Source: Chloroflexota bacterium
Lineage (GTDB): Bacteria; Chloroflexota; Anaerolineae; Anaerolineales; Villigracilaceae
Direction of reading: 5' to 3'
Assembly: GCA_021787595.1 (NCBI GenBank)
Contig: JAJYLQ010000002.1
Location: 1 to 64,000 of the forward strand
Length of the DNA stretch: 64,000 nt
Shown: positions 1 through 64,000 of the stretch, one piece after another
Layout of the letters: every line of letters starts with the position of its first letter
Numbering within the stretch: the first letter of the stretch is position 1
The notes under the pieces: generated by a model
Seen by the model: the letters and a program-made list of their open reading frames with translations, nothing else
Database searches by the model: none
What the model was told of the DNA's origin: nothing
Translations under genes and position numbers: made by a program

Positions 1-41
1 AATAGTTCGGCAGGTAAGGTAAAATCCTCGTGGTAGGTCAT
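1..41 (-). CDS. IS256-family-like transposase, N-terminal 13 residues only
   Basis: Reading leftwards from the ATG at 41-39 gives MTYHEDFTLPAEL, which resembles the opening of many IS256-family (mutator-type DDE) transposases. A good ribosome binding site (AGGAG) lies 7 bases upstream of the ATG. The rest of the gene lies outside the window, so no catalytic residue can be seen. If correct, the enzyme would cut and join the ends of the element described above. The evidence is short, and another transposase family with a similar start is possible. Confidence 0.4.
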   Translation of the reverse strand, partial: MTYHEDFTLPAEL

Positions 42-90
42 GCTGTTTCTCCTTTCGTCTCAATACCGCAAGGATAACACTTGACCTACC
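1..90 (-). mobile_element. Left-hand tip of an IS256-family-like insertion sequence, truncated by the window edge
   Basis: The segment holds the first codons of a transposase on the minus strand and about 50 bp of leader. The outer boundary is placed at about 90 because a host reading frame resumes at 92 and runs without a stop into the gene that follows. The likely terminal inverted repeat lies around 60-90 (minus-strand tip begins GGTAGGTCAAG), but the other end is outside the window, so neither the repeat nor a target duplication can be confirmed. Family assignment rests on 13 residues only. Confidence 0.45.
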
Positions 91-91
91 T

Positions 92-793
92 TTCATTGCA
101 ATTTACAGAAGCAATCCTACACTACTTATATGGTCGCCTAACAGTAAATGGTTTTTTGATACTGAACATGGAAATGGACGATATGCAACGAATTGGATAT
201 GTGTAAGTGGTTTGGATGGTTCAAATTGGCAGATTGATGTAGATGGCACAACTTCTGATCCTGTTTGGGACAAAACCGGGAACATTCTATACTTTGTCGC
301 CAGAAAAACCAACCCAGACAGTATTCCCAATCTAAATATAGATGAACGGTTGATGCGGTATGATATCAGAACGCAAAAAACAGAGCGTCTGCTCCCATTG
401 AGAGAACAACAGACAATAGACTATATAAATTCAGTCTCTATCTCACCGGATAAACAGACTTTATTGCTTGAGTCACAATTGTCGAAAACCAAGTTCGATT
501 TGATTTTTGTAGATACTCAATCTTTGACCACAACCGACTCTACTTTGGATTTTGAAGATTTAAAAATTCACCTTATTTATGATTACATTTTGGAAACTGC
601 TTGGTCTCCAGATGATCAAAATCTTATACTGTTCGCGGGTGATTTTTGCACGCCTTCGGGCTGTGGGGGTCAGGGTCCGCGTGGTTATGGCTCTTTTTAT
701 ACACTAAACATTAAAACAGGAAAGGTGAGTATTTTTTCTGGCGATCATTCAATATATAGTTGGCAAGTTTCTCCTATCGCCACAACACCTTGA
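92..793 (+). pseudogene. 3' fragment of a TolB/WD40-like beta-propeller protein, cut by the IS element
   Basis: The frame is open from about 92 to the TGA at 791-793. It contains several beta-propeller blade signatures: WSPNSKWF near the start, a DPVWDKTGNILYF blade, SPDKQTLLLES, and AWSPDDQNLILF. This is the PD40/TolB type of six-bladed propeller, usually periplasmic or attached to a lipoprotein. The first in-frame alternative start is a TTG at 212, but the propeller pattern clearly begins upstream of it and continues to the edge of the IS. I therefore read this as the C-terminal part of a gene whose 5' part was separated by the insertion. Function of the intact protein unknown. Base composition is AT-richer than the glycan locus that follows. 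Confidence 0.6.
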
Positions 794-816
794 AATAGCA
801 AGTAAAATCAAACTAC

Positions 817-861
817 ATGACCAAACGCATCTTCATCTCCGCCGATCACGGCATGGCAATC
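817..861 (+). pseudogene. Remnant: duplicated first 15 codons of the glycosyltransferase gene at 1643
   Basis: Positions 807-861 repeat 1633-1687, including the ATG and MTKRIFISADHGMAI. Three mismatches are visible and all fall in third codon positions, so both copies once evolved as coding sequence. The left copy stops abruptly where the RAYT element begins. This points to two tandem paralogous genes, the first reduced to its 5' tip, rather than to a simple target-site duplication. Confidence 0.65.
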
Positions 862-1632
862 GCTGGGCTAAAGCCACTTGCTCAACACATGGAAGCGCTT
901 CGCGCTGGCGCAATGAGTCGGTTTTCGCGACAGCACCCTTTAGGGCAACCGACTTTCACGAATTGAGGCGGAGATTTATCTCCCGCCGAGAGCGATAGCA
1001 AGAGGAAAACCTTATGACCTATTGGCGTCTTCATTATCATCTCATCTTTTCAACATTCGAACGTCAACCGATTCTCATTGGCGAACGCGAGAAAATCTTT
1101 TATGGTGTTATCTACCAAAAAGCAAAAGAACTCGACTTGAAAGTCCATGCCGTCGGTAATGTGGACGATCATGTTCATATTGTTGTTTCCATTCCACCGA
1201 AAATCTCGGTTGCAGACTGCGTCCGTCATCTGAAAGGCCCAAGCGCACATGCCATCAATCACATGGACGGGAGCGATGGTCAATTCAAATGGCAAGAAGG
1301 TTATGGCGCATTGACGGTCGGCGAACGATCTTTGGAAACTGTCATGGCTTATGCCGCAAATCAAAAACAACACCATAAAGATCGCACGATGATTGATGTT
1401 TATGAGAGAATTGATGAGGAATGAAATACAATCTTCGCACATGGTTGGCTTGAGCGGGATTGAAATCCCTGCTCAACTCATGGAAGCCCTTCGGGTTGAT
1501 TACGCGAGTCGGCTTTAGCCGACTTTCACGAACTGAGGTGGAGATTCATCTCCCACCGGAATCCAAAGCCAAGATGAATCTATCGAAAACAGAATCAACT
1601 CAAAGTCACTTCAACTAACCAACTACGCGACT
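862..1632 (+). mobile_element. REP-associated tyrosine transposase (RAYT) unit with flanking palindromic repeats
   Basis: The transposase gene is flanked by two related blocks, about 862-1000 and 1446-1561, in the same orientation. Each contains a hairpin sequence and shares ACTTTCACGAA.TGAGG followed by a GGAGAT-NN-ATCTCC hairpin. The right block also has GTCGGC-TTTA-GCCGAC and GGGATT-GA-AATCCC. Paired REP-like blocks around a single-copy Y1 transposase is the arrangement called a REPtron. The exact ends are inferred from where the flanking gene duplication stops. Confidence 0.6.
1014..1424 (+). CDS. tnpA: IS200-like Y1 (HUH) transposase, RAYT type
   Basis: This 136-residue protein is the size of the IS200/IS605 TnpA and RAYT family, which cut and rejoin single-stranded DNA at hairpins. 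The HUH metal-binding motif is present as HVH at 53-55, inside DDHVHIVVSIP. The catalytic tyrosine is probably Tyr113 in YAANQKQHH, a form close to the family signature. The ATG at 1014 follows AGAGGA at a suitable distance. RAYTs are normally domesticated enzymes that spread REP palindromes, and the flanking hairpin blocks support that reading over a free IS200. No TnpB partner is present. The gene appears intact. Confidence 0.85.
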   Translation: MTYWRLHYHLIFSTFERQPILIGEREKIFYGVIYQKAKELDLKVHAVGNVDDHVHIVVSIPPKISVADCVRHLKGPSAHAINHMDGSDGQFKWQEGYGALTVGERSLETVMAYAANQKQHHKDRTMIDVYERIDEE

Positions 1633-1642
1633 ATCAAACTAC

Positions 1643-3133
1643 ATGACTAAACGTATCTTCATCTCCGCCGACCACGGCATGGCAATCATCTACTTCCTGC
1701 AAAGCGACGTTGTTCCAACATTGCTCGATGCAGGTATAGAAGTTATTCTATTAACCGATGACGAAATCGTCCCGCAACTCAAATCACGTTTTACATATCA
1801 CGGATTAACTATTGAAGGCTTGCGCCTCAAACAAGCCAACGATTACGCAAACAAATTCAAACCGCGTCAGCAATGGCTACTCGCCTTTCTCCGCCGCGTC
1901 GGCGGTTCGTGGCGCATCAACACCGAAGCCATGGACAGCCACATCTGGGAAGTCTGGGTTGAGAACTCGTGGAAGTTCCGTTTGGCGATTTGGATTCCCG
2001 CCGCGCTTGCGATTCTGATTCTGCGGACGTTTTCTTTTGCACGCAAATTTTTAGTGCGGATGCAGAACCGCTTCATTCCCCGCCCAAATCTTTATTCCGA
2101 TTTATTTGAAAAGTACAAGCCCGATCTGGTCATCGCTTCGACGGCAGGTTGGCGTCTCGACCGGTATCTGCTTCGAGAAGCGAATTTGCATCACGTGCCG
2201 ACCATGGCGGCGATTGTCGGCTGGGACAATCCATCGAGTTACTCCATCCGTGGCGCGACGATGGATTATGCAACCTGCTGGTCGCAACTTCAAAAAGATG
2301 AATTGGTATACGGCTCCGATTGGAATCCCAAACGCGTCAACATCGGCGGCATTCCATCCTATGACGGTTACTTCAGAAAAGAATGGCAATTATCGAAGGA
2401 TGATTATTTCAAGCTACATGGTCTCGACTCGAATCGCAAATTGATTTCGTATGCTTGTTCGTTTGTCCATTTCGCACCGAACTTTCCCAACGTGGAAGCG
2501 CTGGCGAAATTGGTTTCATCAGATGCGTTAGTTGAACCTTCGCAATTATTGATTCGACTCCATCCGAGTCATTTTCAAGACAAACCGAAAATCTTTGCCG
2601 ATGAACGTGAAAAGATTTTTGCGCTCGAGAAACAATATCCCAATGTGCATGTCGTCAAGCCTGTCGCATTGGGCGGCTCGCTCGGCTACTATAGCGGCGA
2701 AGACATGGACGAAAAATCTTCGATGATGGCGCACTCGGATGTCTTGGTCACTGTGTATTCGACGATGGTTGTCGAGACCGCTGTCCACGACACGCCGATT
2801 GTCGCCGCAGTGATCGAAGTCCCCGGCGGATGGAATACCGTTCGTGCCGCGAGTAGCGGCGGCACGCCGGTACGAGACGGCGAGCCGAAGAAATATTCAT
2901 TATCGCTGAAAAAGATTGGCAACTGGCCCACGCACAAACGTTTCCGCGATGCCAAAGCCGGACGCGTCGCCGAAAACGTGGACCAGCTTCGGGACGCGAT
3001 CAATCTCTATTTGAAAAATCCCGCTCTCGACGCGGAACAGAGGCGGAAATTCGTCGAAGATGAAATCACCTTCACTGATGGAACATCTGGCAAACGAACC
3101 GCTGAATACATTTTGAAAATATTGAATACGTAA
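1643..3133 (+). CDS. GT-B-fold glycosyltransferase, CDP-glycerol glycerophosphotransferase-like
   Basis: The 496-residue protein opens with a Rossmann-like strand and helix (MTKRIFISADHGMAI). Its C-terminal half has the pattern of TagB/TagF and capsule (Kps-type) transferases: SDVLVTVYSTMVVETAV followed by DTPIVAAV, where sugar nucleotide or phospho-donors bind. A hydrophobic stretch around residues 114-130 may bring it to the membrane. It is the first gene of the glycan locus, and a duplicated remnant of its start lies upstream. Role: transfer of a sugar or polyol phosphate in surface polymer assembly. Substrate cannot be told from the sequence. Confidence 0.65.
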   Translation: MTKRIFISADHGMAIIYFLQSDVVPTLLDAGIEVILLTDDEIVPQLKSRFTYHGLTIEGLRLKQANDYANKFKPRQQWLLAFLRRVGGSWRINTEAMDSHIWEVWVENSWKFRLAIWIPAALAILILRTFSFARKFLVRMQNRFIPRPNLYSDLFEKYKPDLVIASTAGWRLDRYLLREANLHHVPTMAAIVGWDNPSSYSIRGATMDYATCWSQLQKDELVYGSDWNPKRVNIGGIPSYDGYFRKEWQLSKDDYFKLHGLDSNRKLISYACSFVHFAPNFPNVEALAKLVSSDALVEPSQLLIRLHPSHFQDKPKIFADEREKIFALEKQYPNVHVVKPVALGGSLGYYSGEDMDEKSSMMAHSDVLVTVYSTMVVETAVHDTPIVAAVIEVPGGWNTVRAASSGGTPVRDGEPKKYSLSLKKIGNWPTHKRFRDAKAGRVAENVDQLRDAINLYLKNPALDAEQRRKFVEDEITFTDGTSGKRTAEYILKILNT

Positions 3134-3176
3134 TGTCATTGCGAGTGGCGTCATGGTGCCACTCCTCGCAATGACA
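3134..3176. repeat. Palindromic repeat, family B (TGTCATTGCGAG ends), short copy
   Basis: The ends TGTCATTGCGAG and CTCGCAATGACA are perfect inverted repeats with TGGCG/TGCCA inside, giving a long hairpin right after the stop codon of the previous gene. Related copies lie at 11426-11609, 40626-40755 (hybrid) and 53742-53834. This copy may also act as a transcription end or mRNA-protecting hairpin, although no T-run follows. Confidence 0.8.
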
Positions 3177-3225
3177 GATGGAATCAGCATTATGGTTTAT
3201 CATTGAGCTGTTAAACCGTAGAGTT

Positions 3226-3678
3226 ATGCAATCAAAAACCAAATCCATGTTTCTCTTCTACTTCTCCATCACCCTCGCCGTCGCTTCGAGCGTGTTGTAT
3301 CATTTTAGCCAGAAGGCCACACCTGCGGATGTCAACCCTGCGGTGGCGATCATGGCAACTTACGCGGTCGCGCTTTGTTTAACGGGGATCGTCGCGTTTT
3401 TCATCCCAACCAAGATCGGATTCCTGGCCGAACTGCGACAGTTGAACTGGGCGAGTTACTTGCTGGCGTTCTCCATCGTTGGCCTTGAAATCGGTTACTT
3501 ACTCGTCTATCGCGCGGGTTGGAACGTGGGCATTGCCGCGGTGCTGGTCAATGTGGTGGCATCATTTTTACTTGTGCCGGTTGCTTTGATCGTGTTCAAG
3601 CAACAACTTTCGCGGATTAATATTATTGGCATTTTGGTTTGTCTGGCTGGGTTAGTGATGTTGAATTGGAAGAGGTAA
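3226..3678 (+). CDS. Small multi-pass membrane protein, EamA/DMT-like half transporter
   Basis: The 150-residue protein has five predicted membrane spans and a C-terminal signature (INIIGILVCLAGLVMLNW) like the last helix of EamA/DMT drug-metabolite transporters. It is half the length of a 10-helix EamA protein, as in the paired EmrE/ArnE type. ArnE-type proteins flip undecaprenyl-linked sugars, which would fit the glycan locus, but that is inference. I start at the ATG at 3226 rather than an upstream in-frame ATG at 3178, which lies next to the palindrome and would add a non-hydrophobic tail. Confidence 0.6.
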   Translation: MQSKTKSMFLFYFSITLAVASSVLYHFSQKATPADVNPAVAIMATYAVALCLTGIVAFFIPTKIGFLAELRQLNWASYLLAFSIVGLEIGYLLVYRAGWNVGIAAVLVNVVASFLLVPVALIVFKQQLSRINIIGILVCLAGLVMLNWKR

Positions 3679-3682
3679 TTTA

Positions 3683-4789
3683 GTGACATCCTCTTTTGAT
3701 TTGTTGGTTATCGGTGGTAGCGGTTTTGTTGGCGCAAATTTAACCCAAGCTGCTCTACACGCCGGCTTCAAGGTTGCTTATACTTACGTGGATCATAGAC
3801 TGCAATTACCTGTAAGTTCCTATCAAGTAGATCTGCAAGAAAAAAGCACACTTGAAACCTGTTTGAAAAAAACTCAACCGAAAAATATTGTGTATTGTGC
3901 TCTGCCGCGAGGCAATGAGACAAAGCATCGAATAGTAAGTATTGAAGGGGTAAAACGGACGCTAGACGCGTTAGATAAAGCGACTTATCCCAAGTTTGTA
4001 TATGTTTCTTCCAACTCTGTTTTTTCTGGCAGGAAAGGACAATATCGAGAATTAGAAAAAACAGACGCGGAACAACAGCGCGATGACTACCGCGCGTATG
4101 CGGTTACACGCGCAATTGGTGAACAGGTTGCACTGGACACCTGGTCTAATTCAATTGTTGTGCGTACCGCAGATGTCAATGGCAGAGATGTGCAAGGAAA
4201 TATAAATCGACGCCTGATAAGCCTCATTGACCAATTAGAGTCTGGTCAGGAAATTCAAAGACTCAGCCAAGCCTATATCTCGCCAACATTAGTATTACAG
4301 CGCAAAGTTAGAGTGTTGAGGGTTCTGCTCATGGCCTTTCTACCGTTTTCGCCCTCATCCCCAACCCTTCCCCCGAGTGGGGAAGGGAGTCTCCTCTCCC
4401 TTTGGGAGAGGGAAAGGGTGAGGGAGAATTGGCAGGGAGCGATTGCTCGACTTTGCGCTGTAATGTTAGTTGATAATCTTGTTGATGGCATAATGGAAAT
4501 CTTGGATGAGGACTTTGTTTATCGAGGCATTTTGCATATAGCAGGCTGTGAAAGAATAACTTATTATGAGTTTGCTTGTAAGTTGGCAAAGTTTGTTAAT
4601 GCCGATGTTTCGTTGGTAAAACCAGATCCAAGTAAAATTTGGGATTACAGCCTCGACATAAGTTTTACGCAAAGTTTGCTGAAAACAAGATTGTTGAATG
4701 TTGAAGATCAATTTAAAGGAATATTTTGTGGACAAACTTGGAGCGCCAGAAATTGTTCAATCGAATCAAATCATCCACTCGTATCTTAA
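3683..4789 (+). CDS. NAD(P)-dependent epimerase/reductase, RmlD-like, with an in-frame 59-residue repeat insertion
   Basis: The N-terminus has the nucleotide-binding glycine motif GGSGFVG (about 10-16), and YAVTRAIGE stands where YxxxK is usual, with Arg replacing Lys. SNSVFSG and the C-terminal ISPTLV..DNLVDGI region resemble dTDP-4-dehydrorhamnose reductases. Residues from about 204 to 262 are encoded by a family-A MITE-like element (4294-4465) plus a 5-bp target duplication. Removing the 177 bp restores SPTLVDNLVDGI exactly. The reading frame survives but the enzyme may be inactive. Start is GTG at 3683, five bases after the previous stop. The next gene overlaps its end by 64 bp. It would make or modify a deoxysugar for the locus. 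Confidence 0.7.
   Translation: MTSSFDLLVIGGSGFVGANLTQAALHAGFKVAYTYVDHRLQLPVSSYQVDLQEKSTLETCLKKTQPKNIVYCALPRGNETKHRIVSIEGVKRTLDALDKATYPKFVYVSSNSVFSGRKGQYRELEKTDAEQQRDDYRAYAVTRAIGEQVALDTWSNSIVVRTADVNGRDVQGNINRRLISLIDQLESGQEIQRLSQAYISPTLVLQRKVRVLRVLLMAFLPFSPSSPTLPPSGEGSLLSLWERERVRENWQGAIARLCAVMLVDNLVDGIMEILDEDFVYRGILHIAGCERITYYEFACKLAKFVNADVSLVKPDPSKIWDYSLDISFTQSLLKTRLLNVEDQFKGIFCGQTWSARNCSIESNHPLVS
4294..4465 (-). repeat. MITE-like element family A, copy 1, inside a gene
   Basis: The ends are ATTACAGCGCAAAG and its inverse CTTTGCGCTGTAAT, and a GC-rich palindromic core lies between. Direct repeats TTAGT at 4289-4293 and 4466-4470 look like a 5-bp target duplication. This copy is inverted relative to copies 2, 4 and 5 (22064, 44314, 51459). 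Its length plus the duplication is 177 bp, divisible by three, and its strand used here has no stop codon. Confidence 0.85.
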
Positions 4790-5769
4790 TCAAAGGCGAG
4801 CCCAAAAAGAAACAACGCGATTTCATTCCTGCCATCACGCTTGATGAAGTAGCGGAGATCAAACAATTTTTCCCGCGTGAGAAGTTCTTCATCTTCGGCC
4901 ACGCCCGTTCCGGCACGACGTTGCTTATGCGCCTTGTGCGCTTGCATCCCGAGGTGCATTGCGATTATCAAGCGCACTTCTTCACCCGCCGACCGTTGCT
5001 GAAATCGCTGGTTGATTCAGCAGACATCGAAGAATGGCTGACGCGCAAATCCAATCGCTGGAATCACGGACGCGATCTTTCGCCGCTCGTTCTGCGTGCC
5101 TCGGCGGATTTCATCATGGAACGCGAAGCGATCCGCGAAGGCAAGATGATCGTCGGCGATAAGAGTCCTTTGTCTACGATTCACGGCCAATCGGTGCGCG
5201 ATATGCACGCCATCTATCCCGATGCAAAATTAATTTACATCGTCCGCGATGGGCGCGATGTGTTGATCTCTGAACGCTTCCGCAACTTCGTGGAGGAGTC
5301 GAAGTTTCTGACATCAGAAGATAAACGCATCGTCGAAGAGTTGCATAACGATCTGAATCAATTCGATGGCACGCGTTCGATCTTCACCGAGACATTCATC
5401 CGACGCGTGGCAAAAGGCTGGGCGACAAACTTGCAGGAAATCGAAGAAGAAGGCAAGCGATTATTCGGCAAGAATTATTTTGCTTTGCGATATGAAGATT
5501 TGTTGAATGACCCGTTCAACGAGATGACTCGACTGTGGAAATTTCTCGGCGTGAAAGAGGTTGACAAGTCGTTGGCGAAGAAGATCAAGTTCGAGATGGA
5601 ATCAAATCCCGATGAGGAGTGGCAAGCCAAACGGGATGAAGGAATCGCATCGTTCCTTCCGAAAGGTCAAGCCGGTAATTGGCAGAGACTTTTCACCGCG
5701 CGCGACAAATCCATCTTCAATGAGATCGCGGGCGAAACTCTAACCAAGTGGAAATATAAAATCAACTAA
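4726..5769 (+). CDS. PAPS-dependent sulfotransferase 1
   Basis: The two PAPS-binding motifs are visible: the 5'-phosphosulfate loop FGHARSGTTLLMRLV (about 57-71) and the 3'-phosphate motif YIVRDGRDVLIS (about 167-178). Length, 347 residues, suits the Sulfotransfer_3 family. It transfers sulfate from PAPS to a hydroxyl, here presumably on a glycan. A TTG at 4726 preceded by AAAGGA is the best start I can see and overlaps the preceding epimerase gene. PAPS can be supplied by the fused enzyme at 9696. It is distinct in sequence from the two paralogous sulfotransferases at 16331 and 19514. Confidence 0.8.
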   Translation: MWTNLERQKLFNRIKSSTRILIKGEPKKKQRDFIPAITLDEVAEIKQFFPREKFFIFGHARSGTTLLMRLVRLHPEVHCDYQAHFFTRRPLLKSLVDSADIEEWLTRKSNRWNHGRDLSPLVLRASADFIMEREAIREGKMIVGDKSPLSTIHGQSVRDMHAIYPDAKLIYIVRDGRDVLISERFRNFVEESKFLTSEDKRIVEELHNDLNQFDGTRSIFTETFIRRVAKGWATNLQEIEEEGKRLFGKNYFALRYEDLLNDPFNEMTRLWKFLGVKEVDKSLAKKIKFEMESNPDEEWQAKRDEGIASFLPKGQAGNWQRLFTARDKSIFNEIAGETLTKWKYKIN

Positions 5770-5797
5770 TTTGGGAAGGGAATACCCTGGAGGGTTT

Positions 5798-6964
5798 ATG
5801 TTTGTTCCATTACGAAGGGGAGCGAAGATTCTGCCATTAATTACAGCAATTGTCACTCTGGTTTTCGTGCCGATTTTCTTTGCAGAAGTTTATGTCGGCA
5901 CAAAAAGTGATTCGGATTTTCCTGCACATCTTTTATGGGCGATGGATATTAAAAGCGGAAAACCAATACCGGCATATGTCACGGCTCATGCGGCGTGGCA
6001 ATATTTGGTTTTGGCGCTCAACACAACTTTTGGGTTGTCCTTCGAAAACGCCGAACTACTTGCAATTACATTTTGTATAGGATGTACCATAGCTGTTTTG
6101 TTATGGTGGTTCTGGCCCGCCCTGAAAAAAGCAAAGCTTTCCATATCACAGATGATCGGAGTTGTTTTGGGCGTCAATATCGCAGCACCAGTCTTTTTGA
6201 TGTGGTTCCTGGATCGTGAGATGTATCTTGGCTATGTTGGTGTTACTTCCTATCACAACCCGACCATCATCTTATTGCGTCCATTGGTGTTGCTGCAGTT
6301 CATCTACGCGCTGCAATGTTTCGAATCAAAGCCGCTTCCCAAAATAAATGTTCCGATTGCCGCGCTGATTTCGCTGCTTGCGACCTTTGCCAAACCGAAC
6401 TTCGCAATTTGCCTGCTTCCTGCGATTGCTTTGGTCGCGCTCTACAAAATGATTCACAAGGAAAGCGTAAATCTTGCCTTTCTTGTCTATGGGTTTGTCC
6501 TGCCCATGGTATTGATGCTCCTCTGGCAATTGTGGATGACGTATGTTGGCGACGACACGGCTCATGTGATCTTTTTTCCGTTCGGCGTGATGAACACATA
6601 CTCTGATTATTTGTTGCCCAAGTTTTTTCTGTCCATTTTGTTTCCACTTGTGGTTACAATCCTCTACTGGAAACAAGCTTCCCGCGATTTGCCGATGATT
6701 CTTGCCTGGCTGATTTTTATCTTCGGTTCGTTTTATACTTATTTCATTGCCGAAAGTGGTCCAAGATTCACAGATGGCAACTTCACATGGAGCGGTGAGA
6801 TCGCGTTATTTGTTCTTTTTGCCATATCCACTCTTTTCTTCATCAAAGTCCCAAAGTCACCGGACTTTTCAAAAATTGCCGGAGAGACTTTTTGGGCGCT
6901 TCATGTGGTCGCCGGAGTAATTTATTACGTTTACTTTACATTGCATATGTTATATATTGTGTAA
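5798..6964 (+). CDS. Polytopic membrane protein, possible GT-C glycosyltransferase
   Basis: The 388-residue protein has about ten hydrophobic segments and no family signature I can name with confidence. After the first span, a short loop carries acidic residues (SDSDFPAHLLWA), the place where GT-C enzymes keep their catalytic aspartate. The ATG at 5798 is preceded by GGAGG at four bases and is preferred over an in-frame TTG at 5771. It follows the sulfotransferase by 28 bp, so the two are probably one transcript. Role in glycan assembly is inferred only from position. Confidence 0.5.
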   Translation: MFVPLRRGAKILPLITAIVTLVFVPIFFAEVYVGTKSDSDFPAHLLWAMDIKSGKPIPAYVTAHAAWQYLVLALNTTFGLSFENAELLAITFCIGCTIAVLLWWFWPALKKAKLSISQMIGVVLGVNIAAPVFLMWFLDREMYLGYVGVTSYHNPTIILLRPLVLLQFIYALQCFESKPLPKINVPIAALISLLATFAKPNFAICLLPAIALVALYKMIHKESVNLAFLVYGFVLPMVLMLLWQLWMTYVGDDTAHVIFFPFGVMNTYSDYLLPKFFLSILFPLVVTILYWKQASRDLPMILAWLIFIFGSFYTYFIAESGPRFTDGNFTWSGEIALFVLFAISTLFFIKVPKSPDFSKIAGETFWALHVVAGVIYYVYFTLHMLYIV

Positions 6965-6995
6965 TTCATAAAGGCACTCGACAGGATAATTGCAA

Positions 6996-8027
6996 ATGAA
7001 AACATTGATCGCCGGCCTCGGCTCGATTGGACGCCGACATTTTCGCAACCTGGTTGCGCTTGGCGAAAAAGATATCATCTTGCTTCGCTCTCATCGCGCC
7101 GCGCTGTCTGATGATGAACTGGCAGGCTATCCCGTCGAAACGGATTTGGCTGACGCGGTAAAAAAACATAAGCCCGATGCGGTCGTCGTCGCGAACCCAA
7201 CCGCGTTGCATTTGGATGTTGCGATTCCTGCCGCCAAAGCGGGTTGTTCGATCCTGATGGAAAAGCCGATCTCGAATTCTACGGATCGGATGGATGAACT
7301 CGAATCTGCCTTGAAAAAAGGCGGCGGACAATTGCTGGTTGGATTCCAATTCCGCTTTCATCCGACTCTGCAAAAAGCTGCACAACTATTCCACGAAGGC
7401 ACGGTTGGCAAGCCGCTTTCGTTTCACGTTCAATGGGGCGAATACCTTCCAGATTGGCATCCGTGGGAGGATTTCAGGCAGAGCTACGCGGCGCGGCCCG
7501 ACTTGGGCGGCGGCGTCATTCTGACATTGACCCACCCGCTGGATTATGTCCGCATGCTGCTCGGCGAAGCAGATTCGTTATGGGCGTTTGCGAGCTCGCT
7601 CAATCTCGATTTGCCCGTCGAAGACGCGGCGGAAATTGGATTGAAGATGGCAAGCGGCGCGATCGGCTCCATCCACATGGACTACAACCAACGGCCGCCG
7701 AGTCATCGCTGGGAAATTGTCGGCTCGAACGGCACGATGAAATGGGATAATGCCACGGGGAATCTGGAAGTGTTTTCAAGCCCTCGCACCGACCGCTCTC
7801 CCAAGGGAAGATGGACAAAGGGTGAGGGAAAATGGGATATATATGAGCCGCCCGCGGGCTTCGAACGAAACGTCATGTTCGTCGAAGAGATGAAGCACTT
7901 CATCGCGGTCGTCCAGAAAAAGGAATCACCCGCCTGCGTACTCGAAGATGGCAAATGGGCGTTGCGGCTGGCGCTGGCCGCGCACCAATCCGCGCGGACC
8001 GAAAAGATCGTCAGGCTCAATTCTTGA
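6996..8027 (+). CDS. Gfo/Idh/MocA-family NAD(P)-dependent oxidoreductase
   Basis: The protein begins with the dinucleotide-binding motif GLGSIGRRHFRNL and has the EKPISN motif near residue 90, whose lysine and proline mark this family. Length, 343 residues, is normal. Such enzymes oxidise or reduce sugars or sugar acids, and members are frequent in nonulosonate and other surface-sugar loci. The ATG at 6996 follows AGGATAA. A stretch near residues 260-285 (SSPRTDRSPKGRWTKGEG) is low in conservation and its DNA resembles a palindromic repeat core, so it may be a small insertion. The end overlaps the convergent gene by 11 bp. Confidence 0.8.
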   Translation: MKTLIAGLGSIGRRHFRNLVALGEKDIILLRSHRAALSDDELAGYPVETDLADAVKKHKPDAVVVANPTALHLDVAIPAAKAGCSILMEKPISNSTDRMDELESALKKGGGQLLVGFQFRFHPTLQKAAQLFHEGTVGKPLSFHVQWGEYLPDWHPWEDFRQSYAARPDLGGGVILTLTHPLDYVRMLLGEADSLWAFASSLNLDLPVEDAAEIGLKMASGAIGSIHMDYNQRPPSHRWEIVGSNGTMKWDNATGNLEVFSSPRTDRSPKGRWTKGEGKWDIYEPPAGFERNVMFVEEMKHFIAVVQKKESPACVLEDGKWALRLALAAHQSARTEKIVRLNS

Positions 8028-9612
8028 TGATTACTTTGTCCCAAAGGATTTTGGCCGAGCCTTTTCGCAAATAGACCTTGATGCCATTGCCGATTGCCGC
8101 GTAATCATAATCCGCTAGGTAAGGCGCGGCTTCCTGATCGGTTCCGGGCCAGATCGAAACGATCACATCCGGTTTCAGTTCGCCAAAGGTGTGGGCGTAA
8201 TCCCATTTCATGTGGCCGGGACGCATGGTCGGGACATCCTCGATGCTCATCGGCGCGCGGGCTTTCTCGTGCGCGATCACCGGGTCCGCCTTGCCGAGGA
8301 TGTCAATTGCGTAACGGTCGGGCAGCAAATAGGGGATGGTTCCCGCACCCACGACCGCAATGGATGCACCGGGCAGGGTTGTGTTTTGCAGGGCAAGCGC
8401 AATCTGAAGGTTGTGATCGCTACCCGCCACAAAGTCAGGGCGAAGATTCAAAGTCCAACGGTCTATGGATCTCCAGTCGCCGTTCAGCAAATTGAAGTTG
8501 ATCAACGCAACGATGAAGATCACGGCCCAAACCGCGCGCGATGAAATTTCCGCGGCGCGCGTGGACTGGAAAGCGGCTGCTGCCTTTCGACGGAGCTGGT
8601 CGAGCGAAATCGTGAAGACGGCGAAGAATAACGGCATGGCGATGGCGATGAAGCGATTTGCCCCGCCGTGATCTTCCCAGGCGTCGCCGCCAACATAAAC
8701 GCTGTAAGCCAGTTGTCCGATGATGACCAGCACGATCAGCGTGAGTTTCCAGTCGCGCCGGAAGAAATAAAGTGAAAGCGGCAAAAGGAAAAGCACCCAA
8801 TTGGAAAAATAGATGAACCACCACAGCGCGTACAGTCCGCGCAGGATGCGTAAAGAAAAAGGCCAGCCGGTGACTTTGAGATAATAGGTATTCGGCAGCC
8901 ATTGACCGTAATATAAATAACGCGCTGCGGTTTGCCCGCCGATGAACAATGCAAGCAGGCCGATGCCCCACATCAAATGCTGTTTGCGGTGTTGCTTCTG
9001 TGCGACGAACATCACGACTAGGATGACCACATACGGAACCGCCATGTCAATGCGGAACAGCGTCGAAACGGCCAGCAAAATATAAATCCAGGGCGTGAAG
9101 CGTTCGAGGCCGTTCTTCAGGATCAGCCAGATCGTCGCGGTCAGGATGAGTGCCAGGAGGCTGACTTCCATCCCGAGCAATCCCCACGTGATGAGCGATA
9201 CATAAAAAGCTGTGAACGCCACCGCGGCCAGCATGGTCAGCAGATCATCCGTGAAGTGTTCGACAATGCGTCGCACGAAATAAAGATTGGCCGCCAAAAA
9301 AACCGCCCCGCTGATCTGAACCGGCAGGCTCATCTCGCCCAGCGGGAGGGGCAGGAGCTGAAAGATTGCCATAAAGAAAACCCATAAGGGGTTGGTGAAA
9401 CCTTCCACGCGTTCGCCCACGTTCCAGACGAGGCCGTTGCCGTGCGCCAGATTGTACGCGTAACGCATCGAGATCATGGCGTCGTCAAAAAGCACGTAAT
9501 ATTGTTTGCCGCCGATTGTAAAATCTGTGGCGGAAATGTATTGCCAGGCATAATAGAGAAAGCCAAGCACGAGCAGGCCAAACAAAAGGTTGCGGACCAG
9601 TTTAAAATTCAT
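8017..9612 (-). CDS. GT-C family membrane glycosyltransferase
   Basis: The 531-residue protein has an N-terminal membrane anchor and then a loop with DDAMISMRYAYNLAHGNG followed by W(N)..ERVEGFTNPLW. This is a characteristic GT-C/ArnT-like first loop, where the acidic pair is catalytic and the donor is a polyprenyl-phosphate sugar. About ten more membrane spans follow, then a soluble C-terminal domain. It would act on the outer face of the cytoplasmic membrane. It is transcribed against its neighbours, starting near the promoter-like sequence shared with the PAPS gene. Confidence 0.7.
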   Translation of the reverse strand: MNFKLVRNLLFGLLVLGFLYYAWQYISATDFTIGGKQYYVLFDDAMISMRYAYNLAHGNGLVWNVGERVEGFTNPLWVFFMAIFQLLPLPLGEMSLPVQISGAVFLAANLYFVRRIVEHFTDDLLTMLAAVAFTAFYVSLITWGLLGMEVSLLALILTATIWLILKNGLERFTPWIYILLAVSTLFRIDMAVPYVVILVVMFVAQKQHRKQHLMWGIGLLALFIGGQTAARYLYYGQWLPNTYYLKVTGWPFSLRILRGLYALWWFIYFSNWVLFLLPLSLYFFRRDWKLTLIVLVIIGQLAYSVYVGGDAWEDHGGANRFIAIAMPLFFAVFTISLDQLRRKAAAAFQSTRAAEISSRAVWAVIFIVALINFNLLNGDWRSIDRWTLNLRPDFVAGSDHNLQIALALQNTTLPGASIAVVGAGTIPYLLPDRYAIDILGKADPVIAHEKARAPMSIEDVPTMRPGHMKWDYAHTFGELKPDVIVSIWPGTDQEAAPYLADYDYAAIGNGIKVYLRKGSAKILWDKVIIKN

Positions 9613-9626
9613 GCGCTGAATTATAA

Positions 9627-11420
<1,794 letters not shown>

Positions 11421-11425
11421 TTTGA

Positions 11426-11609
11426 TGTCATTGCGAGCGATGGTTGAGTATTGGCGCCAAAGGCGCCACGTAACGCCCTGCGCCCTAAGCCCTTTGCTCC
11501 GTGAGGGTTCAGGGTCGAAACCAAGCGAAGCAATCTCTTGTTCTCATCTAATCAATCATTGGATTCCAACTTGAGATTGCTTCGTCGAAGAACACCCCTC
11601 GCAATGACA
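11426..11609. repeat. Palindromic repeat family B, long copy, filling the intergenic gap
   Basis: Ends TGTCATTGCGAG and CTCGCAATGACA match the 3134 copy. Inside are a second inverted pair (AAGCAATCTC and GAGATTGCTT) and, at about 11473-11517, a nested element also found at 27457 and 40348 (CCCTGAACCCTCA with CGCCCTGCGCCCT, here inverted). The repeat starts 5 bp after one stop codon and ends 1 bp before the next ATG. Confidence 0.8.
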
Positions 11610-11610
11610 C

Positions 11611-13179
11611 ATGAAACGCATGAACATTCGACTTTCGCCTCGCTTCATTTCCTTCCTGGCCCTTGGTTTGATTGCCGCCATCGGAACGTTTCTTATCCTG
11701 AGAGCAACGCCTGAAGGCCTCGGGCTTTCAGATGATTCGATTGGTTACATCGCCGGTGCGCGCAGCATCCTGGCCGGGCATGGCTACCGCGCCGCCTACC
11801 TTATCAGCAATCAGCCGGTGACGCATTTCCCGCCGGGATTCCCTGCGGCGCTGGCGTTCCTCGGATTGTCCGGTCTTGATCCGTGGCGCGGAGCGCGCTT
11901 TCTCAATGCGCTGCTCTTTGGCTTGAACGCGGTTCTGCTCGGCATCCTTGGCTGGCGGACAACCAAGTCACTTTACGCCGGGCTGTTTCTGGCTGCGTTG
12001 TTCGTGGCCAATGGTTCGCTGCTGCAAGTACATGCGGTTGCCATGAGCGAGCCGTTGTTCATCTTCTTCAGCCTCCTCTCGTTCTGGATGTTCGACTTGT
12101 ACTTCGAGCGTGACCATCATTGGCTGTGGCTTGTTCTGTGCGGAATATTTGTCGGCGCGGCATACCTGACGCGTTACGCAGGTCTCGCTCTCGTTGCGAC
12201 ATTTATTGTGGCGCTGCTTGTGCTGCAACATGACTGGCGCAGTCGTTTGGCTGGCATCGGTATCTTCATCATTAGTTTCATTCCGTTGGCGGTTGGATGG
12301 GCGATCCGTAACGAGATCGTTGCCGGCCGGGCCACGAATCGTATTTTGGTCTGGCATCCAATCACCGCCTCGAATTTCGATACGACCCTTTACAGTATTT
12401 CTGTTTTCCTGATGCCGGTCGAACCCTGGCGGCAGGCTTTGAATAAAACGCCGATCGTTTTTGTTTTTCTCGCGGCTTTGATTCTGGGCGCGGCGCTGAT
12501 CTGGCTTCTGGTCAAAACGTGGAAATACTTCACGCCGACCGCTGCGGAGAAAAGTGTAAAGAGCAGAAGTGAAGTCATCGTATTTGCCAACGCGTTGTAT
12601 ATTTTTGGTTACATCGCATCCATCCTGGCTTCGATGTCGCTTTTCGACGCCTCCACAAAGTTCAAACTCCGCATTCTGTCGCCTGTCTTTGTCTCGCTGT
12701 TGATCCTGCTGGTCATTTTGGGCACGTGGCTGTGGCAGAAACGCCGCGAATTGGTTTTCGTATTGGCCATTTTGATTCTTGGAATGTCGGTTTACGGGCA
12801 GGTCACAACCGTCTCTGAATGGGCGAAAGGCGGCCAGGGATTCGCTTCGTTCGTTTGGTACCGCTCGAAGGCCATGGAATTCCTGCGCGGGCTTCCGCCG
12901 GATGTCCAGATCTATACCAATCAAACCGGCGCGGTTTATTTCTATACCGGACGCGGCACGTATTCGCTCCCGAATCATTTCGACCCGGTCACGGCGGAGG
13001 CGCGTCCCGGTTTTGGGACCGGCGTCCGGCAGATGCAGGCGGAGATCGACGCGGGCCGCGCGGTGCTGGTGCTGTTCGGCGACGGCGACACATCCAGGCA
13101 GGACGCGGCCGCGATGAGCGCCGGTTTGTATCTCGCGTTCAAAGGTTCGGGCGCGGAAATCTATTCCGCCGCGCCGTAA
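11611..13179 (+). CDS. GT-C family (PMT/GT39-like) membrane glycosyltransferase
   Basis: The 522-residue protein has an N-terminal anchor, then a loop with LSDDSIGYIAGARSILAGHGY and FPPGFPAAL. That acidic-pair loop followed by a P-P-G-F/Y-P element is typical of GT39/ArnT-like enzymes that use lipid-linked sugars. About ten further spans and a short soluble C-terminal domain follow. ATG at 11611 lies directly against the repeat and has no ribosome binding site; ATG at 11620 is an alternative. The following SDR gene starts 8 bp after its stop, so they are likely cotranscribed. Confidence 0.7.
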   Translation: MKRMNIRLSPRFISFLALGLIAAIGTFLILRATPEGLGLSDDSIGYIAGARSILAGHGYRAAYLISNQPVTHFPPGFPAALAFLGLSGLDPWRGARFLNALLFGLNAVLLGILGWRTTKSLYAGLFLAALFVANGSLLQVHAVAMSEPLFIFFSLLSFWMFDLYFERDHHWLWLVLCGIFVGAAYLTRYAGLALVATFIVALLVLQHDWRSRLAGIGIFIISFIPLAVGWAIRNEIVAGRATNRILVWHPITASNFDTTLYSISVFLMPVEPWRQALNKTPIVFVFLAALILGAALIWLLVKTWKYFTPTAAEKSVKSRSEVIVFANALYIFGYIASILASMSLFDASTKFKLRILSPVFVSLLILLVILGTWLWQKRRELVFVLAILILGMSVYGQVTTVSEWAKGGQGFASFVWYRSKAMEFLRGLPPDVQIYTNQTGAVYFYTGRGTYSLPNHFDPVTAEARPGFGTGVRQMQAEIDAGRAVLVLFGDGDTSRQDAAAMSAGLYLAFKGSGAEIYSAAP

Positions 13180-13187
13180 GAGGTGGC

Positions 13188-14012
13188 ATGAAAATTCAAG
13201 AGAAGTTCGATTTGACCGGCCGCGCCGCGGTCGTCACAGGCGGAGCGGGGTTGCTGGGTTCGGAATTTTGCAAAGCGCTGGCGGAGGCCGGCGCATCGGT
13301 CGCGGTGGCGGATTTGAATTTCGACGCCGCGAATAAAATTGCGGATGCTTTATGCCGTGACGGATACCGCGCAAAAGGACTTGGGGCCGACATCACCCAG
13401 CCTGATTCCGTTAAACAGTTGGTCGCGTCGGTTCTCTCGGACTTTGGGCGGCTCGACATCCTCGTGAATTCCGCGGCTCTCGACCCGAAATTCGATCCCG
13501 ACGCGGCATCGAAGGGAATCGCCCCCGGCAGCTTCGAAGATTATCCGCTCGATCAATGGAACGCGGCCCTGAACGTGAATCTGACCGGCATGTTTTTGAT
13601 CACGCAGGCCTGCGTCAAACCGATGACTGAAAATGGAAAGGGCAGCATCATCAACATTTGTTCGACGTATGGACTGAACGGTCCCGACCAGCGCATTTAC
13701 ATCAGGGACGGCAAGCGCGTGGCGTTCAAACCGGTTTATTACACGGTGACGAAAGCCGGCGTGCTGGGCTTCACCAAATATCTTGCCGCTTATTATGCGG
13801 ACACTGAAATCCGCGTCAATGCGCTCACGCCCGGCGGCGTATTCAACCATCACGAAGAATATTTCGTCAGAAATTATTCCGCTAAAACCATCCTCGGACG
13901 CATGGCGAAAAGAGATGAAATGAACGGCGCGTTGTTGTTCCTCGCCTCGGACGCGTCCTCGTACATGACGGGCAACAATGTTGTCGTGGATGGCGGATGG
14001 ACAGCGTGGTGA
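13188..14012 (+). CDS. Short-chain dehydrogenase/reductase (SDR) of the nonulosonate module
   Basis: A classical SDR of 274 residues: TGGAGLLGS at 18-26 binds NAD(P), NSAA follows beta-4, and the catalytic YYTVTKAG (YxxxK) stands near 184-191. The C-terminus SYMTGNNVVVDGGW is the usual SDR closing motif. I use the ATG at 13188, preceded by AGAGGTGG; an open frame upstream overlaps the glycosyltransferase gene and is not real. SDRs of this type (PtmA-like) accompany neuA and neuB in legionaminic/nonulosonate clusters, and here neuA and neuB follow directly. Confidence 0.82.
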   Translation: MKIQEKFDLTGRAAVVTGGAGLLGSEFCKALAEAGASVAVADLNFDAANKIADALCRDGYRAKGLGADITQPDSVKQLVASVLSDFGRLDILVNSAALDPKFDPDAASKGIAPGSFEDYPLDQWNAALNVNLTGMFLITQACVKPMTENGKGSIINICSTYGLNGPDQRIYIRDGKRVAFKPVYYTVTKAGVLGFTKYLAAYYADTEIRVNALTPGGVFNHHEEYFVRNYSAKTILGRMAKRDEMNGALLFLASDASSYMTGNNVVVDGGWTAW

Positions 14013-14020
14013 TCGTGCTT

Positions 14021-14075
14021 GTCGGGGCGGACCTATGTGTCCGCCCTGGGCAGACACGCAGGTCTGCCCCGACAG
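14021..14075. repeat. Hairpin repeat of the GGGGC family
   Basis: TGTCGGGGC-GGACCT pairs with AGGTCTGCCCCGACA across a short middle. It lies between the SDR and neuA genes. Related hairpins starting TAGGGGC or GGGGCG occur at 16262, 17208, 37336, 37903 and 38622. Confidence 0.65.
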
Positions 14076-14084
14076 TAAATCGTA

Positions 14085-15314
14085 ATGGCTGAAACACTGG
14101 CTCTCATCCCCGCGCGCGGCGGCTCGAAGGGAATCCCGCGCAAGAACATCCGCAGCTTTGCCGGTTATCCGCTGGTTGCGTGGAGCATCGCGGCTGGAAA
14201 GCAGTCGAAGATGGTGGCGCGTGTCATCGTCTCGACGGACGATCAAGAGATCGCCGCGATTGCCAATCAATTCGGCGCGGAGACTCCATTTCTGCGGCCC
14301 GCGGAATTGGCTCAGGATAAAACCACGGACTTACCCGTCTTTGAACACGCGCTTAAATGGCTGGAAGAAAAGGAAGGTTACAAGCCGGATGTTGTTGTCC
14401 AACTGCGTCCAACTTCGCCGATTCGCCCGGTCGGTTGTGTGGATAACGCCATAAAGATCTTGCTGGATCACAACGACGCAGACTGCGTGCGCGGCGTCGT
14501 CCCCGCGGGACAAAACCCGCACAAGATGTGGCGCATCAGTTATGAAAATGAACCCATGATTCCTCTCCTGCAAGTGGATGGAATCAAGGAACCGTATAAC
14601 GCACCGCGTCAAATTTTGCCGCCAATCTACTGGCAAACCGGCCACATCGACGCGATCCGCACATCAACCATTTTACAAAAAGGTTCAATGACAGGCGAAC
14701 GAATTTATCCGCTGATCATTGATCCGCGCTACACCGTTGACATTGATAATCTTTCAGATTGGGCGAAGTACGAAGCCGTGGTCTATTCGGGCGCGTTGGA
14801 GATGGTCTCGCCCGGCAGGAAACGCCGTCCGATGCCGGAGACGATCAAGATGATCATCACCGATTTCGATGGCGTCATCACCGACGGCCGCGTCTGGACG
14901 GATGAAAACGGCAGGGAAACGGTGGCCGCTTCACGCTCCGATTCGATGCGTGTCCGCCAGTTGCGCGAACGCGGCATCGAAGTCATGATCCTTTCGTCGG
15001 AAGTGAATAATGTTGTCAAAGCACGAGCGGAAAAAATGGGAGTCGAGGCAATCCACGGCCTGGGACTTCATGAAAAGGGCGAGGCGCTGAAAAAATTCCT
15101 GGCTGAAAAGAATCTTGATCCCGCTCAAATTATTTACATTGGCAATGATTTCAATGACTTGCCTTGCTTTGAGATCGCGGGCTGGGCGGTGGCTGTTGCG
15201 GATGCGTACCCCGATGTCATTCGCGCTGCGGATCATGTTTTGTCGCGGCCCGGCGGTTATGGCGCGGTCAGGGAATTGTGCGATTTGGTTTTGAAGAACA
15301 TCGAAACTCGATAA
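14085..15314 (+). CDS. neuA: CMP-nonulosonate synthetase (NeuA) fused to a KdsC-like HAD phosphatase
   Basis: Residues 1 to about 235 form a cytidylyltransferase: ARGGSKGIPRKN at 10-21 is the CTP-binding loop, and QLRPTSPIR is the second conserved loop. It activates a nine-carbon keto-sugar acid as the CMP form. Residues from about 250 to 409 are a KdsC-type HAD phosphatase with nucleophile motif DFDGVITDGR (Asp260) and the metal motif GNDFNDLPCF. Such a phosphatase would remove a 9-phosphate from the NeuB product. Together they suggest the phosphorylated route to a sialic-acid-like sugar (Neu5Ac-9-P or KDN-9-P type). Follows the SDR and precedes neuB. Confidence 0.88.
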   Translation: MAETLALIPARGGSKGIPRKNIRSFAGYPLVAWSIAAGKQSKMVARVIVSTDDQEIAAIANQFGAETPFLRPAELAQDKTTDLPVFEHALKWLEEKEGYKPDVVVQLRPTSPIRPVGCVDNAIKILLDHNDADCVRGVVPAGQNPHKMWRISYENEPMIPLLQVDGIKEPYNAPRQILPPIYWQTGHIDAIRTSTILQKGSMTGERIYPLIIDPRYTVDIDNLSDWAKYEAVVYSGALEMVSPGRKRRPMPETIKMIITDFDGVITDGRVWTDENGRETVAASRSDSMRVRQLRERGIEVMILSSEVNNVVKARAEKMGVEAIHGLGLHEKGEALKKFLAEKNLDPAQIIYIGNDFNDLPCFEIAGWAVAVADAYPDVIRAADHVLSRPGGYGAVRELCDLVLKNIETR

Positions 15315-15365
15315 CTCGATACTCGAACGTCGAATATCGAATAACGAATATCGAATATCGAATTA
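15310..15365 (+). repeat. TCGAATA-type simple repeat between neuA and neuB
   Basis: The gap is made of near-tandem units such as CGATACTCGAA, CGAATATCGAA and CGAATAACGAA. A similar stretch occurs at 56066-56125. The neuB ribosome binding site (AAGGAGAAT) follows at once. Confidence 0.55.
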
Positions 15366-15375
15366 AGGAGAATTT

Positions 15376-16257
15376 ATGACGCGCGAAATCAAAATTGGGA
15401 ATCGAATGGTGGGCGATGGGCATCCTGCGTATGTCATCGCTGAAATCGGAATCAATCATAACGGGGATCTTGAGATTGCCAAGCAGATGATAGAGGCCGC
15501 GGTTCACGCAGGCGTGAACGCGGTCAAGTTCCAGAAGCGCACACCGGAGGTTGCCACGCCGCCCGAACAGCAAAAGCAAATGCGCGAGACGCCGTGGGGC
15601 TACATCACGTATCTTGAGTATCGGCATAAAGTTGAATTCACCGCCGAGCAGTATCACGAGATTGACCTCTTTTGCAAAGAAAGAAATATCCCGTGGATGG
15701 TTTCGGTGTGGGATGAGCCGTCAGTTGACTTCATGGAAAAGTTCGATACGCCTGCTTACAAAATCCCCTCTGCTTCGCTCACGGATCATAAGTTGTTGAA
15801 GCACGCCCGCAAAACGGGCAAGCCGGTCATTATCTCAACGGGCATGTCCACCATGCAGCAGATCCGCAAAGCGGTGAGTGTCGTTGGGGAAGAGAACCTG
15901 GTCATCATGCACTGCACCAGCACCTATCCGTGCGAACCTGAAGAACTGAATCTCAAGGTGGTCGAGACTCTCCGTAAAGAGTTTCCAGATACTCCAATTG
16001 GCTATTCGGGACACGAAGTCGGACTCGTACCGTCGGCGGTGGCCGTGGCATTGGGCGCGTGCATGGTCGAACGCCATCTGACGCTCGACCGCGCCATGTG
16101 GGGCTCGGACCAGGCGGCGTCGGTGGAACCGTGGGGCTTCGAAACGCTCGTCAAGTATATTCGTGTCGCGGAAGCCTCGGTCGGCGATGGCGTAAAGAAG
16201 GTATACGAATCCGAGAAATCTTCGATGAAGAAATTACGCCGCGTCAATGATGAATGA
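15376..16257 (+). CDS. neuB: Nonulosonate (sialic-acid-type) synthase NeuB, catalytic barrel only
   Basis: Conserved motifs of the family are in order: AEIGINHNGD, VKFQKR, STGMST, HCTSTYP, GYSGHE and ERHLTLDRAMWGSDQAAS. The enzyme condenses phosphoenolpyruvate with an N-acyl hexosamine (or its 6-phosphate, or mannose-6-phosphate) to give a nine-carbon acid. At 293 residues it ends where the TIM barrel ends and lacks the SAF (antifreeze-like) domain of about 60 residues that usually closes the active site from a partner subunit. ATG at 15376 has AAGGAG upstream. With the phosphatase-fused NeuA before it, the product is probably made as a 9-phosphate, which is inference. Confidence 0.88.
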   Translation: MTREIKIGNRMVGDGHPAYVIAEIGINHNGDLEIAKQMIEAAVHAGVNAVKFQKRTPEVATPPEQQKQMRETPWGYITYLEYRHKVEFTAEQYHEIDLFCKERNIPWMVSVWDEPSVDFMEKFDTPAYKIPSASLTDHKLLKHARKTGKPVIISTGMSTMQQIRKAVSVVGEENLVIMHCTSTYPCEPEELNLKVVETLRKEFPDTPIGYSGHEVGLVPSAVAVALGACMVERHLTLDRAMWGSDQAASVEPWGFETLVKYIRVAEASVGDGVKKVYESEKSSMKKLRRVNDE

Positions 16258-16261
16258 TTTG

Positions 16262-16318
16262 CAGTAGCACAGCGAGTTTGTCACAAGCCTTGACGATGGA
16301 TCGTCCCGCTGTGCCCCT
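16262..16318. repeat. Hairpin repeat with GCACAGCG / CGCTGTGC arms
   Basis: The arms GCACAGCG and CGCTGTGC enclose about 35 bases between neuB and the next sulfotransferase gene. The right arm continues CCCCTGC, linking it to the GGGGC hairpin family. Confidence 0.5.
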
Positions 16319-16330
16319 GCGCATCGAAAT

Positions 16331-17209
16331 ATGAAATTGATTCGAAACACCCGCCGCATCATTCGCCCCGTCGCCAAAACCGCGCAAGCGATTCTTCGCT
16401 GGAAGCGGTTTTCTTTCAACGATGCGCCGCTCATCTTTGGCAATTCCAAGCCGAAGAGCGGGTCACATCTGCTTTTGCAAATCTTCAACGGCTTCACGCA
16501 GATCATGCCGTATCGTTATGTGGATGCAGAACCGATCCGGACGATCACGAAAGATGGAAGACGCAAAACGCAAAACGAAGTATTGAATGAACTGGGACGA
16601 ATTCCGAGAGGCGTGATCGGCTGGGGATATGTGGAGGCGACAAAAGAGAACGTTTCTTTCCTGACCCTTCGACAGGCTCAGGGCGGCGCCCAAAGCGGTC
16701 GCGTGAACTATTTCATTTATCGCGACCCGCGCGATGTGCTTGTCTCGCAGGTCTTCTTCGCGACCGACATGTACGAAGAACATGGAATGCACGAATACTA
16801 CAAATCCCTGCCTGATTTTTCAGCCCGCCTCAAAGTTGCCATCACCGGCATTGACCAGGACGGCATGTATATGGTCAGCGTGAAGCAGCGTTGCGAAGGC
16901 GTGTTCCAATGGCTCGAACAAAAGAACGTCATGTGCATTCGCTTCGAGGATCTGATCAACAATCGTGATGCGACTTTGAATGCCATGCTCGATGAAGTGG
17001 AAAAGACCGGCTATAAAACCCCGATGCCGCGCGGGAAGGCATTGCCTGTTTTGATCGAAGCGATCCAACCGAAAAAGAGTCACACTTTCCGGTCAGGAAA
17101 AACCGGCAGCTGGCGCGAGTATTTCACCGAATCGCACAAGAAATTATTCAAGGATGTGGCAGGGGATTTGCTGGTAAGACTCGGATACGAAAACAATAAT
17201 GATTGGTAG
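16331..17209 (+). CDS. PAPS-dependent sulfotransferase 2
   Basis: The 5'-phosphosulfate loop is KPKSGSHLLLQ (about 40-50) and the 3'-phosphate motif is YFIYRDPRDVLVSQ. The family (Sulfotransfer_1 type) moves sulfate from PAPS to a sugar hydroxyl. The final 30 residues (FKDVAGDLLVRLGYENNNDW at the end) are nearly identical to sulfotransferase 3 at 19514, so the two are paralogs. Between residues about 111 and 120 the peptide LRQAQGGAQS is encoded by a short palindromic repeat (16665-16684), absent from the paralog. Frame is kept. It belongs to the neuB transcription unit by orientation. Confidence 0.8.
   Translation: MKLIRNTRRIIRPVAKTAQAILRWKRFSFNDAPLIFGNSKPKSGSHLLLQIFNGFTQIMPYRYVDAEPIRTITKDGRRKTQNEVLNELGRIPRGVIGWGYVEATKENVSFLTLRQAQGGAQSGRVNYFIYRDPRDVLVSQVFFATDMYEEHGMHEYYKSLPDFSARLKVAITGIDQDGMYMVSVKQRCEGVFQWLEQKNVMCIRFEDLINNRDATLNAMLDEVEKTGYKTPMPRGKALPVLIEAIQPKKSHTFRSGKTGSWREYFTESHKKLFKDVAGDLLVRLGYENNNDW
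16665..16684 (+). repeat. Short palindromic element (CCCTTCGACAGGCTCAGGG type) inside a gene
   Basis: CCCTTCGACAGGCTCAGGG is an imperfect palindrome. Related sequences lie inside genes at 33709, 46333 and 50601, each read through in frame. Confidence 0.7.
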
Positions 17210-17250
17210 GGGCGACGTTTTGTCGCCCAGGGCGGATGACCCCGCCCCCA
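17208..17250. repeat. GGGGC-family hairpin repeats between sulfotransferase 2 and the next gene
   Basis: TAGGGGCGAC...GTCGCCC and GGCGG...CCCCGCCCCC form two adjacent hairpins between the stop at 17209 and the ATG at 17259. The hairpin starts at the stop codon. Confidence 0.55.
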
Positions 17251-17258
17251 CGATTGAT

Positions 17259-18884
17259 ATGAATTTCAAAGAGTTTTTCAGACAACGAATCCTGCGCGGT
17301 CTCGTTCGGAGACTCAATAATCTGAAAATCGCGCGTATGGCGCAACTCGTAACTCGCAACTCGCCTCCCGCGTTCGGCGCGCCGGTTGTCTTCTTCAAGG
17401 CATCCACAGGGATTGATGATCTTTCATGGAACAGCGGATTTCATCTCCTGGCGTCATGGGCATTGCGATTGAAGGGGATCCCCGTTGCATATTTCGCGTG
17501 CAATGCCGGGATGAGCAAATGTGTGCTTGGGACAAATCGGGATGATCCGCATAAAGCGATGCCGTGCAGGTCGTGTGTTTATCAATCACAGACGCTATAT
17601 AAAAACGTTGAAACGTTCAAACGTTCAAACGTTCAAACGTTTGTCAATTGGTTCGACTTTGAACGTGACGCTGATCTCGAAAAAGCCATTCACGATTTAG
17701 ACCTTACTCACTTATCACTTTTTACTTATCACGGCCTTCCGCTCGGAAATTTATGTCTTCCCGGTTTGCGCTGGATTTTGCGTATCCATCATCTGAATAA
17801 TGACGAGAACACACGTTATCTTTTGCGGGAATATATTCTCTCGGCGTGGAATGTGGCACAGAAGTTTTCAAAATTTTTGGATGAAACAAATCCGCGCGCG
17901 GTGGTTGTGTTCAACGGACAGTTCTTCCCCGAAGCCATTGCGCGTTACATCGCACAGAAGCGCGGCATCCGCGTGATCACGCATGAAGTTGGCTTGCAGC
18001 CCGCGTCCGCGTTCTTCACCGATGGCGAAGCGACCGCGTATCCAATCCACATTCCCGACGAATTTGAATTGAACGGTGAGCAAAATAAAAAGCTGGATGC
18101 ATATCTCGCCAGGCGATTCCAAGGAGACTTCACGATGGCGGGTATCAAGTTTTGGGCGGACATGAAAGGACTTGGCGAGTCGTTTTTGCAGAGCGCTGCA
18201 CGGTTCAAGCAGATCGTTCCCATCTTTACCAATGTCATCTTCGATACGAGTCAGCCGCACGCCAATACGGTGTTTGAAGATATGTTCGCTTGGCTCGACA
18301 TGACTCTCGAGGTCATTCGCAAACATCGAGACACTTTATTCGTCATCCGTGCGCACCCCGACGAATTGCGCGTCAGAAAATCCAGCCGGGAAACAGTCGA
18401 AGGCTGGGTGACCCAGCACGAAGTCCAGAAAGAACCGAATGTGATCTTCGTCGGCCCGAAGGAAACGTTGAGTTCGTATGAACTGATTCAGAGGTCAAAA
18501 TTCGTGATGGTCTATAACTCGACGATTGGATTGGAGGCATCCATCATGGGCGCGGCAGTGTTGTGTGCGGGCAAGGCGCGCTTCACGCAATATCCAACCG
18601 TGTTCTTTCCGCAGACAGTGGACAAAGTAAGAAGAAAGATGAAAGAATTCCTTGACGCGGAGAAGATTGACGTGCCGCCTGAATTCAAACGTAATGCAAG
18701 AAGGTTTTTATATTATCAATTGTTCAGAACTTCATTGCCGTTTGGAGATTTTCTGGAGCCATCCGTCCGCACCACGCAGACGCGATTGAAGTCGTTTGGG
18801 TTGAATGAGTTGATGGAGTCGGATGCCGTGAAGGTGATTTTAGAGGGGGTGCTGGACAACGGAGATTTTTTGATAAGAAAATAG
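17259..18884 (+). CDS. Capsule-type GT-B glycosyltransferase with an 8-bp tandem repeat tract
   Basis: The 541-residue protein resembles capsular polysaccharide (KpsS-like) transferases. VYNSTIGLEASIMGAAVLCAGKA near the C-terminus parallels the donor-binding region of the gene at 1643, and FVIRAHPDELR is the usual H-P motif before it. An N-terminal cysteine-containing stretch (CNAGMSKCVLG, then CRSC) is unusual and may bind metal. Residues about 115-128 are encoded by five 8-bp units AAACGTTN. A gain or loss of one unit would shift the frame and truncate the protein. Start at ATG 17259; an upstream open extension covers the hairpins and is not counted. Role: surface polysaccharide extension. 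Confidence 0.65.
   Translation: MNFKEFFRQRILRGLVRRLNNLKIARMAQLVTRNSPPAFGAPVVFFKASTGIDDLSWNSGFHLLASWALRLKGIPVAYFACNAGMSKCVLGTNRDDPHKAMPCRSCVYQSQTLYKNVETFKRSNVQTFVNWFDFERDADLEKAIHDLDLTHLSLFTYHGLPLGNLCLPGLRWILRIHHLNNDENTRYLLREYILSAWNVAQKFSKFLDETNPRAVVVFNGQFFPEAIARYIAQKRGIRVITHEVGLQPASAFFTDGEATAYPIHIPDEFELNGEQNKKLDAYLARRFQGDFTMAGIKFWADMKGLGESFLQSAARFKQIVPIFTNVIFDTSQPHANTVFEDMFAWLDMTLEVIRKHRDTLFVIRAHPDELRVRKSSRETVEGWVTQHEVQKEPNVIFVGPKETLSSYELIQRSKFVMVYNSTIGLEASIMGAAVLCAGKARFTQYPTVFFPQTVDKVRRKMKEFLDAEKIDVPPEFKRNARRFLYYQLFRTSLPFGDFLEPSVRTTQTRLKSFGLNELMESDAVKVILEGVLDNGDFLIRK
17603..17642 (+). repeat. 8-bp tandem repeat (AAACGTTC) inside a glycosyltransferase gene
   Basis: Units in order are AAACGTTG, three identical AAACGTTC, and AAACGTTT. 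The unit length is not a multiple of three, so slippage changes the reading frame. Confidence 0.9.
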
Positions 18885-18950
18885 AATTTGTTTTGCTGGC
18901 GCCGCCCCCAGTCCCTCTCCTCATGCAGTGATGTCGTTTGATAGCCGATA

Positions 18951-19199
18951 TTAAACAGCAGATATTTGTTTCACAGAGTCAAGATAAAGCGTATCAGGAT
19001 CAACATCTTGTTCATGAGGCCAGATCACTGTCCCATTAAACGCCTTGACGCGTTTAAAGTATGCAAGGTCATTGAGCTCGACAAAAACGCCAAAGTTAAG
19101 CAGGGGCTTGCAGTCGTAAACGCCAATTTCACCATTGGAGAAACGAAGCATCAGAGTGTAATTATCGTTAGGAGTTACTTGCAAAACTCTCGGGTTCAT
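18951..19199 (-). CDS. DUF2442 domain protein
   Basis: This 82-residue protein matches the DUF2442 pattern: PRVLQVTPNDNYTLMLRFSNGE, then DCKPLL, and the C-terminal DVDPDTLYLDS. DUF2442 genes are often found behind a DUF4160 gene, as here, where the stop of the DUF4160 frame is 3 bases from its start. The pair has been proposed to be toxin-antitoxin-like, but no mechanism is shown by the sequence. It is transcribed against the glycan locus and may be a later arrival. Confidence 0.8.
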   Translation of the reverse strand: MNPRVLQVTPNDNYTLMLRFSNGEIGVYDCKPLLNFGVFVELNDLAYFKRVKAFNGTVIWPHEQDVDPDTLYLDSVKQISAV

Positions 19200-19201
19200 G
19201 G

Positions 19202-19469
19202 TTATCTCAGCGGTTCAATTTTATACGGCTGCTGTCCACTGACGGCCAAATCCCAATCAGCTACAAGTTCATCGCGATGGATTTCGATCCATGCAGTAAC
19301 AAGTTTTATCTTTGCAGATGGAAGGCTTCCAGATAGTAACTCGCCATCAGGAATCTTAAATACCGCCTCTTCGTCTTGAAATTTTACGTAAACATGAGGC
19401 GACTTGCTGTCTGTTGTCTATGAAATACATAGACACAATCAAGCCATAGAACATCGAGATAACCGGCAT
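19202..19469 (-). pseudogene. DUF4160 gene broken by a frameshift
   Basis: From the ATG at 19469 the frame gives MPVISMFYGLIVSMYFIDNR, the standard DUF4160 opening, but then runs to an early stop. Shifting frame near 19403-19408 gives the rest of the family: PHVYVKFQDEEAVFKIPDGE, then WIEIHRDELVADWDLAV and a stop at 19202-19204. Family members have two or three residues between these parts, so about two bases seem to be missing. It may be a true pseudogene or a sequencing or assembly error. It would form an operon with the DUF2442 gene. Confidence 0.75.
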
Positions 19470-19513
19470 AATCGAATTTTATCAGAAAACAGGATGCTGA
19501 TAAAATCAACGTC

Positions 19514-20371
19514 GTGACATTCAAAACGCACGTTCGCCCTCTCGTCTATCAAACTGAAAAACAAATTCAACGCGCCCGCTTCGCTTCCATGCGTGGGCCG
19601 CAAAATGGCTGGCCCATTCTGCTGAGCATTTCCTTTCCCAAAAGCGGCACGCATCTGCTCGACCAAATCCTGCTCGGCTTCTCGAAGATTGCGCCATTCT
19701 CGCGGCGATTGCATTCGTTCTATGCGGAATACGAAGGCGAAAGCGGGATCAAGCGCGCGCCCGAAGAAGCTCTTGATTGGCTGGATTCTCTTCGTCCGCG
19801 CGACATCGCCTCGGCACATCTTTTCGCGCGACCCGAAGCGGTCCACCGTTTAATCAGGCCCCGCTTCGTCCCATACTTTATCTTCCGCGATCCGCGCGAC
19901 GTGGCCGTCTCGCACGTTTTCTACGTGACCGATATGGAAGCGCGCCACGTTCATCACGATTATTATCAATCGCTTCCTGATTTTGATTCGAGACTCAAAG
20001 TCAGCATTTTGGGAAGACCCGATGCGAATATCGAATTTCCGAATATCGCAGAGCGCTTTGCCCCATATCTCGGCTGGCTCGACCACCCCGAAGTGATGAA
20101 GATTCATTTTGAAGACCTGGTCAATGACCGCGTAGCGACGTTGAATCGTATCGTTGACCATTTCCTCGTCCATGTTCCATTAACCATTGACCGCAAAATT
20201 ATTCTCGATTCTCTTGAGTCGTCCATCAATCCGGGCAAATCTCCAACCTTCCGCTCGGGCAAGACAGGCGAATGGAAAAAATATTTTACCGATCAGCATA
20301 AAAGGATTTTCAAGGATGTGGCGGGAGATTTGTTGATAAGACTAGGATATGAGAAGAATAATGATTGGTAA
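19514..20371 (+). CDS. PAPS-dependent sulfotransferase 3
   Basis: FPKSGTHLLDQ (about 41-51) is the 5'-phosphosulfate loop and YFIFRDPRDVAVSHVF the 3'-phosphate motif. The C-terminus FKDVAGDLLIRLGYEKNNDW nearly repeats that of sulfotransferase 2, so a duplication within the locus is likely. Length 285 residues. The start is a GTG at 19514; no ATG precedes the motif at a suitable place. The gene is preceded by the DUF4160/DUF2442 pair on the other strand and followed after 45 bp by a glycosyltransferase. It probably sulfates a second position or sugar of the same glycan. Confidence 0.8.
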   Translation: MTFKTHVRPLVYQTEKQIQRARFASMRGPQNGWPILLSISFPKSGTHLLDQILLGFSKIAPFSRRLHSFYAEYEGESGIKRAPEEALDWLDSLRPRDIASAHLFARPEAVHRLIRPRFVPYFIFRDPRDVAVSHVFYVTDMEARHVHHDYYQSLPDFDSRLKVSILGRPDANIEFPNIAERFAPYLGWLDHPEVMKIHFEDLVNDRVATLNRIVDHFLVHVPLTIDRKIILDSLESSINPGKSPTFRSGKTGEWKKYFTDQHKRIFKDVAGDLLIRLGYEKNNDW

Positions 20372-20416
20372 TTTGCCCTCACCCCTCTCCCGTAGGGAGA
20401 GGGGAAGGGGGGAAGG

Positions 20417-21352
20417 ATGAATTGCTCTATTGTCATCCGCGCTTATAACGAAGAAAAACATATCGGTCGTTTACTGGAGGGCATTGGACATCAAACGGTC
20501 AAGGATGTTGAAATCATTCTGGTCGATTCGGGTTCGACGGATTCCACCGTCTCGATTGCTGAGTCGTTCGGGGCGCGGGTTGTGCGAATCCCGTCAGGTG
20601 AGTTTACGTTCGGACGGTCGCTCAATTTCGGGGTCCAAGCCGCGACGCGGGATTTGATCGTCATTGCCAGCGCGCATGTCTATCCCGTCTATCCAGACTG
20701 GCTGGAGACCTTGCTTCGTCCATTTGAAAATTCAAATGTTGCGCTGACGTATGGCAAACAACGCGGGCCGGGGTCTGCAAAATTTTCGGAACAGCAGATT
20801 TTCCATCAGTGGTATCCCGACGCAGGCAATTTGAATCAGGCGACCGCGTTTTGCAACAACGCCAATGCCGCCATCCGTAAAAGGCTGTGGGAGGAAAATC
20901 CATACGACGAAACGCTGACGGGGCTGGAGGATTTGGCGTGGGCGAAGCGGGCGAAGGAACAGGGATATAAAATCGCGTATGTAGCAGAGGCGGAGATCGT
21001 GCATGCGCATGACGAAACGCCGCGCGGTGTGTTCAATCGCTATCGCCGCGAAGCGATGGCATTCAAACGAATCCACTCCGAAGCGCATTTCAATCTATAT
21101 GATTTTGTGCGATTGACTGCGACCAATATTTTCAGCGATCTATATCACGCGGCGCGCGAACGCGTCTTATGGAAAAACATCGCTTCGATCTTTTGGTTCC
21201 GCTTCATGCAGTTTCATGGGACGAGAGTCGGTTACCGCGAATCAGGTCAACTCACGCCGCAGCTGCGCGAAACATTTTATTATGCGCGGGAGAGAAAAAT
21301 GAAAGAAGAGAAGAAGAGAGAAATCGAGCCGATTCAGTATAATGAGAAATGA
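20417..21352 (+). CDS. Family 2 glycosyltransferase, rhamnosyltransferase-like
   Basis: GT-A signature: SIVIRAYNEEKHIGRLL at the N-terminus, VDSGSTDSTVSIAE as the nucleotide-binding loop, and NNANAAIRKRLW with TGLEDLAWAKRA as the acceptor/base region (ED). It transfers a sugar from a nucleotide sugar on the cytoplasmic side of the membrane. 311 residues; the charged C-terminal tail (ERKMKEEKKREIE) is unusual. Start at ATG 20417 after GGGAAGGGGGGAAGG. Its stop overlaps a possible start of the acetyltransferase gene (ATGA), so they are probably translated together. Confidence 0.82.
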   Translation: MNCSIVIRAYNEEKHIGRLLEGIGHQTVKDVEIILVDSGSTDSTVSIAESFGARVVRIPSGEFTFGRSLNFGVQAATRDLIVIASAHVYPVYPDWLETLLRPFENSNVALTYGKQRGPGSAKFSEQQIFHQWYPDAGNLNQATAFCNNANAAIRKRLWEENPYDETLTGLEDLAWAKRAKEQGYKIAYVAEAEIVHAHDETPRGVFNRYRREAMAFKRIHSEAHFNLYDFVRLTATNIFSDLYHAARERVLWKNIASIFWFRFMQFHGTRVGYRESGQLTPQLRETFYYARERKMKEEKKREIEPIQYNEK

Positions 21353-21369
21353 GAAAGGATGGTCGTGCC

Positions 21370-21837
21370 ATGTCCAAACTAGTCCCCATGACCCAAGCAG
21401 AATATGAAGCTTTCCTCGCGCGCCTTATTCCCGAATACGCGGCAGACAACGTCAAAGCCGGATACTGGGATGAATCCGAAGCGCTGGAGAAGTCACGCAA
21501 ACAGACCGAGTCGCTTTTGCCGCAGGGATTGCAAACCAAGGATCATTATCTTTACACGTTATATGATGGAGACGAAGCGGTTGGCTTGATCTGGCTGCGC
21601 GCGGATGTAGATCAGCCTAAGAAAAGCGGTTTCATCTTCGATGTGGAAATTGATGAAAAGTTTCGCGGCAAGGGATATGGCAGGCAAATCATGTTATTGA
21701 TCGAGAAAAAAGCGCGCGAACTGGGACTGAAATCCATCGGATTGCATGTCTTTGGAGAGAACCGCGTGGCGCGGAATTTGTATGAAAGCATCGGGTATGA
21801 AGTATCGAGCTTGAATATGATAAAAAAACTGGAGTGA
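21370..21837 (+). CDS. GNAT-family N-acetyltransferase
   Basis: The acetyl-CoA-binding loop is RGKGYGRQIM, preceded by DVEIDEKFRGKG and followed by IGLHVFGENRVARNLYESIGYE, the full GNAT pattern for about 155 residues. I prefer the ATG at 21370, with AAAGGA ten bases upstream; an ATG at 21349 overlapping the previous stop is also possible. It could N-acetylate an amino sugar of this locus, but it is equally close to general small-molecule acetyltransferases, so the substrate is open. Confidence 0.75.
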   Translation: MSKLVPMTQAEYEAFLARLIPEYAADNVKAGYWDESEALEKSRKQTESLLPQGLQTKDHYLYTLYDGDEAVGLIWLRADVDQPKKSGFIFDVEIDEKFRGKGYGRQIMLLIEKKARELGLKSIGLHVFGENRVARNLYESIGYEVSSLNMIKKLE

Positions 21838-21872
21838 TCGAAACTCTCCGCGATGCAGTTCACCGCGGTTTC

Positions 21873-22062
21873 TTATTGATGTTTACAAAAGTTAGTTAAG
21901 GGATGTCACCCTGAGGGAGCGCACTTCCCTGCACTTGCACGCAGGGCAAGTGTGCGACCGAAGAGTCCCGTATTTCGGACCAGAGACCCTTCGCTCGCCC
22001 CTTCACTCCGTTCAGGGCTTCGGCTCAGGGTGACATAAACCAATTTATATGAATGTCAATAG
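21873..22062. repeat. 190-bp repeat, family C, copy 1
   Basis: It matches 25793-25982 with three mismatches, all C here and T there. The core 21904-22035 has ends TGTCACCCTGAG and CTCAGGGTGACA, and holds a strong hairpin GCACTTCCCTGCAC/GCAGGGCAAGTGTGC. The stretch 21838-22302 has no gene: it holds this repeat, a family-A element, and a terminator. Confidence 0.85.
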
Positions 22063-22063
22063 T

Positions 22064-22236
22064 ATTACAGCGCAAGGTCGAGCAATCGTTCCCTGCCAAT
22101 TCTCCCTCACCCTTTCCCTCTCCCAAAGGGAGAGGGAGACTCCTTTCCCCATTCGAGGGAAGGGTTGGGGATGAGGGCGAAAACGGTAGAAAAGCCATGA
22201 GCAGAACCCTCAATGCTCTAACTTTGCGCTGTAATG
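22064..22236 (+). repeat. MITE-like element family A, copy 2
   Basis: Ends ATTACAGCGCAAGG and CTTTGCGCTGTAAT. ATAGT occurs on both sides (22059-22063 and 22237-22241), fitting a 5-bp target duplication. It abuts the right end of the family-C repeat. Confidence 0.85.
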
Positions 22237-22263
22237 ATAGTTTGTCTTTAGCAATAAAAGTCG

Positions 22264-22300
22264 AACAAAAAGAGCAGCGCGAAACTGCTCTTTTTGTTTT
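22264..22300. terminator. Rho-independent terminator, works in either direction
   Basis: AACAAAAAGAGCAG pairs with CTGCTCTTTTTGTTT around a 7-base loop, with T-runs on each strand. It ends the pepF gene on the minus strand and any transcript coming from the glycan locus. Confidence 0.85.
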
Positions 22301-22302
22301 AC

Positions 22303-24066
22303 TTATTGAAGCTTTTCCAATTCGCCAACCAGTTTTTCCAGCACATCGAACCCGCCTTGCCAGAATTTTGCTGAACGGATATCAATTCCCGCGTCCGCCA
22401 AGATCTTCGCGGGCGCTTCTGATCCACCAGCGGACAAAATCTTCAGATATTTTGGCTTGAACGAATCGCCTTCCGCTTTGAATTGTTGATACAGTGACAA
22501 AACCAACAACTGTCCGAACGCGTAGGCGTACACATAAAACGGCGTGTGATAAATATGCGGGATCGAAACCCATTCCCATTTGAATTCGTCGCTCAGTTCC
22601 AGCGAATCACCGAGCTGTTCTTTCAGCGTTTCAAAATACGCGGCAGAGATTTCATCCACTGAGGCGTTTTTCAAAATCATCCTGTGCGCCTGCTTCTCGA
22701 ACATGGCGAAATAGGATTGGCGCATGATCGTGGCATAGGCGTCGTCCATCTGTTTGAAAAGCAGATCGCGGCGCACGGACTCATCGGTCTCCTCCGCCAG
22801 AAGTTTATCGGTTAGCATCATTTCGCCAAATGTGGACGCGGTCTCTGCCAGCGGCAGGGAAGACTGGAACGTGAACGCGCTGTGATGGCTTGCCAGCATC
22901 GAATGAATCGCGTGGCCGAGTTCGTGCGCCATCACGGCCACATCGCGGGCGCGGCCCTGATAGTTAAGCAAAACATAGGGCGTCATTTCCGGCACGACTG
23001 ACCAGCAGAATGCGCCGCCCGTCTTTCCTTTGCGGATTGCGCTGTCCAAATGATCTGTGTCGAAGACGCGCCGCGCCAGTTCCGCAAGTTTCGGGTCGAA
23101 CGCGCCGAATGATTCGAAGACCATTTGTGCGGCTTTGTCAAAATCAAATTGCTTTTGTGACCTGCTGACCGGCGCATAAATGTCATAGCGGCGCAGTTTC
23201 TCCATGCCAACGAATTGCGCCTTCAACTTGAAATAGCGCTGGAAGATCTGTACGTTCTTGCGCGCCACATCCAGCAGCGCATCCACGGCTTCATCGGGAA
23301 TATCGTTCGAGAGATTGCGCGCCGCGATCGGATTCAAAAATTTTCTCAGCGAAATATTCTCCGTGTGCCAGTCGCGGACGATGGTCTGGTATATTTGGCC
23401 GAGGATCGGCCCGTCCGCGCCGAAGACGCGGAATTGTTCCCGATAGCTGCGGGCGCGCTCATCGGGATCCGCGCTGTAACGAAAAGCCTGCAATTCGCTT
23501 TCAGTCAGTTCCTTGATTTCGCCGCCCGCTTCGAATTTGAATGTGTAACGATGGGTGATCGAATCGTATAAGGTATTGAGCGCGTTGACGCCGGTCACAT
23601 TTTTAAGATTGATGATCTTTTCCTCGGGTTCGCTCAGCGTGTGCGGTTTGAAATGCCGAATCATTTCGAGATGATAACGATCATCGCCCGACGCATCCAT
23701 CAGGCGTTTTGCATTTGCCTCATCCACTTCCTTCCACCACAGATCGAAGAACAGCACGCGGTTCTGCATCTCCGCCGCGAACTGGTCCATGCGCGACTGC
23801 AAAGTCTGTGCGGCCTGATCCTGCGTGTCCGCCGCAAAAGCGAGACCCGCGAACGCATACATCCGGCTGACAGTACGGTTTATTTCTTCGGAGGCGCGCA
23901 CGATCTCGACGAGTTGCTCCGCTTCCATCTCGGATTTCAGCTTGCCGCGCACCCCCTCGAAGCTCGTTACCTGCTCCTCGACCTGGTCGAATGCCGCTTC
24001 CAGTTCCGGACTATCGAAGCCGGGGAAGAGGTCAGCAAGACTCCATTTTGTTTGAACGTAGGTCAT
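22303..24066 (-). CDS. pepF: Oligoendopeptidase F (M3 family metallopeptidase)
   Basis: The 587-residue cytoplasmic protein has the zinc-binding HExxH motif in VMAHELGHAIHS, with the family's third ligand region TASTFGEMML about 25 residues later. It cuts peptides of roughly 7-20 residues. Length and N-terminal pattern (WSLADLFPGFDS) are normal for PepF. It is a single gene with its own terminator, transcribed away from the membrane protein gene 71 bp upstream in the same direction, so a shared transcript is possible. Confidence 0.92.
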   Translation of the reverse strand: MTYVQTKWSLADLFPGFDSPELEAAFDQVEEQVTSFEGVRGKLKSEMEAEQLVEIVRASEEINRTVSRMYAFAGLAFAADTQDQAAQTLQSRMDQFAAEMQNRVLFFDLWWKEVDEANAKRLMDASGDDRYHLEMIRHFKPHTLSEPEEKIINLKNVTGVNALNTLYDSITHRYTFKFEAGGEIKELTESELQAFRYSADPDERARSYREQFRVFGADGPILGQIYQTIVRDWHTENISLRKFLNPIAARNLSNDIPDEAVDALLDVARKNVQIFQRYFKLKAQFVGMEKLRRYDIYAPVSRSQKQFDFDKAAQMVFESFGAFDPKLAELARRVFDTDHLDSAIRKGKTGGAFCWSVVPEMTPYVLLNYQGRARDVAVMAHELGHAIHSMLASHHSAFTFQSSLPLAETASTFGEMMLTDKLLAEETDESVRRDLLFKQMDDAYATIMRQSYFAMFEKQAHRMILKNASVDEISAAYFETLKEQLGDSLELSDEFKWEWVSIPHIYHTPFYVYAYAFGQLLVLSLYQQFKAEGDSFKPKYLKILSAGGSEAPAKILADAGIDIRSAKFWQGGFDVLEKLVGELEKLQ

Positions 24067-24137
24067 GGTGTTCTCCGTTGTTGTACAGCGCTGTGATCGT
24101 TATTCCGTAGAAGGGATTTGAAGCTTAATGACTTTTC

Positions 24138-25580
24138 TCAATTTGTTTGTGGAACTTTCGACTTGGTCCCCTTCCATTCCCGATAGGCCAAAAAAAACAG
24201 GATACATAAAGTAACCATTGTGCATGTAAAACCGATGATGAGGGTGGCCGTGTATGCGGGGTTGGAGGTGTTGGCTACAGCTACGTGGATGATATTCGTC
24301 GCGCGTTTGGAAATGCCGTAGTTACTAATGCTCCAGACGCGGGAATGATAAATCAGATCGTAGGCCATCAAGGCTTCGCCAAACAGCAAAATAACCATCT
24401 TCTCCCAGCCTTTTGGGTCCCATTCACTGAGAAAAGACTGGAATTGAATGGCGGCAAGAATGATCAGGAACACAACCGGGACGATGATGAAACGGGTGGG
24501 GGCGCGCTGGGAGTCCGCAAAAGGAATGGGAGAATTAAAGATTGGCTGATAGATGGACCCGATGGAGAAAAAGGTCATGACCAGCATCGGAAGATAAAGG
24601 GACCGGTATCGTTCTTCCCTTATCCAATTTCTGATTATCCCGTAATAGATCAAGAAAGCGAACCCTATTGCGCCCACGTAATATTCTTTTTCCCAGTCGC
24701 CGCGCGGTACGTTTAGCACGACAAAGGATTGGATCAATTGGAGTACAGATAAAAAGCCTCCCAGATTTTGCAGACCGGTGCCGCCTGCATATTGTAAAGC
24801 GGGTGGGAGGATGCGGATCATGCTGACAAGCCCGCTCAGGAGAACCGCTTTTATTGCTGGAGAAAAATAGCGCGGTTGGAACAACCCGATCAATAAAAGA
24901 AAAGCCATGCAGTAGATAAAGAAGTGTGCCGCTCCCTGCAAGGTGATTGCCAGCATGACAAGCGTCATGGAAAGCAGCCATTTCCAACCGGTTTTTCCCC
25001 CTTCCAGCATTTCCAGAACGAGGAGAACGTAAAAGGGCAAAAGAAAATACGCCACCCATTCAAAATGACCAACGCCCATGTGGGCAATGATATGACCATT
25101 AAGGTTGAACAGCAAAAACAGGGAAAGAAATGAAATGAAGGAGAGATGATATCTTTTGCGGATCAATAAAAGCCCTGCAAAACCTATCGCATAAAAAATC
25201 CAGACATCCACAAGGACATAGGTTGCGGGATTCAAGAAATCGAGCAAAAGGATCTGGGGTGAGAAGGGACGATTCTGCCGCGCAAGATATTCGCTCGGAA
25301 TCATATAGGGGGATTGGGCGATCATGGGGAATTGCCCGCTTCTGAGCGCCTTGACCAGGAAATCAAGATAAGGTCCCACCTGCAGGTGCCAGTCCTGGAT
25401 ATCGAAGTGATTATTGAACCAGTCCAGGAAAACGCCCCAATGCAATATGCCTCCTGCGAACAAACCTGCCAGTAATATGACCGTGGCCCATTTTGCCCGA
25501 GGAGACTCAACCGGGTTAAACAAGACGTCAAGGCAAAATTGACCAGCCTGTTCAAGTTTTTGCAATAATGACCGAATCAT
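24138..25580 (-). CDS. Polytopic membrane protein of unknown function, possibly GT-C or YfhO-like
   Basis: The 480-residue protein has a cytoplasmic N-terminal helix, about eleven membrane spans, and a large loop after span 1 (DWFNNHFDIQDWHLQVGPYL) that contains acidic residues, as in lipid-linked sugar transferases and YfhO-type proteins. The segment SPIPFADSQRAPTRFIIVP resembles a loop in YfhO-like proteins. I cannot assign a substrate. No clear operon partner other than pepF downstream. Confidence 0.45.
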   Translation of the reverse strand: MIRSLLQKLEQAGQFCLDVLFNPVESPRAKWATVILLAGLFAGGILHWGVFLDWFNNHFDIQDWHLQVGPYLDFLVKALRSGQFPMIAQSPYMIPSEYLARQNRPFSPQILLLDFLNPATYVLVDVWIFYAIGFAGLLLIRKRYHLSFISFLSLFLLFNLNGHIIAHMGVGHFEWVAYFLLPFYVLLVLEMLEGGKTGWKWLLSMTLVMLAITLQGAAHFFIYCMAFLLLIGLFQPRYFSPAIKAVLLSGLVSMIRILPPALQYAGGTGLQNLGGFLSVLQLIQSFVVLNVPRGDWEKEYYVGAIGFAFLIYYGIIRNWIREERYRSLYLPMLVMTFFSIGSIYQPIFNSPIPFADSQRAPTRFIIVPVVFLIILAAIQFQSFLSEWDPKGWEKMVILLFGEALMAYDLIYHSRVWSISNYGISKRATNIIHVAVANTSNPAYTATLIIGFTCTMVTLCILFFLAYREWKGTKSKVPQTN

Positions 25581-25707
25581 GCTTTCCCTTTACAAATGCT
25601 TTAGAGATGAATTGCAGACCCGATTATACGACTTGATTCCTGCTGGCAGACTTATTCAGCGAAGCAAGATTGCTTCGCCGGACAAGAAAGACGTTTATTG
25701 TATTTTA

Positions 25708-25792
25708 CAATACCTTCGCCAATGCGGTATCGGGAGCGGCGAACGCGGGGACAATTTGCCAAATTGTCCCACAAATGGCGAAGGTATTGATT
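25708..25792. repeat. Nested palindrome with AATACCTTCGCCA arms
   Basis: AATACCTTCGCCA and TGGCGAAGGTATT form the outer pair. GGGACAATTTG/CAAATTGTCCC form an inner hairpin. This looks like another small mobile palindrome. The 680-bp gap 25581-26260 contains this element, the family-C repeat, and a weak gene remnant. Confidence 0.65.
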
Positions 25793-25982
25793 TTATTGAT
25801 GTTTACAAAAGTTAGTTAAGGGATGTCACTCTGAGGGAGCGCACTTCCCTGCACTTGCACGCAGGGCAAGTGTGCGACCGAAGAGTCTCGTATTTCGGAC
25901 TAGAGACCCTTCGCTCGCCCCTTCACTCCGTTCAGGGCTTCGGCTCAGGGTGACATAAACCAATTTATATGAATGTCAATAG
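25793..25982. repeat. 190-bp repeat, family C, copy 2
   Basis: Near-identical to 21873-22062; core 25824-25955. The shared sequence goes about 30 bases beyond the inverted ends on each side, so the mobile or amplified unit is larger than the palindrome. Confidence 0.85.
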
Positions 25983-26248
25983 CCTTTCACTGGATTACCG
26001 CAAAATGATTCTTCGACGTGTAATGGATATAATTTTGCCACAATGGGATGATATCCAACTGATGGTAATCGTGGTTGGAAAAGGTTTGGATGATCCGCCC
26101 GGCCTTGATAACACGCGGCCAGCACGCCTCCGTCGTTGGACGGATTGGCTGACGTTCCTGCCAGGATGGTCGCGTCGCCTCCGCTTCCAAGCGCGATTCG
26201 GTCGCCAGCTTGATTGTCCCAGAATAAGTTGTAATCCAGAATCCGCAA
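25976..26248 (-). pseudogene. Possible gene remnant, beta-helix-like peptide
   Basis: A 90-codon minus-strand frame begins RILDYNLFWDNQAGD and continues ALGSGGDATILAGTSANP. Phrases such as YNLFWDN occur in right-handed parallel beta-helix proteins. There is no full domain and no ribosome binding site, and its 3' end lies in the family-C repeat. It is probably a decayed fragment; it could also be chance. Confidence 0.25.
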
Positions 26249-26260
26249 TTTACAAATTCA

Positions 26261-27331
26261 CTATACGTTAAAACGGATGTGCATAATATCCCCGTCTTTG
26301 ACGAGATATTCTTTCCCTTCCAAACGCAATTTCCCTTTGGTTTTCGCTTCGTTCATTCCGCCCAATGAGATCAAATCTTCGTAAGCGACAACTTCAGCGC
26401 GCACAAAGCCGCGCTGCAAATCGGTGTGGATTTCGCCCGCCGCCTCGACTGCGGATGCACCGCGGCGCGTCGTCCAGGCGCGGACTTCATCTTCGCCCAC
26501 GGTGAAGAAGGATTGCAGCTTCAGCAGATCATACGAAAGCCGGATCATTTTGCTGAGGCTGAGTTCTTCGATTCCATATTCCTGCATGAAGACCGCCGCA
26601 TCGTCCGGACTTAATTGGGCGATCTCCATTTCGAGTTTGCCCATCAAATCCACGCATGGATGATCGAGCTGAATCGCTGGCGCTTTCTGACCTTCGCCGA
26701 GATTGAATACCGTCAGAATCGGTTTGCGAGTCAGCAGACCATAGGATGCAAGTTCTTTTTGTTCCTCGGCATTGAATTCCATATCGCGCAGAGGCCTGTT
26801 ATCTGAAAGTGTTTTGTTCAGGCGTTCGAACAATTCAGTCTGGCGGGCGTTGATGGTTTTGTCCGTGCCGCCTTTTCGGCGTTCTTCATCGAGACGTTCC
26901 AGTTTGCGCTCGACCGCGATCAGATCATTGAGCAGAAGTTCGCTCAACATCGCTTCGACATCACGCTTGGGATCTACGCTTCCTGATGGATGCGGAACAT
27001 TCTCATCGTCAAAGGCGCGGACGACGAGGATAAAGCCGTCCATCTGTGCGAGCTGATTCAACAATTGTCCCGAAATGCCAGCGACGCCCTTTGAAGTAGC
27101 CGCGCCGCCTTCCAATCCCGCGATGTCCGCGTAGGTCACTTTGGCATAGATCGTTTTCCTCGGTTTGAACATCGCCGAGAGTTTATCTACGCGCGGGTCT
27201 GGGACATCCACCACGGCCGTGTGAACTTCGATGCGTCCCGCGCTGGCCGTCGTGGGCGTATTCCCGCGCGTCAGCGCGTTGAAGATGGTTGTCTTTCCAG
27301 ATTGAGGCAGTCCTATGATTCCAAGTTTCAT
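26261..27331 (-). CDS. ychF: YchF/OLA1-family P-loop ATPase
   Basis: G1 motif GLPQSGKTTIFNAL at 7-20 and DIAGLEGG as G3. The NLGE at the G4 position replaces the GTPase NKxD, which gives the family its ATP preference. A helical domain follows and then a C-terminal TGS domain (VRAWTTRRGASAVEAAGEIH to the end). 356 residues is normal. YchF binds ribosomes and takes part in stress and translation control. Start at ATG 27331 just before tRNA-Leu on the opposite strand. Confidence 0.93.
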   Translation of the reverse strand: MKLGIIGLPQSGKTTIFNALTRGNTPTTASAGRIEVHTAVVDVPDPRVDKLSAMFKPRKTIYAKVTYADIAGLEGGAATSKGVAGISGQLLNQLAQMDGFILVVRAFDDENVPHPSGSVDPKRDVEAMLSELLLNDLIAVERKLERLDEERRKGGTDKTINARQTELFERLNKTLSDNRPLRDMEFNAEEQKELASYGLLTRKPILTVFNLGEGQKAPAIQLDHPCVDLMGKLEMEIAQLSPDDAAVFMQEYGIEELSLSKMIRLSYDLLKLQSFFTVGEDEVRAWTTRRGASAVEAAGEIHTDLQRGFVRAEVVAYEDLISLGGMNEAKTKGKLRLEGKEYLVKDGDIMHIRFNV

Positions 27332-27371
27332 CTTGACCTTGTTCGTGGGGTTGGTTTATACTTTGGGCCGA

Positions 27372-27453
27372 GCCGAAGTGGCGGAATAGGCAGACGCGCA
27401 CGACTCAAAATCGTGTTCCTTCGGGATTGAGGGTTCGATTCCCTCCTTCGGCA
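27372..27453 (+). tRNA. tRNA-Leu (CAA)
   Basis: The acceptor stem GCCGAAG pairs with CTTCGGC. The anticodon arm is CACGA-CTCAAAA-TCGTG, giving anticodon CAA, and a long variable arm follows as expected for leucine. The T-arm is GAGGG-TTCGATT-CCCTC. The CCA end is not encoded. Confidence 0.95.
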
Positions 27454-27456
27454 TTA

Positions 27457-27490
27457 CCCTGAACCCTCAAAGGGCGCAGGGCGTTGGTTC
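27457..27490. repeat. CCCTGAACCCTCA / AGGGCGCAGGGCG repeat copy
   Basis: It directly follows tRNA-Leu. Copies also occur nested in the 11426-11609 repeat (inverted) and at 40348-40400. Confidence 0.55.
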
Positions 27491-27649
27491 GGTAATTCGG
27501 GCCCATTATATCATTCCAGCGCGGGCACTCGCCCGCTTTTGGCTCCACGCGAGAGTGCCTCGATGCTCTCGCGTTTTGGTTTTCCTCATCCCTTTCCCTC
27601 TCCCAATTTTTGGAGAGGGGCAGAGGTGAGGGGAAGAAAGAGAGAGAAT

Positions 27650-27766
27650 GTGAAACTTTATTGGGCTTTCCTGCTGGTAGACGTTCTATTGGTGTTGATC
27701 TATCCTGTGCTTTACGTTGCCAATAAAGTTCGCTGTTGGGTACAGCATAAGCAGCAACACCGATAA
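27650..27766 (+). CDS. Small single-span membrane protein upstream of glgC
   Basis: A 38-residue frame starting at GTG 27650 reads MKLYWAFLLVDVLLVLIYPV and then a basic tail (NKVRCWVQHKQQHR). It has one hydrophobic helix and ends 21 bp before glgC. The upstream open extension crosses a repeat core and is ignored. No homolog recalled. The start has only a weak purine-rich binding site, so it may be a small membrane protein or a chance frame. Confidence 0.4.
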   Translation: MKLYWAFLLVDVLLVLIYPVLYVANKVRCWVQHKQQHR

Positions 27767-27787
27767 TTCCCCGTGAGGAGGTTCTCG

Positions 27788-29038
27788 ATGCCTACGACGA
27801 ATGAAATCCTGGCGGTCATCATGGGCGGCGGGCGCGGCGCGCGCCTCTACCCGCTGACGTGGATGCGTTCCAAACCCGCGGTGCCGATTGCGGGAAAATA
27901 CCGGCTGATTGATATTCCCATCAGCAATTGCATCAACTCTGGGATCTATCGCATCGCGGTGCTGACCCAGTTCAACTCCGTTTCGCTGCACCGCCACATC
28001 TCGCAGGCCTACCGCTTCGACGCGTTCCACACCGGCTGGGTGCAGATTTGGGCCGCCGAGCAGACTCCCGAGTCCGCGGACTGGTATCAGGGCACAGCAG
28101 ACGCGGTACGGAAGCAATTATTCGAGATACAGGCAACAGGCGCGGAATATGTTTTGATTTTGGCGGGTGACCATCTGTATCGCATGGACTACGAAAAGAT
28201 GGCTGAATTCCATTGGGGAAAGAACGCCGATATAACGATAGCCGTCCAACCCGTCCCGCGCGAAGAAGCGCCGCGCTTTGGAATCCTGAAGCGCGAAGCG
28301 GATTGCCGCATTACCGATTTTGTCGAGAAGCCGAAGGAAAAATCCGCGCAGGACAAATTCATCAGCCGCGACGACAGGAAGCGCCCGTTCCTCGGTTCGA
28401 TGGGGATCTACATGTTCAAAACGAAAGTGCTGGTTGACCTGCTCACATATCATCGCCGCCACGACGATTTTGGCGGGGAGATCATTCCTGAGGCGATTCA
28501 TTCGCACAACGTCTATGGTTTTGATTTCGACGGTTACTGGCAGGATATTGGGACGATCCGTTCGTTTTACGAGACAAACCTGGAATTGACGCTGCCGAAT
28601 TCGCCGTTCAATTTCTACGACCCAAAACTGCCGATCTATACTCACGGGCGCTTCCTGCCCGGGAGCGTTGTGGTGGATAGCCGTTTAACCGACGTTCTCC
28701 TGGCTGAGGGCTGCCGCATCCAAAAAGCCGAGATCACACATTCGGTGGTGGGAATCCGCAGCCAGGTCTCAGCCGGGGCGCGCATCAAGGATTCGATTTT
28801 GATGGGCTCGGATTATTATTCCGAGGAGATCGGCGTTGGACCGAATTGCGATATCGAAGGCGCCATCCTCGACAAGAACGTACGCATCGGAGAAGGCGTT
28901 GTGATCCGCCCGTTTCCGCGCGGCACCGACATGGACCGCGAAAAATGGTTTGTCCGCGATGGGATCGTGGTCCTGCCGAAAGATGTGGAAATCCCGGCGG
29001 GTACCCAGATTGCGCCGGTTGCAAAAGAAGAAGCCTGA
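27788..29038 (+). CDS. glgC: Glucose-1-phosphate adenylyltransferase
   Basis: ADP-glucose pyrophosphorylase, the first committed step of glycogen synthesis. The catalytic N-terminal domain has MGGGRGARLYPLTWMRSKPAVPIAGKYRLIDIPISN (sugar-phosphate and ATP loop, quoted here by position 12-47), AGDHLYRMDY and FVEKPKE. A left-handed beta-helix domain occupies the C-terminal third. 416 residues. I choose ATG 27788 with GAGGAGG six bases upstream. No other glycogen gene is in the window. Confidence 0.92.
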   Translation: MPTTNEILAVIMGGGRGARLYPLTWMRSKPAVPIAGKYRLIDIPISNCINSGIYRIAVLTQFNSVSLHRHISQAYRFDAFHTGWVQIWAAEQTPESADWYQGTADAVRKQLFEIQATGAEYVLILAGDHLYRMDYEKMAEFHWGKNADITIAVQPVPREEAPRFGILKREADCRITDFVEKPKEKSAQDKFISRDDRKRPFLGSMGIYMFKTKVLVDLLTYHRRHDDFGGEIIPEAIHSHNVYGFDFDGYWQDIGTIRSFYETNLELTLPNSPFNFYDPKLPIYTHGRFLPGSVVVDSRLTDVLLAEGCRIQKAEITHSVVGIRSQVSAGARIKDSILMGSDYYSEEIGVGPNCDIEGAILDKNVRIGEGVVIRPFPRGTDMDREKWFVRDGIVVLPKDVEIPAGTQIAPVAKEEA

Positions 29039-29060
29039 TAATTCTGTATATTGGCTTATC

Positions 29061-29089
29061 TTGACATTCGGGTTCTGAGAGAATACACT
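29061..29089 (+). promoter_or_regulatory. Sigma-70-type promoter of the riboswitch and cation ATPase
   Basis: TTGACA at 29061-29066 and TACACT at 29084-29089 are separated by 17 bases. Transcription would start about 29096, at the front of the riboswitch. Confidence 0.75.
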
Positions 29090-29092
29090 CAG

Positions 29093-29202
29093 TTCTGGTT
29101 GGGGAGTAGCCTCCTGTACTCCCACAGGATGGATTGTCGTCATTACATTGGCAAAAATGATGCCATCGGCAATCCATACGCTCTGAAGCGTTGGCAAGAC
29201 CA
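29093..29202 (+). ncRNA. yybP-ykoY (Mn2+) riboswitch aptamer
   Basis: GGTTGGGGAGTAGCC at the 5' side and GGCAAGACC at the 3' side are the conserved ends of the yybP-ykoY motif. CTCCTGTACTCCCACAGG and ATACGCTCTGAAGCG form inner helices. Family members bind Mn2+ and control exporters. The closing AAGACC is also the left arm of the terminator that follows, so Mn2+ binding would prevent termination. Confidence 0.85.
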
Positions 29203-29231
29203 CCACGGATATCCGTGGTGGTCTTTTTTTT
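29196..29231 (+). terminator. Rho-independent terminator of the Mn2+ riboswitch expression platform
   Basis: AAGACCACCACGGAT pairs with ATCCGTGGTGGTCTT and eight or more T follow. It overlaps the 3' strand of the aptamer and lies about 30 bp before the ATPase start. Confidence 0.9.
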
Positions 29232-29262
29232 CGACCCATTTGTTTTCCTGCTGGAGAAATAG

Positions 29263-32178
29263 ATGCCTGTAGAACTCAAAGCAGAAGAAGCCAATAGGCT
29301 CGGGCAAAAAGCCTGGCATACGCTTAATGCAAAAGATGTTTTGCGCGATCTCGAAGTGCATGCAGACGGCCTGACATCAGAGGAAGCGGCGCGGCGTTTG
29401 AGTCGTTATGGCCATAACCAACTGCGGGAAGCCGCACGCCCGGGCTTTCTATCCATGTTGTGGAGCCAGCTGAATAATTTTGTCGTCATCCTGTTGATCG
29501 TTTCTTCGGTGATCTCGGCGTTGTTGGGCGAATGGGTGGACGCATCGGCCATTTTGTCCATTGTGGTTTTGAACTCGATCCTCGGAATCGTCCAGGAGCA
29601 GCGCGCTGAAGAAGCGCTGGCAGCATTGAAAAAACTGGCCGCGCCCGAAGCGCATGTTCTGCGTGATAAACGCCGCGTGACGGTTTCATCGAGCGAGCTC
29701 GTGCCGGGCGATATTGTGATCCTCGAAGCGGGCAACTACGTCCCGGCGGACGTGCGCCTGCTCGAAGCCGTCAACCTGCGGATTGAGGAAGCCTCGCTGA
29801 CCGGTGAATCGCTGCCGGTTGAGAAGAACGCGGCAAACGTGTTGAAGCAGAACGCTCCGATCGGCGATCGAAACAATATGGCCTTCATGGGTACACTCGT
29901 TTCCTATGGCCGCGGGCGCGGCATAGTCACCAGCACCGGGATGCGCACGCAGCTTGGGTTGATTGCCAACATGCTTCAGAGCGTGGAAGAAGAAGAAACG
30001 CCGCTTCAGCGCCGGCTCGATCAATTGGGACAGACCCTGAGCCTTGGCACATTGGCTTTGGTCGCCATCGTTTTTCTCACAGCGTTGAATGATTACGCCG
30101 GTTTCGGCGGTTTATTTTTCAACCCGCTTTCTTATCTGAAGGAAAACCTGAAGGCAATAACGGATGTTTTCATCATTGCCGTCAGCCTGGCGATTGCCGC
30201 GGTGCCGGAGGGACTTCCTGCAGTGGTGACGATCAGCCTCGCGCTCGGGATGCGCGAGATGATCCGGCGCCACGCGCTGATCCGCAGGCTGGCTTCCGTG
30301 GAAACGCTTGGATCGGCGACTGTGATCTGTTCCGATAAAACCGGGACGCTGACTCAAAACGAAATGACGGTCACCCGTTTATGGGTTGACGGGCGAAGCG
30401 TGGAAGTCACCGGAAGCGGATATTCCTCGCACGGCGATTTTTATATCAACGGGAAAAAGATCCGAAAATGGAACGATTATGGAGCGATCCGCACCGCGCT
30501 GTGGCTTGGCGTTTTGAACAATGACGCGCAGATCGAGCCGGTCGAGGGTTCGAAGCACATGTACCGGGTCGTCGGCGATCCAACGGAGGCGGCTTTGCTG
30601 GTGGCCGCGGCCAAAGCGGGCGAATCCAAATTGCCGGCAGGCCATGAGCATAAAGCTTATCCGCGCCTGGATGAAATTCCCTTCGACTCGGTCCGCAAGC
30701 GCATGGTGACTTTCCATTTGGTCGAGAATCCGCAGGCGGACGATTTCTCGCACTATTACGACGATACAATGCGCGGACGGAATCTGATCGCGGTCAAAGG
30801 CGCGCCGGAGGTCGTCCTGCCGCTTTGCGCATCGTACCAAACATTGAATGACAAAAGGGCCAAACTGACGCCCTCCATTCTGAAGAAAATAAACGCGGCC
30901 ACGGATTCGATGACCGAAGGCGCGCTGCGCGTGCTGGCGCTGGCTTATCGTGACATCAAAAAGAAAGGCGGGAAATTAAGCGCCCTCGAAGAAGATCTTG
31001 TCTTTGTCGGCCTGGTCGGGATGATTGACCCGGCGCGCGAGGAAGTAAAGCCTGCGCTCGAAAAAGCGCGGCACGCCGGAATGCGTACGGTGATGATCAC
31101 CGGCGATTATCCCAATACCGCACGCGCCATTGCCCGGACGATTGGCCTGCTCGAGCCGGGGCGCAAAGTCGCAACCGGCGCGGACCTCGACGCGATGAGC
31201 GACGCCAAACTCAAACATGAAATCGAGAAGACGGATGTTTTTGCGCGCGTCTCGCCGGAACACAAACTCCGCATCGTAGACGCATTGCAGGCCAATGGCG
31301 AAGTGGTCGCAATGACCGGCGACGGCGTCAATGACGCGCCGGCCATCAAACGCGCCGACATCGGCATTGCAATGGGAATCACCGGCACGGACGTGGCCAA
31401 GGAAACCGCCGACATGGTCCTCACAGATGACAACTATGCCAGCATCGTCGCCGCGGTGGAACAGGGGCGCGTGATCTATGCCAACATCCGCAAATTCGTG
31501 TTCTTCCTGCTTTCATCGAACGTGGCTGAGATCATGGTCATCTTTCTCGCCACGCTGGCAGGCCTGCCAACTCCTTTGACCGCGATCCAATTGCTTTGGT
31601 TGAATCTCATTACCGATGGCGCGCCCGCGCTGGCCCTGGCAATGGAAAAAGGCGATCCCGATATTATGTCACGCAAGCCGCGCGCTAAAAAGGAACCGAT
31701 CATCAACCGGAGGATGGGACTTGGCATTGTCATTCAAACCATCGCTCAAACCGGCGCGGTTCTCTTTGCGTTCGGGCTGGGATTGATCTGGCATCTTCAA
31801 GCAAGCGCGGCGATTCCGGCTGGAGCGAATCCGCTGCTTTATATTCTCCAACACGATTGGCGCGGCGTGGATGTTCAAACCGCGGAAACGATGGCTTTCG
31901 TCACGCTCTCGCTGTGCGAATTATTCCGCGCGTACACCGCCCGTTCGGAACGCGCCTCGCTGTTCCAGATCGGGATATTCTCAAACCGTTATATGCAGCT
32001 GGCGGTCGGTTCATCCATTGCATTGTTGCTTGCCGTGTGCGGTATCCCATTTTTGCAAACAATCTTTAACACGCATTTTATGTCGCTGCGCGAGTGGACT
32101 GTGGTTTTGGGTTTCTCGTTGATGCCGGCTGCCGCAGAAGAGATCACCAAATTCTTTTTGCGGATGAGGAACAAATAA
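29263..32178 (+). CDS. P2-type cation-transporting ATPase, probable Mn2+/Ca2+ exporter
   Basis: The 971-residue protein has the actuator motif TGES, the phosphorylation motif [13 protein letters not shown], the nucleotide-binding KGAPE, the hinge [16 protein letters not shown], and membrane motif [10 protein letters not shown]. All parts of a functional pump are present. The N-terminal cation ATPase domain and C-terminal six-helix block match Ca2+/Mn2+ (PMR1/YloB/PacL) types, with [20 protein letters not shown] in M6. The Mn2+ riboswitch upstream argues for manganese export, an inference from regulation. Start ATG 29263 after CTGGAGAAATAG. Confidence 0.9.
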
Positions 32179-32179
32179 G

Positions 32180-32254
32180 AAAACGCAAAACGTAAAACGC
32201 AAAATGCAAAACGCAAAATGCAAAACGCAATTGCGCCTTTCGTTTTGCGTTTTT
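32180..32254 (+). terminator. Terminator after the cation ATPase, preceded by 7-bp repeats
   Basis: GCAAAACG (32220-32227) pairs with CGTTTTGC (32241-32248) and GTTTTT follows. Upstream, 32180-32228 is made of degenerate GCAAAAC/GCAAAAT units. The last bases overlap the convergent rnhB gene. Confidence 0.6.
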
Positions 32255-32876
32255 ATGAATTGTGGAACGAAAATGTTTTCCGGTGAACAGGAGAATACCC
32301 CAACTGCTTCAACGCGAGACGATGAGCCGGCGTGCCGTACCCTTTGTGTTTTCCAAGCCCGTAGCCGGGATGCGCTGAATCCAATCCGCGCATTAATTCA
32401 TCCCGCGCGGTCTTCGCCAGCACTGACGCGGCCGCGATGCTCAGGCATAATGCGTCGCCTTTGACCAGCGCGGTTTGGGAAATATCCAGTTGCGGAAGTT
32501 CCAGGCGGAAATCAGTGAGAAGGTAAGAAGGGATAAGGGATAGAGATTCAAGGGCGCGTAACGCAGCCAGCCTTGTCGCGCGGACGATTCCTTCCGAATC
32601 GATTTCATCCGATGATGCGAATCCCACACTCCATGTTAGAGCGGTTTCATGGATGCGCGGCGCCGCGGACTCACGCTCCAGCGGAGTCATCTGCTTGGAG
32701 TCGCGCACACCGCTCAACGTCAAGGAAGGATTCGAATGGTTTGGGAGGATGACCGCGCCGACGGCCACCGGTCCGGCCAGTGCGCCGCGTCCGGCTTCAT
32801 CCAATCCCGCTACAAACTGGATGCCGCTTTTCCAGAGTTCCTGTTCAAACTGCAGACTCGGATCGTCCCGCGTCAT
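32253..32876 (-). CDS. rnhB: Ribonuclease HII
   Basis: GLDEAGRGALAGPVAVGAV carries the first two catalytic acids (D, E). DSKQMTPLERE is next, the third acid is in LTDFRLELP, where the usual ALVDG is replaced, and KGDALCLSIAAASVLAKTARDELM is the fourth-acid region. Cuts RNA in RNA-DNA hybrids and removes single ribonucleotides. I use the ATG at 32876; a longer form starting at 32900 overlaps the neighbouring gene more. 207 residues. The overlap with the upstream glycosyltransferase (about 32 bp) suggests translational coupling. Confidence 0.9.
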   Translation of the reverse strand: MTRDDPSLQFEQELWKSGIQFVAGLDEAGRGALAGPVAVGAVILPNHSNPSLTLSGVRDSKQMTPLERESAAPRIHETALTWSVGFASSDEIDSEGIVRATRLAALRALESLSLIPSYLLTDFRLELPQLDISQTALVKGDALCLSIAAASVLAKTARDELMRGLDSAHPGYGLGKHKGYGTPAHRLALKQLGYSPVHRKTFSFHNS

Positions 32877-33597
32877 CGTCGTAGAGTCCCTTCCGCGCAT
32901 TGGCGTGAATGCGGAAAATGTCGCGGATCATTTGCAGCGCGTCGCTCAACGCGTTGACCTTGCTTTCCGCCTGGTAATACCAGTCAATCGGGATCTCGAT
33001 CACGCGATAGCCGCGCCGCCGCGCGATGAAAAGCAATTCGATATCGAATGACCAGCCCATCAGCGTCTGCCGCCGGAAGAGATCTTCTGCAGCCGAAGCG
33101 CGGAAACATTTGAAGCCGCATTGCGTATCCTGCAATCCGGGAAGGATCAACAGGCGGATGACGAGATTGATCAAACGCCCGCCGAGGTGACGATAGCGCG
33201 GTTCATCGTAGCGCATCGAGCCCGGGGCTTCGCGTGATGCGATGGCCACATCAAATTCAATGGATGCGGATGGAAAAAATTTGTTGATCTCCTCCACCGG
33301 CATGGACAGATCGGCGTCGCACATCAGGCGAAATTCGCCGCGCGCTTCGAACATCCCGCGCCGAATCGCCAGACCCTTGCCGCGGTCATCTTCGCGGATC
33401 ACGCGCAGGGCTTCATGTATTTTGGCATAATCCCGCGCGAGCTGCAGCGTGTGATCGGTGCTGCCATTTTCGACAACCAGCACTTCGGCTTCGTAGCTTT
33501 GCTCGCCGAGAAAAGCAAAGACCTGCTCCAATGTGCGGGGCAGGCGATTCTCTTCGTTATGGGCGGGGATGATGATGGAAAGGAAGGGAGAGGACAA
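32845..33597 (-). CDS. Family 2 glycosyltransferase, dolichyl-phosphate glucosyl/mannosyltransferase-like
   Basis: FLSIIIPAHNEENRLPRTLEQV, VVENGSTDHT, DDRGKGLAIRRGM and LMCDADLSMP (DxD) are the signature of DPM1/ALG5-type enzymes that charge a polyprenyl phosphate with a sugar. QDTQCGFKCFR and a basic-rich end follow. Such enzymes feed GT-C transferases, several of which are in this window. A TTG at 33597 right after the previous stop is the most likely start; longer forms would overlap the NERD gene. It overlaps rnhB downstream. Confidence 0.8.
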   Translation of the reverse strand: MSSPFLSIIIPAHNEENRLPRTLEQVFAFLGEQSYEAEVLVVENGSTDHTLQLARDYAKIHEALRVIREDDRGKGLAIRRGMFEARGEFRLMCDADLSMPVEEINKFFPSASIEFDVAIASREAPGSMRYDEPRYRHLGGRLINLVIRLLILPGLQDTQCGFKCFRASAAEDLFRRQTLMGWSFDIELLFIARRRGYRVIEIPIDWYYQAESKVNALSDALQMIRDIFRIHANARKGLYDDDAGRSESAV

Positions 33598-33602
33598 GAC
33601 AG

Positions 33603-34565
33603 CTAACGATTCCCCAGAAAGATGAAGTATCCGAACCCGGCCATCACGCAGCATTCGACGATGACCATTCCTGCAAGAACGATCCATTGCATTGCGCTCA
33701 TGCCTCGACCCTTCGACACGCTCAGGGCAGGCTGCTGCGCGGGCCGCGGCAGCGCCTGCGACGGATTCGGCTCGAGCAGATTCTGCGGGACGTTGCCCTG
33801 TGCGGGTGCGGCATTCTCGTCGAATGCGAAGCTCAAATCGGACGGATTGAACGGCTGGGCTTCCTGCGAAGCTTTGAAAATGGCCTGAGCGCGTGAAGGC
33901 GGCTGGGCTGCGGGCGCTTCTGCCTGCGGAGTCTGCACTGGCGTGGCAGGTTGCGGCGGCTGTTCGGTTTTGGGGCGCGGGTCCACGATGCGATCCGCCA
34001 GATCATAGACGAGGTCCGGTCTCATTACGGGACGCGCCTGCAGCAGCGATGCCGCGAATTGTTTGACCGCGTCGCTCATGACCACGCGCACCAGCGGACG
34101 AGTCGAGTCGATGTGCATGGCCGGGCTGGAGGCGATCAAAACCGGTTCGATGGGTGCGGGCAAGGTAATCCCCTGCCGGTCCAAATAAACTTGCAGGACT
34201 TTCGCAAGTCGGGCAATGCGAGTCATCAGGTTGATGGATGACGGAGTAAATCGCCCATTGTTGCTTGTGCCCCATTGATCGCCTCTGGCTTCATAAACCC
34301 CGGTGAGAGATGTCACATGAATCACATATACGCCGGCAATCCCGACAAGGATAATCGGAACCACAATGTCGCTGCCGGGCAGCGTCAGATTGCGGATGAG
34401 AACAAAACTTTTTTCGATGGTGCGGTCAAGCTGGGCAATGATTCCCTTTTGGGCTTCCAGTTCCGGATACCAGGAGAAACCATACTTCAGCGTGCCCTGC
34501 GCACGTTTGAGCAGGCCGATCTCGCCTTTGTCATTTTGAAGCGGGGTTTTGTCAATGACTCTCAT
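33603..34565 (-). CDS. NERD-domain-like protein with C-terminal membrane anchor
   Basis: Residues about 20-165 look like a NERD (nuclease-related) domain: GSDIVVPIILVGIAGVYVIHV and ARGDQWGTSNNG. A Pro/Ala-rich linker follows (about 200-285) and a membrane helix closes the protein (WIVLAGMVIVECCVMAGFGYF). The peptide PALSVSKGRG just before the helix is encoded by a short palindromic element (33709-33729). NERD domains are predicted DNA-processing modules, but I do not see a full set of catalytic residues. It is in one block with the GT2 and rnhB genes. Confidence 0.55.
   Translation of the reverse strand: MRVIDKTPLQNDKGEIGLLKRAQGTLKYGFSWYPELEAQKGIIAQLDRTIEKSFVLIRNLTLPGSDIVVPIILVGIAGVYVIHVTSLTGVYEARGDQWGTSNNGRFTPSSINLMTRIARLAKVLQVYLDRQGITLPAPIEPVLIASSPAMHIDSTRPLVRVVMSDAVKQFAASLLQARPVMRPDLVYDLADRIVDPRPKTEQPPQPATPVQTPQAEAPAAQPPSRAQAIFKASQEAQPFNPSDLSFAFDENAAPAQGNVPQNLLEPNPSQALPRPAQQPALSVSKGRGMSAMQWIVLAGMVIVECCVMAGFGYFIFLGNR
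33709..33729. repeat. Short palindromic element inside the NERD gene
   Basis: CCCTTCGACACGCTCAGGGCA, read on the minus strand as ALSVSKG. Same family as 16665, 46333 and 50601. Confidence 0.7.
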
Positions 34566-34600
34566 AACGGATTCCGTTCAAAGTCCAGAAGGAACGGCGG

Positions 34601-34900
34601 CTAAAAAGCGGGCACGCCTTCCAGTTCGTCGCGATCCGTCCGCTCCAGAGTCGTCACAACCTGTTTTTCGTCTGCGCCTGCCAGCTTCACTGATTTGCCA
34701 ACATTGAACGTGCTGGCCAAAAATTCCTTGCGCTGGCCGGTCACAAAACGTTTGCCTTTTTTAAGGCGTTCCATCAAAGTCTTTCGGTCGAGCAAGACGC
34801 GATCTGAAAAAGTTGCGCCGCGCCGTTCGTAGGCGCGCACTAGATCAATTTTTCCGCTCTTGTAGCGGACCGCTTCAATCACTCCATCAAACTTCGGCAT
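34601..34900 (-). CDS. Small conserved protein of unknown function
   Basis: This 99-residue basic protein starts MPKFDGVIEAVRYKSGKIDLV and contains ERRGATFSDRVLLDRKTLMERLKKG. No signal peptide or membrane span is seen. Beta-rich, with a conserved look, but I cannot name a family. It lies 36 bp upstream of the NERD gene in the same direction, so it may share that transcript. A GGAGGG site is 5 bases before the ATG at 34900. Confidence 0.6.
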   Translation of the reverse strand: MPKFDGVIEAVRYKSGKIDLVRAYERRGATFSDRVLLDRKTLMERLKKGKRFVTGQRKEFLASTFNVGKSVKLAGADEKQVVTTLERTDRDELEGVPAF

Positions 34901-35012
34901 AAACCCTCCGCGTTTATTTTAACACACAGTCCCGATAAAACCAAAAAGACACCGGGAACACTTAGACTTTTCTAAATCTTCGTGAACTCTGTGTCTCTGT
35001 TGTGATGAATCC

Positions 35013-35088
35013 TGGTCGGGGTGCCGGGATTTGAACCCGGGACCTCTTGCTCCCAAAGCAAGCGCGCTACCAACTGCGCTACACCCCG
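35013..35088 (-). tRNA. tRNA-Pro (TGG), CCA encoded
   Basis: On the minus strand the acceptor stem is CGGGGTG with CACCCCG. The anticodon arm is CTTGC-TTTGGGA-GCAAG, anticodon TGG. The T-arm is CCGGG-TTCAAAT-CCCGG, and ACCA follows the acceptor. Its upstream sequence, with TAAAAT as a possible -10, is the beginning of the repeat array. Confidence 0.95.
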
Positions 35089-35793
35089 AAAACCGAATTT
35101 TATCCGGGACCTTGGCGCTGAAAGCGCCACGCCCTACCAACGGAGTTCGTGGCGACGAAGGCGCCACCACACCCCGAAAACCGAATTTTATCCGGGACCT
35201 TGGCGCTGAAAGCGCCACGCCCTACCAACGGAGTTTATGGCGGCAAAGGCGCCACCACACCCCGAAAACCGAATTTTATCCGGGACCTTGGCGCTGAAAG
35301 CGCCACGCCCTACCAACGGAGTTTATGGCGACGAAAGGCGCCACCACACCCCGAAAACCGAATTTTATCCGGGACCTTGGCGCTGAAAGCGCCACGCCCT
35401 ACCAACGGAGTTTATGGCGACGAAAGGCGCCACCACACCCCGAAAACCGAATTTTATCCGGGACCTTGGCGCTGAAAGCGCCACGCCCTACCAACGGAGT
35501 TTATGGCGGCAAAGGCGCCACCACACCCCGAAGACCAAATTTTATCTGGGACCTTGGCGCTGAAAGCGCCACGCCCTACCAACGGAGTTCGTGGCGACGA
35601 AGGCGCCACTACACCCCGAAGACCAAATTTTATCTGGGACCTTGGCGCTGAAAGCGCCACGCCCTACCAACGGAGTTTATGGCGACGAAAGGCGCCACTA
35701 CACCCCGAAGACCAAATTTTATCTGGGACCTTGGCGCTGAAAGCGCCACGCCCTACCAACGGAGTTCGTGGCGGCGAAGGCGCCACCACACCC
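35089..35793. repeat. Array of eight 88/89-bp tandem repeats next to tRNA-Pro
   Basis: The word CTTGGCGCTGAAAGCGCCAC begins at 35111, 35199, 35287, 35376, 35465, 35553, 35641 and 35730. Each unit has the hairpin GGCGCT-GAA-AGCGCC, then CCTACCAACGGAGTT, a second hairpin ending GGCGCCAC, and finally ACACCCCG, the last bases of which match the 5' acceptor strand of tRNA-Pro. Units 1-4 carry AAAACCGAATTTTATCCGGG; units 6-8 carry AAGACCAAATTTTATCTGGG. No spacers separate the units, and the unit length excludes a coding repeat. The 34901-35872 gap holds this array and the tRNA. Confidence 0.95.
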
Positions 35794-35872
35794 GCGGACT
35801 CAGCACGTTTCTGCGTGCCGGGCACGACGAGTATAATGCGAAGGATTATTCCCCGTCAAGCACAGGATTTCG

Positions 35873-36757
35873 ATGACCCATCTTCGCGTTATTTTGATTC
35901 TTTCGTTCGCTCTTGGACTTTCAGCCTGCTCTTCGTCAAACCAACCAACACCAACACCGACAGATCTTCCGCCAACCGCGACCACTGCCCCCTCTGCCAC
36001 GCCAACCCCGATTCCAACCGCCACGCCGCTTACTTGTCTCACGCAGCCGGGCCGCGTGGACAGCGGCGAACTTGACTCGACCAAACCTCCGCAATTGTTC
36101 ATGATTTATTTGCCGCCATGTTACGATCAAAATACGAATGAACGTTATCCCGTTTTATATTTGCTTCACGGCCAGACATACGATGACGATGAATGGATTC
36201 GCCTTGGCGCGCCATCCGCCGCGGACAAATTGATTCATTCCGGCAAAGCACCGCCTTTCATTATCGTTTTCCCCGATGACCGCTATTGGAATCTTCCGCC
36301 CGGAACCGCCTTTGGCGAGCGCCTCATCCATCTCATCATCCCATACGTGGACCAACACTACCGCACTCTCGCAGATCGCGATCATCGCGCGCTCGGAGGT
36401 TTGTCGCGCGGCGGCGGTTGGACCATCGAACTGGGCTTGCAGCATTATGACCTGTTCGGCGCGTTGGGAATGCACTCGCCCGCTATCTTTGTGGAAGACG
36501 CGCCGTACATCGAAGATTGGATCCGCGCCGTCCCGTCCGATTCGTGGCCGCGTATCTGGATGGATGCAGGCGACCAGGATAAGGAACTGGGGACTATCAT
36601 GCAATTTGAAAGCCTGTTGAGCTACTATCAGGTTCCGCATGAGTGGCATTTATATACCGGCGATCACAGCGAAAATTATTGGCGTGCACACGTCGAAGAA
36701 TATTTGCAGTGGTATGCCGAGGGTTGGAATGTTGATAATCCGACTGCCCAACCTTGA
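35873..36757 (+). CDS. Lipoprotein esterase, alpha/beta-hydrolase (esterase D / Fes-like)
   Basis: The N-terminus is a lipoprotein signal with lipobox LGLSAC (Cys19), then a Pro/Thr-rich linker to about 55. The hydrolase domain contains YPVLYLLHGQTYDDDEW (oxyanion region), the nucleophile elbow GLSRGGGW, and the likely acid and histidine in DAGDQDKE and TGDHSENYW. It would be anchored on the outer face of the membrane and hydrolyse an ester. Substrate not deducible. Starts just after the tandem array (GATTTCG then ATG at 35873). Confidence 0.8.
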   Translation: MTHLRVILILSFALGLSACSSSNQPTPTPTDLPPTATTAPSATPTPIPTATPLTCLTQPGRVDSGELDSTKPPQLFMIYLPPCYDQNTNERYPVLYLLHGQTYDDDEWIRLGAPSAADKLIHSGKAPPFIIVFPDDRYWNLPPGTAFGERLIHLIIPYVDQHYRTLADRDHRALGGLSRGGGWTIELGLQHYDLFGALGMHSPAIFVEDAPYIEDWIRAVPSDSWPRIWMDAGDQDKELGTIMQFESLLSYYQVPHEWHLYTGDHSENYWRAHVEEYLQWYAEGWNVDNPTAQP

Positions 36758-36795
36758 ACTTGAAACATTAAACCTGCAACTGATATAATTTTGTC

Positions 36796-37083
36796 ATGGC
36801 TCTTACTCTAAAAGAAGTCGAACATATCGCCAAACTGGCGCGGCTCGAATTGACCGAGGAACAGAAGGAACTTTACCGCGAACAGCTTTCGGCGATTTTG
36901 GATTACATGGCAAAACTTCGCGAGCTGGATACAAATAACGTTCCGCCAACCGCAGGCGGCGGTTTGACGCAAATGATTCTGCGCGAAGATGAATCGCGTC
37001 CGAGTTTGTCGAAAGATGCGCTGCTCGAGAACGCGCCCAACGCTGAAGACGATCAATTCAAGATCCCGCCGGTATTCGAATAG
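36796..37083 (+). CDS. gatC: Aspartyl/glutamyl-tRNA amidotransferase subunit C
   Basis: 95 residues with the usual start VEHIAKLARLELTEEQKELY and LSAILDYMAKLRELDT. GatC stabilises GatA and GatB in the complex that amidates Glu-tRNA(Gln) or Asp-tRNA(Asn). It precedes gatA by 57 bp, a gap that holds a strong hairpin (37094-37120, GGACCGTAGA with TCTACGGTCC). gatB is not in the window. Confidence 0.92.
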   Translation: MALTLKEVEHIAKLARLELTEEQKELYREQLSAILDYMAKLRELDTNNVPPTAGGGLTQMILREDESRPSLSKDALLENAPNAEDDQFKIPPVFE

Positions 37084-37093
37084 ACGATGGACG

Positions 37094-37122
37094 ATGGACC
37101 GTAGACGGTCTACGGTCCACCG
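37094..37122. repeat. Hairpin between gatC and gatA
   Basis: GGACCGTAGA-CGG-TCTACGGTCC is a perfect 10-bp stem. The surrounding GATGGACGATGGACC words look like a further small repeat family. Confidence 0.6.
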
Positions 37123-37140
37123 TCCACGGCCTGAAAAATC

Positions 37141-38616
37141 ATGACCAATCTCACCGAACTGACTCTCACCGAAATGCAAGCCGGGTTGAACAAAGGCGAA
37201 TTCTCCAGCCGCGAACTCGTGCAGGCCGCGCTGGAGCGCCTCTCGCAAGTCGAACCGGCGTTGCACGCGTTTCTGTATATTGCCGGTGAGGAGGCTCTTG
37301 CAGCGGCAGATGAGGCGGATAAGAAACGTAAATCTGCAGGGGCGACCGGCCAGTCGCCCCTGCTTGGAATTCCCATTGCGGTCAAAGATGTATTAACGGT
37401 CGAAGGGCTGCCCTGCACGGCTGGCTCGAAAATTCTTGAAGGCTATGTCCCTCCATTTACTGCCACATCCGTGAAAAGATTGAAAGACGCCGGCGCAATC
37501 ATCATTGGAAAAACCAATAACGATGAGTTTGCCATGGGATCGTCCACCGAACATTCGGCGTACGGTTATACCCATAATCCATGGGATTTGACGCGCGTCC
37601 CTGGCGGCTCATCCGGCGGAAGCGCGGCATCCGTGGCGGCTCGATGCGTCCCTGCCGCGCTCGGCACGGACACCGGCGGAAGCGTCCGCCAACCCGCGTC
37701 ATTGTGCGGCGTTACCGGACTCAAAACCACGTATGGCCGCATCTCACGTTATGGACTGGTTGCATTTGGCTCGTCGCTCGACACGGTCGGCGCGTTTGGA
37801 CGCAATGCAGAAGATGTTGCACAGATTTTTTCCGTGATGGCTGGAAGAGATCAGCTCGATGCAACATCGGCAGATATGCCTGTTCCAACAATTGATTTTG
37901 TAGGGGCGACTGGCCAGTCGCCCTTGCGCGGATTGAAGATCGGGGTGCCGAAAGAATATTTCATCAAGGGCACCCAGCCTGAAGTCGAAGAAAAGGTGCG
38001 GGCTGCCATCCAGCAATTGAAGACGCTTGGCGCGGAGACCCATGAGATCAGTCTGCCGCATACCGAATATGCGCTTCCCGTCTATTACATCATCGCGCCT
38101 GCGGAGGCTTCTGCGAATCTGGCGCGCTACGATGGCATTCGCTACGGCCCGCGCGCGGACGCGGGTAATTTGTGGGATGTGTTCTTCAAGACGCGGGGAC
38201 AAAAATTTGGACCGGAAGTGACGCGCAGAATCATGATCGGGACATACGCGCTTTCCGCGGGATATTATGACGCGTACTATGGGCAGGCACAGAAGGTTCG
38301 CACGCTGATCAAACGGGACTTTGAGGCGGCGTTCCGTGAAGTGGATTTGATCGCCGCCCCGACCGCGCCGGAGACTGCGTTCGAGATTGGCGAACGCGTG
38401 GATGATCCGCTGGCGATGTATTTGGAAGATATTTTTACATTGCCCGCGAATTTGGCAGGCGTGCCGGGGATTTCATTCAATTGCGGTTTCGATAAGAATC
38501 ATTTGCCGATTGGATTGCAATTGATTGGTTCGCACTTCCGCGAGGATTTGTTGCTGCAAGTGACACATGCTTATCAACAAGTCACGGATTGGCATAAACG
38601 CGCACCAAAATTATAA
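37141..38616 (+). CDS. gatA: Aspartyl/glutamyl-tRNA amidotransferase subunit A, with two repeat-encoded insertions
   Basis: The amidase signature is complete: catalytic Lys in IPIAVKDVL, cis-Ser and glycine loop PGGSSGGSAASVAARC, and nucleophile Ser in GTDTGGSVRQPAS. It hydrolyses glutamine and channels ammonia to GatB. Two peptides, AGATGQSPLLG (about 66-76) and VGATGQSPLRG (about 255-265), are encoded by almost identical palindromes (37336-37363 and 37903-37923). Both lie at surface-loop positions where GatA length varies. The frame is intact and the enzyme is presumably essential, so both insertions must be tolerated. 491 residues. Confidence 0.92.
   Translation: MTNLTELTLTEMQAGLNKGEFSSRELVQAALERLSQVEPALHAFLYIAGEEALAAADEADKKRKSAGATGQSPLLGIPIAVKDVLTVEGLPCTAGSKILEGYVPPFTATSVKRLKDAGAIIIGKTNNDEFAMGSSTEHSAYGYTHNPWDLTRVPGGSSGGSAASVAARCVPAALGTDTGGSVRQPASLCGVTGLKTTYGRISRYGLVAFGSSLDTVGAFGRNAEDVAQIFSVMAGRDQLDATSADMPVPTIDFVGATGQSPLRGLKIGVPKEYFIKGTQPEVEEKVRAAIQQLKTLGAETHEISLPHTEYALPVYYIIAPAEASANLARYDGIRYGPRADAGNLWDVFFKTRGQKFGPEVTRRIMIGTYALSAGYYDAYYGQAQKVRTLIKRDFEAAFREVDLIAAPTAPETAFEIGERVDDPLAMYLEDIFTLPANLAGVPGISFNCGFDKNHLPIGLQLIGSHFREDLLLQVTHAYQQVTDWHKRAPKL
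37336..37363. repeat. Palindrome inside gatA, copy 1
   Basis: GCAGGGGCGAC and GTCGCCCCTGC are perfect 11-bp arms around CGGCCA. GGGGC hairpin family. Confidence 0.9.
37903..37923. repeat. Palindrome inside gatA, copy 2
   Basis: GGGCGACTGGCCAGTCGCCC is a perfect 20-base palindrome at 37904-37923 and encodes the same GATGQSP peptide as copy 1. Confidence 0.9.
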
Positions 38617-38621
38617 ATATG

Positions 38622-38666
38622 TAGGGGCACAGCTCGCGAAGCACGCAAAGCGTCGCTGTGCCCCTA
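38622..38666. repeat. GGGGC-family hairpin before galE
   Basis: TAGGGGCACAGC and GCTGTGCCCCTA are perfect 12-bp arms. The right arm ends 2 bases before the galE ribosome binding site (GGAGG), so the hairpin may influence translation or act as a processing site. Confidence 0.8.
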
Positions 38667-38676
38667 TGGAGGCGAT

Positions 38677-39654
38677 ATGAATATTTTCGTCACAGGCGGT
38701 GCAGGCTACATTGGTTCCGCAACTGCTGAAGCTTTGCTCAAAGCCGGGCATTCTGTTACGGTTTACGATTCACTGACCACGGGTCATCGCGCCGCGGTGC
38801 CGAAGGGTGCAACTTTCGTTGAAGCCGCATTGGAAGATCATCACGCCCTCTCGAAAACATTGTTGACTGGCAAGTTCGATGCGGTCATGCACTTTGCGGC
38901 GTTCATCGAGGCGGGCGAGTCGATGAAGGAGCCGGGACGTTTTTATAACAACAATTTCGTCAACTCGTTATCTCTAATGGAAATAGCCGCGGATGCCAGC
39001 GTAACGCGCTTTGTGCTTTCTTCGACGGCGGCGGTGTATCAATCGAGCGAAAAACCGCTCACGGAAGAATCTCCGCTTGGCCCCACGAATGTTTATGGGC
39101 ATACAAAGCTGATGATCGAGCAGACGTTGGATTGGTATCGTCAAATTCGCGGATTGCATTTTGCCGCGCTGCGTTATTTCAATGCCTGCGGTGCGCTGCC
39201 CGGACGCGGCGAAGCGCATCAGCCTGAGTCACATCTGATTCCGCGCGTTCTTAAGGTTGCGTTGGGACAGTCCGAAGCCGCGGTGATTTATGGCACAGAC
39301 TATCCAACACCCGACGGCACATGCGTCCGCGATTACATCCACATCGCGGATTTGGTGTCCGCGCATTTGCTGGCTCTTGATGCGTTGGATAAAAGCGACA
39401 GACTCATCTACAACATCGGAAGCGGAAGCGGCTGCTCGGTCCGCGAAGTGATCGAGACGGCGCGCAAAGTCACGGGTCACGCCATCCCCGCCATCGAGTC
39501 CCCGCGCAGACCCGGCGATCCGGCACGCCTGATCGCATCGTCTGATAAAATCCGCCGCGAGCTTGGATGGACTCCGCAGCACGAAAATCTTCACGATATC
39601 ATTTCGAGCGCGTGGGAGTGGCATCAATCGCATCCACATGGATATGAAAAATGA
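38677..39654 (+). CDS. galE: UDP-glucose 4-epimerase
   Basis: NAD-binding GGAGYIGSATAE at 7-18, the catalytic triad region SSTAAVY and YGHTK (YxxxK), and the GalE-specific PDGTCVRDYIHIADL. It interconverts UDP-glucose and UDP-galactose, supplying galactose for surface glycans. 325 residues is normal. ATG 38677 has GGAGG four bases upstream. It overlaps the following protease gene by four bases (ATGA). Confidence 0.92.
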   Translation: MNIFVTGGAGYIGSATAEALLKAGHSVTVYDSLTTGHRAAVPKGATFVEAALEDHHALSKTLLTGKFDAVMHFAAFIEAGESMKEPGRFYNNNFVNSLSLMEIAADASVTRFVLSSTAAVYQSSEKPLTEESPLGPTNVYGHTKLMIEQTLDWYRQIRGLHFAALRYFNACGALPGRGEAHQPESHLIPRVLKVALGQSEAAVIYGTDYPTPDGTCVRDYIHIADLVSAHLLALDALDKSDRLIYNIGSGSGCSVREVIETARKVTGHAIPAIESPRRPGDPARLIASSDKIRRELGWTPQHENLHDIISSAWEWHQSHPHGYEK

Positions 39655-40304
39655 AGTTCGAAACTTTTCTCGTTGTACTGGTTGGCTGGGTTTTCTCGCT
39701 GTGCCTGCATGAGTTCTCACACGCGCTCGTTGCATATTATGGGGGCGACACCACGGTAAAAGAAAAAGGCTATCTCACGTTCAATCCGCTCAAATACACC
39801 CATCCGGTTTATTCGCTTTTGCTGCCGCTCTTGTTTCTCTTGATTGGCGGGATTGGTTTGCCCGGCGGCGCGGTGTACATCGAGACGTGGCGACTCCGAA
39901 GCCGCAGATGGATCAGCGCCGTTTCGCTGGCCGGGCCTGCTTCCAATGCGCTTCTGGCTGTGATTTTGAGTTCGATCCTGCGCTTTGCACCGATCAGCAA
40001 CTCGGGCATCTGGCCGGGACTTGCTTTCCTGGCGCTGCTGCAAGTGACCGCGGTTGTGTTGAATCTGATTCCTGTCCCGCCCTTCGATGGATACGGTGCC
40101 ATCGAACCGCATCTCGATCCAAACCTGCGGATGCGCGTCAATCAAGTGGGCGGAGTCATGATCTGGATTGTGTTTTTGGTTTTATGGTATGTGCCATTTA
40201 TCAACAATCTGTTTTGGGGATTGATCGGACTGCTCTCGCAGGGGATTGGCTTGCCGGTGCAACTGGCAATCTCCGGCTTGTCGCAATTCCAGTTCTGGCA
40301 ATAG
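39651..40304 (+). CDS. Site-2-protease-family (M50) membrane metalloprotease
   Basis: The zinc motif HEFSH is near residue 21 in a membrane helix, followed by LTFNPLKYTHP, and the second zinc motif region LNLIPVPPFDGYGAIEP (PxxDG) is near 140. Six hydrophobic segments, 217 residues. This is the compact S2P/SpoIVFB-like form found in many bacteria. Coupled to galE by an ATGA overlap. Possible intramembrane substrates are unknown. Confidence 0.85.
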   Translation: MKFETFLVVLVGWVFSLCLHEFSHALVAYYGGDTTVKEKGYLTFNPLKYTHPVYSLLLPLLFLLIGGIGLPGGAVYIETWRLRSRRWISAVSLAGPASNALLAVILSSILRFAPISNSGIWPGLAFLALLQVTAVVLNLIPVPPFDGYGAIEPHLDPNLRMRVNQVGGVMIWIVFLVLWYVPFINNLFWGLIGLLSQGIGLPVQLAISGLSQFQFWQ

Positions 40305-40347
40305 AAAAAGGCTCATTAGGAGTTGCCGTGATTCTGTACACGGACCC

Positions 40348-40400
40348 TGAACCCTCATAAAGCAAAGGGCGTAGGGCGCACTGAAAGTACGCAGTACAAG
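40348..40400. repeat. CCCTGAACCCTCA repeat copy
   Basis: CCCTGAACCCTCATAAAGC with AAGGGCGTAGGGCGC, related to 27457 and to the nested part of 11426-11609. The 637-bp gap 40305-40941 contains no gene: after this copy, 40410-40560 is low-complexity sequence built of GCGAATTTCGCGAATT-like words. Confidence 0.5.
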
Positions 40401-40625
40401 CAGGGCGTTGCCGCGGATTGCACGGATTCACACGGAAAAAGCTTTTTCGGCTCTCCCGCTTTTAACGGGAAAGCCAAATCCTCAGCCGCGAATTTCGCGA
40501 ATTTGCACGAATTTTTTGGAGACATTCGCGACAATTCGTGGAATTCGTGGCAAAGAGCTGTTAAGTTTATTGCTCGTCCCGCTGGAAACGGTAGAGCCTT
40601 TAAAAGTCATGAACCAGTTGGGTCC

Positions 40626-40755
40626 TGTCATTCTGAGCGACCGCAGGGAGCGAAGAATCTCGCTTTTCAAGCCAGTTTTCCATCAAAATTTGAGATTCTT
40701 CGTGGCGCCCCGCGTGTGCGGGATCTTCGACTTGGCGCCACTCCTCGCAATGACA
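40626..40755. repeat. Hybrid palindromic repeat, family B-like
   Basis: The left end TGTCATTCTGAGCGA and the right end CTCGCAATGACA come from two related repeat types. GCGAAGAATCTC and GAGATTCTTCG form an internal inverted pair. Confidence 0.65.
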
Positions 40756-40810
40756 TATCAAGGCGACAAATGCTACAATGGAAGTGGTGAGGAAATTTGA
40801 TCCATTTACC

Positions 40811-40921
40811 ATTACAGCGCAAGGTCAGGCTCAAGCCGCCGTCTCGAAGATCCCGCGCAGCGGGACCGGCGGCGTTCAGGCTGCGCCGAGGACGGCGCAG
40901 CGAGCCACTTTGCGCTGTAAT
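40811..40921 (+). repeat. MITE-like element family A, short variant (left border of the island)
   Basis: Ends ATTACAGCGCAAGG and CTTTGCGCTGTAAT as in the other copies, but the core is different and shorter (111 bp) with its own hairpin (CCGCCGTCTC.. / CCGGCGG). No clear target duplication. The island genes begin 21 bp further on. Confidence 0.8.
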
Positions 40922-40941
40922 ACTAATGCAGGAGGCTCATC

Positions 40942-42174
40942 ATGAAGTTCAGAATGATTTGCATGATCGTCTTACTGTTATCATCTGCTTGCGCGAATTC
41001 TGTGGCGCTTTCACCAACAGCAACCGCTCAAAACGCAACACCTACCATCACCCCATCAGCTAGTCCGATTCCATCTCCTACCGAAGCATCAACTCCAACC
41101 CCAATAACCGTCGATGTCAATGTCTTATTCCAATCCAACCCCGACTTTGCCAAGGCGGTCCTGGCTCAAGATCCCAATGCCGCCAAAGATTTTACTCAAG
41201 TCGGTGATAAGTATTATCTCAATGTCAACGGGACACAGACCGAGATTGATCCCTCAACTGCCGCAGTCAACGTTGATATCTATGGTCACAAACTAACTGT
41301 CACCGACAGCGCCAATCCCAACCCTTTGACCATCAAAGACAAACAGGGAAATATCATTTCATATGTTGCCGAATCAAAGATCTATGGCGCAGACAGCCAA
41401 GGCAACTCCATCGTCATCAAAGACTTTCCGGCTCAGTGGTTCCAGGTGATAAAACCCAATCATCCTGTTGATATGACTGCTTCCCAGGATCAACTAAAAA
41501 CTCAACTTGAAACCGCTATTAGCGATCCTGTTCAAGTGACAATAGATCAAGTCCAAAGCGGCGAATTAGCACAGTCAGTCTTATTAAGCGGTTTAGTTCA
41601 ACCATTTCCAAAAGGCTGGAAATATACAGGATTTGCAATCAATAAAACCGGCGACTCGATTTATCTTTATACTTCAAAAAAAATCTTTGTTCCTTTTTTT
41701 GCCGAAACTACTCTTGAAGACGGTACAAAAATCGGTATTCGAGAATGGAAAATTTGGAACCCAAGCGATCTGACCGGCTGGAACCAAAAAGATTTTTCCG
41801 TCTCGGATCAACTTGATCATAGCCAAATATTACTCGGTCAAACAGGAGTCGGTCAGGAAAACTTAACCCAAACAGGAAATCAAGCTTTTGTTGATGCAAT
41901 TATGAACGATAAAAACCTTCAACCTAATTTTTATATATCAGCGCCGGATCAAACTTTAATAGCAGGAAGCTCACCAATGACTGACCAGCCCTCGATCCTG
42001 GCTTTGAAAAATCTTCCGGGCAATGATCCGACGCAGATTGGTTTTGTGAACAATCAAATTAATGATGCAAAGAAACATTTTGGTGATGGTGACTGGCAAA
42101 CAATAAATTTTTCTCCACCACTTGATTTAGTTCAAGCACTTCAAAGCATCGTTTGGGAGATATATTTTTCTTAA
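40942..42174 (+). CDS. Secreted lipoprotein of unknown function
   Basis: The signal peptide ends in the lipobox LLSSAC (Cys17). A Pro/Thr/Ser-rich linker runs to about residue 55. The remaining 350 residues are polar and beta-rich, with repeated N/D/Q-rich turns and no family I recognise. Codons and bases are AT-richer than the flanking genes, especially in the second half. ATG 40942 has CAGGAGG upstream. It lies in the element-bounded island, so it may be imported. Confidence 0.65.
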   Translation: MKFRMICMIVLLLSSACANSVALSPTATAQNATPTITPSASPIPSPTEASTPTPITVDVNVLFQSNPDFAKAVLAQDPNAAKDFTQVGDKYYLNVNGTQTEIDPSTAAVNVDIYGHKLTVTDSANPNPLTIKDKQGNIISYVAESKIYGADSQGNSIVIKDFPAQWFQVIKPNHPVDMTASQDQLKTQLETAISDPVQVTIDQVQSGELAQSVLLSGLVQPFPKGWKYTGFAINKTGDSIYLYTSKKIFVPFFAETTLEDGTKIGIREWKIWNPSDLTGWNQKDFSVSDQLDHSQILLGQTGVGQENLTQTGNQAFVDAIMNDKNLQPNFYISAPDQTLIAGSSPMTDQPSILALKNLPGNDPTQIGFVNNQINDAKKHFGDGDWQTINFSPPLDLVQALQSIVWEIYFS

Positions 42175-42335
42175 AAATTTCTTTTCTTATTGGTTGAATT
42201 CTTTAGCATTTTATCTTAGGCGATATGGATTTATTAAAAGCTTCGTGACGGTGTAAAGTATTCATTTTGTAGGTTATAGTCCGTTGACTTAATAAGAAAA
42301 ATATTGTTTCATTGATTCATGGCTTCATTGTCAAT

Positions 42336-42707
42336 ATGAAATACTTAAGATTAAACGATATTGATTGCTATAAGAGAGCATTGAATCTTTCAAATTATGT
42401 TTGGAAAATAGTAGCCGATTGGGAATGGTTTGTGAAAAAAACCGTTGGAGCTCAATTTGCTGAAGCGATCGATTCAATCTCTGCCAATATTGCTGAAGGA
42501 TTTGGAAGATACAGTAAGAAAGATAAAATAAAGTTTTATCACTATAGTTTCGGATCTGTTAAAGAGTCTTGTGACTGGAATTTAAAATCCAAAACAAGAG
42601 GATTGCTTTCAGAAAAAAACTATGTTTACATATTAAATGAACTACAAAAACTTCCTAAAGAGATTAATCAGTTAATTCAATACACCAACCAAAAACTCCG
42701 TGATTAA
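42336..42707 (+). CDS. Four-helix-bundle protein (23S rRNA intervening-sequence type)
   Basis: The family hallmark ISANIAEGFGRYSKKDK stands at about 51-67, and CYKRALNLSNYVWKIVADW at the start and INQLIQYTNQKLRD at the end fit the helices. Such 120-residue proteins are common, function unknown, in many bacteria including Patescibacteria, and were first seen in 23S rRNA intervening sequences; no rRNA is near. I use the ATG at 42336. The gene and its flanks are strikingly AT-rich compared with the rest of the window, supporting transfer. Confidence 0.82.
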   Translation: MKYLRLNDIDCYKRALNLSNYVWKIVADWEWFVKKTVGAQFAEAIDSISANIAEGFGRYSKKDKIKFYHYSFGSVKESCDWNLKSKTRGLLSEKNYVYILNELQKLPKEINQLIQYTNQKLRD

Positions 42708-42773
42708 CTCTAACAATGAAACAATGTAACCATGAAACAATTGATTTCTATTTTTTGCTATACTTTTTCTATG

Positions 42774-44312
42774 CGCTTCAAGTTGTATCTAAAAGGGGTG
42801 ATTATCTTTTTATCAATATTGATCGGGTTGACTTATCTTAATCCTTCTTCTGTTGTATGGGCAGGTTGCGGCTGGAATGCAGAAACCGGTAGCTGCGGCA
42901 GCTGTTCTTGTGTTGGTTGCGGCACCTGTACTTGTGTAGAAAATGGACCGGGTAGCTGCTCTACTGATACTAGCGGTTGTTATAGTTGCGGCGGCGGCGG
43001 TGGCGGAAATCCAACCGCAACTCCTTTACCATATGCAACTGCGACTATACCAGTACCATCAAATACTCCTTTTCCAACCTCAATCAATATTACTCAGAAT
43101 CCTTTAACACCAACTCCTATCTATAATCTTTGCGGCAATGGAACATATTGTAATTATGGATATTATTGTTGTCTAAGCGGTACAGCCTGTTGTCCTGTCG
43201 GCTCGCTCTCTCCAACCGGAAACGGCGGACCGACTGCCACGCCAACCCCGATCCCTGTTCCCAACTGTATGAATCTTTCAGGTCCATCGACGCTGACTGC
43301 CGGTCAAAAAGGGACTTATACGGCAGACTTTTCCTCTCCTCAGGGCAATCTTAGCGGAGAAATTTTTGCCGGGCAAAACGGCACGGGAGTCTGGTATCCG
43401 GGAAATAAAGCCATTAGCGGCAATTCCGGCAGCCTGTCTTTTGACTGGACGCCGACAGCAGCCGGTACCTATGATGTTTTATGTCGTGCCTGGAACGACG
43501 CCATCGCCGAATGCCGCGGGAAAGCCGACTATGTCAGCGGACCTCCCGTATATACTTGTGCCGGTCCAAATTCCAGCATGGTCGTAACTGTCGTTGCACC
43601 CACGGCAACGCCGACTCCGACTCCGGGCCCGTGGATCAAGCTGAAAAATACCTCTTTTTATTCAGGTAACGGCTTGACAGACTTAATTCCTCTTGTACCG
43701 ACAGCCTATGATGCCGACGATGACTCCAATCCCTACTTTATTACCGGTGGCACAGGAGCCGGCCTGACAGCTGCCTCATCTCTCAATCTGACCGCCATCA
43801 ACCAATCTGCCAAGCCAAACGGCAGCAACTGGTCCGCCTCCTCCTACAGCCCGACAGTCACTTTCACCCCGGCCAGTTTCCTTAAATACGTTAAGACAAG
43901 AAAAACTTATACGACGATCACCGACCTTAACGATATCGTCAGTATCGATCACGACGGCATCTACTTTTACAATGGCAGCAGTCCGGTAACCATCGACACC
44001 ACCCAGACGATCACCGACTACAATACCGTCCTGATCACCAGTGGGGAAGTTGATATCAATAGCGATTTCAATCCAACAAAATCGATTGCCATCGTCGCCG
44101 ACCGGATCTCCTTTGGATCGGGCATGAATCAGGCCAAAGGGATATTCATCGCCAATACGGTCACCGTCGCCAACTCCACCAACGGCGGCGGCCTGAAGAT
44201 CATCGGCAACCTGGTCGCCCAAACCGGCCTGACCGACAGCCGGACGCCAGCAGATCTTTTTCAGCCGACGATCTTTTCTTCACAGCGCGGTCGTGTTTTT
44301 ATTCTGCTATAA
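42774..44312 (+). CDS. Large secreted Cys-rich surface protein, Patescibacteria-like
   Basis: A signal peptide ends near VVWA|GCG. Two cysteine-rich segments (CGSCSCVGCGTCTC, and CNYGYYCCLSGTACC) are separated by Pro/Thr linkers with the repeated word TATPTP. A beta-sandwich-like domain follows (about 160-280), then a C-terminal repeat domain with IVSIDHDGIYFYNGSS and KSIAIVADRISFGSG. Tails of that kind are familiar from surface proteins of candidate-phylum (CPR) bacteria. The start at ATG 42774 is preceded by TATACT at a spacing that suits a leaderless transcript; an in-frame ATG at 42732 is an alternative. It ends 2 bp before a family-A element. Confidence 0.65.
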   Translation, partial: RFKLYLKGVIIFLSILIGLTYLNPSSVVWAGCGWNAETGSCGSCSCVGCGTCTCVENGPGSCSTDTSGCYSCGGGGGGNPTATPLPYATATIPVPSNTPFPTSINITQNPLTPTPIYNLCGNGTYCNYGYYCCLSGTACCPVGSLSPTGNGGPTATPTPIPVPNCMNLSGPSTLTAGQKGTYTADFSSPQGNLSGEIFAGQNGTGVWYPGNKAISGNSGSLSFDWTPTAAGTYDVLCRAWNDAIAECRGKADYVSGPPVYTCAGPNSSMVVTVVAPTATPTPTPGPWIKLKNTSFYSGNGLTDLIPLVPTAYDADDDSNPYFITGGTGAGLTAASSLNLTAINQSAKPNGSNWSASSYSPTVTFTPASFLKYVKTRKTYTTITDLNDIVSIDHDGIYFYNGSSPVTIDTTQTITDYNTVLITSGEVDINSDFNPTKSIAIVADRISFGSGMNQAKGIFIANTVTVANSTNGGGLKIIGNLVAQTGLTDSRTPADLFQPTIFSSQRGRVFILL

Positions 44313-44313
44313 C

Positions 44314-44485
44314 ATTACAGCGCAAGGTCAAGCAATCGTTCCCTGCCAATTCTCCCTCACCCTTTCCCTCCCCCAAAGGGAGAGGAGACTCCCTTCCCCA
44401 TTCGGGGGAAGGGTTGGGGATGAGGGCGAAAACGGTAGAAAAGCCATGAGCGGAACCCTCAACGCTCTAACTTTGCGCTGTAATA
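44314..44485 (+). repeat. MITE-like element family A, copy 4 (right border of the island)
   Basis: Full-length copy. ATAAC on the left and ATAAT on the right are a 4/5 match to a target duplication. It follows the stop of the surface protein gene directly. Confidence 0.85.
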
Positions 44486-44514
44486 ATAATGAATCCAGAG
44501 AAAGGCAGGAAGAA

Positions 44515-44706
44515 ATGAAATTTACTGTCGAGTATGAACAGGAAGAGGATGGCCGCTGGCTGGCTGAAGTGAAGGAATTGCCGGGCGTATTGGCTTATGG
44601 GAAAAATCCCGATGATGCCGCCGCTCACGCGCAGGCGCTGGCATTGCGTGTGATCGCGGATCGTCTTGAGAATGGCGAAAGCACTCCATTCTGCATTTCA
44701 TGGTAA
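44515..44706 (+). CDS. hicB: HicB-family antitoxin-like protein, orphan
   Basis: 63 residues: FTVEYEQEEDGRWLAEVKELPGVLAYGKNPDDA is the HicB beta-alpha fold pattern. HicB normally neutralises the HicA mRNase, but no hicA is seen upstream or downstream: 44707-44802 holds no open frame with the HicA lysine-histidine pattern. ATG 44515 follows AGGAAGAA. It may be a solitary remnant or part of a partner lost when the element inserted, 30 bp upstream. Confidence 0.7.
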   Translation: MKFTVEYEQEEDGRWLAEVKELPGVLAYGKNPDDAAAHAQALALRVIADRLENGESTPFCISW

Positions 44707-44802
44707 TGAAGAGATCGGACCGAAGATGTTGGCAAGGGCGGCAAAAGTAACGGGCCGAAACCTGAAGACTTATAAAACAATCAGGAAAATCTTCGACTTT
44801 CC

Positions 44803-45165
44803 TTACGCAGATAATTCTCTATACACAAACCATTGACCTTTACGATTGTCCAAATTTTTCATGGCGCGGTCATAATACAAATCGAATGTCTGGCCTGCGT
44901 CCACGCGCACGCGGAAGAAGAAGCGTCCCACGTTCAACGAGCCGCGCGTCGAGGCGACTTCCGCGTGAGCTGGTTGCATGTTACGCGCCATTTTGCCGCG
45001 CCGCTTGAAATCGCTCCAAGAAGAAAGCATCTCGATCACACGATAGGTTTTGCCTTCCCAGATAAATCCGTTTGGACAATCAGGGGTCTTTTCACGCGCG
45101 GGAGGCGAATCGAATAAGACTTCGATGGGTTGGTCGAGAAAATGGATCGCGCGTGATTCGGACAT
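44803..45165 (-). CDS. Conserved small protein, DUF6504-like
   Basis: 120 residues from ATG 45165 (an ATG six codons earlier is possible). EVLFDSPPAREKTPDCPNGF and WEGKTYRVIEMLSSWSDFKRRG followed by FFFRVRVDAGQTFDLYYDRAM match my memory of DUF6504 proteins, cytosolic proteins in Chloroflexota and Actinobacteria. Function unknown. Same direction as the DUF488 gene 50 bp upstream. Confidence 0.6.
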   Translation of the reverse strand: MSESRAIHFLDQPIEVLFDSPPAREKTPDCPNGFIWEGKTYRVIEMLSSWSDFKRRGKMARNMQPAHAEVASTRGSLNVGRFFFRVRVDAGQTFDLYYDRAMKNLDNRKGQWFVYRELSA

Positions 45166-45215
45166 GGTAATTTTGCAGGTCACGCTTTCCTCTTCGAGGA
45201 CTTTGCAAACGTGAC

Positions 45216-45563
45216 CTACTTTTTCTCCAGATAATTCTTGAGCGCAATCGCATTGTTATGCTCTACATCTTTTGCGGCAAAAAGCAGAGTCAAATGACCA
45301 ACATGAGATTTTTGAATTAACTGTTCAACTAAATCTCGGTGGCTATCAAGTTCTTTGAAATATAGTTTTTGGAATTCATCCCAATGACTTTCATCGTGAT
45401 GAAATCTCTGACGCAATTCGTTGCTCGGCGCGATATCTTTCATCCATTCGTCAGCCTTGAGCAAAGCTTTGGAGATACCGCGCGGCCATAAACGATCCAC
45501 AAGCACGCGCATGCCATCGTTCGCGGCGGGCGGATCATAAACGCGTTTGACTTGAATGTTCAT
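45216..45563 (-). CDS. DUF488 (YeaO-like) protein
   Basis: 115 residues: [49 protein letters not shown] and [19 protein letters not shown] are the diagnostic motifs of DUF488. These proteins are predicted to be nucleic-acid or radical-stress related, without proven function. It overlaps nothing and starts 7 bp after the membrane protein gene upstream ends. Confidence 0.85.
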
Positions 45564-45569
45564 CCTTGC

Positions 45570-45917
45570 TTAATCCTGATCTACCTGTAAATGGAAATGA
45601 TGCATAAAACGATGGACGATGGGCGCGGCCAGCACGCCGATCGCCGCCAGCAAAACAACGCCCGAATAAAGCGCATAGAACGAAGCAAATATTTTTCCGG
45701 CTGCTGTGTGCAGCGTATCCACGGGCCCCATGCCGCCCAGGATCATCGAAGCGTTGAGGAGCGAATCAACCCACGACAAGCCTTCGAGAAAATGATATCC
45801 GAGCACGCCGATGCCCAACGAGATCAAAATGATGCCTGCTGCGATTCCCGCGTTGCGCGCCAGGCGCCGTGCAAAAACCTTCCGGCTGGCAAGCGGCTGC
45901 CTGAAGTGTTCGTACAC
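45570..45917 (-). CDS. Small membrane protein, two-pore-loop ion-channel-like
   Basis: 115 residues with two membrane helices, a first near 25-45 (GIAAGIILISLGIGVLGYHF) and a second near 80-100, and a loop SMILGGMGPVDTLHTAAGK between them. The arrangement resembles a potassium-channel pore domain with a degenerate filter (GGMGP instead of TVGYG), so ion passage is not established. It starts 2 bp from the DNA glycosylase gene stop. Confidence 0.45.
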   Translation of the reverse strand: MYEHFRQPLASRKVFARRLARNAGIAAGIILISLGIGVLGYHFLEGLSWVDSLLNASMILGGMGPVDTLHTAAGKIFASFYALYSGVVLLAAIGVLAAPIVHRFMHHFHLQVDQD

Positions 45918-45918
45918 T

Positions 45919-46821
45919 TTAGACTCCTTCGTATTTCAAATTCCAATCCCAAAACCAATAGGCCAGGCCTTTATACTCGCCCCATTTTTCGAATTTCTTT
46001 TCGACCTGTTTTGGCGTCACCGGCTTGCCCCGGTACCATTCATGTGAGACCACTTTCAACGCCCACGAGTCAATCGGGATGAAATCCGATCGTCCGAGAA
46101 TCATCAGCAGGTTGGCCGCGGCGTACGGACCGACGCCGCGAATGTTCATCAATTCCTTGCGAAGTTCCAGCGTTGGCAAAGTTGATACTTTATAGGACTC
46201 AATATCCAACTCGCCAGATGCGACACGCGCGGCGAGTTCATGGATGGCTGGCGCACGATATCCGACGCGCACCGCCTCTTTCAGGACCTCGGGGCTGGAC
46301 GCGGCGATTCGTTCGGGCGTGGGAAAAGCCCTGGACCCCTCGACGCCGCTCAGGGTGACAAGTAGAGGGTCGCCGAAGGATGCGATGAGATTTAGATTCA
46401 TCCGTTTCGTCGCGGCCCAAAGCATGTTCGTTGTCAGGATCGTCTTCAAAACGTCCTCGAAAAATGTCGGCGAACGAAGCACGCGCCCGCGCGCCAATCT
46501 TTCGGCGTGACGAAGTTTCGGTTCCTTACGCGCGGCCTTGTAAAACGCGGAAAAGTCCTGATCGAGTCCCAGCATCCACATGACTTTTTCTTTAACTTCA
46601 TCTCGTTCGGCTTTGTTGAGCCTGCCTTTTATTCCAATTGTTACATCCTTCGAATCGCCGGTCATTCGATATTGGATGATGCGGCCGCTGGCGAGGCGGT
46701 CTGTATAAAAAAGAGTTTTGGAGGCTTCATCGAATTGGAACGGAGCCAGTTGAAGCCATCCGTGCGATTGGACGGTGGATAGAAAGTTGAACGGTGGGCG
46801 GGCGGATAAGGTCAGGTTCAT
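45919..46821 (-). CDS. DNA-3-methyladenine glycosylase-like HhH-GPD protein
   Basis: The helix-hairpin-helix region is IRGVGPYAAANLLMILG (about 220-236) followed by the catalytic Asp in FIPIDSWALK. N-terminal domain about 1-95 is AlkA-like. It would remove alkylated bases. LSGVEGSR near residues 156-163 is encoded by a palindromic repeat (46333-46357) and lies just before the HhH domain in a loop. Overall 300 residues, intact frame. Confidence 0.78.
   Translation of the reverse strand: MNLTLSARPPFNFLSTVQSHGWLQLAPFQFDEASKTLFYTDRLASGRIIQYRMTGDSKDVTIGIKGRLNKAERDEVKEKVMWMLGLDQDFSAFYKAARKEPKLRHAERLARGRVLRSPTFFEDVLKTILTTNMLWAATKRMNLNLIASFGDPLLVTLSGVEGSRAFPTPERIAASSPEVLKEAVRVGYRAPAIHELAARVASGELDIESYKVSTLPTLELRKELMNIRGVGPYAAANLLMILGRSDFIPIDSWALKVVSHEWYRGKPVTPKQVEKKFEKWGEYKGLAYWFWDWNLKYEGV
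46333..46359. repeat. Short palindromic element inside the DNA glycosylase gene
   Basis: GGACCCCTCGACGCCGCTCAGGGTGAC, read in frame on the minus strand as VTLSGVEGS. Family as 16665. Confidence 0.65.
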
Positions 46822-46962
46822 GTCATCTCCGATGCTCTAATCTTAGCACAAACGTGCTACAATTCAAGCGCAACCTTGATGGCATTCTTTGCGTACTGGA
46901 AGTTATCTGCCCTGCACTTGCGCAGTGCAAATTTATAAACAAAGCAAGGAGCATTTTTATCC

Positions 46963-47412
46963 ATGACGACCAATCTAAAGCCTTTGCGAATATTGGTGAT
47001 CGTGATTTTGGCCCTGCTGGCGATTCAGTATGAGTTTGGGATGGCGGTCAACATTGCCAACCCGCCTTCGATTCCCCCGTTCAGTTTTTCGTTTTCAGCC
47101 TTTCGGAGCGCACTCGACCAGGCCGGTGTTGTGGCGCTGCTCCACGCGGGACTCGGCGGCTGGCTGGTGATCTTCACGGTGATCAACCTGATCCTGACGC
47201 TTCGAACAAGGGTCAAGAGCGTGCAGGTGTTTGGCGTATTGAGTTTCATTTCGATTGCATCTGCCGCGGGAGGCGGGCTGTTCTTCGTCCTCTCCGGCTT
47301 CCAGAATGACCATGCTTCACACGCAATGGCTACGAATTTCCTGCTGTCCTTTGCCTTATTTTTTATCGAACTGTATTTGATAAAGCCCAATTCGAAATCA
47401 AAAGTCAATTAG
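46963..47412 (+). CDS. Small four-span membrane protein of unknown function
   Basis: 149 residues with helices near 10-28, 50-75, 88-108 and 118-140. The N-terminus MTTNLKPLRILVIVILALL is a membrane anchor. No recognisable family. Preceded by GCAAGGAGCATTTTTATCC and ATG 46963. Ends 8 bp inside the convergent membrane gene. Confidence 0.55.
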   Translation: MTTNLKPLRILVIVILALLAIQYEFGMAVNIANPPSIPPFSFSFSAFRSALDQAGVVALLHAGLGGWLVIFTVINLILTLRTRVKSVQVFGVLSFISIASAAGGGLFFVLSGFQNDHASHAMATNFLLSFALFFIELYLIKPNSKSKVN

Positions 47413-48181
47413 CGCTTCTTTGCAGCAGCCAGAGTGAAACACCCTGAAGCGACAGCGCGACGAGAATCGCGGCCGTGAACGCGACGGTGATTCCGGCACT
47501 TTCGATCAGCACAGCCAGCGTGAAGAAGAAACTGGCGAAGGAAAACAATCCCATCAGCAGACCGCGCAAAACATTGACCGCGGCCGTCGAACCGTGCTGG
47601 TGATGTGCGAACGCGGCCATCGTGGCGGTGAAGATCGGAAATGGCGCGATCAGTCCGGTGAGATGCGCGCCGAGATTGGAGGCAATACCGGTCAAAAGCA
47701 CAACAAAGATCGTGGCGATGATCATACGCATGGGGATGTCCCAACGCGATGGAAGACTTTCTTCGACAACGGGCTCAGCTTTTGAATCTTTGGGCAGCAG
47801 TTGCAACGCGGCCAGGAAGGAAAGAAGCACGGCTGCATAAATCGGCAAAATCGTAAATGTAAACTGATTCAATATGGCAGTGCTGATTACGAACGAAAGG
47901 CACGCGGCAGCCAGCGTCAATGGCCATTTCCAGCGCGTTGAGAGCCTCGCATACGTGAGCGCGAAAGCCGCCTGCGAGAGTCCGCCTGCGACGGTGCCGA
48001 CAGCTGTCGCCGCCGCAAAAGACGCGCCGTGAGTCAGCGCGAGAAAAAACGTGATCGGGCCGGTGGTCAGCGGCAGGGCGATGATCCAGCCGCTGATCGA
48101 ATGTCCCCAGCGGCGTCCCACAAGGCTGGCCGTCCCGATCAGGGCCGGAGTGACGATTACCTTAAGCAGGAGGCTGTTCAT
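47405..48181 (-). CDS. Polytopic membrane protein, unknown
   Basis: 258 residues, about eight membrane spans, with GSTAAVNVLRGLLMGLFSFA and HSISGWIIALPLTTGPITFF. The last sequence resembles proteins annotated as GlpM-like or membrane transport proteins, but I am not sure. The start overlaps the end of the YbaK-like gene by four bases (ATGA), so they are coupled. Confidence 0.5.
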   Translation of the reverse strand: MNSLLLKVIVTPALIGTASLVGRRWGHSISGWIIALPLTTGPITFFLALTHGASFAAATAVGTVAGGLSQAAFALTYARLSTRWKWPLTLAAACLSFVISTAILNQFTFTILPIYAAVLLSFLAALQLLPKDSKAEPVVEESLPSRWDIPMRMIIATIFVVLLTGIASNLGAHLTGLIAPFPIFTATMAAFAHHQHGSTAAVNVLRGLLMGLFSFASFFFTLAVLIESAGITVAFTAAILVALSLQGVSLWLLQRSAN

Positions 48182-48732
48182 GAGCGGATCGCGATTCTCT
48201 CCAATCTTGGGCGCGCGAGGCGAAGATAATCATTCGACTTCATAAAGATGGAGCGGTCGAGCCGTCCGGCATTGAAGACGACCTCCTCGTTTTCGAAAAT
48301 CAACGGGTCAGCCAGGACGATAAGCTGGCCGCTGCCTGCCAGTCCAGGGAACGAGAAAGGCGGGATCGCGCCGATGACGCATCCCGTCAACTGCTCCGCC
48401 TTTTCACGAGATGCAAAGGCAGCGCTGCTTGCATCGAACAAGGTTTTCATCCCGTTCAGATCCACGCGGCAATCGCCGGGGACGTTTGCCAGATAATACC
48501 GATTCTCTTTCTTCCCAAAGCGGACTTGCACCACGATGGATTTGATGGCTTGCCCAGGCCGGTTGCCGCGGATCCTGGCGATGAATTCCGTGCGGCCCTC
48601 CGGCTCATGTTCGACGACACGATATGTCACACCCTGCGAGTCGAGCAATGCCCGCAGGGTTTCATGGATGTCACTTGTCTCATTAGGCGTTGTCACGATG
48701 TTATCGAAACCCCAATTAAAAGGGACAGGCAC
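48178..48732 (-). CDS. YbaK/ProX-type aminoacyl-tRNA deacylase-like protein
   Basis: 184 residues with the YbaK fold: VTYRVVEHEPEGRTEFIARIRGN, then AIKSIVVQVRF and, near the end, IGAIPPFSFPGLAGSGQLIVLADPLIFENEEVVFNAGR, which is the conserved substrate-pocket region GxxPPfg and fn.Gr. Such proteins remove wrong amino acids from tRNA or bind them. Coupled to the membrane protein gene that follows. Confidence 0.8.
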   Translation of the reverse strand: MPVPFNWGFDNIVTTPNETSDIHETLRALLDSQGVTYRVVEHEPEGRTEFIARIRGNRPGQAIKSIVVQVRFGKKENRYYLANVPGDCRVDLNGMKTLFDASSAAFASREKAEQLTGCVIGAIPPFSFPGLAGSGQLIVLADPLIFENEEVVFNAGRLDRSIFMKSNDYLRLARPRLERIAIRS

Positions 48733-48753
48733 ATGGCCTGTCCCGGCGATTTA

Positions 48754-49953
<1,200 letters not shown>

Positions 49954-50030
49954 TTAGCCTCCGTTTGGTTTATGTCTTTGATGCGCTTGGTCTCGGTACG
50001 ACAGAAAAACACTGCCTACTCGACCGGCGC

Positions 50031-50243
50031 TTAAATTGGTTGCACTTGCCATTCATCGGGAAGTTCCCGATGGGTCAATTCAAATGCGCGGCCGTCAGCC
50101 GTCTTGACGCGAAAGCCTTTTTCGTTGGGTCCGCGCCAGCGTCCGACAATTTCAGCGATCTCGAACCGGCATCCCTGCCAGGTCAGCGCCAGCGGACGCT
50201 CCGCGTATTCCGAATCCGAGCGGCACTCCACGATGTCCATCAC
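50031..50243 (-). CDS. Small conserved protein, unknown
   Basis: 70 residues: MMDIVECRSDSEYAERPLALTWQGCRF, FEIAEIVGRWRGPNEKGFRVK and ELTHRELPDEWQVQPI. The look is of a small beta-rich protein conserved in Chloroflexota. No domain assignment. Same direction as the aminotransferase. Confidence 0.5.
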   Translation of the reverse strand: MMDIVECRSDSEYAERPLALTWQGCRFEIAEIVGRWRGPNEKGFRVKTADGRAFELTHRELPDEWQVQPI

Positions 50244-50289
50244 TGACTATTCTAGCGGCTTCGTCCCAAAATGGGTAGTGAAAAACTCA

Positions 50290-51423
50290 CTATCCCAGGA
50301 TGACAGAACTATTATCTCCGATGTTCAATTTCAGGAACTCCCTGCCGCCTTCGCGAAGCACCCCTTTGGGGCTTCCCTCGACTTGGGCCTGCCTACCGAT
50401 TAAAGAGCCTTTCAATGCCGAATCCCTGATCGTACATTCCGCCTCGACGATGCTGTCCTCGATGCGGCTTCCCGAAATTTTGCAGCCCGCGCCGATGGAC
50501 GCGTATGGACCGATTGTGGAGTTTTTGATTTCAGCCGTTTCGTGGATGAAGACAGGTTCATTGATTTTGACGCCTGCCTGCTGAAAGGTTTGCAGGCGCT
50601 GCCCTGAGCTTGTCGAAGGGTTTGCGGGTTTAAAACTTTTTAGCTTTCCAACCTGCCAATGAGCGCCTCCAGCGCCATGGCGCTCCGCGCCACTTTCCAA
50701 CAGATACCGGTTGGTCTCCAGTGTCGCCTCAATCGTGCCGGTATCCAGCCAGGTTTCGACCTTCTGGACGCGCATTACAGCGTGGCGTTCGATCATGATG
50801 TTGATGGCATCCACCAAAAAGAACTCGTTCTTTAGTTTCAAAGTGCGTTCCATCTGTTCTTCGATGGCGCTGATCAAATTCTCGCCGCTCTTGAAATAAT
50901 AGCAGCCAACGACCGCCAGGTTATTTTCCAGCGTTTTGGGTTTTTCGATTAAACGCGTGACCCAGCCTTCTTTATTTATTTCCGCCACGCCGAATCGCCG
51001 CGGATCAGGAATTTCCTTGACCCATGCCACACCGTCGCTCTTTTCGCGGTTCAAAAACGAGAAGTCGGTTTCTATTAGCGTATCAGAAAAGCACATCATC
51101 ATCGGGCCGGTGAGATATTGCCGCGCCAGATACAGCGCGTGCGATTGTCCCTTCATCTCGCCCTGCACAACGTAGTGGGCTTTGATGTCCGGGTAATGTT
51201 CTTCGATGAATGGCGGGATTTGCGTCTCGCCGAGATAAGGCCCGACGATGAAAACGTATTCTGTTTTCTGCGGATTTGGAACGGAGCGGAACATGTCGAG
51301 GCAGTAATCCAATGGGGTTCTGCCAGCCACGCCGACCAGCGGCTTTGGCTTGCTCCACGTGTGCGGGCGCATGCGCGTTCCCCAGCCTGCCATCGGAATG
51401 ACGATTTTCAAAGTTTCAGACAA
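50290..51423 (-). CDS. Sugar-phosphate nucleotidyltransferase with left-handed beta-helix
   Basis: N-terminal nucleotidyltransferase domain: IPMAGWGTRMRPHTWSKPKPLVGVAG, FSDTLIET, and LIEKPKT. C-terminal hexapeptide domain: IKNSTIGPYASIGAGCKIS, IEDSIVEAECTIRDS. A glucose-1-phosphate thymidylyltransferase-like enzyme that could supply a dTDP- or UDP-sugar to the glycan locus. Between the two domains, PANPSTSSGQ is encoded by a short palindrome (50601-50620), in frame. 377 residues. Confidence 0.78.
   Translation of the reverse strand: MSETLKIVIPMAGWGTRMRPHTWSKPKPLVGVAGRTPLDYCLDMFRSVPNPQKTEYVFIVGPYLGETQIPPFIEEHYPDIKAHYVVQGEMKGQSHALYLARQYLTGPMMMCFSDTLIETDFSFLNREKSDGVAWVKEIPDPRRFGVAEINKEGWVTRLIEKPKTLENNLAVVGCYYFKSGENLISAIEEQMERTLKLKNEFFLVDAINIMIERHAVMRVQKVETWLDTGTIEATLETNRYLLESGAERHGAGGAHWQVGKLKSFKPANPSTSSGQRLQTFQQAGVKINEPVFIHETAEIKNSTIGPYASIGAGCKISGSRIEDSIVEAECTIRDSALKGSLIGRQAQVEGSPKGVLREGGREFLKLNIGDNSSVILG
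50601..50620. repeat. Short palindromic element inside the nucleotidyltransferase gene
   Basis: GCCCTGAGCTTGTCGAAGGG, read in frame as PSTSSGQ on the minus strand. Same family as 16665. Confidence 0.7.
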
Positions 51424-51458
51424 GGCATTCTCCCTGGTGAATTTATCGCAGCTCTATT

Positions 51459-51630
51459 ATTACAGCGCAAGGTCGAGCAATCGTTCCCTGCCAATTCTCC
51501 CTCACCCTTTCCCTCTCCCAAAGGGAGAGGAGACTCCCTTCCCCATTTGGGGGAAGGGTTGGGGATGAGGGCGAAAACGGTAGAAAAGCCATGAGCAGAA
51601 CCCTCAAAGCTCTAACTTTGCGCTGTAATA
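51459..51630 (+). repeat. MITE-like element family A, copy 5
   Basis: Full-length copy between two genes on the minus strand. CTATT at 51454-51458 and 51631-51635 is a perfect 5-bp target duplication. Confidence 0.9.
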
Positions 51631-51649
51631 CTATTTTACGTCAAACTTG

Positions 51650-52240
51650 TCAAATCTTTCGGCAAAGAAGCACACCCTTGCCAATCGGCACCGTCAGCGC
51701 ATCGACGCGCGGATCGGCTTCCGCGTGTTCGACAAATGACGCCAAATCATCCTGGTGACTCAAGACATTGTCCGCGGCCAGCAATCCACCGGGGACCAAA
51801 TTGGGGATGACTTTTTCGTAGCAGTCGGTATAAATGTCTTTCTCGGCATCCAGAAAGCAAAAAGCGATTTGATGATATTGATCCAGCAATTGGCGCGCGT
51901 CGCCACGAATCAGATTTATGGCGTCCTCGATGCCGGCTGTGCGAAAGGTCTGCGTTGCAAGCTCGATTTTGTTGGGCAGGATTTCGAACGTGGTCAATTG
52001 ATCTCCGCGAATGCGGCAGGCGAGTGAAAGCCACATGCCGGAGTATCCGCCGCTGGTTCCGATCTCGACCACATTTCCTTTCGGCGCGGAGGCGCATAAG
52101 AGCGCAAGAAATTTCCCGGTCTCAGGCGGAATCTGGCGCAGACGTTTTGTGATCGGCGTTCCATCCGTCCGGTCAATGACATCCTGGCTTTCCATTTCCT
52201 TCATGCGTTTGAGCATACTATCTGGAATGTTATGAAACAT
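51650..52240 (-). CDS. SAM-dependent O-methyltransferase (CCoAOMT-like)
   Basis: The SAM motif is VEIGTSGGYSGMWLSLAC, followed by TTFEILPNKIELATQTF (motif II) and FCFLDAEKDIYTDCYEKVIPNLVPGG. About 196 residues from ATG 52240, which has AAGGA six bases upstream; an in-frame ATG at 52261 is longer. Substrate unknown; small aromatic or catechol-like acceptors are usual. Confidence 0.82.
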   Translation of the reverse strand: MFHNIPDSMLKRMKEMESQDVIDRTDGTPITKRLRQIPPETGKFLALLCASAPKGNVVEIGTSGGYSGMWLSLACRIRGDQLTTFEILPNKIELATQTFRTAGIEDAINLIRGDARQLLDQYHQIAFCFLDAEKDIYTDCYEKVIPNLVPGGLLAADNVLSHQDDLASFVEHAEADPRVDALTVPIGKGVLLCRKI

Positions 52241-52292
52241 GGATTTCCTTATCTCACTCAATCTCCAAAAGTGGAATGACGATCAGATTCGA

Positions 52293-52742
52293 TCACCATT
52301 TTCCACATGCCGGCTGTTGAGTGACTGCTTTATATTCCTCCACCCTGCGGCGTTGGCCGGGCGGAAGGTCATCAGGCAAAGTATCGAGTGGAAAGAAGCG
52401 GGCCTCGGCGATCTCATGGTCGTGTGGGCCGACGATCTCGAAATCGTTTGATGCGAACAGGATGTTGTGTCCATTGAAACCATCCTCTAGATCGCTGAAG
52501 ATGCCGACCAATCGAATGCTCCTCAACTCTGCGCCGGTTTCTTCCCGCGCTTCACGGCGGGCTGCTTCTTCGACGGTTTCGCCGCGCTTCAATCCGCCGC
52601 CGGGCAAATGCCAGCCTTTTTTATAAGTGTGCCTCACCAGCAGGACTTGATCATCCTTGACCAGCAGGACACGCACGCCGAACAAAACAGGCCTGAAGAT
52701 GAAGTTATAAATTTCATAGGCGAGATAGACCAGCCGCAGCAT
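52293..52742 (-). CDS. NUDIX hydrolase
   Basis: The Nudix box GGGLKRGETVEEAARREAREETGAEL (positions about 48-73, GX5EX7REUXEEXGU) is complete. 149 residues. Could hydrolyse a nucleotide sugar, dinucleoside polyphosphate or NDP derivative. Its start overlaps by one base the stop of the aldo/keto reductase, so they are cotranscribed. Confidence 0.88.
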   Translation of the reverse strand: MLRLVYLAYEIYNFIFRPVLFGVRVLLVKDDQVLLVRHTYKKGWHLPGGGLKRGETVEEAARREAREETGAELRSIRLVGIFSDLEDGFNGHNILFASNDFEIVGPHDHEIAEARFFPLDTLPDDLPPGQRRRVEEYKAVTQQPACGKW

Positions 52743-53725
52743 TAACTATGACCGAGGATGATATGCGGTTGATAAAGCTCTTCGAGCCGCTTGATTTCTT
52801 CTTCGGAAAGTTTGATGTCCAGCGCGGCAATCGCTTCATCGAGATGATCCATTTTGCTGGCGCCGATGATCGGCGCGGTGACGTAAGGTTTGCTCAAAAC
52901 CCAGGCCAATGCAATTTGAGATCCACTGACGCCGCGCGCTTTTGCCGCTTCGTTGGCGCGTTCGGCAATCGTGAAGTCTTCATCACGAAAATACAGTTCA
53001 TTTGCCCATGGATCGGTTTTTGCGCGCATCGTTTCACCGCCTCCGCCGCGCGTGCGGTTGCCCGCAAAGAATCCGCGCGCCATCGGGCTCCACGGGATCA
53101 TCGCCACATTCTGATCGCGGATGCACGGGATCATTTCGCGTTCTTCTTCGCGATAGACAAGGTTGTAGTGATTTTGCATGGATGAGAAGCGAGTCCAGCC
53201 ATGCATCGTTGCGATGTATTGTGCCTTGGAGAATTGCCATGCGAACATGGATGACGCGCCGATGTAACGCGCCTTGCCTGCTTTGACAACGTCGTGCAAA
53301 GCCTCCATTGTTTCTTCAATCAGTGTGTTTTCATCCCAGCGATGGATTTGATAAAGGTCAACATAATCCATCTTGAGGCGCTTCAAGGATTTATCAATCG
53401 AGTCCATGATGTGCTTGCGGGAAAGTCCGCGGTCGTTGATATCATCGCTCATGACCTGGAAGACTTTCGTCGCGACGACAACCGTCTCGCGCTTGACGCC
53501 GAAAGCTTTCAGCGTGTTGCCCAGCACTTCTTCGCTGGCGCCGAACGAATAAACATCGGCAGTATCGAAGAAGTTGATGCCTGCATCCAATGCGCGTTTG
53601 ACGAATGGCTTTGATTCATCTTCTGTCAATATCCACTCTCGCCATCTTTTATTTCCGTACGTCATCATACCCAGGCACAGGCGTGAGACTTTCATGCCGG
53701 TATCCCCAAATCGAACGTATTCCAT
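52742..53725 (-). CDS. Aldo/keto reductase
   Basis: 327 residues. DVYSFGASEEVLG carries the catalytic Tyr, KVFQVM the Lys, and the His follows in IHRWDENTL. The NADP-binding end is GASKMDHLDEAIAALDI. Substrate unknown. First gene of a two-gene unit with the NUDIX gene. Preceded by the family-B repeat at 53742. Confidence 0.88.
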   Translation of the reverse strand: MEYVRFGDTGMKVSRLCLGMMTYGNKRWREWILTEDESKPFVKRALDAGINFFDTADVYSFGASEEVLGNTLKAFGVKRETVVVATKVFQVMSDDINDRGLSRKHIMDSIDKSLKRLKMDYVDLYQIHRWDENTLIEETMEALHDVVKAGKARYIGASSMFAWQFSKAQYIATMHGWTRFSSMQNHYNLVYREEEREMIPCIRDQNVAMIPWSPMARGFFAGNRTRGGGGETMRAKTDPWANELYFRDEDFTIAERANEAAKARGVSGSQIALAWVLSKPYVTAPIIGASKMDHLDEAIAALDIKLSEEEIKRLEELYQPHIILGHS

Positions 53726-53741
53726 GTTCTCTCCTTTATCA

Positions 53742-53834
53742 TGTCATTGCGAGTGGCATCTCGCGCCACGAAGCAATCTCATGTTAGAGGGGATTGCTTC
53801 GTCGTGGCGCCATGGCGCCACTCCTCGCAATGAC
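53742..53834. repeat. Palindromic repeat family B copy
   Basis: TGTCATTGCGAG and CTCGCAATGAC ends with AAGCAATCTC/GGATTGCTTCG inner pair, like 11426. It separates the AKR start from the end of the helicase gene. Confidence 0.85.
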
Positions 53835-53841
53835 GTCTCGA

Positions 53842-56055
53842 CTAGATTACAGATAAGTTTGCCAGACTCGCCGCGAGCCTTTTGATGCCGACCGATTCGA
53901 ATACAACGTCCACGATCTCGTCATCGTCCTGGACTTTGCTGTCGAGCACGATGCCGTCGCCCCAGACCGGGTGCTTGACGCGCGTCCCGGCGCGAAACTT
54001 TGCTTCCCTATCCCTTATCCCTTGTCCCTTAGGGAAAGGGGATAAGGGACGAGGGGAATTCCATATAGATTCCGATGTGCGCGATTTAATGCCTCGCCCC
54101 GTTCGCGATTTGCCGACCAATAAATTGTCTGGAATATCTTCCAGATAACGCGACGGATAGGTTTCTTCCGCGTAACCGCGTCCGCCGCGTTGGACGGAGC
54201 GAATCAAATACAGGCGATCTTTTGCGCGCGTGATGCCGACATAAAAGAGTCGGCGCTCTTCTTCCATCGCTTCGGGTTCGTCGAACGAACGGCTGTGCGG
54301 AAGGATACCGTCATCAAGACCGACGATGAAGACCGCGCCAAACTCAAGCCCTTTCGCGGCGTGGAGGGTGAGCAGCGTGGGCGCGTTGATATTATCTTTG
54401 AGTGTATCTTGATCGGAGACCAGCGCGACGTTTTCAAGAAACTCATCGAGCGTGCGCGTGTCATATTCGATGGCGACGCGGCGCAGCTCCTGGACGTTTT
54501 CCCAGCGATCCACGCCTTCTCCAGCACTCGCACTTGTTCTTCGAGTGTCGGATTCGTCGTCAATGTAGGCTTTGTAATTGAGATCGTTGACGATGCGGTC
54601 GAAGAGTTCGGCAACGGTGAGCGCGGGCGAGGCCGCTTTCCAGTTGGCAAGCGAGGCGCCGAAGTCAGCAAGAGGGATGGCAGCGCGCCCGGTGAACGAA
54701 GCCCAGAATGGCGAATCGGAGCCGCGCGCAAGATCAAGAAGAACGAGTCCGGCGGAGGTGTTGTGTTGACGCGCGACCAGATGTAACGTTGTCAACGTTT
54801 TATCGCCGATGCCGCGCGGCGGGACGTTGATGACGCGGTCAAGGCTGGCTTCATCGGCAGGGTTATAGACGAGTCGCAAAAACGCAATGACATCTTTGAC
54901 TTCGCGGCGTCCGTAGAATCTTTGCGCGCCGACCAGACGATATGGCAAGCGCGCCTGCAAAAATGCTTCTTCCAGTAAACGGGATTGCGCGTTCGTTCGA
55001 TACATCACGGCGCAATCGCCGGGTTCAAAGTCGCGGCTGGCAACCAGCTGCGCGATGCTGTCCACGACAAAAGACGCTTCGGCATAATCGTCGGGCGCTT
55101 CATAAAAATAGACTTTCTCGCCCGCGCCGCGCTCCGTGAAAAGATTTTTCTTGCGGCGATGCTGCGCGCGGTCAATGACCGACATGGCCGCGTCGAGAAT
55201 CGTTTGGCGTGAGCGATAATTTTGTTCGAGCAAGATGACTTGCGCGTCGGGATAATCCTGCTCGAAGCGCTGCACGTTGCGCCAGTCCGCGCCCCGCCAG
55301 CGATACACGGATTGATCGGGATCGCCGACCACAAAAATATTGTGATGCGCCGAAGCGAGATGTTTCAACAAAGTGTATTGCGCTAGATTTGTGTCCTGGA
55401 ATTCGTCCACCAATACATGTTCGAATCGCCGCGCGTATTTTTCTCGCACTGCAGGATTGTCTTCGAGCAAACGCGCGGTGTAAACCAATAAGTCATCGAA
55501 GTCCACCGCGTTGCTGGCGATCAATCGCTTTTGATATTCGGCGTAAACGCGCTTTACAACTTCATCTTTGTAGTTGGTAATTGGATAATCATCCGCACCG
55601 ATAAGCTCATTCTTTGCATTCGAGATTGCGGCGTGGACGCTCGAAGCGCGGTACAACTTATCGCTGAGATTGAATTCCTTGATGACGGCTTTGACAATCC
55701 GCTCCTGATCGTCCGCGTCGAAGATGACGAAATTTGATTCGAGTGGAAGAAATTGCGACTCGCGCCGCAACATGCGCGCGCAGATCGAATGGAACGTTCC
55801 GAGCATCATGCCCTGTGTCGCATCACTGCCCAACAAATTTTCGACCCGCGACTGCATTTCGCGCGCGGCCTTATTGGTAAATGTCACGGCCAGGATGCGA
55901 TACGGGCGGACGCCTTCGTTCGCGATCAAATAGGCGACGCGTTGAGTCAACACCCGCGTCTTTCCGGACCCGGGGCCGGCCAGCACCAAAACGGGTCCAG
56001 CTCCGGCGGTGACCGCTTTTCGTTGCTGCGGATTGAGTTTGTCGAGGAAGTCCAT
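53842..56055 (-). CDS. pcrA: UvrD/PcrA-type DNA helicase
   Basis: 737 residues with Walker A AGPGSGKTRVLTQRV, VDEFQDTNLAQY (Walker B with DExQ variant), QNYRSRQTILDAA, LLTLHAAKGLEF and VGITRAKDRLYL. ATP-driven 3'-5' helicase in repair and replication. The C-terminal tail 640-737 is linker and a small KOW-like end (HPVWGDGIVLDSK) seen in PcrA. In it, NSPRPLSPFPKGQGIRDRE is encoded by a palindromic repeat (53997-54058) and is likely an insertion. Otherwise the frame is intact. Confidence 0.92.
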   Translation of the reverse strand: MDFLDKLNPQQRKAVTAGAGPVLVLAGPGSGKTRVLTQRVAYLIANEGVRPYRILAVTFTNKAAREMQSRVENLLGSDATQGMMLGTFHSICARMLRRESQFLPLESNFVIFDADDQERIVKAVIKEFNLSDKLYRASSVHAAISNAKNELIGADDYPITNYKDEVVKRVYAEYQKRLIASNAVDFDDLLVYTARLLEDNPAVREKYARRFEHVLVDEFQDTNLAQYTLLKHLASAHHNIFVVGDPDQSVYRWRGADWRNVQRFEQDYPDAQVILLEQNYRSRQTILDAAMSVIDRAQHRRKKNLFTERGAGEKVYFYEAPDDYAEASFVVDSIAQLVASRDFEPGDCAVMYRTNAQSRLLEEAFLQARLPYRLVGAQRFYGRREVKDVIAFLRLVYNPADEASLDRVINVPPRGIGDKTLTTLHLVARQHNTSAGLVLLDLARGSDSPFWASFTGRAAIPLADFGASLANWKAASPALTVAELFDRIVNDLNYKAYIDDESDTRRTSASAGEGVDRWENVQELRRVAIEYDTRTLDEFLENVALVSDQDTLKDNINAPTLLTLHAAKGLEFGAVFIVGLDDGILPHSRSFDEPEAMEEERRLFYVGITRAKDRLYLIRSVQRGGRGYAEETYPSRYLEDIPDNLLVGKSRTGRGIKSRTSESIWNSPRPLSPFPKGQGIRDREAKFRAGTRVKHPVWGDGIVLDSKVQDDDEIVDVVFESVGIKRLAASLANLSVI
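53997..54058. repeat. Palindromic insertion in pcrA
   Basis: CCTTATCCCTTGTCCCTTA and AGGGAAAGGGGATAAGGGA are complementary and fill about 60 bases of the coding sequence near the 3' end. Confidence 0.75.
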
Positions 56056-56065
56056 GGCAGGAATC

Positions 56066-56125
56066 CGATACTCGATATGAGTTATTCGTAAATCGAATAC
56101 CGATTATCGAGTATCAAACATCGAA
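56066..56125. repeat. TCGAATA-type simple repeat
   Basis: Degenerate CGATACTCGA, CGAATACCGA, TATCGAGTATC words upstream of pcrA, like 15310-15365. Confidence 0.5.
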
Positions 56126-56130
56126 TAACG

Positions 56131-56532
56131 TTATTCCAGTTCTGACGTGCAGTTTGGACAGCGCGTGGCCTTGATCGAGATGGTTGAAAAACAATAAGGG
56201 CATTCCTTCGTGGTCGGCGCGGCAGCTGGAACAGGGCGGGTCCTCATCTTCTCCAGGCTGGAAATGCCGCGAACCATCAGGAAGATCACAGAAGCGATGA
56301 TCAAAAAGTCAACAACGTTGTTGATAAAATTGCCGTACGTCACCTTGGCGCTGCCAACAGTGAATGCCAGGCTGCTGAAGTCAATTCCGCCGATGATCAG
56401 TCCGATCAGCGGCATGATGATATCGCTCACCAACGAACTGACGATCTTGCCAAACGCGCCGCCGATGATGACCGCCACCGCCAGGTCCAGCACATTGCCG
56501 CGCATGATAAAAGCCTTGAAATCGTTTAGCAT
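56131..56532 (-). CDS. mscL: Large-conductance mechanosensitive channel MscL with a C-terminal zinc ribbon
   Basis: 133 residues. The MscL signature is complete: [37 protein letters not shown] (positions 5-41), TM2 near 70-90. It opens under membrane tension. Unlike the usual charged C-terminal helix, it ends [18 protein letters not shown], a four-Cys zinc ribbon. The ribbon's role is unknown. Start ATG 56532 with GGAGAGGACG upstream. Confidence 0.9.
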
Positions 56533-56726
56533 TTCGTCCTCTCCTTTTTGATGAAATTATGAATCAAAGCCATTCTACATTTTGAAAATGGGATTGTCAA
56601 CAAAGTAGGCTGAGTTTTTTCCAAATCAGGCATCGAATGTCTTCGCCGTGAACATCTTTGTTTGTGAGAATTCTGCAAATCTCTTTGCCTACGATTGATA
56701 TACGTTTATTCCCTGTATATGCCTAG

Positions 56727-56755
56727 ATTCACAGTATTGTGAATTGAGGTATAAT
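56727..56755 (+). promoter_or_regulatory. Promoter with overlapping operator palindrome, peptide transporter
   Basis: TTCACA at 56728-56733 and TATAAT at 56750-56755, spacer 16. The -35 box lies in a palindrome ATTCACA-GTAT-TGTGAAT (56727-56744), which could be a repressor site. The interval 56533-56928 has no long gene. Confidence 0.65.
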
Positions 56756-56786
56756 CCCAAAAGCTCGCCATTTAAGAACTGGCAGC

Positions 56787-56843
56787 ATGAACAGTGTTTA
56801 CGATAGTATGTTACACCTGGCAAAGGAGGTGAAACCTGGCTAA
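56787..56843 (+). CDS. Possible leader peptide, 18 codons
   Basis: Between the promoter and the transporter, ATG 56787 opens a frame MNSVYDSMLHLAKEVKPG ending at TAA 56841-56843. Inside it GTTACACCT and AGGTGAAAC can pair (56810-56836), and a T-run follows at 56846. This could be a leader with an attenuator. Also AAAGGAGGTG resembles a strong ribosome binding site. No homolog known. Confidence 0.3.
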   Translation: MNSVYDSMLHLAKEVKPG

Positions 56844-56928
56844 TCGTTTTTTTGTTCCCCCGTTGTAAGTAAAGAGAAAATCCAAATCTAAATCCAATCC
56901 TTACTTTATGTTTGGAGGAGAAAAGAAG

Positions 56929-59502
56929 ATGTTACGAAAACGCATGATGTTAGCCATCGGTCTATTGATGGCCTTCAGTATGGTTCTGACTGCTTGTGGT
57001 GGAACAGCGACACCTGCCCCGACCACTGCTCCTGCAACGCAACCACCATCTGCTGCTACTCAGGCTCCGGCCCCGACTGCAGCACCCACTGCAGTTCCGC
57101 CCACTACTCGCCACGGCGGCTGGCTCGATGAGATTGATGTTTCAACAGTAGACAGTTCATCTGCCGTCACGCAGATTCAAGCGGGTGCGATCAATATCTA
57201 TGCAGATGGTCTTTCCCCCGCCGACCTCCAAAGCATCAAATCTGCTAACTTGAGTTACGGCACCAACACAGGGTTGTATTACGATATGATGTACAATCCG
57301 GCTGTCTTCAAAGATGCCAATACGCTCAACCCATTCTCGGATCGCAAGATTCGCGAAGCAACCAATATGCTCTTTGACCGCAATTACATCAACCAGGAAT
57401 TCTATGGCGGCGGCGCCCTGGTCAAGTTCTTCCCCTTCATCACCGATGGCCCTGACTACACGGATCTGGCTGATGTTGCTAAAGGCCTCGAAGCTCAATA
57501 TGCCTATAACCTTGACAAGGCCAAATCAACTATTGCGGCTGAAATGACCACGCTGGGTGCAACGCAGGACGCAAGTGGCATGTGGCAGTATAAGGGCAAA
57601 CCTGTCACCATCACCCTCATCGTCCGCAATGATGGCGATAAGACCCGCATTGGCATTGGCGATTATGCCACCAAGCAATTCCAGGCTGTTGGCTTCAAAG
57701 TGAATGAGCAGTATAAGAGTGGTTCTGAAGCCTCCCCGATTTGGATCAGCAGCGATCCAACGGCAGGTCAGTGGAGTGCTTACACCGCCGGATGGATCAA
57801 CACCGCAATCGAACGCGATGGCAAAGGCGATTTCGATGCCATGTATGCTCCAGATAGTGCTCAAGGCATCAACCCAATGCTGGCCAATACAAATATTGAT
57901 CCTGCGTTCCTTAAAGTTGCCGATGATTTGAATAATGGCAACTTTACTTCCCTCGATCAGCGCCGGCAGATGATGGCTCAAGCCATGAAGCTTTCACTGC
58001 AAGATTCACTTCAGGTTTGGCTGGTTGACGACCAGAACTTCACACCGTACTCCAACAATGTTCAGGTCACAACTGACTTGGGCGCGGGCGTTGAAGGTTC
58101 GCAGATTTGGCCATTCACGATTCGCTTCAAGGGCAAGGAAGGCGGCGCGTTGAAATGGGCTACCACTGATCTGTTCACCGATCCGTGGAATGCGGTAGCC
58201 GGCGATAACTGGGTCTGGGATCAAGCCCTGGTCAAGGCCACCTCGAGCGGCGCCTTTATGTTGGATCCCTTCACGGGTCTTGCCTGGCCTCTGCGCGCGT
58301 CCAAGATGGATTTGACAGTGCAGACCGGCTTGCCTATTTTCAAGAACGCGGAGGACTGGGTTACACTGAATACTGCCGATTCGATTTCAGTGCCATCGGA
58401 TGCCTGGGCTGATTGGGATGCCAAGACACAGACCTTCATCCCCGCCGGTGACGGCAAGACTGCCAAGGTCAAGGCTGTTGTTACTTACCCATCTGATCTG
58501 TTCCAGACGGTAAAGTGGCAGGATGGAAGCCCATTGACACCCGCTGACATCGTGATGAACATCATCGAGACCTTTGACCGCGGCAAGAAGGACAGCCCGA
58601 TCTATGATGATGCTTATGCTCCCACGCTTCAGGCTTGGCAGTCAACATTCAAAGGCATAAAGATTGACTCCACAGATCCATTAGTCATCGAGTATTACAC
58701 AGACGGCTATGTCTCGGATGCGGAGTTGAATTACCCGGGTGGGCCGGTTGCAGGCCAGCAGCTCATCTGGCCGCAATATGGCTTTGGTGAAGCTCCGTGG
58801 GATTTGATCGCCATATCCAACATGGCTGATGCTGGTGGCAAGCTTGCCTATTCGACCGACAAAGCGGACGCAAAGAAAGTCGAATGGATGAGCTGGATCG
58901 GCGGCCCGAGTCTCGATATCCTGAACACAGAATTGACCACAGCGGCTGGTTCCTCTCTCATTCCGTATGCTCCTACGCTGAGCAAGTACATCACAGCTGA
59001 TGATGCCAAGACTCGCTATGCCAACTTGCAGGCCTGGTATAAAGCCCATGGTCACTTCGTGGAAGGCACGGGTCCATATTACATTGACAAAGCCTTCGTA
59101 ACTGAGAAGACTCTCACCTTGAAGAACAATTCTGATTATCCTGATCTGGCTGACCGCTGGTCACAGTTCTCTGTGCCGATGCTCGCTGATGCAAAACTGG
59201 ATGGCCCCGCGCAGGTCAAGATCGGTGATCAGGCAACGTTCGATGTGACTGTCACTTTCCAAGGCAACCCATATCCACAGAAGGATGTCAAGGGTGTTAA
59301 ATATCTGCTCTATGACGCTACGGGTGCAGTCGTTGCCACGGGACAAGCCACAGCTGTTGCTGATGGTCACTGGCAGGTTGTGCTTGGTTCTGATGTAACA
59401 TCCAAGCTCACGGCTGGCTCTGACAAGATCGAGGTGGCGGTAAGCCCGATCCCGGTATCTCAGCCTACCTTTACTTCGCTGACCTTCGTGACCACGCCAT
59501 GA
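56929..59502 (+). CDS. Peptide/oligosaccharide ABC transporter substrate-binding lipoprotein, apparently circularly permuted
   Basis: Lipobox LTAC (Cys23) and a Pro/Ala-rich linker to about 60. The family-5 solute-binding fold is then in the wrong order: the motif RHGGWLDEIDV at 61, normally in the middle of the protein, comes first, with FSDRKIREATNMLFDR at 136. Later come VKWQDGSPLTPADIVMNI at 528 (normally early) and GTGPYYIDKAF at 713. Residues after about 750 form an Ig-like beta domain. The protein binds the solute on the outer face and gives it to the permeases. 857 residues. ATG 56929 has GGAGGAG upstream. Confidence 0.8.
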   Translation: MLRKRMMLAIGLLMAFSMVLTACGGTATPAPTTAPATQPPSAATQAPAPTAAPTAVPPTTRHGGWLDEIDVSTVDSSSAVTQIQAGAINIYADGLSPADLQSIKSANLSYGTNTGLYYDMMYNPAVFKDANTLNPFSDRKIREATNMLFDRNYINQEFYGGGALVKFFPFITDGPDYTDLADVAKGLEAQYAYNLDKAKSTIAAEMTTLGATQDASGMWQYKGKPVTITLIVRNDGDKTRIGIGDYATKQFQAVGFKVNEQYKSGSEASPIWISSDPTAGQWSAYTAGWINTAIERDGKGDFDAMYAPDSAQGINPMLANTNIDPAFLKVADDLNNGNFTSLDQRRQMMAQAMKLSLQDSLQVWLVDDQNFTPYSNNVQVTTDLGAGVEGSQIWPFTIRFKGKEGGALKWATTDLFTDPWNAVAGDNWVWDQALVKATSSGAFMLDPFTGLAWPLRASKMDLTVQTGLPIFKNAEDWVTLNTADSISVPSDAWADWDAKTQTFIPAGDGKTAKVKAVVTYPSDLFQTVKWQDGSPLTPADIVMNIIETFDRGKKDSPIYDDAYAPTLQAWQSTFKGIKIDSTDPLVIEYYTDGYVSDAELNYPGGPVAGQQLIWPQYGFGEAPWDLIAISNMADAGGKLAYSTDKADAKKVEWMSWIGGPSLDILNTELTTAAGSSLIPYAPTLSKYITADDAKTRYANLQAWYKAHGHFVEGTGPYYIDKAFVTEKTLTLKNNSDYPDLADRWSQFSVPMLADAKLDGPAQVKIGDQATFDVTVTFQGNPYPQKDVKGVKYLLYDATGAVVATGQATAVADGHWQVVLGSDVTSKLTAGSDKIEVAVSPIPVSQPTFTSLTFVTTP

Positions 59503-59534
59503 GCTAGTTTCTAGGCTATCTAAGAAGGTATAAT

Positions 59535-59562
59535 GATAGGGGCAAGGTTTCTTGCCCCTATC
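59535..59562. promoter_or_regulatory. Hairpin between substrate-binding protein and permease genes
   Basis: GATAGGGGCAAG and CTTGCCCCTATC are perfect 12-bp arms around GTTT. No T-run follows. It may stabilise the 5' transcript or partly end it. TATAAT at 59529-59534 in front might be a promoter. Confidence 0.65.
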
Positions 59563-59591
59563 CATATCTAATAAATGATTGTGAGGTATAT

Positions 59592-60716
59592 ATGGCAGTA
59601 GCCGCTCAATCCGCCTCTGAAATTAGCAAGAAGAAATCATCCTCAGGCAGTACGCTTTTACGCGTGGGAAGATATACGGCTATCCGGTTGTTGACTTTAT
59701 TCGTAACTGTTGTGATCGGGGTTTATTTGACGATCTTGATTGCCAACATGGGAGGGTATGTGGATACAATCATGAAGAGCCAAATTACCGAGCGCATTAC
59801 TCAGGCTGCCGCAGCTAACCCAACTTTCCGGAGCATGACACCCGAACAGCGTCAACAAACCGTACAGACGCAGATTGCCAATGAAGAAAACCGCATGGGG
59901 CTGAATACTCCGGTCGTGATTCGTAATTTTACGTATCTGGCGAATGCCCTTACCTTGAATTTGGGCCGCGCCATCAACATGACCAGTGATAGTGGTTCAA
60001 AGGAAGTACGTCTGATCATCCTGGAACGCCTACCTGCCACTTTGCTGCTGATGGGCACATCAGAGTTGTCTTTATTTTTTATCAGTCTCCTGTTGGCCCT
60101 AACACTATCTCGCCGATATGGCAGTTTTTGGGATAAGTTGGTTATCTTGCTTTCGCCGACTTCCACTCCTCCTGCCTGGTTCTATGGAATTTTCCTCATC
60201 CTGCTTTTTGCAGCCGTTTTCAAACTGCTTCCTTTTGGAGGCATGATCGATTCACCGCCGCCAACCAATCCTGTTGATTTCGCATTGAATGTGTTGAAGC
60301 ATCTAATTCTTCCTGCGTCGGCGTTATTCATCAGCCAATTCTTCCTGAGTATTTACAACTGGCGCACTTTCTTCCTGATCTATTCCAGTGAAGATTATGT
60401 GGAGATGGCCAAGGCGAAGGGACTCCCTCCGCGCGATATTGAGCGCCGTTATATCCTTCGCCCAACGCTACCGACCATCATCACGCAATTTGCTTTGTTA
60501 TTGATTACTGTGTGGACAGGTGCGATCGTCACCGAAACTGTTTTCCAGTGGCCCGGTCTTGGACGAACCTTTTATCGCGCCATAGGTTTTTTTGACACCC
60601 CTGTGATTGTGGGTTTAACAATCATATATGCTTATTTGCTTGCGATCACAGTGTTCCTCCTGGATTTTGTTTATGCTTTGGTGGATCCCAGAGTTAAAGT
60701 GGGCGGGAATCAGTAA
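59592..60716 (+). CDS. Peptide-type ABC transporter permease (DppB-like)
   Basis: 374 residues. The C-terminal half has the cytoplasmic EAA-type loop SSEDYVEMAKAKGLPPRDIERRYILRPTLPTIITQ and the closing ETVFQWPGLGRTFYRAI that match DppB/OppB. The N-terminal loop is larger than usual (about 60 residues, MKSQITERITQAAAANPTF). Works with the next gene as heterodimer. Stop overlaps the next start (ATGA at 60714-60719). Confidence 0.88.
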   Translation: MAVAAQSASEISKKKSSSGSTLLRVGRYTAIRLLTLFVTVVIGVYLTILIANMGGYVDTIMKSQITERITQAAAANPTFRSMTPEQRQQTVQTQIANEENRMGLNTPVVIRNFTYLANALTLNLGRAINMTSDSGSKEVRLIILERLPATLLLMGTSELSLFFISLLLALTLSRRYGSFWDKLVILLSPTSTPPAWFYGIFLILLFAAVFKLLPFGGMIDSPPPTNPVDFALNVLKHLILPASALFISQFFLSIYNWRTFFLIYSSEDYVEMAKAKGLPPRDIERRYILRPTLPTIITQFALLLITVWTGAIVTETVFQWPGLGRTFYRAIGFFDTPVIVGLTIIYAYLLAITVFLLDFVYALVDPRVKVGGNQ

Positions 60717-62053
60717 TGAATACACTCAGAAATACTTTCAAGGAAATCTTGCGCTACCCGTCCGCAATTGCAGGTGGGGCGGTGATTTTGTTGTTGATCG
60801 CTGTTTCCATCTATGCGGTAATCACGATACCCTATAACGATGCCATTCGCCTCTGGCGCGGCGGCGAAGACGTCTGGTTTGATAGTCCCAAGTTTGCACC
60901 GCCATCCTGGATCAATTTGTTTTTGAGCAAGAAAGAGCCCGTATCGTTTGCAGTCAATACGGCCAATGGCACGATGAGCAAGACCGTTACAGCGGGGGCG
61001 CAAAACACGAGCACCATCAACATGTCGTATTCCTTCGATTTTCAATACGATGAATACCCTCAGGAGGTGTCGATATACTTCACCTCCAAGTATGTGAAAA
61101 AACAGCCATTTGCTTCCGTGCAATGGGTAACACCTGATGGAAGAAAAATCCGCATCGATGATATTGCATTAGATCCTCAACGAACTTTGCGGTTTTCGCA
61201 AGATCAAAGATTGATCCAAAGATTGAATGGCGAAGACCCCATGAAGGCACTGTTCGAGGATCCCAAGACCCATGCGATCTTAAAAGGGAAATACCAGGTG
61301 CAAATTCTTGGCGTTACATTTGAACAGGGATCCGACATCAATGCGGAGTTTGTGCTCTATGGGCAGGTGGCTGGCTTGGCGGGGACGGATCAGAATCGCC
61401 GGGATTTGATGGTGGCACTTTTATGGGGTGCCCCGATTGCATTGGCTTTTGGTCTCCTGGCATCTATCGGTACCTTGGTGCTCACCATGATCATCGCTGC
61501 CATCGGCACATGGTATGGTGGGTGGATGGACGATTTGATCCAGCGTATTACCGAGATCAACCTGGTTTTGCCACAACTGGCCATTCTTATTATGGTGGGA
61601 ACGTTCTATTCACACAGCATATGGGCAATTTTGGGAGTTACTATTCTCCTCAATATTTTTACCGGCGGCATCAAGAGTTATCGCGCCATTTTTGTGCAGG
61701 TAAAGGAATCCATGTATATTGAGGCGGCCCGTGCCTATGGCGCCTCGAACAAGCGGATCATCTTTCTATACTTGATTCCACGTATGATCCCCCTGCTCAT
61801 CCCGGGTTTGGTGTCATCTGTTCCCTCGTTTGTGTTTCTCGAGTCAACCCTCGCGGTACTTGGCCTAGGCGACCCGGTGCTTCCAACATGGGGCAAGATC
61901 ATAGATGACGCGTTTTCAAACGGGGCCCTCTATAAGGGATACTATTATTGGATCCTTGAACCGGCGGCTCTCTTGATGATTACCGGCCTTGGCTTTTCAC
62001 TGTTGGGCTTTGCGCTGGATCGCATCTTCAATCCGAGATTGAGGGACATTTAA
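60716..62053 (+). CDS. Peptide-type ABC transporter permease (DppC-like) with a large extra domain
   Basis: 445 residues. The membrane part has GTDQNRRDLMVALLWGAPIALAFG and the EAA loop KESMYIEAARAYGASNKRIIFLYLIPRMIPLLIPG, normal for DppC. Between TM1 and the GTD motif is an additional domain of about 140 residues (about 60-205, beta-rich, with YSFDFQYDEYPQEVSIYF), where most DppC have about 30-40. It is extracytoplasmic by topology and could touch the unusual binding protein. Start ATG 60716 overlaps the permease stop. Confidence 0.85.
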   Translation: MNTLRNTFKEILRYPSAIAGGAVILLLIAVSIYAVITIPYNDAIRLWRGGEDVWFDSPKFAPPSWINLFLSKKEPVSFAVNTANGTMSKTVTAGAQNTSTINMSYSFDFQYDEYPQEVSIYFTSKYVKKQPFASVQWVTPDGRKIRIDDIALDPQRTLRFSQDQRLIQRLNGEDPMKALFEDPKTHAILKGKYQVQILGVTFEQGSDINAEFVLYGQVAGLAGTDQNRRDLMVALLWGAPIALAFGLLASIGTLVLTMIIAAIGTWYGGWMDDLIQRITEINLVLPQLAILIMVGTFYSHSIWAILGVTILLNIFTGGIKSYRAIFVQVKESMYIEAARAYGASNKRIIFLYLIPRMIPLLIPGLVSSVPSFVFLESTLAVLGLGDPVLPTWGKIIDDAFSNGALYKGYYYWILEPAALLMITGLGFSLLGFALDRIFNPRLRDI

Positions 62054-62056
62054 TCC

Positions 62057-63016
62057 ATGGCACAACAAAATGTAATTCTCCGTATCGAGGATTTGGTCTT
62101 GCATTTTAAAACCACCCACGGCTTGGTCCAGGCAGTGGATGGTGTGAATTTTGAGTTGGCTACCAATCGGGCCGTAGTGATTCTGGGTGAATCTGGGTGT
62201 GGCAAGAGTTCGCTCGCGAAAGCGATTTTGCGCCTCCTGCCTCGTAATGCAGGTACATATTCAGGGCGGGTCTATCTGGATGGCAAAGATATCATGCCTC
62301 TGGGCGAGGAAGAATTTCGTCAAAATATCCGTTGGGCATCCATTTCAATGGTTCCGCAGGCCGCGATGAATGCACTGAATCCCGTCATCCGGGTTGGGGA
62401 TCAGGTGTCCGAGCCGGCCATGGTTCACCTTGGCGTGGATAAGACCGAGGCGATCTCGCTTGTAAAAAAGATGTTTCAACATGTGGGCGTTCCCGAAGAT
62501 TTCATTTCCCGCTATCCCTTTGAGTTGAGTGGCGGGATGCGTCAGCGCGTTGCCATCGCCATGGCGCTTGTGACATCTCCCGTCTTGATCATTCTTGATG
62601 AACCAACCTCTGCTCTCGATGTATTGACACAGGCCAACATCTTCAATGTTTTGAAGCGGCTTAAAAAAGAGCTGGGGATCAGTTTTATTCTGATTACACA
62701 CGACATTGCCACATCCAGCGAATTGGCGGATGACGTAGCTGTTATGTATGCCGGCCAAATTGTCGAAGTGAGCGATGCCTATCGCTTCTTTGACAAACCG
62801 CTTCATCCCTATTCACAAAAGCTGATGGCGAGTGTTCCGAGATTGCACGGCACGAAGGAACCGGAGTTTATCATCGGCAGGCCACCCAGCTTGATTGACC
62901 TGCCCAAGGGTTGTCGCTTCGCGGATCGCTGCCCTGCTCGTTTTGAGAAATGTGTTCAGGAGCCGTCAGTGGTCGAAAAAGATGGCCGCAAGGTCAAGTG
63001 TTGGTTATATTCCTGA
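62057..63016 (+). CDS. Peptide ABC transporter ATPase (DppD-like)
   Basis: Walker [15 protein letters not shown], signature LSGGMRQRVAIAMAL, Walker B VLIILDEPTSALD and the C-terminal oligopeptide-type CX..C region CRFADRCPARFEKCVQEP, which in some members binds Fe-S. 319 residues. Four bases after the permease stop. Provides energy for import. Confidence 0.92.
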   Translation: MAQQNVILRIEDLVLHFKTTHGLVQAVDGVNFELATNRAVVILGESGCGKSSLAKAILRLLPRNAGTYSGRVYLDGKDIMPLGEEEFRQNIRWASISMVPQAAMNALNPVIRVGDQVSEPAMVHLGVDKTEAISLVKKMFQHVGVPEDFISRYPFELSGGMRQRVAIAMALVTSPVLIILDEPTSALDVLTQANIFNVLKRLKKELGISFILITHDIATSSELADDVAVMYAGQIVEVSDAYRFFDKPLHPYSQKLMASVPRLHGTKEPEFIIGRPPSLIDLPKGCRFADRCPARFEKCVQEPSVVEKDGRKVKCWLYS

Positions 63017-63030
63017 GTTGGGAGCTAGTC

Positions 63031-64000
63031 ATGGCTGTCGCAAAAACGAAAGATGTGGAAAAAGATACAAGAAAAATCTTGTTGGCCATAGATGATTTAC
63101 ATGTTTGGTTCGAGTTGAGACATTTTGGATTCGGTCACGCCGGCTATGTGAAGGCCGTAGACGGTGTGACTTTCAAGGTGCACCAGGGTGAGGCGATTGC
63201 TGTCGTAGGTGAAAGCGGGTGCGGGAAATCCAGCCTGATGAAAACTATTCTGGCTCTCTATAAGCCAACCAGCGGAAAGGTAGTTTTCGAAGATAAGGTT
63301 TTGTCTGAATTGGATGGCCAGGCTCTGCATTGGTATCATTGCCACGTTGGTTACGTTCAACAAGATCCCTATGGTGCGTTGCCGCCATTTATGAATGTCA
63401 GGCGGATTTTGGAAGAGCCGTTGATCGTCAGCGGCGTCAAGGATAAGGAGGAACGCATCCAGCGCATCCGCAAGGCGATGGAGGAAGTAAAGCTCAGCCC
63501 AGTGGAGGATTTCCTGGAGAAGTTCCCGCACATGTTGAGCGGTGGCCAGCAGCAACGCGTGGTGATCGCTCGTGCCATGATTATGGAACCCAGGTTCCTC
63601 GTAGCCGATGAACCCGTGTCCATGCTTGATGCATCGGTGCGCGTCGAAATCCTCAAGCTTTTACGCGGACTTCAGGAAACGCATAATCTCTCCGTTATTT
63701 ACATTACTCATGACCTTTCCACGGTGAGCTATTTCTCCGAGCGTATTTTCGTCATGTATGCTGGTAATCTTGTGGAAAAGGCTAATGTGCGTCAGGTGTT
63801 GGATACTCCCCTTCATCCATACACGATGGCTTTGTTAACAGGCACTTCTGAGCCAGATGCAAAGAATGCTGAAACCTTCAAGGAAATTCCCCCGGGTGAG
63901 CCACCCAGCTTGGTGAACCCGCCAACGGGTTGCCGTTTCCATCCGCGTTGTCCGAAAGCCATTAAGGGACTTTGTGAAGTTAAAGAGCCGCCGGATTTCG
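63031..64000 (+). CDS. Peptide ABC transporter ATPase (DppF-like), cut by window end
   Basis: From ATG 63031 the frame is open to the end of the window, so at least 323 residues are present. It has [14 protein letters not shown] (Walker A), [15 protein letters not shown] (signature), [14 protein letters not shown] (Walker B) and the [15 protein letters not shown] cluster near the C-terminal end. Without its 3' end no stop can be given. It is the second ATPase of the operon. Confidence 0.92.

Follow-up and report, generated by a model that had tools for sequence, protein, structure and literature searches.

A probable horizontally acquired patch with Patescibacterial surface genes between two MITE-like elements of a Chloroflexota bacterium

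In this study, a window of 64,000 nucleotides (the whole stretch of DNA analysed) from a Chloroflexota bacterium was found to contain three consecutive genes between two short repeats of one family, here called family A. Both the repeats at the two ends and the three genes between them, which an earlier note had described, were recovered, and the features are listed in Table 1. Gene 1 encodes a lipoprotein with an LLLSSACA lipobox and a Pro/Thr linker, and its start has an AGGAGG Shine-Dalgarno sequence. Gene 2 encodes a four-helix-bundle protein of the 23S rRNA IVP family; this identity, proposed earlier from the letters, was borne out by matches above the curated cut-offs of both PF05635 (5e-20, 72.1 bits, cut-off 33.8) and TIGR02436 (4e-21, 75.3 bits, cut-off 24). 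Gene 3 encodes a secreted modular surface protein with a Cys-rich head, PTATPTP linkers, an Ig-like module and a beta-rich C-domain. Its predicted structure (mean pLDDT 47) was usable only for the Ig-like module, predicted as an Ig-like beta sandwich, and for part of the C-domain.

Table 1. Positions of the features at the locus, in coordinates of the window
Feature	Position	Strand	Remarks
Family-A element, 111 nt	40811-40921 (with flanks 40806-40926)	+	Flanks TTAC 40806-40809 and CTAA 40923-40926; possible recombination scar
Gene 1 ORF	40942-42174	+	ORF list
Gene 2 ORF	42336-42707	+	ORF list puts start at 42312
Putative leaderless-type gene 3 promoter	42741-42770	+	TATACT 42759-42764, six nt before ATG
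Gene 3 ORF	42771-44312	+	ORF list puts start at 42732
Ig-like module	43239-43604	+	355/366 nt identical (97%) to L069 (JAJYIX010000028.1)
Family-A element, 171 nt	44314-44484 (with flanks 44309-44489)	+	Own ATAA/ATAA target duplication; on gene 3 stop codon
HicB-like antitoxin remnant	44515-44706	+	Pfam match weak, below cut-off; composition as background

The downstream of the two candidate starts of gene 3 is the more likely one. In 4/6 of the gene-3-type genes compared, the ATG is preceded at a distance of 6-7 nt by a TATnCT box and a Shine-Dalgarno sequence is lacking; the counterparts of this box in the other two were TACTAT (contig C60) and TAGCTT (locus L071). Upstream of it in the window lies TTGATT (42741-42746), which is a poor -35 element with a spacing of 12 nt.

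The earlier note had called the island AT-richer than its surroundings. The dip is real, with the lowest GC of the 1-kb profile (34.9%) at 42001-43000, but the shift is uneven: gene 1 has 42% GC, gene 2 31% and the first third of gene 3 43%, and the last 1.1 kb of gene 3 reaches 52-55%, as in the flanks. Compared with the sister genome G289, the stretch that differs (about 40310-44800) extends beyond both family-A elements. The empty site that the note had suggested looking for was found in three relatives (G289, G299 and G130), where M50 lies near DUF6504 and the island is absent. Moreover, an NDH-2 gene sits at the spot of the island in two genomes of the same genus; this gene was present in G289, G299 and G223 and absent from the window's own genome.

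The three genes differ in their relatives. Full-length relatives of gene 1 were seen only in the window's genus. Matches to it were obtained in 27/298 genomes of the window's class, and outside the window's own genome and G223 these were not counted as relatives because they covered only residues 1-141 at no more than 25.5 bits. A Patescibacterial origin of gene 1 was rejected: its family profile matched 9/370 genomes, G313 (the genome with the near-identical module described below) not among them, and in the places listed the matches covered only the signal peptide and the Pro/Thr stretch (profile positions up to 123). For gene 2, the best match had 72% identity (G410) among 239 genomes of the phylum of G313, nine more rows at 47-67% came from the same genomes, and the best match in the window's class, the gene itself excluded, reached 42% (249 genomes). 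In the gene 2 tree, which omits L125 and L128 (duplicates of L105 and L108, respectively) and to which L069 contributed no match, the gene was placed among Patescibacteria rows, and a branch with support of 100/98 separated the Anaerolineae rows; a one-clade test did not reject its grouping with the latter (p 0.112). Gene 2 is like the proteins of PF05635 and TIGR02436 in its scores and differs in lying between surface-protein genes and in belonging to a subgroup on the Patescibacteria side. Among the 8 gene-2 loci read in the donor phylum, only that of G500 had a gene for a Cys-rich protein beside it.

The Patescibacteria link proposed for the Cys-rich surface protein was upheld at the DNA level. 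Gene 3 and the corresponding gene of locus L069, which lies on a low-coverage (1.5x) MAG contig of the 1.1-Mb genome G313, are identical at 349/360 nt of positions 43241-43600, and identity falls sharply on either side. Over the whole Ig-like module, 10 of the 11 differences are at third codon positions and nearly all are synonymous. At the protein level, identity was 54% over residues 9-515, and the leaderless-type start region is similar in G313. The order of head, Pro/Thr linkers, Ig-like module and C-domain was common to the window, L069 and L071 in the alignment. Across 298 genomes of the window's class, only the window's own carried gene 3 as a whole. Compared with the donor type, the protein is 15-20 residues short at its C-terminus: it ends ..SSQRGRVFILL, without the conserved tail ..LLP..S...Y.WQQ.Q. 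At L069, L071 and L135 this tail is intact and a PilX-like gene (PF14341 PilX_N, below cut-off) follows directly, whereas the window has a family-A element and the HicB-like ORF at this place. In the donor phylum, relatives of the C-domain were found in 6/379 genomes, G313 being the only close one. A long gene (1181 aa) upstream in L069 was considered as a phylum marker and proved uninformative, since among 96 genomes of the phylum it occurred in G313 alone. Nearest relatives outside the lineage together with an empty site in relatives were found for genes 2 and 3 only, and the claims of a foreign island and of best matches in Patescibacteria stood for these two genes but not for gene 1.

Gene-3-type genes were also detected at two further loci in the window's genome and at no fewer than three in another genus of the same family, and all six recipient copies lack the donor C-terminal tail and the pilin-like neighbour. 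Similar gene pairs, beside other genes, lie on contigs C60 (187 kb) and C37 (24 kb) of the window's genome and also occur in G148, and several pairs of a lipoprotein and a Cys-rich protein are present in the recipient family. The C-domains of C60 and C37 share 92.7% and 88.9% DNA identity, respectively, with L069. Furthermore, the body of the C37 lipoprotein is 67-68% identical to the product of the gene just upstream in L069. The lipoproteins of different loci, compared by blastp and profile, showed weak similarity, mostly in the signal peptide and linker.

Family A consists of native, MITE-like repeats that are short, bear inverted terminal repeats and occur in many copies. The end pattern matched 133 times across the genome and the reversed control pattern did not match; equal 4-nt flanks were present in 32 of the 34 copies read, out of roughly 66, against a shuffled mean of 6.1. 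Four-bp YTAR-like target duplications are those of IS701-type targets. Family A is like MITEs with such duplications in its shortness, inverted ends and 4-bp NTAN duplications, but differs in that the same ends are found around no fewer than three types of interior. The element at 44314 carries its own duplication and is therefore a solo insertion. The copy at 40811 is one of two without a target duplication, and its near copy on contig C9 (few differences by eye) is flanked by TTAT/TTAT; unlike flanks would be expected of a recombination scar, which is a possible reading of this copy.

A composite transposon in which the two elements carried the three genes along, as the earlier note proposed, would agree with the direct orientation of the elements at both ends of the island, 3.4 kb apart. 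This reading is extremely unlikely and was rejected because of the target duplications: the right-hand copy has a duplication of its own, no single duplication encloses the outer ends (TTAC on the left and ATAA on the right, a mismatch already remarked on by the note), and the elements are different subtypes of 111 and 171 nt. In addition, the ORF list and the Pfam and NCBIfam matches revealed no recognisable transposase or integrase gene in the island, either between or within the ends. The island is real, foreign DNA, but it was not delivered by the two repeats as a composite unit. It is also very unlikely that Patescibacterial reads were joined into the window's contig during assembly. Such a chimera could account for the near-identity to a metagenomic contig of a small-genome phylum and for the repeats at the island edges; however, it needs two separate misjoins, one of which would fall in the unique DNA that separates gene 1 from gene 2, and it is at odds with the perfect target duplication at the gene 3 stop codon and with the gene pairs beside other genes on C60 and C37 and in G148.

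A transfer in the reverse direction, from the window's lineage into the small-genome lineage, is distinctly unlikely. In the C-domain tree (from which the distant L100, L101, L102, L135 and L136 were left out), L069 falls among the recipient copies, so this tree leaves the direction unsettled, and the several lipoprotein-plus-Cys-rich pairs of the recipient family would also agree with such a transfer. On the other side, the donor-side loci keep the tail and the PilX-like neighbour that every recipient copy lacks, the Ig-like module occurs in Woesebacteria and Roizmanbacteria records and no other recipient-class genome yielded it (298 genomes), gene 2 groups within the donor phylum, and the leaderless-type start was kept. 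Descent from a common ancestor would draw on the placement of Chloroflexota and Patescibacteria as sister phyla, as described in the available text of PMC13293708, but its probability is virtually nil; for the Ig-like module it is refuted by 97% DNA identity over 366 nt and by matches in just 3/298 genomes of the class. Viral or plasmid carriage was likewise considered and rejected: no relative of gene 1 or gene 3 was found in IMG/VR, and none of gene 3 in PLSDB.

The island is probably a horizontally acquired patch, one product of the repeated uptake of pilus-associated surface genes from Patescibacteria. The donor of genes 2 and 3 would have been an ultra-small bacterium belonging to the same phylum as G313 (Patescibacteria, judging from its small genome and named relatives), and gene 3 would have brought its own start region. 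In that phylum, gene 3 would encode a secreted, Cys-rich, multi-domain surface protein; the gene type is followed immediately by one for a PilX-like pilin, so a pilus-associated, adhesin-like role of the protein is probable. After its transfer, gene 3 would have come to lie behind the lipoprotein gene and lost its C-terminal tail and pilin partner, and the same kind of capture would have taken place at the other loci here and in the other genus. The element at 44314 would have been inserted later, and the copy at 40811 may be the scar of a recombination between elements that took out the NDH-2 gene. Close contact may have been the route, and the captured gene may be expressed and used as a putative surface adhesin or decoy. 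A further reading, parasite-derived protection, is unlikely: pilus-adhesin genes of resident Patescibacteria would be captured repeatedly and set next to the cell's own lipoproteins, with the parasite's type of start kept and the pilus-assembly tail lost, and the captured binding modules would mask or occupy attachment sites.

Capture from Patescibacteria is in line with the available part of PMC12455944, in which single genes are exchanged across phyla and linked to putative symbiont-host contact. It differs in that the table there counts transfers into Patescibacteria, whereas here the larger-genome partner would be the recipient; moreover, gene pairs there differed by 3.9-34.5%, compared with one module of a surface-protein gene at 3% here, and Chloroflexota are not mentioned in the available text. 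The donor-side loci resemble type IV pilus clusters of Patescibacteria in their adjoining PilX-like gene, unlike the recipient copies, which have neither this neighbour nor the tail. Type IV pili were reported, in the accessible portion of PMC12102498, to be necessary for host adhesion in episymbiosis. A co-occurrence network in the part of PMC10943839 at hand ties Microgenomatia to Anaerolineae genera and Ca. Villigracilis, which is a parallel to the present case and not a match. For most Patescibacteria no host is known, and near-identical surface-gene modules in an ultra-small and a specific larger bacterium could serve as a sequence-based pointer to physical contact. The parts that agree almost letter for letter at several loci suggest repeated gene capture from ultra-small neighbours, which may live on cells of the window's lineage; this would show Patescibacterial surface genes entering a larger-genome partner more than once.

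Two minor observations concern the further loci. G148, G223 and L069 have an rpiB gene in the neighbourhood of these genes; the RpiB of L069 looks unlike the others by eye, and this proximity was taken as coincidence. In the C37 and C60 copies, a 31-nt stretch recurs in inverted orientation, and DNA inversion was considered as a cause of the truncation.

The island between two copies of the short repeat element family A, which the earlier note had described as 3.4 kb of AT-richer DNA with three conspicuous genes (a lipoprotein, a four-helix-bundle protein and a Cys-rich surface protein with Patescibacteria-like features), is a mosaic, because gene 1 is a genus-level gene and not a Patescibacterial one. 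Both elements were recovered, and the GC shift along the window is real, with the lowest 1-kb value (34.9%) lying inside the island at 42001-43000, but it is limited to about 41.0-43.2 kb. The GC content was 42% in gene 1, 31% in gene 2 and 43% in the first third of gene 3, the remainder of which stands at 52-55%.

Features of the island and its surroundings
Feature	Position	Remarks
Tandem repeat	34993-35822	seven units, about 88 nt each; copies in a 300-nt frame 64-94% alike
Family-A element, 111-nt subtype	40811-40921	left flank TTAC, right flank CTAA
Gene 1, lipoprotein	40942-42174	
Gene 2, four-helix bundle	42336-42707	
Gene 3, Cys-rich surface protein	42771-44312	
Family-A element	44314-44484	ATAA on both sides; inserted at the gene 3 stop codon

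The Patescibacterial likeness held for gene 3 and gene 2. A scan of the whole collection found five relatives of gene 3, the closest being L069, a 16-kb contig (JAJYIX010000028.1) of the genome G313, with 54% identity over residues 9-515. G313 has 1.1 Mb, and the 96 genomes of its phylum that are listed in full have 0.5-2.0 Mb; to our knowledge, no bacterial phylum but Patescibacteria combines so many species with genomes of that size. The DNA likeness between gene 3 and L069 was uneven, with 349 of 360 nt identical at 43241-43600 and about 50-70% outside. Over 366 nt in frame, 10 of the 11 differences were at third positions and one amino acid was changed, so the Ig-like module has been under purifying selection, in one lineage or another. 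This module also occurs in named records of Ca. Woesebacteria and Ca. Roizmanbacteria, which belong to Microgenomates. Within the window's class, 3 of 298 genomes matched gene 3 anywhere, namely the window's own, G148 (another genus of the same family) and, marginally, G062. The module, at 65%, also closes a long secreted protein in a Micrarchaeota record (L070, 6645-8606), a protein that is glycosidase-like by eye; either the module has moved between domains of life or the contig was binned wrongly.

Gene 2 is a member of PF05635/TIGR02436. Matches were found in 87 of 239 genomes of the phylum of G313 (best identities 72, 67, 64, 64, 62 and 62%) and in 127 of 249 genomes of the window's class, where the best besides the window's own gene reached 42%. 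In the tree, gene 2 fell among the Patescibacteria rows, with nine Anaerolineae rows across a 100/98 branch; internal support was moderate (91/92, 82/85), and constraining gene 2 to group with the Anaerolineae rows was not rejected (p 0.112). The likeness failed for gene 1, whose full-length relatives were found only in G223, a genome of the window's genus, at 35-42% identity and with no Cys-rich partner. The gene-1 family profile matched 9 of 370 genomes of the phylum of G313, the listed matches lying only in the signal peptide and the Pro/Thr stretch. The gene-1-type lipoprotein genes of G223 are multi-copy (L083-L088) and break the assembly, whose contig ends overlap by identical stretches of 70 nt.

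Three observations speak for transfer out of the small-genome phylum. In L069, L071 and L135 (the last from G473, of the same phylum as G313), the C-terminal tail of the gene-3-type protein is present and a PilX-like gene follows immediately; by eye, the two genes after that look alike in L071 and L135. All six recipient copies, in the window's genome and G148, end before the tail, at four different points. Moreover, gene 3 and the copies on C37 (another contig of the window's genome), G148 and L069 share a TATnCT box that lies 6-7 nt ahead of the ATG and lack a Shine-Dalgarno sequence, a putative leaderless-type start. The copy on contig C60 of the window's genome has TACTAT, L071 has TAGCTT, and gene 1 has AGGAGG. 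Upstream of gene 3 and L069, 23 of 40 bases agree in register, a value reached by 0.24% of shuffles. The third observation is gene 2. Transfer in the reverse direction, with the small-genome lineage as recipient, would agree with the C-domain tree, which places L069 among the recipient copies, and with the rarity of close relatives in the donor phylum (6 of 379 genomes by C-domain match); set against the tail with its PilX-like neighbour, the common start and the closest proteins of gene 2, it is very unlikely.

Two additional gene-3-type copies were found in the window's genome. On both C60 and C37, a lipoprotein gene precedes the Cys-rich gene; the C-domain DNA of C60 is 92.7% identical to L069 (531 nt), and C37 is 88.9% identical (288 columns). 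In the C37 lipoprotein, a host-like lipoprotein signal precedes a body that shares 67-68% identity with the C-terminal half of the gene lying immediately before the Cys-rich gene in L069, and thus C37 and L069 carry this gene pair in the same order. G148 holds at least three copies, one preceded by a lipoprotein gene and two at contig ends; three share an identical extra terminal peptide, with arrays of short GACTCGTT-type units after it (L091 7700-8130; L092 and L093, 600-800). The C37 Cys-rich gene is cut off by a sequence beginning ACTGAAAGCGGGCACAAATTGCGG, of which a 31-nt stretch (L090 96-126) recurs inverted shortly downstream of the C60 copy (L089 7856-7886); this may mark a site of inversion or one end of a further mobile repeat.

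The predicted fold of gene 3 was poor overall (mean pLDDT 47), with a predicted Ig-like sandwich at residues 179-288 (pLDDT 38-84 by block, best near 180-200), whose best PDB matches were CARDB-type and other Ig-like domains, and a C-domain predicted to be beta-rich. The signal peptide, Cys-rich head, linkers and Ig-like module speak for a putative extracellular binding protein. The donor protein is probably a pilus-associated adhesin, and the genes may have been captured during cell contact; the cut recipient version would be a surface protein, either secreted or lipoprotein-linked, or else a remnant in decay. Host adhesion in episymbiosis is reported to require type IV pili (PMC12102498), and the essentiality of these pili has been addressed in print (PMC11665869). 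Published work also describes gene exchange of Patescibacteria with other phyla (PMC12455944), and in a published co-occurrence network Microgenomatia are connected to Anaerolineae genera and to Ca. Villigracilis (PMC10943839). Listings of openly licensed PMC papers showed no report of Patescibacterial surface genes in Chloroflexota.

The island occupies the place of a lost gene, because a putative NDH-2 type dehydrogenase gene is present at the site in relatives and absent from the window's genome (completeness estimated at 99.6%). In the sister genome G289 (M50 protein 97% identical, flank DNA about 91%), the alignment runs to 40309 and resumes at 44800, and this gene lies between; it also occupies the site in G299, which is less closely related within the genus. 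In G130, of another genus, M50 and DUF6504 are about 116 bp apart. NDH-2 matched in seven of nine genomes searched, five strongly (G289, G299, G305, G027, G223) and two weakly. None of the three island genes matched at any of the nine relative loci examined; G289, G299 and G130 carry M50 close to DUF6504 but no island.

Family A consists of MITE-like elements with 4-bp target duplications. Its end pattern ATTACAGCGCAA had 69 forward and 64 reverse matches in the 4.08-Mb genome, where the reversed control had 0; the 171-nt form was scored in 40 copies. In 32 of the 34 copies read, the two 4-nt flanks, which lie one base beyond the inverted ends and follow the pattern NTAN, are equal (under shuffling, mean 6.1, maximum 15). 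The right-hand copy is a solo insertion, since its two flanks are the same. The earlier note, correct that the outer flanks differ (TTAC vs ATAA), had proposed a composite unit that brought the genes in; this unlikeness and the solo duplication rule it out. The left copy is one of the two exceptions to equal flanks, and a near copy on contig C9 is properly flanked by TTAT/TTAT. Because each flank of the left copy looks like a genuine target site, a simple reading is that two family-A copies may have recombined with loss of the DNA between them; the NDH-2 loss is consistent with such a scar, short of proof. At least three interiors (171, 111 and 110 nt) occur between common ends, and all of these types show proper target duplications (L133 1391-1501, L134 1469-1578), so the ends alone seem sufficient for movement. 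Five elements (4294, 22064, 40811, 44314, 51459) form a local cluster in the 64-kb window, where 133 matches in 4.08 Mb lead to an expectation of about one per 62 kb.

Follow-up and report, generated by a model that had tools for sequence, protein, structure and literature searches.

Evidence for a natural circular permutation in a cluster C substrate-binding lipoprotein of Chloroflexota

The protein P0001, encoded in the stretch of 64,000 nucleotides of a Chloroflexota genome that was analysed here (the window), is very probably a naturally circularly permuted substrate-binding lipoprotein of cluster C (SBP_bac_5), in which the second block of ordinary members comes first and their first block second (Table 1). 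A circular permutation is supported by alignments of the native and of the rotated sequence with the solved structure 7fi3, by rotation scans, by the predicted model, and by the conservation of the order among relatives. The breakpoint lies between the segments ...NNSDYPDLADRW and GGWLDEI, and the old termini are joined at about residues 394-407. The open reading frame is the one given in a preliminary description of this DNA; it is immediately preceded by GGAGG, and its product has the signal sequence with lipobox (LTAC, Cys23) expected of a secreted, lipid-anchored protein.

Table 1. Positions in the window of the permuted gene, its parts and the adjoining importer genes
Feature	Position	Strand	Basis or remark
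P0001, circularly permuted family-5 substrate-binding lipoprotein (very probable), 857 aa	56929..59502	+	ORF; Pfam SBP_bac_5; 48-member family
P0001 signal peptide, lipobox LTAC (Cys23), low-complexity linker, aa 1-61	56929..57111	+	lipobox; low pLDDT 15-52
P0001 aa 62-403, second block of ordinary members, here first	57112..58137	+	7fi3 321-615; canonical columns 237-522
P0001 aa 404-748, first block of ordinary members, here second	58138..59172	+	7fi3 64-307
P0001 C-terminal Ig-like beta domain, aa 749-857	59173..59499	+	AF2 strands 754-856
DppB-type permease	59592..60716	+	Pfam BPD_transp_1 1e-27; adjoining gene in relatives
DppC-type permease with extra domain	60716..62053	+	Pfam BPD_transp_1 1e-18
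DppC extra domain, ~174 aa, between TM1 and TM2	60848..61369	+	association with permuted substrate-binding proteins
DppD-type ATPase	62057..63016	+	ABC_tran, oligo_HPY
DppF-type ATPase	63031..64000	+	extends beyond the window, ending at contig position 64044; read in L066

Segment order

P0001 belongs to SBP_bac_5 by its match to the Pfam model PF00496 (82 bits at a cut-off of 32.4 bits, E = 5e-23), which falls into two stretches, the better of them placing residues 66-292 on profile positions 148-349, i.e., on the late part of the profile. The canonical segment order is absent and the blocks are swapped, as the preliminary description had read from the motifs: WLDEI (residues 65-69) and NPFSDRKIREA...DR (134-151) precede KWQDGSPL (at 529) and NNSDYPD (at 733). 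Its further claim, that the binding fold ends here where the DEI segment would ordinarily begin, agrees with the sequence ADRW at the end of the 404-748 block, which in ordinary proteins is followed without a break by the beginning of the 62-403 block. Lacking the canonical order, P0001 is not an ordinary cluster C member, even though its sequence indicates descent from this family.

When a profile of 44 relatives was compared with solved structures, Thermococcus kodakarensis OppA (7fi3) was matched (1.6e-69) in two out-of-order stretches, profile 469-722 on chain residues 64-307 and profile 57-324 on chain residues 321-615, and the short gap in the chain at 308-320 corresponds to the native termini of the permuted chain. 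After seven relatives had been rearranged as residues 404-748 followed by 62-403, this match became one colinear stretch (76-612 on 63-617) running across the native ends, so that the alignment with OppA proposed beforehand as a check came out as a permutation predicts.

As a control of ordinary order, 31 Chloroflexota family-5 proteins were used, the rotation point being slid along the permuted sequence. In the HMM scan the best native score of 45 bits increased to 61 bits, in one alignment, once the native ends were rejoined. In profile-profile comparisons with the same 31 proteins, residues 63-379 of P0001 aligned with canonical columns 237-522 (99.6%, E = 8e-24) and residues 523-580 with columns 110-164 (96.4%, E = 1e-9), the region of about 400-520 aligning weakly; the native score of 196 (columns 237-522) rose to 274 for rotations by 320-440, in one alignment comprising columns 207-522. 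The halves of P0001 are mutually dissimilar (hhalign probability 0.1%) and each canonical segment is present once, in rotated position; an internal duplication, which the preliminary description had named among the outcomes speaking against its reading, is therefore ruled out. Chance was also considered as the cause of the swapped order, and rejected.

Predicted structure

An AF2 model of P0001 based on a 44-row family alignment reached a pLDDT of 90.2 and a pTM of 0.87 and supersedes a run from the single sequence (pLDDT 34). Structure prediction, likewise suggested beforehand, thus gave a confident model, and the 50 Foldseek matches listed for it are all cluster C substrate-binding proteins, with 7fi3 in first place (1.4e-17). 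The alignments of the matches listed extend over about 310-400 columns, with TM scores normalised by target of 0.33-0.50, in a search that keeps sequence order. Since an order-bound aligner should cover only part of an ordinary target when given a permuted protein, this partial coverage would be as expected for a permutation; on its own it does not establish the complete fold.

Of the Ig-like cap described at first, the beta-rich C-terminal domain stands, residues 749-857 being modelled with a pLDDT mostly above 90; an assignment to an Ig family does not, as Pfam Ig models match below threshold only, and the domain is missing in at least one relative (L052). An Ig-like identity is plausible.

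Distribution and conservation

Matches to the permuted protein occur in 28 of 61 close genomes and in 30 of 301 genomes of a phylum sample, among the latter G004, where the match comprises the signal and linker region only; the sampling has good coverage for Chloroflexota genomes only. All 48 proteins compared across the phylum have the permuted order and none the unpermuted one, which answers the earlier question of whether relatives share it. In a screen of the 301 genomes with a rotated profile, which scored only the best candidates of each genome, all 29 positive genomes showed two swapped halves and none a colinear match at 1e-20. One scan of genome contigs returned a single relative. A plasmid search with P0001 gave no match, and a clade B query was matched only weakly, along roughly a third of its length.

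In the tree, these proteins fall into a clade of 42 rows and another of 6; support is 100% for both, and a long branch lies between them. Proteins of clade A are mostly lipoproteins, the lipobox being found in nearly all with a complete N-terminus; in clade B it is absent, and four of the six members have a C-terminal transmembrane anchor. The distant members L053, L055, L056 and L057 combine the lack of a lipobox with such an anchor, so that their tether has switched ends. In L033, L034, L035 and L051, which are scattered relatives, an Ala-rich insert of about 90-130 aa resides at the same point (near residue 510 of P0001); for that of L033 no Pfam match was found.

The importer operon and the DppC extra domain

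P0001 is followed by the gene set of an Opp/Dpp importer, which comprises a pair of BPD_transp_1 permeases and a pair of Dpp-type ATPases. Nearly all copies of the permuted gene directly precede DppB-DppC-DppD-DppF: in 40 regions of other genomes, DppB and DppC were found downstream in 37, the exceptions being a copy in G298 and the two fusions to a kinase described below.

The extra domain of DppC (about 175 aa), which has no Pfam match, is presumably extracellular. Its pairing with the permuted protein, raised already in the preliminary description, was recovered throughout: all 37 DppC proteins examined beside permuted genes carry the domain, in contrast to none of six other DppC proteins from the same regions. 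Among the 301 genomes, 29 have both the permuted protein and the domain, none the permuted protein alone, 271 neither, and one, G156, the domain alone, in a DppBCDF set without an adjoining substrate-binding protein gene. The significance of this co-occurrence (p = 1e-39, Fisher's exact test) is overstated because the genomes share ancestry and the genes are linked in an operon.

The same DppC domain is also present in single-chain DppB-DppC fusions of 902-980 aa (L197:4270-6975, L198:3188-5893, L199:3135-6074, L200:3265-6198 and L201:4337-7177), next to which no substrate-binding protein was found. Past the window, directly downstream of the permuted operon (G000:C49:64299-68302, corresponding to L066 8300-12303), lie two family-5 substrate-binding proteins of ordinary order and a second DppD/DppF pair; similar proteins occur near several relatives.

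Kinase fusions

In two relatives, G029 and G047, a Ser/Thr kinase is fused to the permuted protein. One fusion (L109:7532-11284, minus strand; Pkinase 2e-52) has no transporter genes within the 18 kb of L109, and the other (L114:2-1915, minus strand; Pkinase 2e-50) is cut by the contig end. A literature search found no published fusions of a kinase with a substrate-binding protein. A use of the kinase-fused permuted module as a sensor is likely.

Alternative explanations

An assembly error, or a rearranged and broken gene in a single genome, could in principle mimic a permutation, and the genome is indeed a draft of 63 contigs; beyond this, nothing was found in support. Dozens of independent genomes, however, encode full-length relatives of the same order; these form two deep clades with long branches between them, and their reading frames and operons are intact. 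The probability of this explanation is therefore negligible, misassembly being excluded by the same order in 48 copies. It is also highly improbable that two half-proteins from different family-5 genes were fused and fold apart from each other instead of forming one flytrap. Permutations usually arise by fusion or by duplication followed by trimming, and the order-bound fold search can align only a single part at once; yet the canonical segments are single-copy, the halves lack mutual similarity, the pTM given above was obtained for a single chain, and both halves have 7fi3 as their closest relative.

The kinase fusions in G029 and G047 might be taken to reveal the true role of P0001, i.e., that of a sensor lipoprotein that has abandoned transport and whose position in the operon is incidental. 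Against this, the fusions are two exceptions, while nearly all copies stand directly before the four importer genes and co-occur with the modified DppC; a sensor role for P0001 is accordingly very unlikely.

Proposed function and origin

As a circularly permuted cluster C protein, P0001 most likely works like ordinary members, namely as the solute-binding Venus flytrap that serves an Opp/Dpp importer. It would fold like an ordinary two-lobed cluster C protein, close on its solute outside the membrane and pass it into the channel formed by DppB and DppC. A peptide, or another oligomer of comparable size, is the probable ligand by analogy with 7fi3, the closest solved relative, which binds a pentapeptide; the residues after the GW motif gave no clear answer as to the ligand.

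The permutation would shift both chain ends to the loop at about 308-320 of 7fi3, so that the lipid tether and the Ig-like cap would both be attached to a surface loop that bears neither in ordinary members. The extra domain of DppC, found wherever the permuted protein occurs, is a candidate contact of tether and cap and most likely the docking partner. A single origin of the permutation is probable, through tandem duplication followed by trimming and before the divergence of the two Chloroflexota clades. More tentatively, it is conceivable, though rather doubtful, that permuted protein and DppC domain are one invention and form a distinct Opp/Dpp subclass in which the binding protein docks via its relocated ends, tether and Ig-like cap, on this dedicated domain of the permease, with the binding module recruited in addition as the extracellular sensor of Ser/Thr kinases.

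Relation to known systems and significance

Few nutrient binders of bacteria are as common as cluster C proteins. With DppA, OppA, AppA and NikA, P0001 has the importer type and probably the fold family (SBP_bac_5, cluster C) in common, but it differs from them in segment order and in the position of its chain ends. The T. kodakarensis OppA, closest both by sequence and, among the matches listed, by fold, shares with the permuted proteins the VPxDA...TAK segment and the NPF..RK.R.A motif; it has the ordinary order, however, and the permuted family aligns with it end to end only after rotation.

Natural circular permutation has a precedent in TpMglB-2 (Tp0684) of Treponema pallidum, a substrate-binding lipoprotein that serves an ABC importer and is conserved in relatives; this member of the 'cluster Bc' sugar-binding proteins is a glucose binder of cluster B (type I) with a short segment moved, and its authors proposed tethering as a possible reason for the permutation (PMC4990184). 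P0001 resembles it in being a naturally permuted ABC-importer lipoprotein kept in relatives, but belongs to cluster C, has about half the chain moved and another breakpoint, carries an Ig-like cap and is paired with a modified permease. A cluster B fold was not recovered for P0001, the sequence and fold matches listed being of cluster C only. A search of the open literature found no report of a permuted cluster C protein, which is not proof of novelty; solute-binding, ABC-transporter and oligopeptide proteins are all absent from the main text of the CIRPIN preprint (PMC12667903).

The rotated order accounts for the fact that the annotation which such proteins receive in profile searches stems mainly from one half of the chain, and the breakpoint of P0001 represents a permutation site that nature has already tested and that could be used in designing biosensors. 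A rotated substrate-binding protein that is conserved across a phylum and coupled to a permease domain constitutes a natural experiment on the importance of chain ends, tethering and docking for ABC importers.
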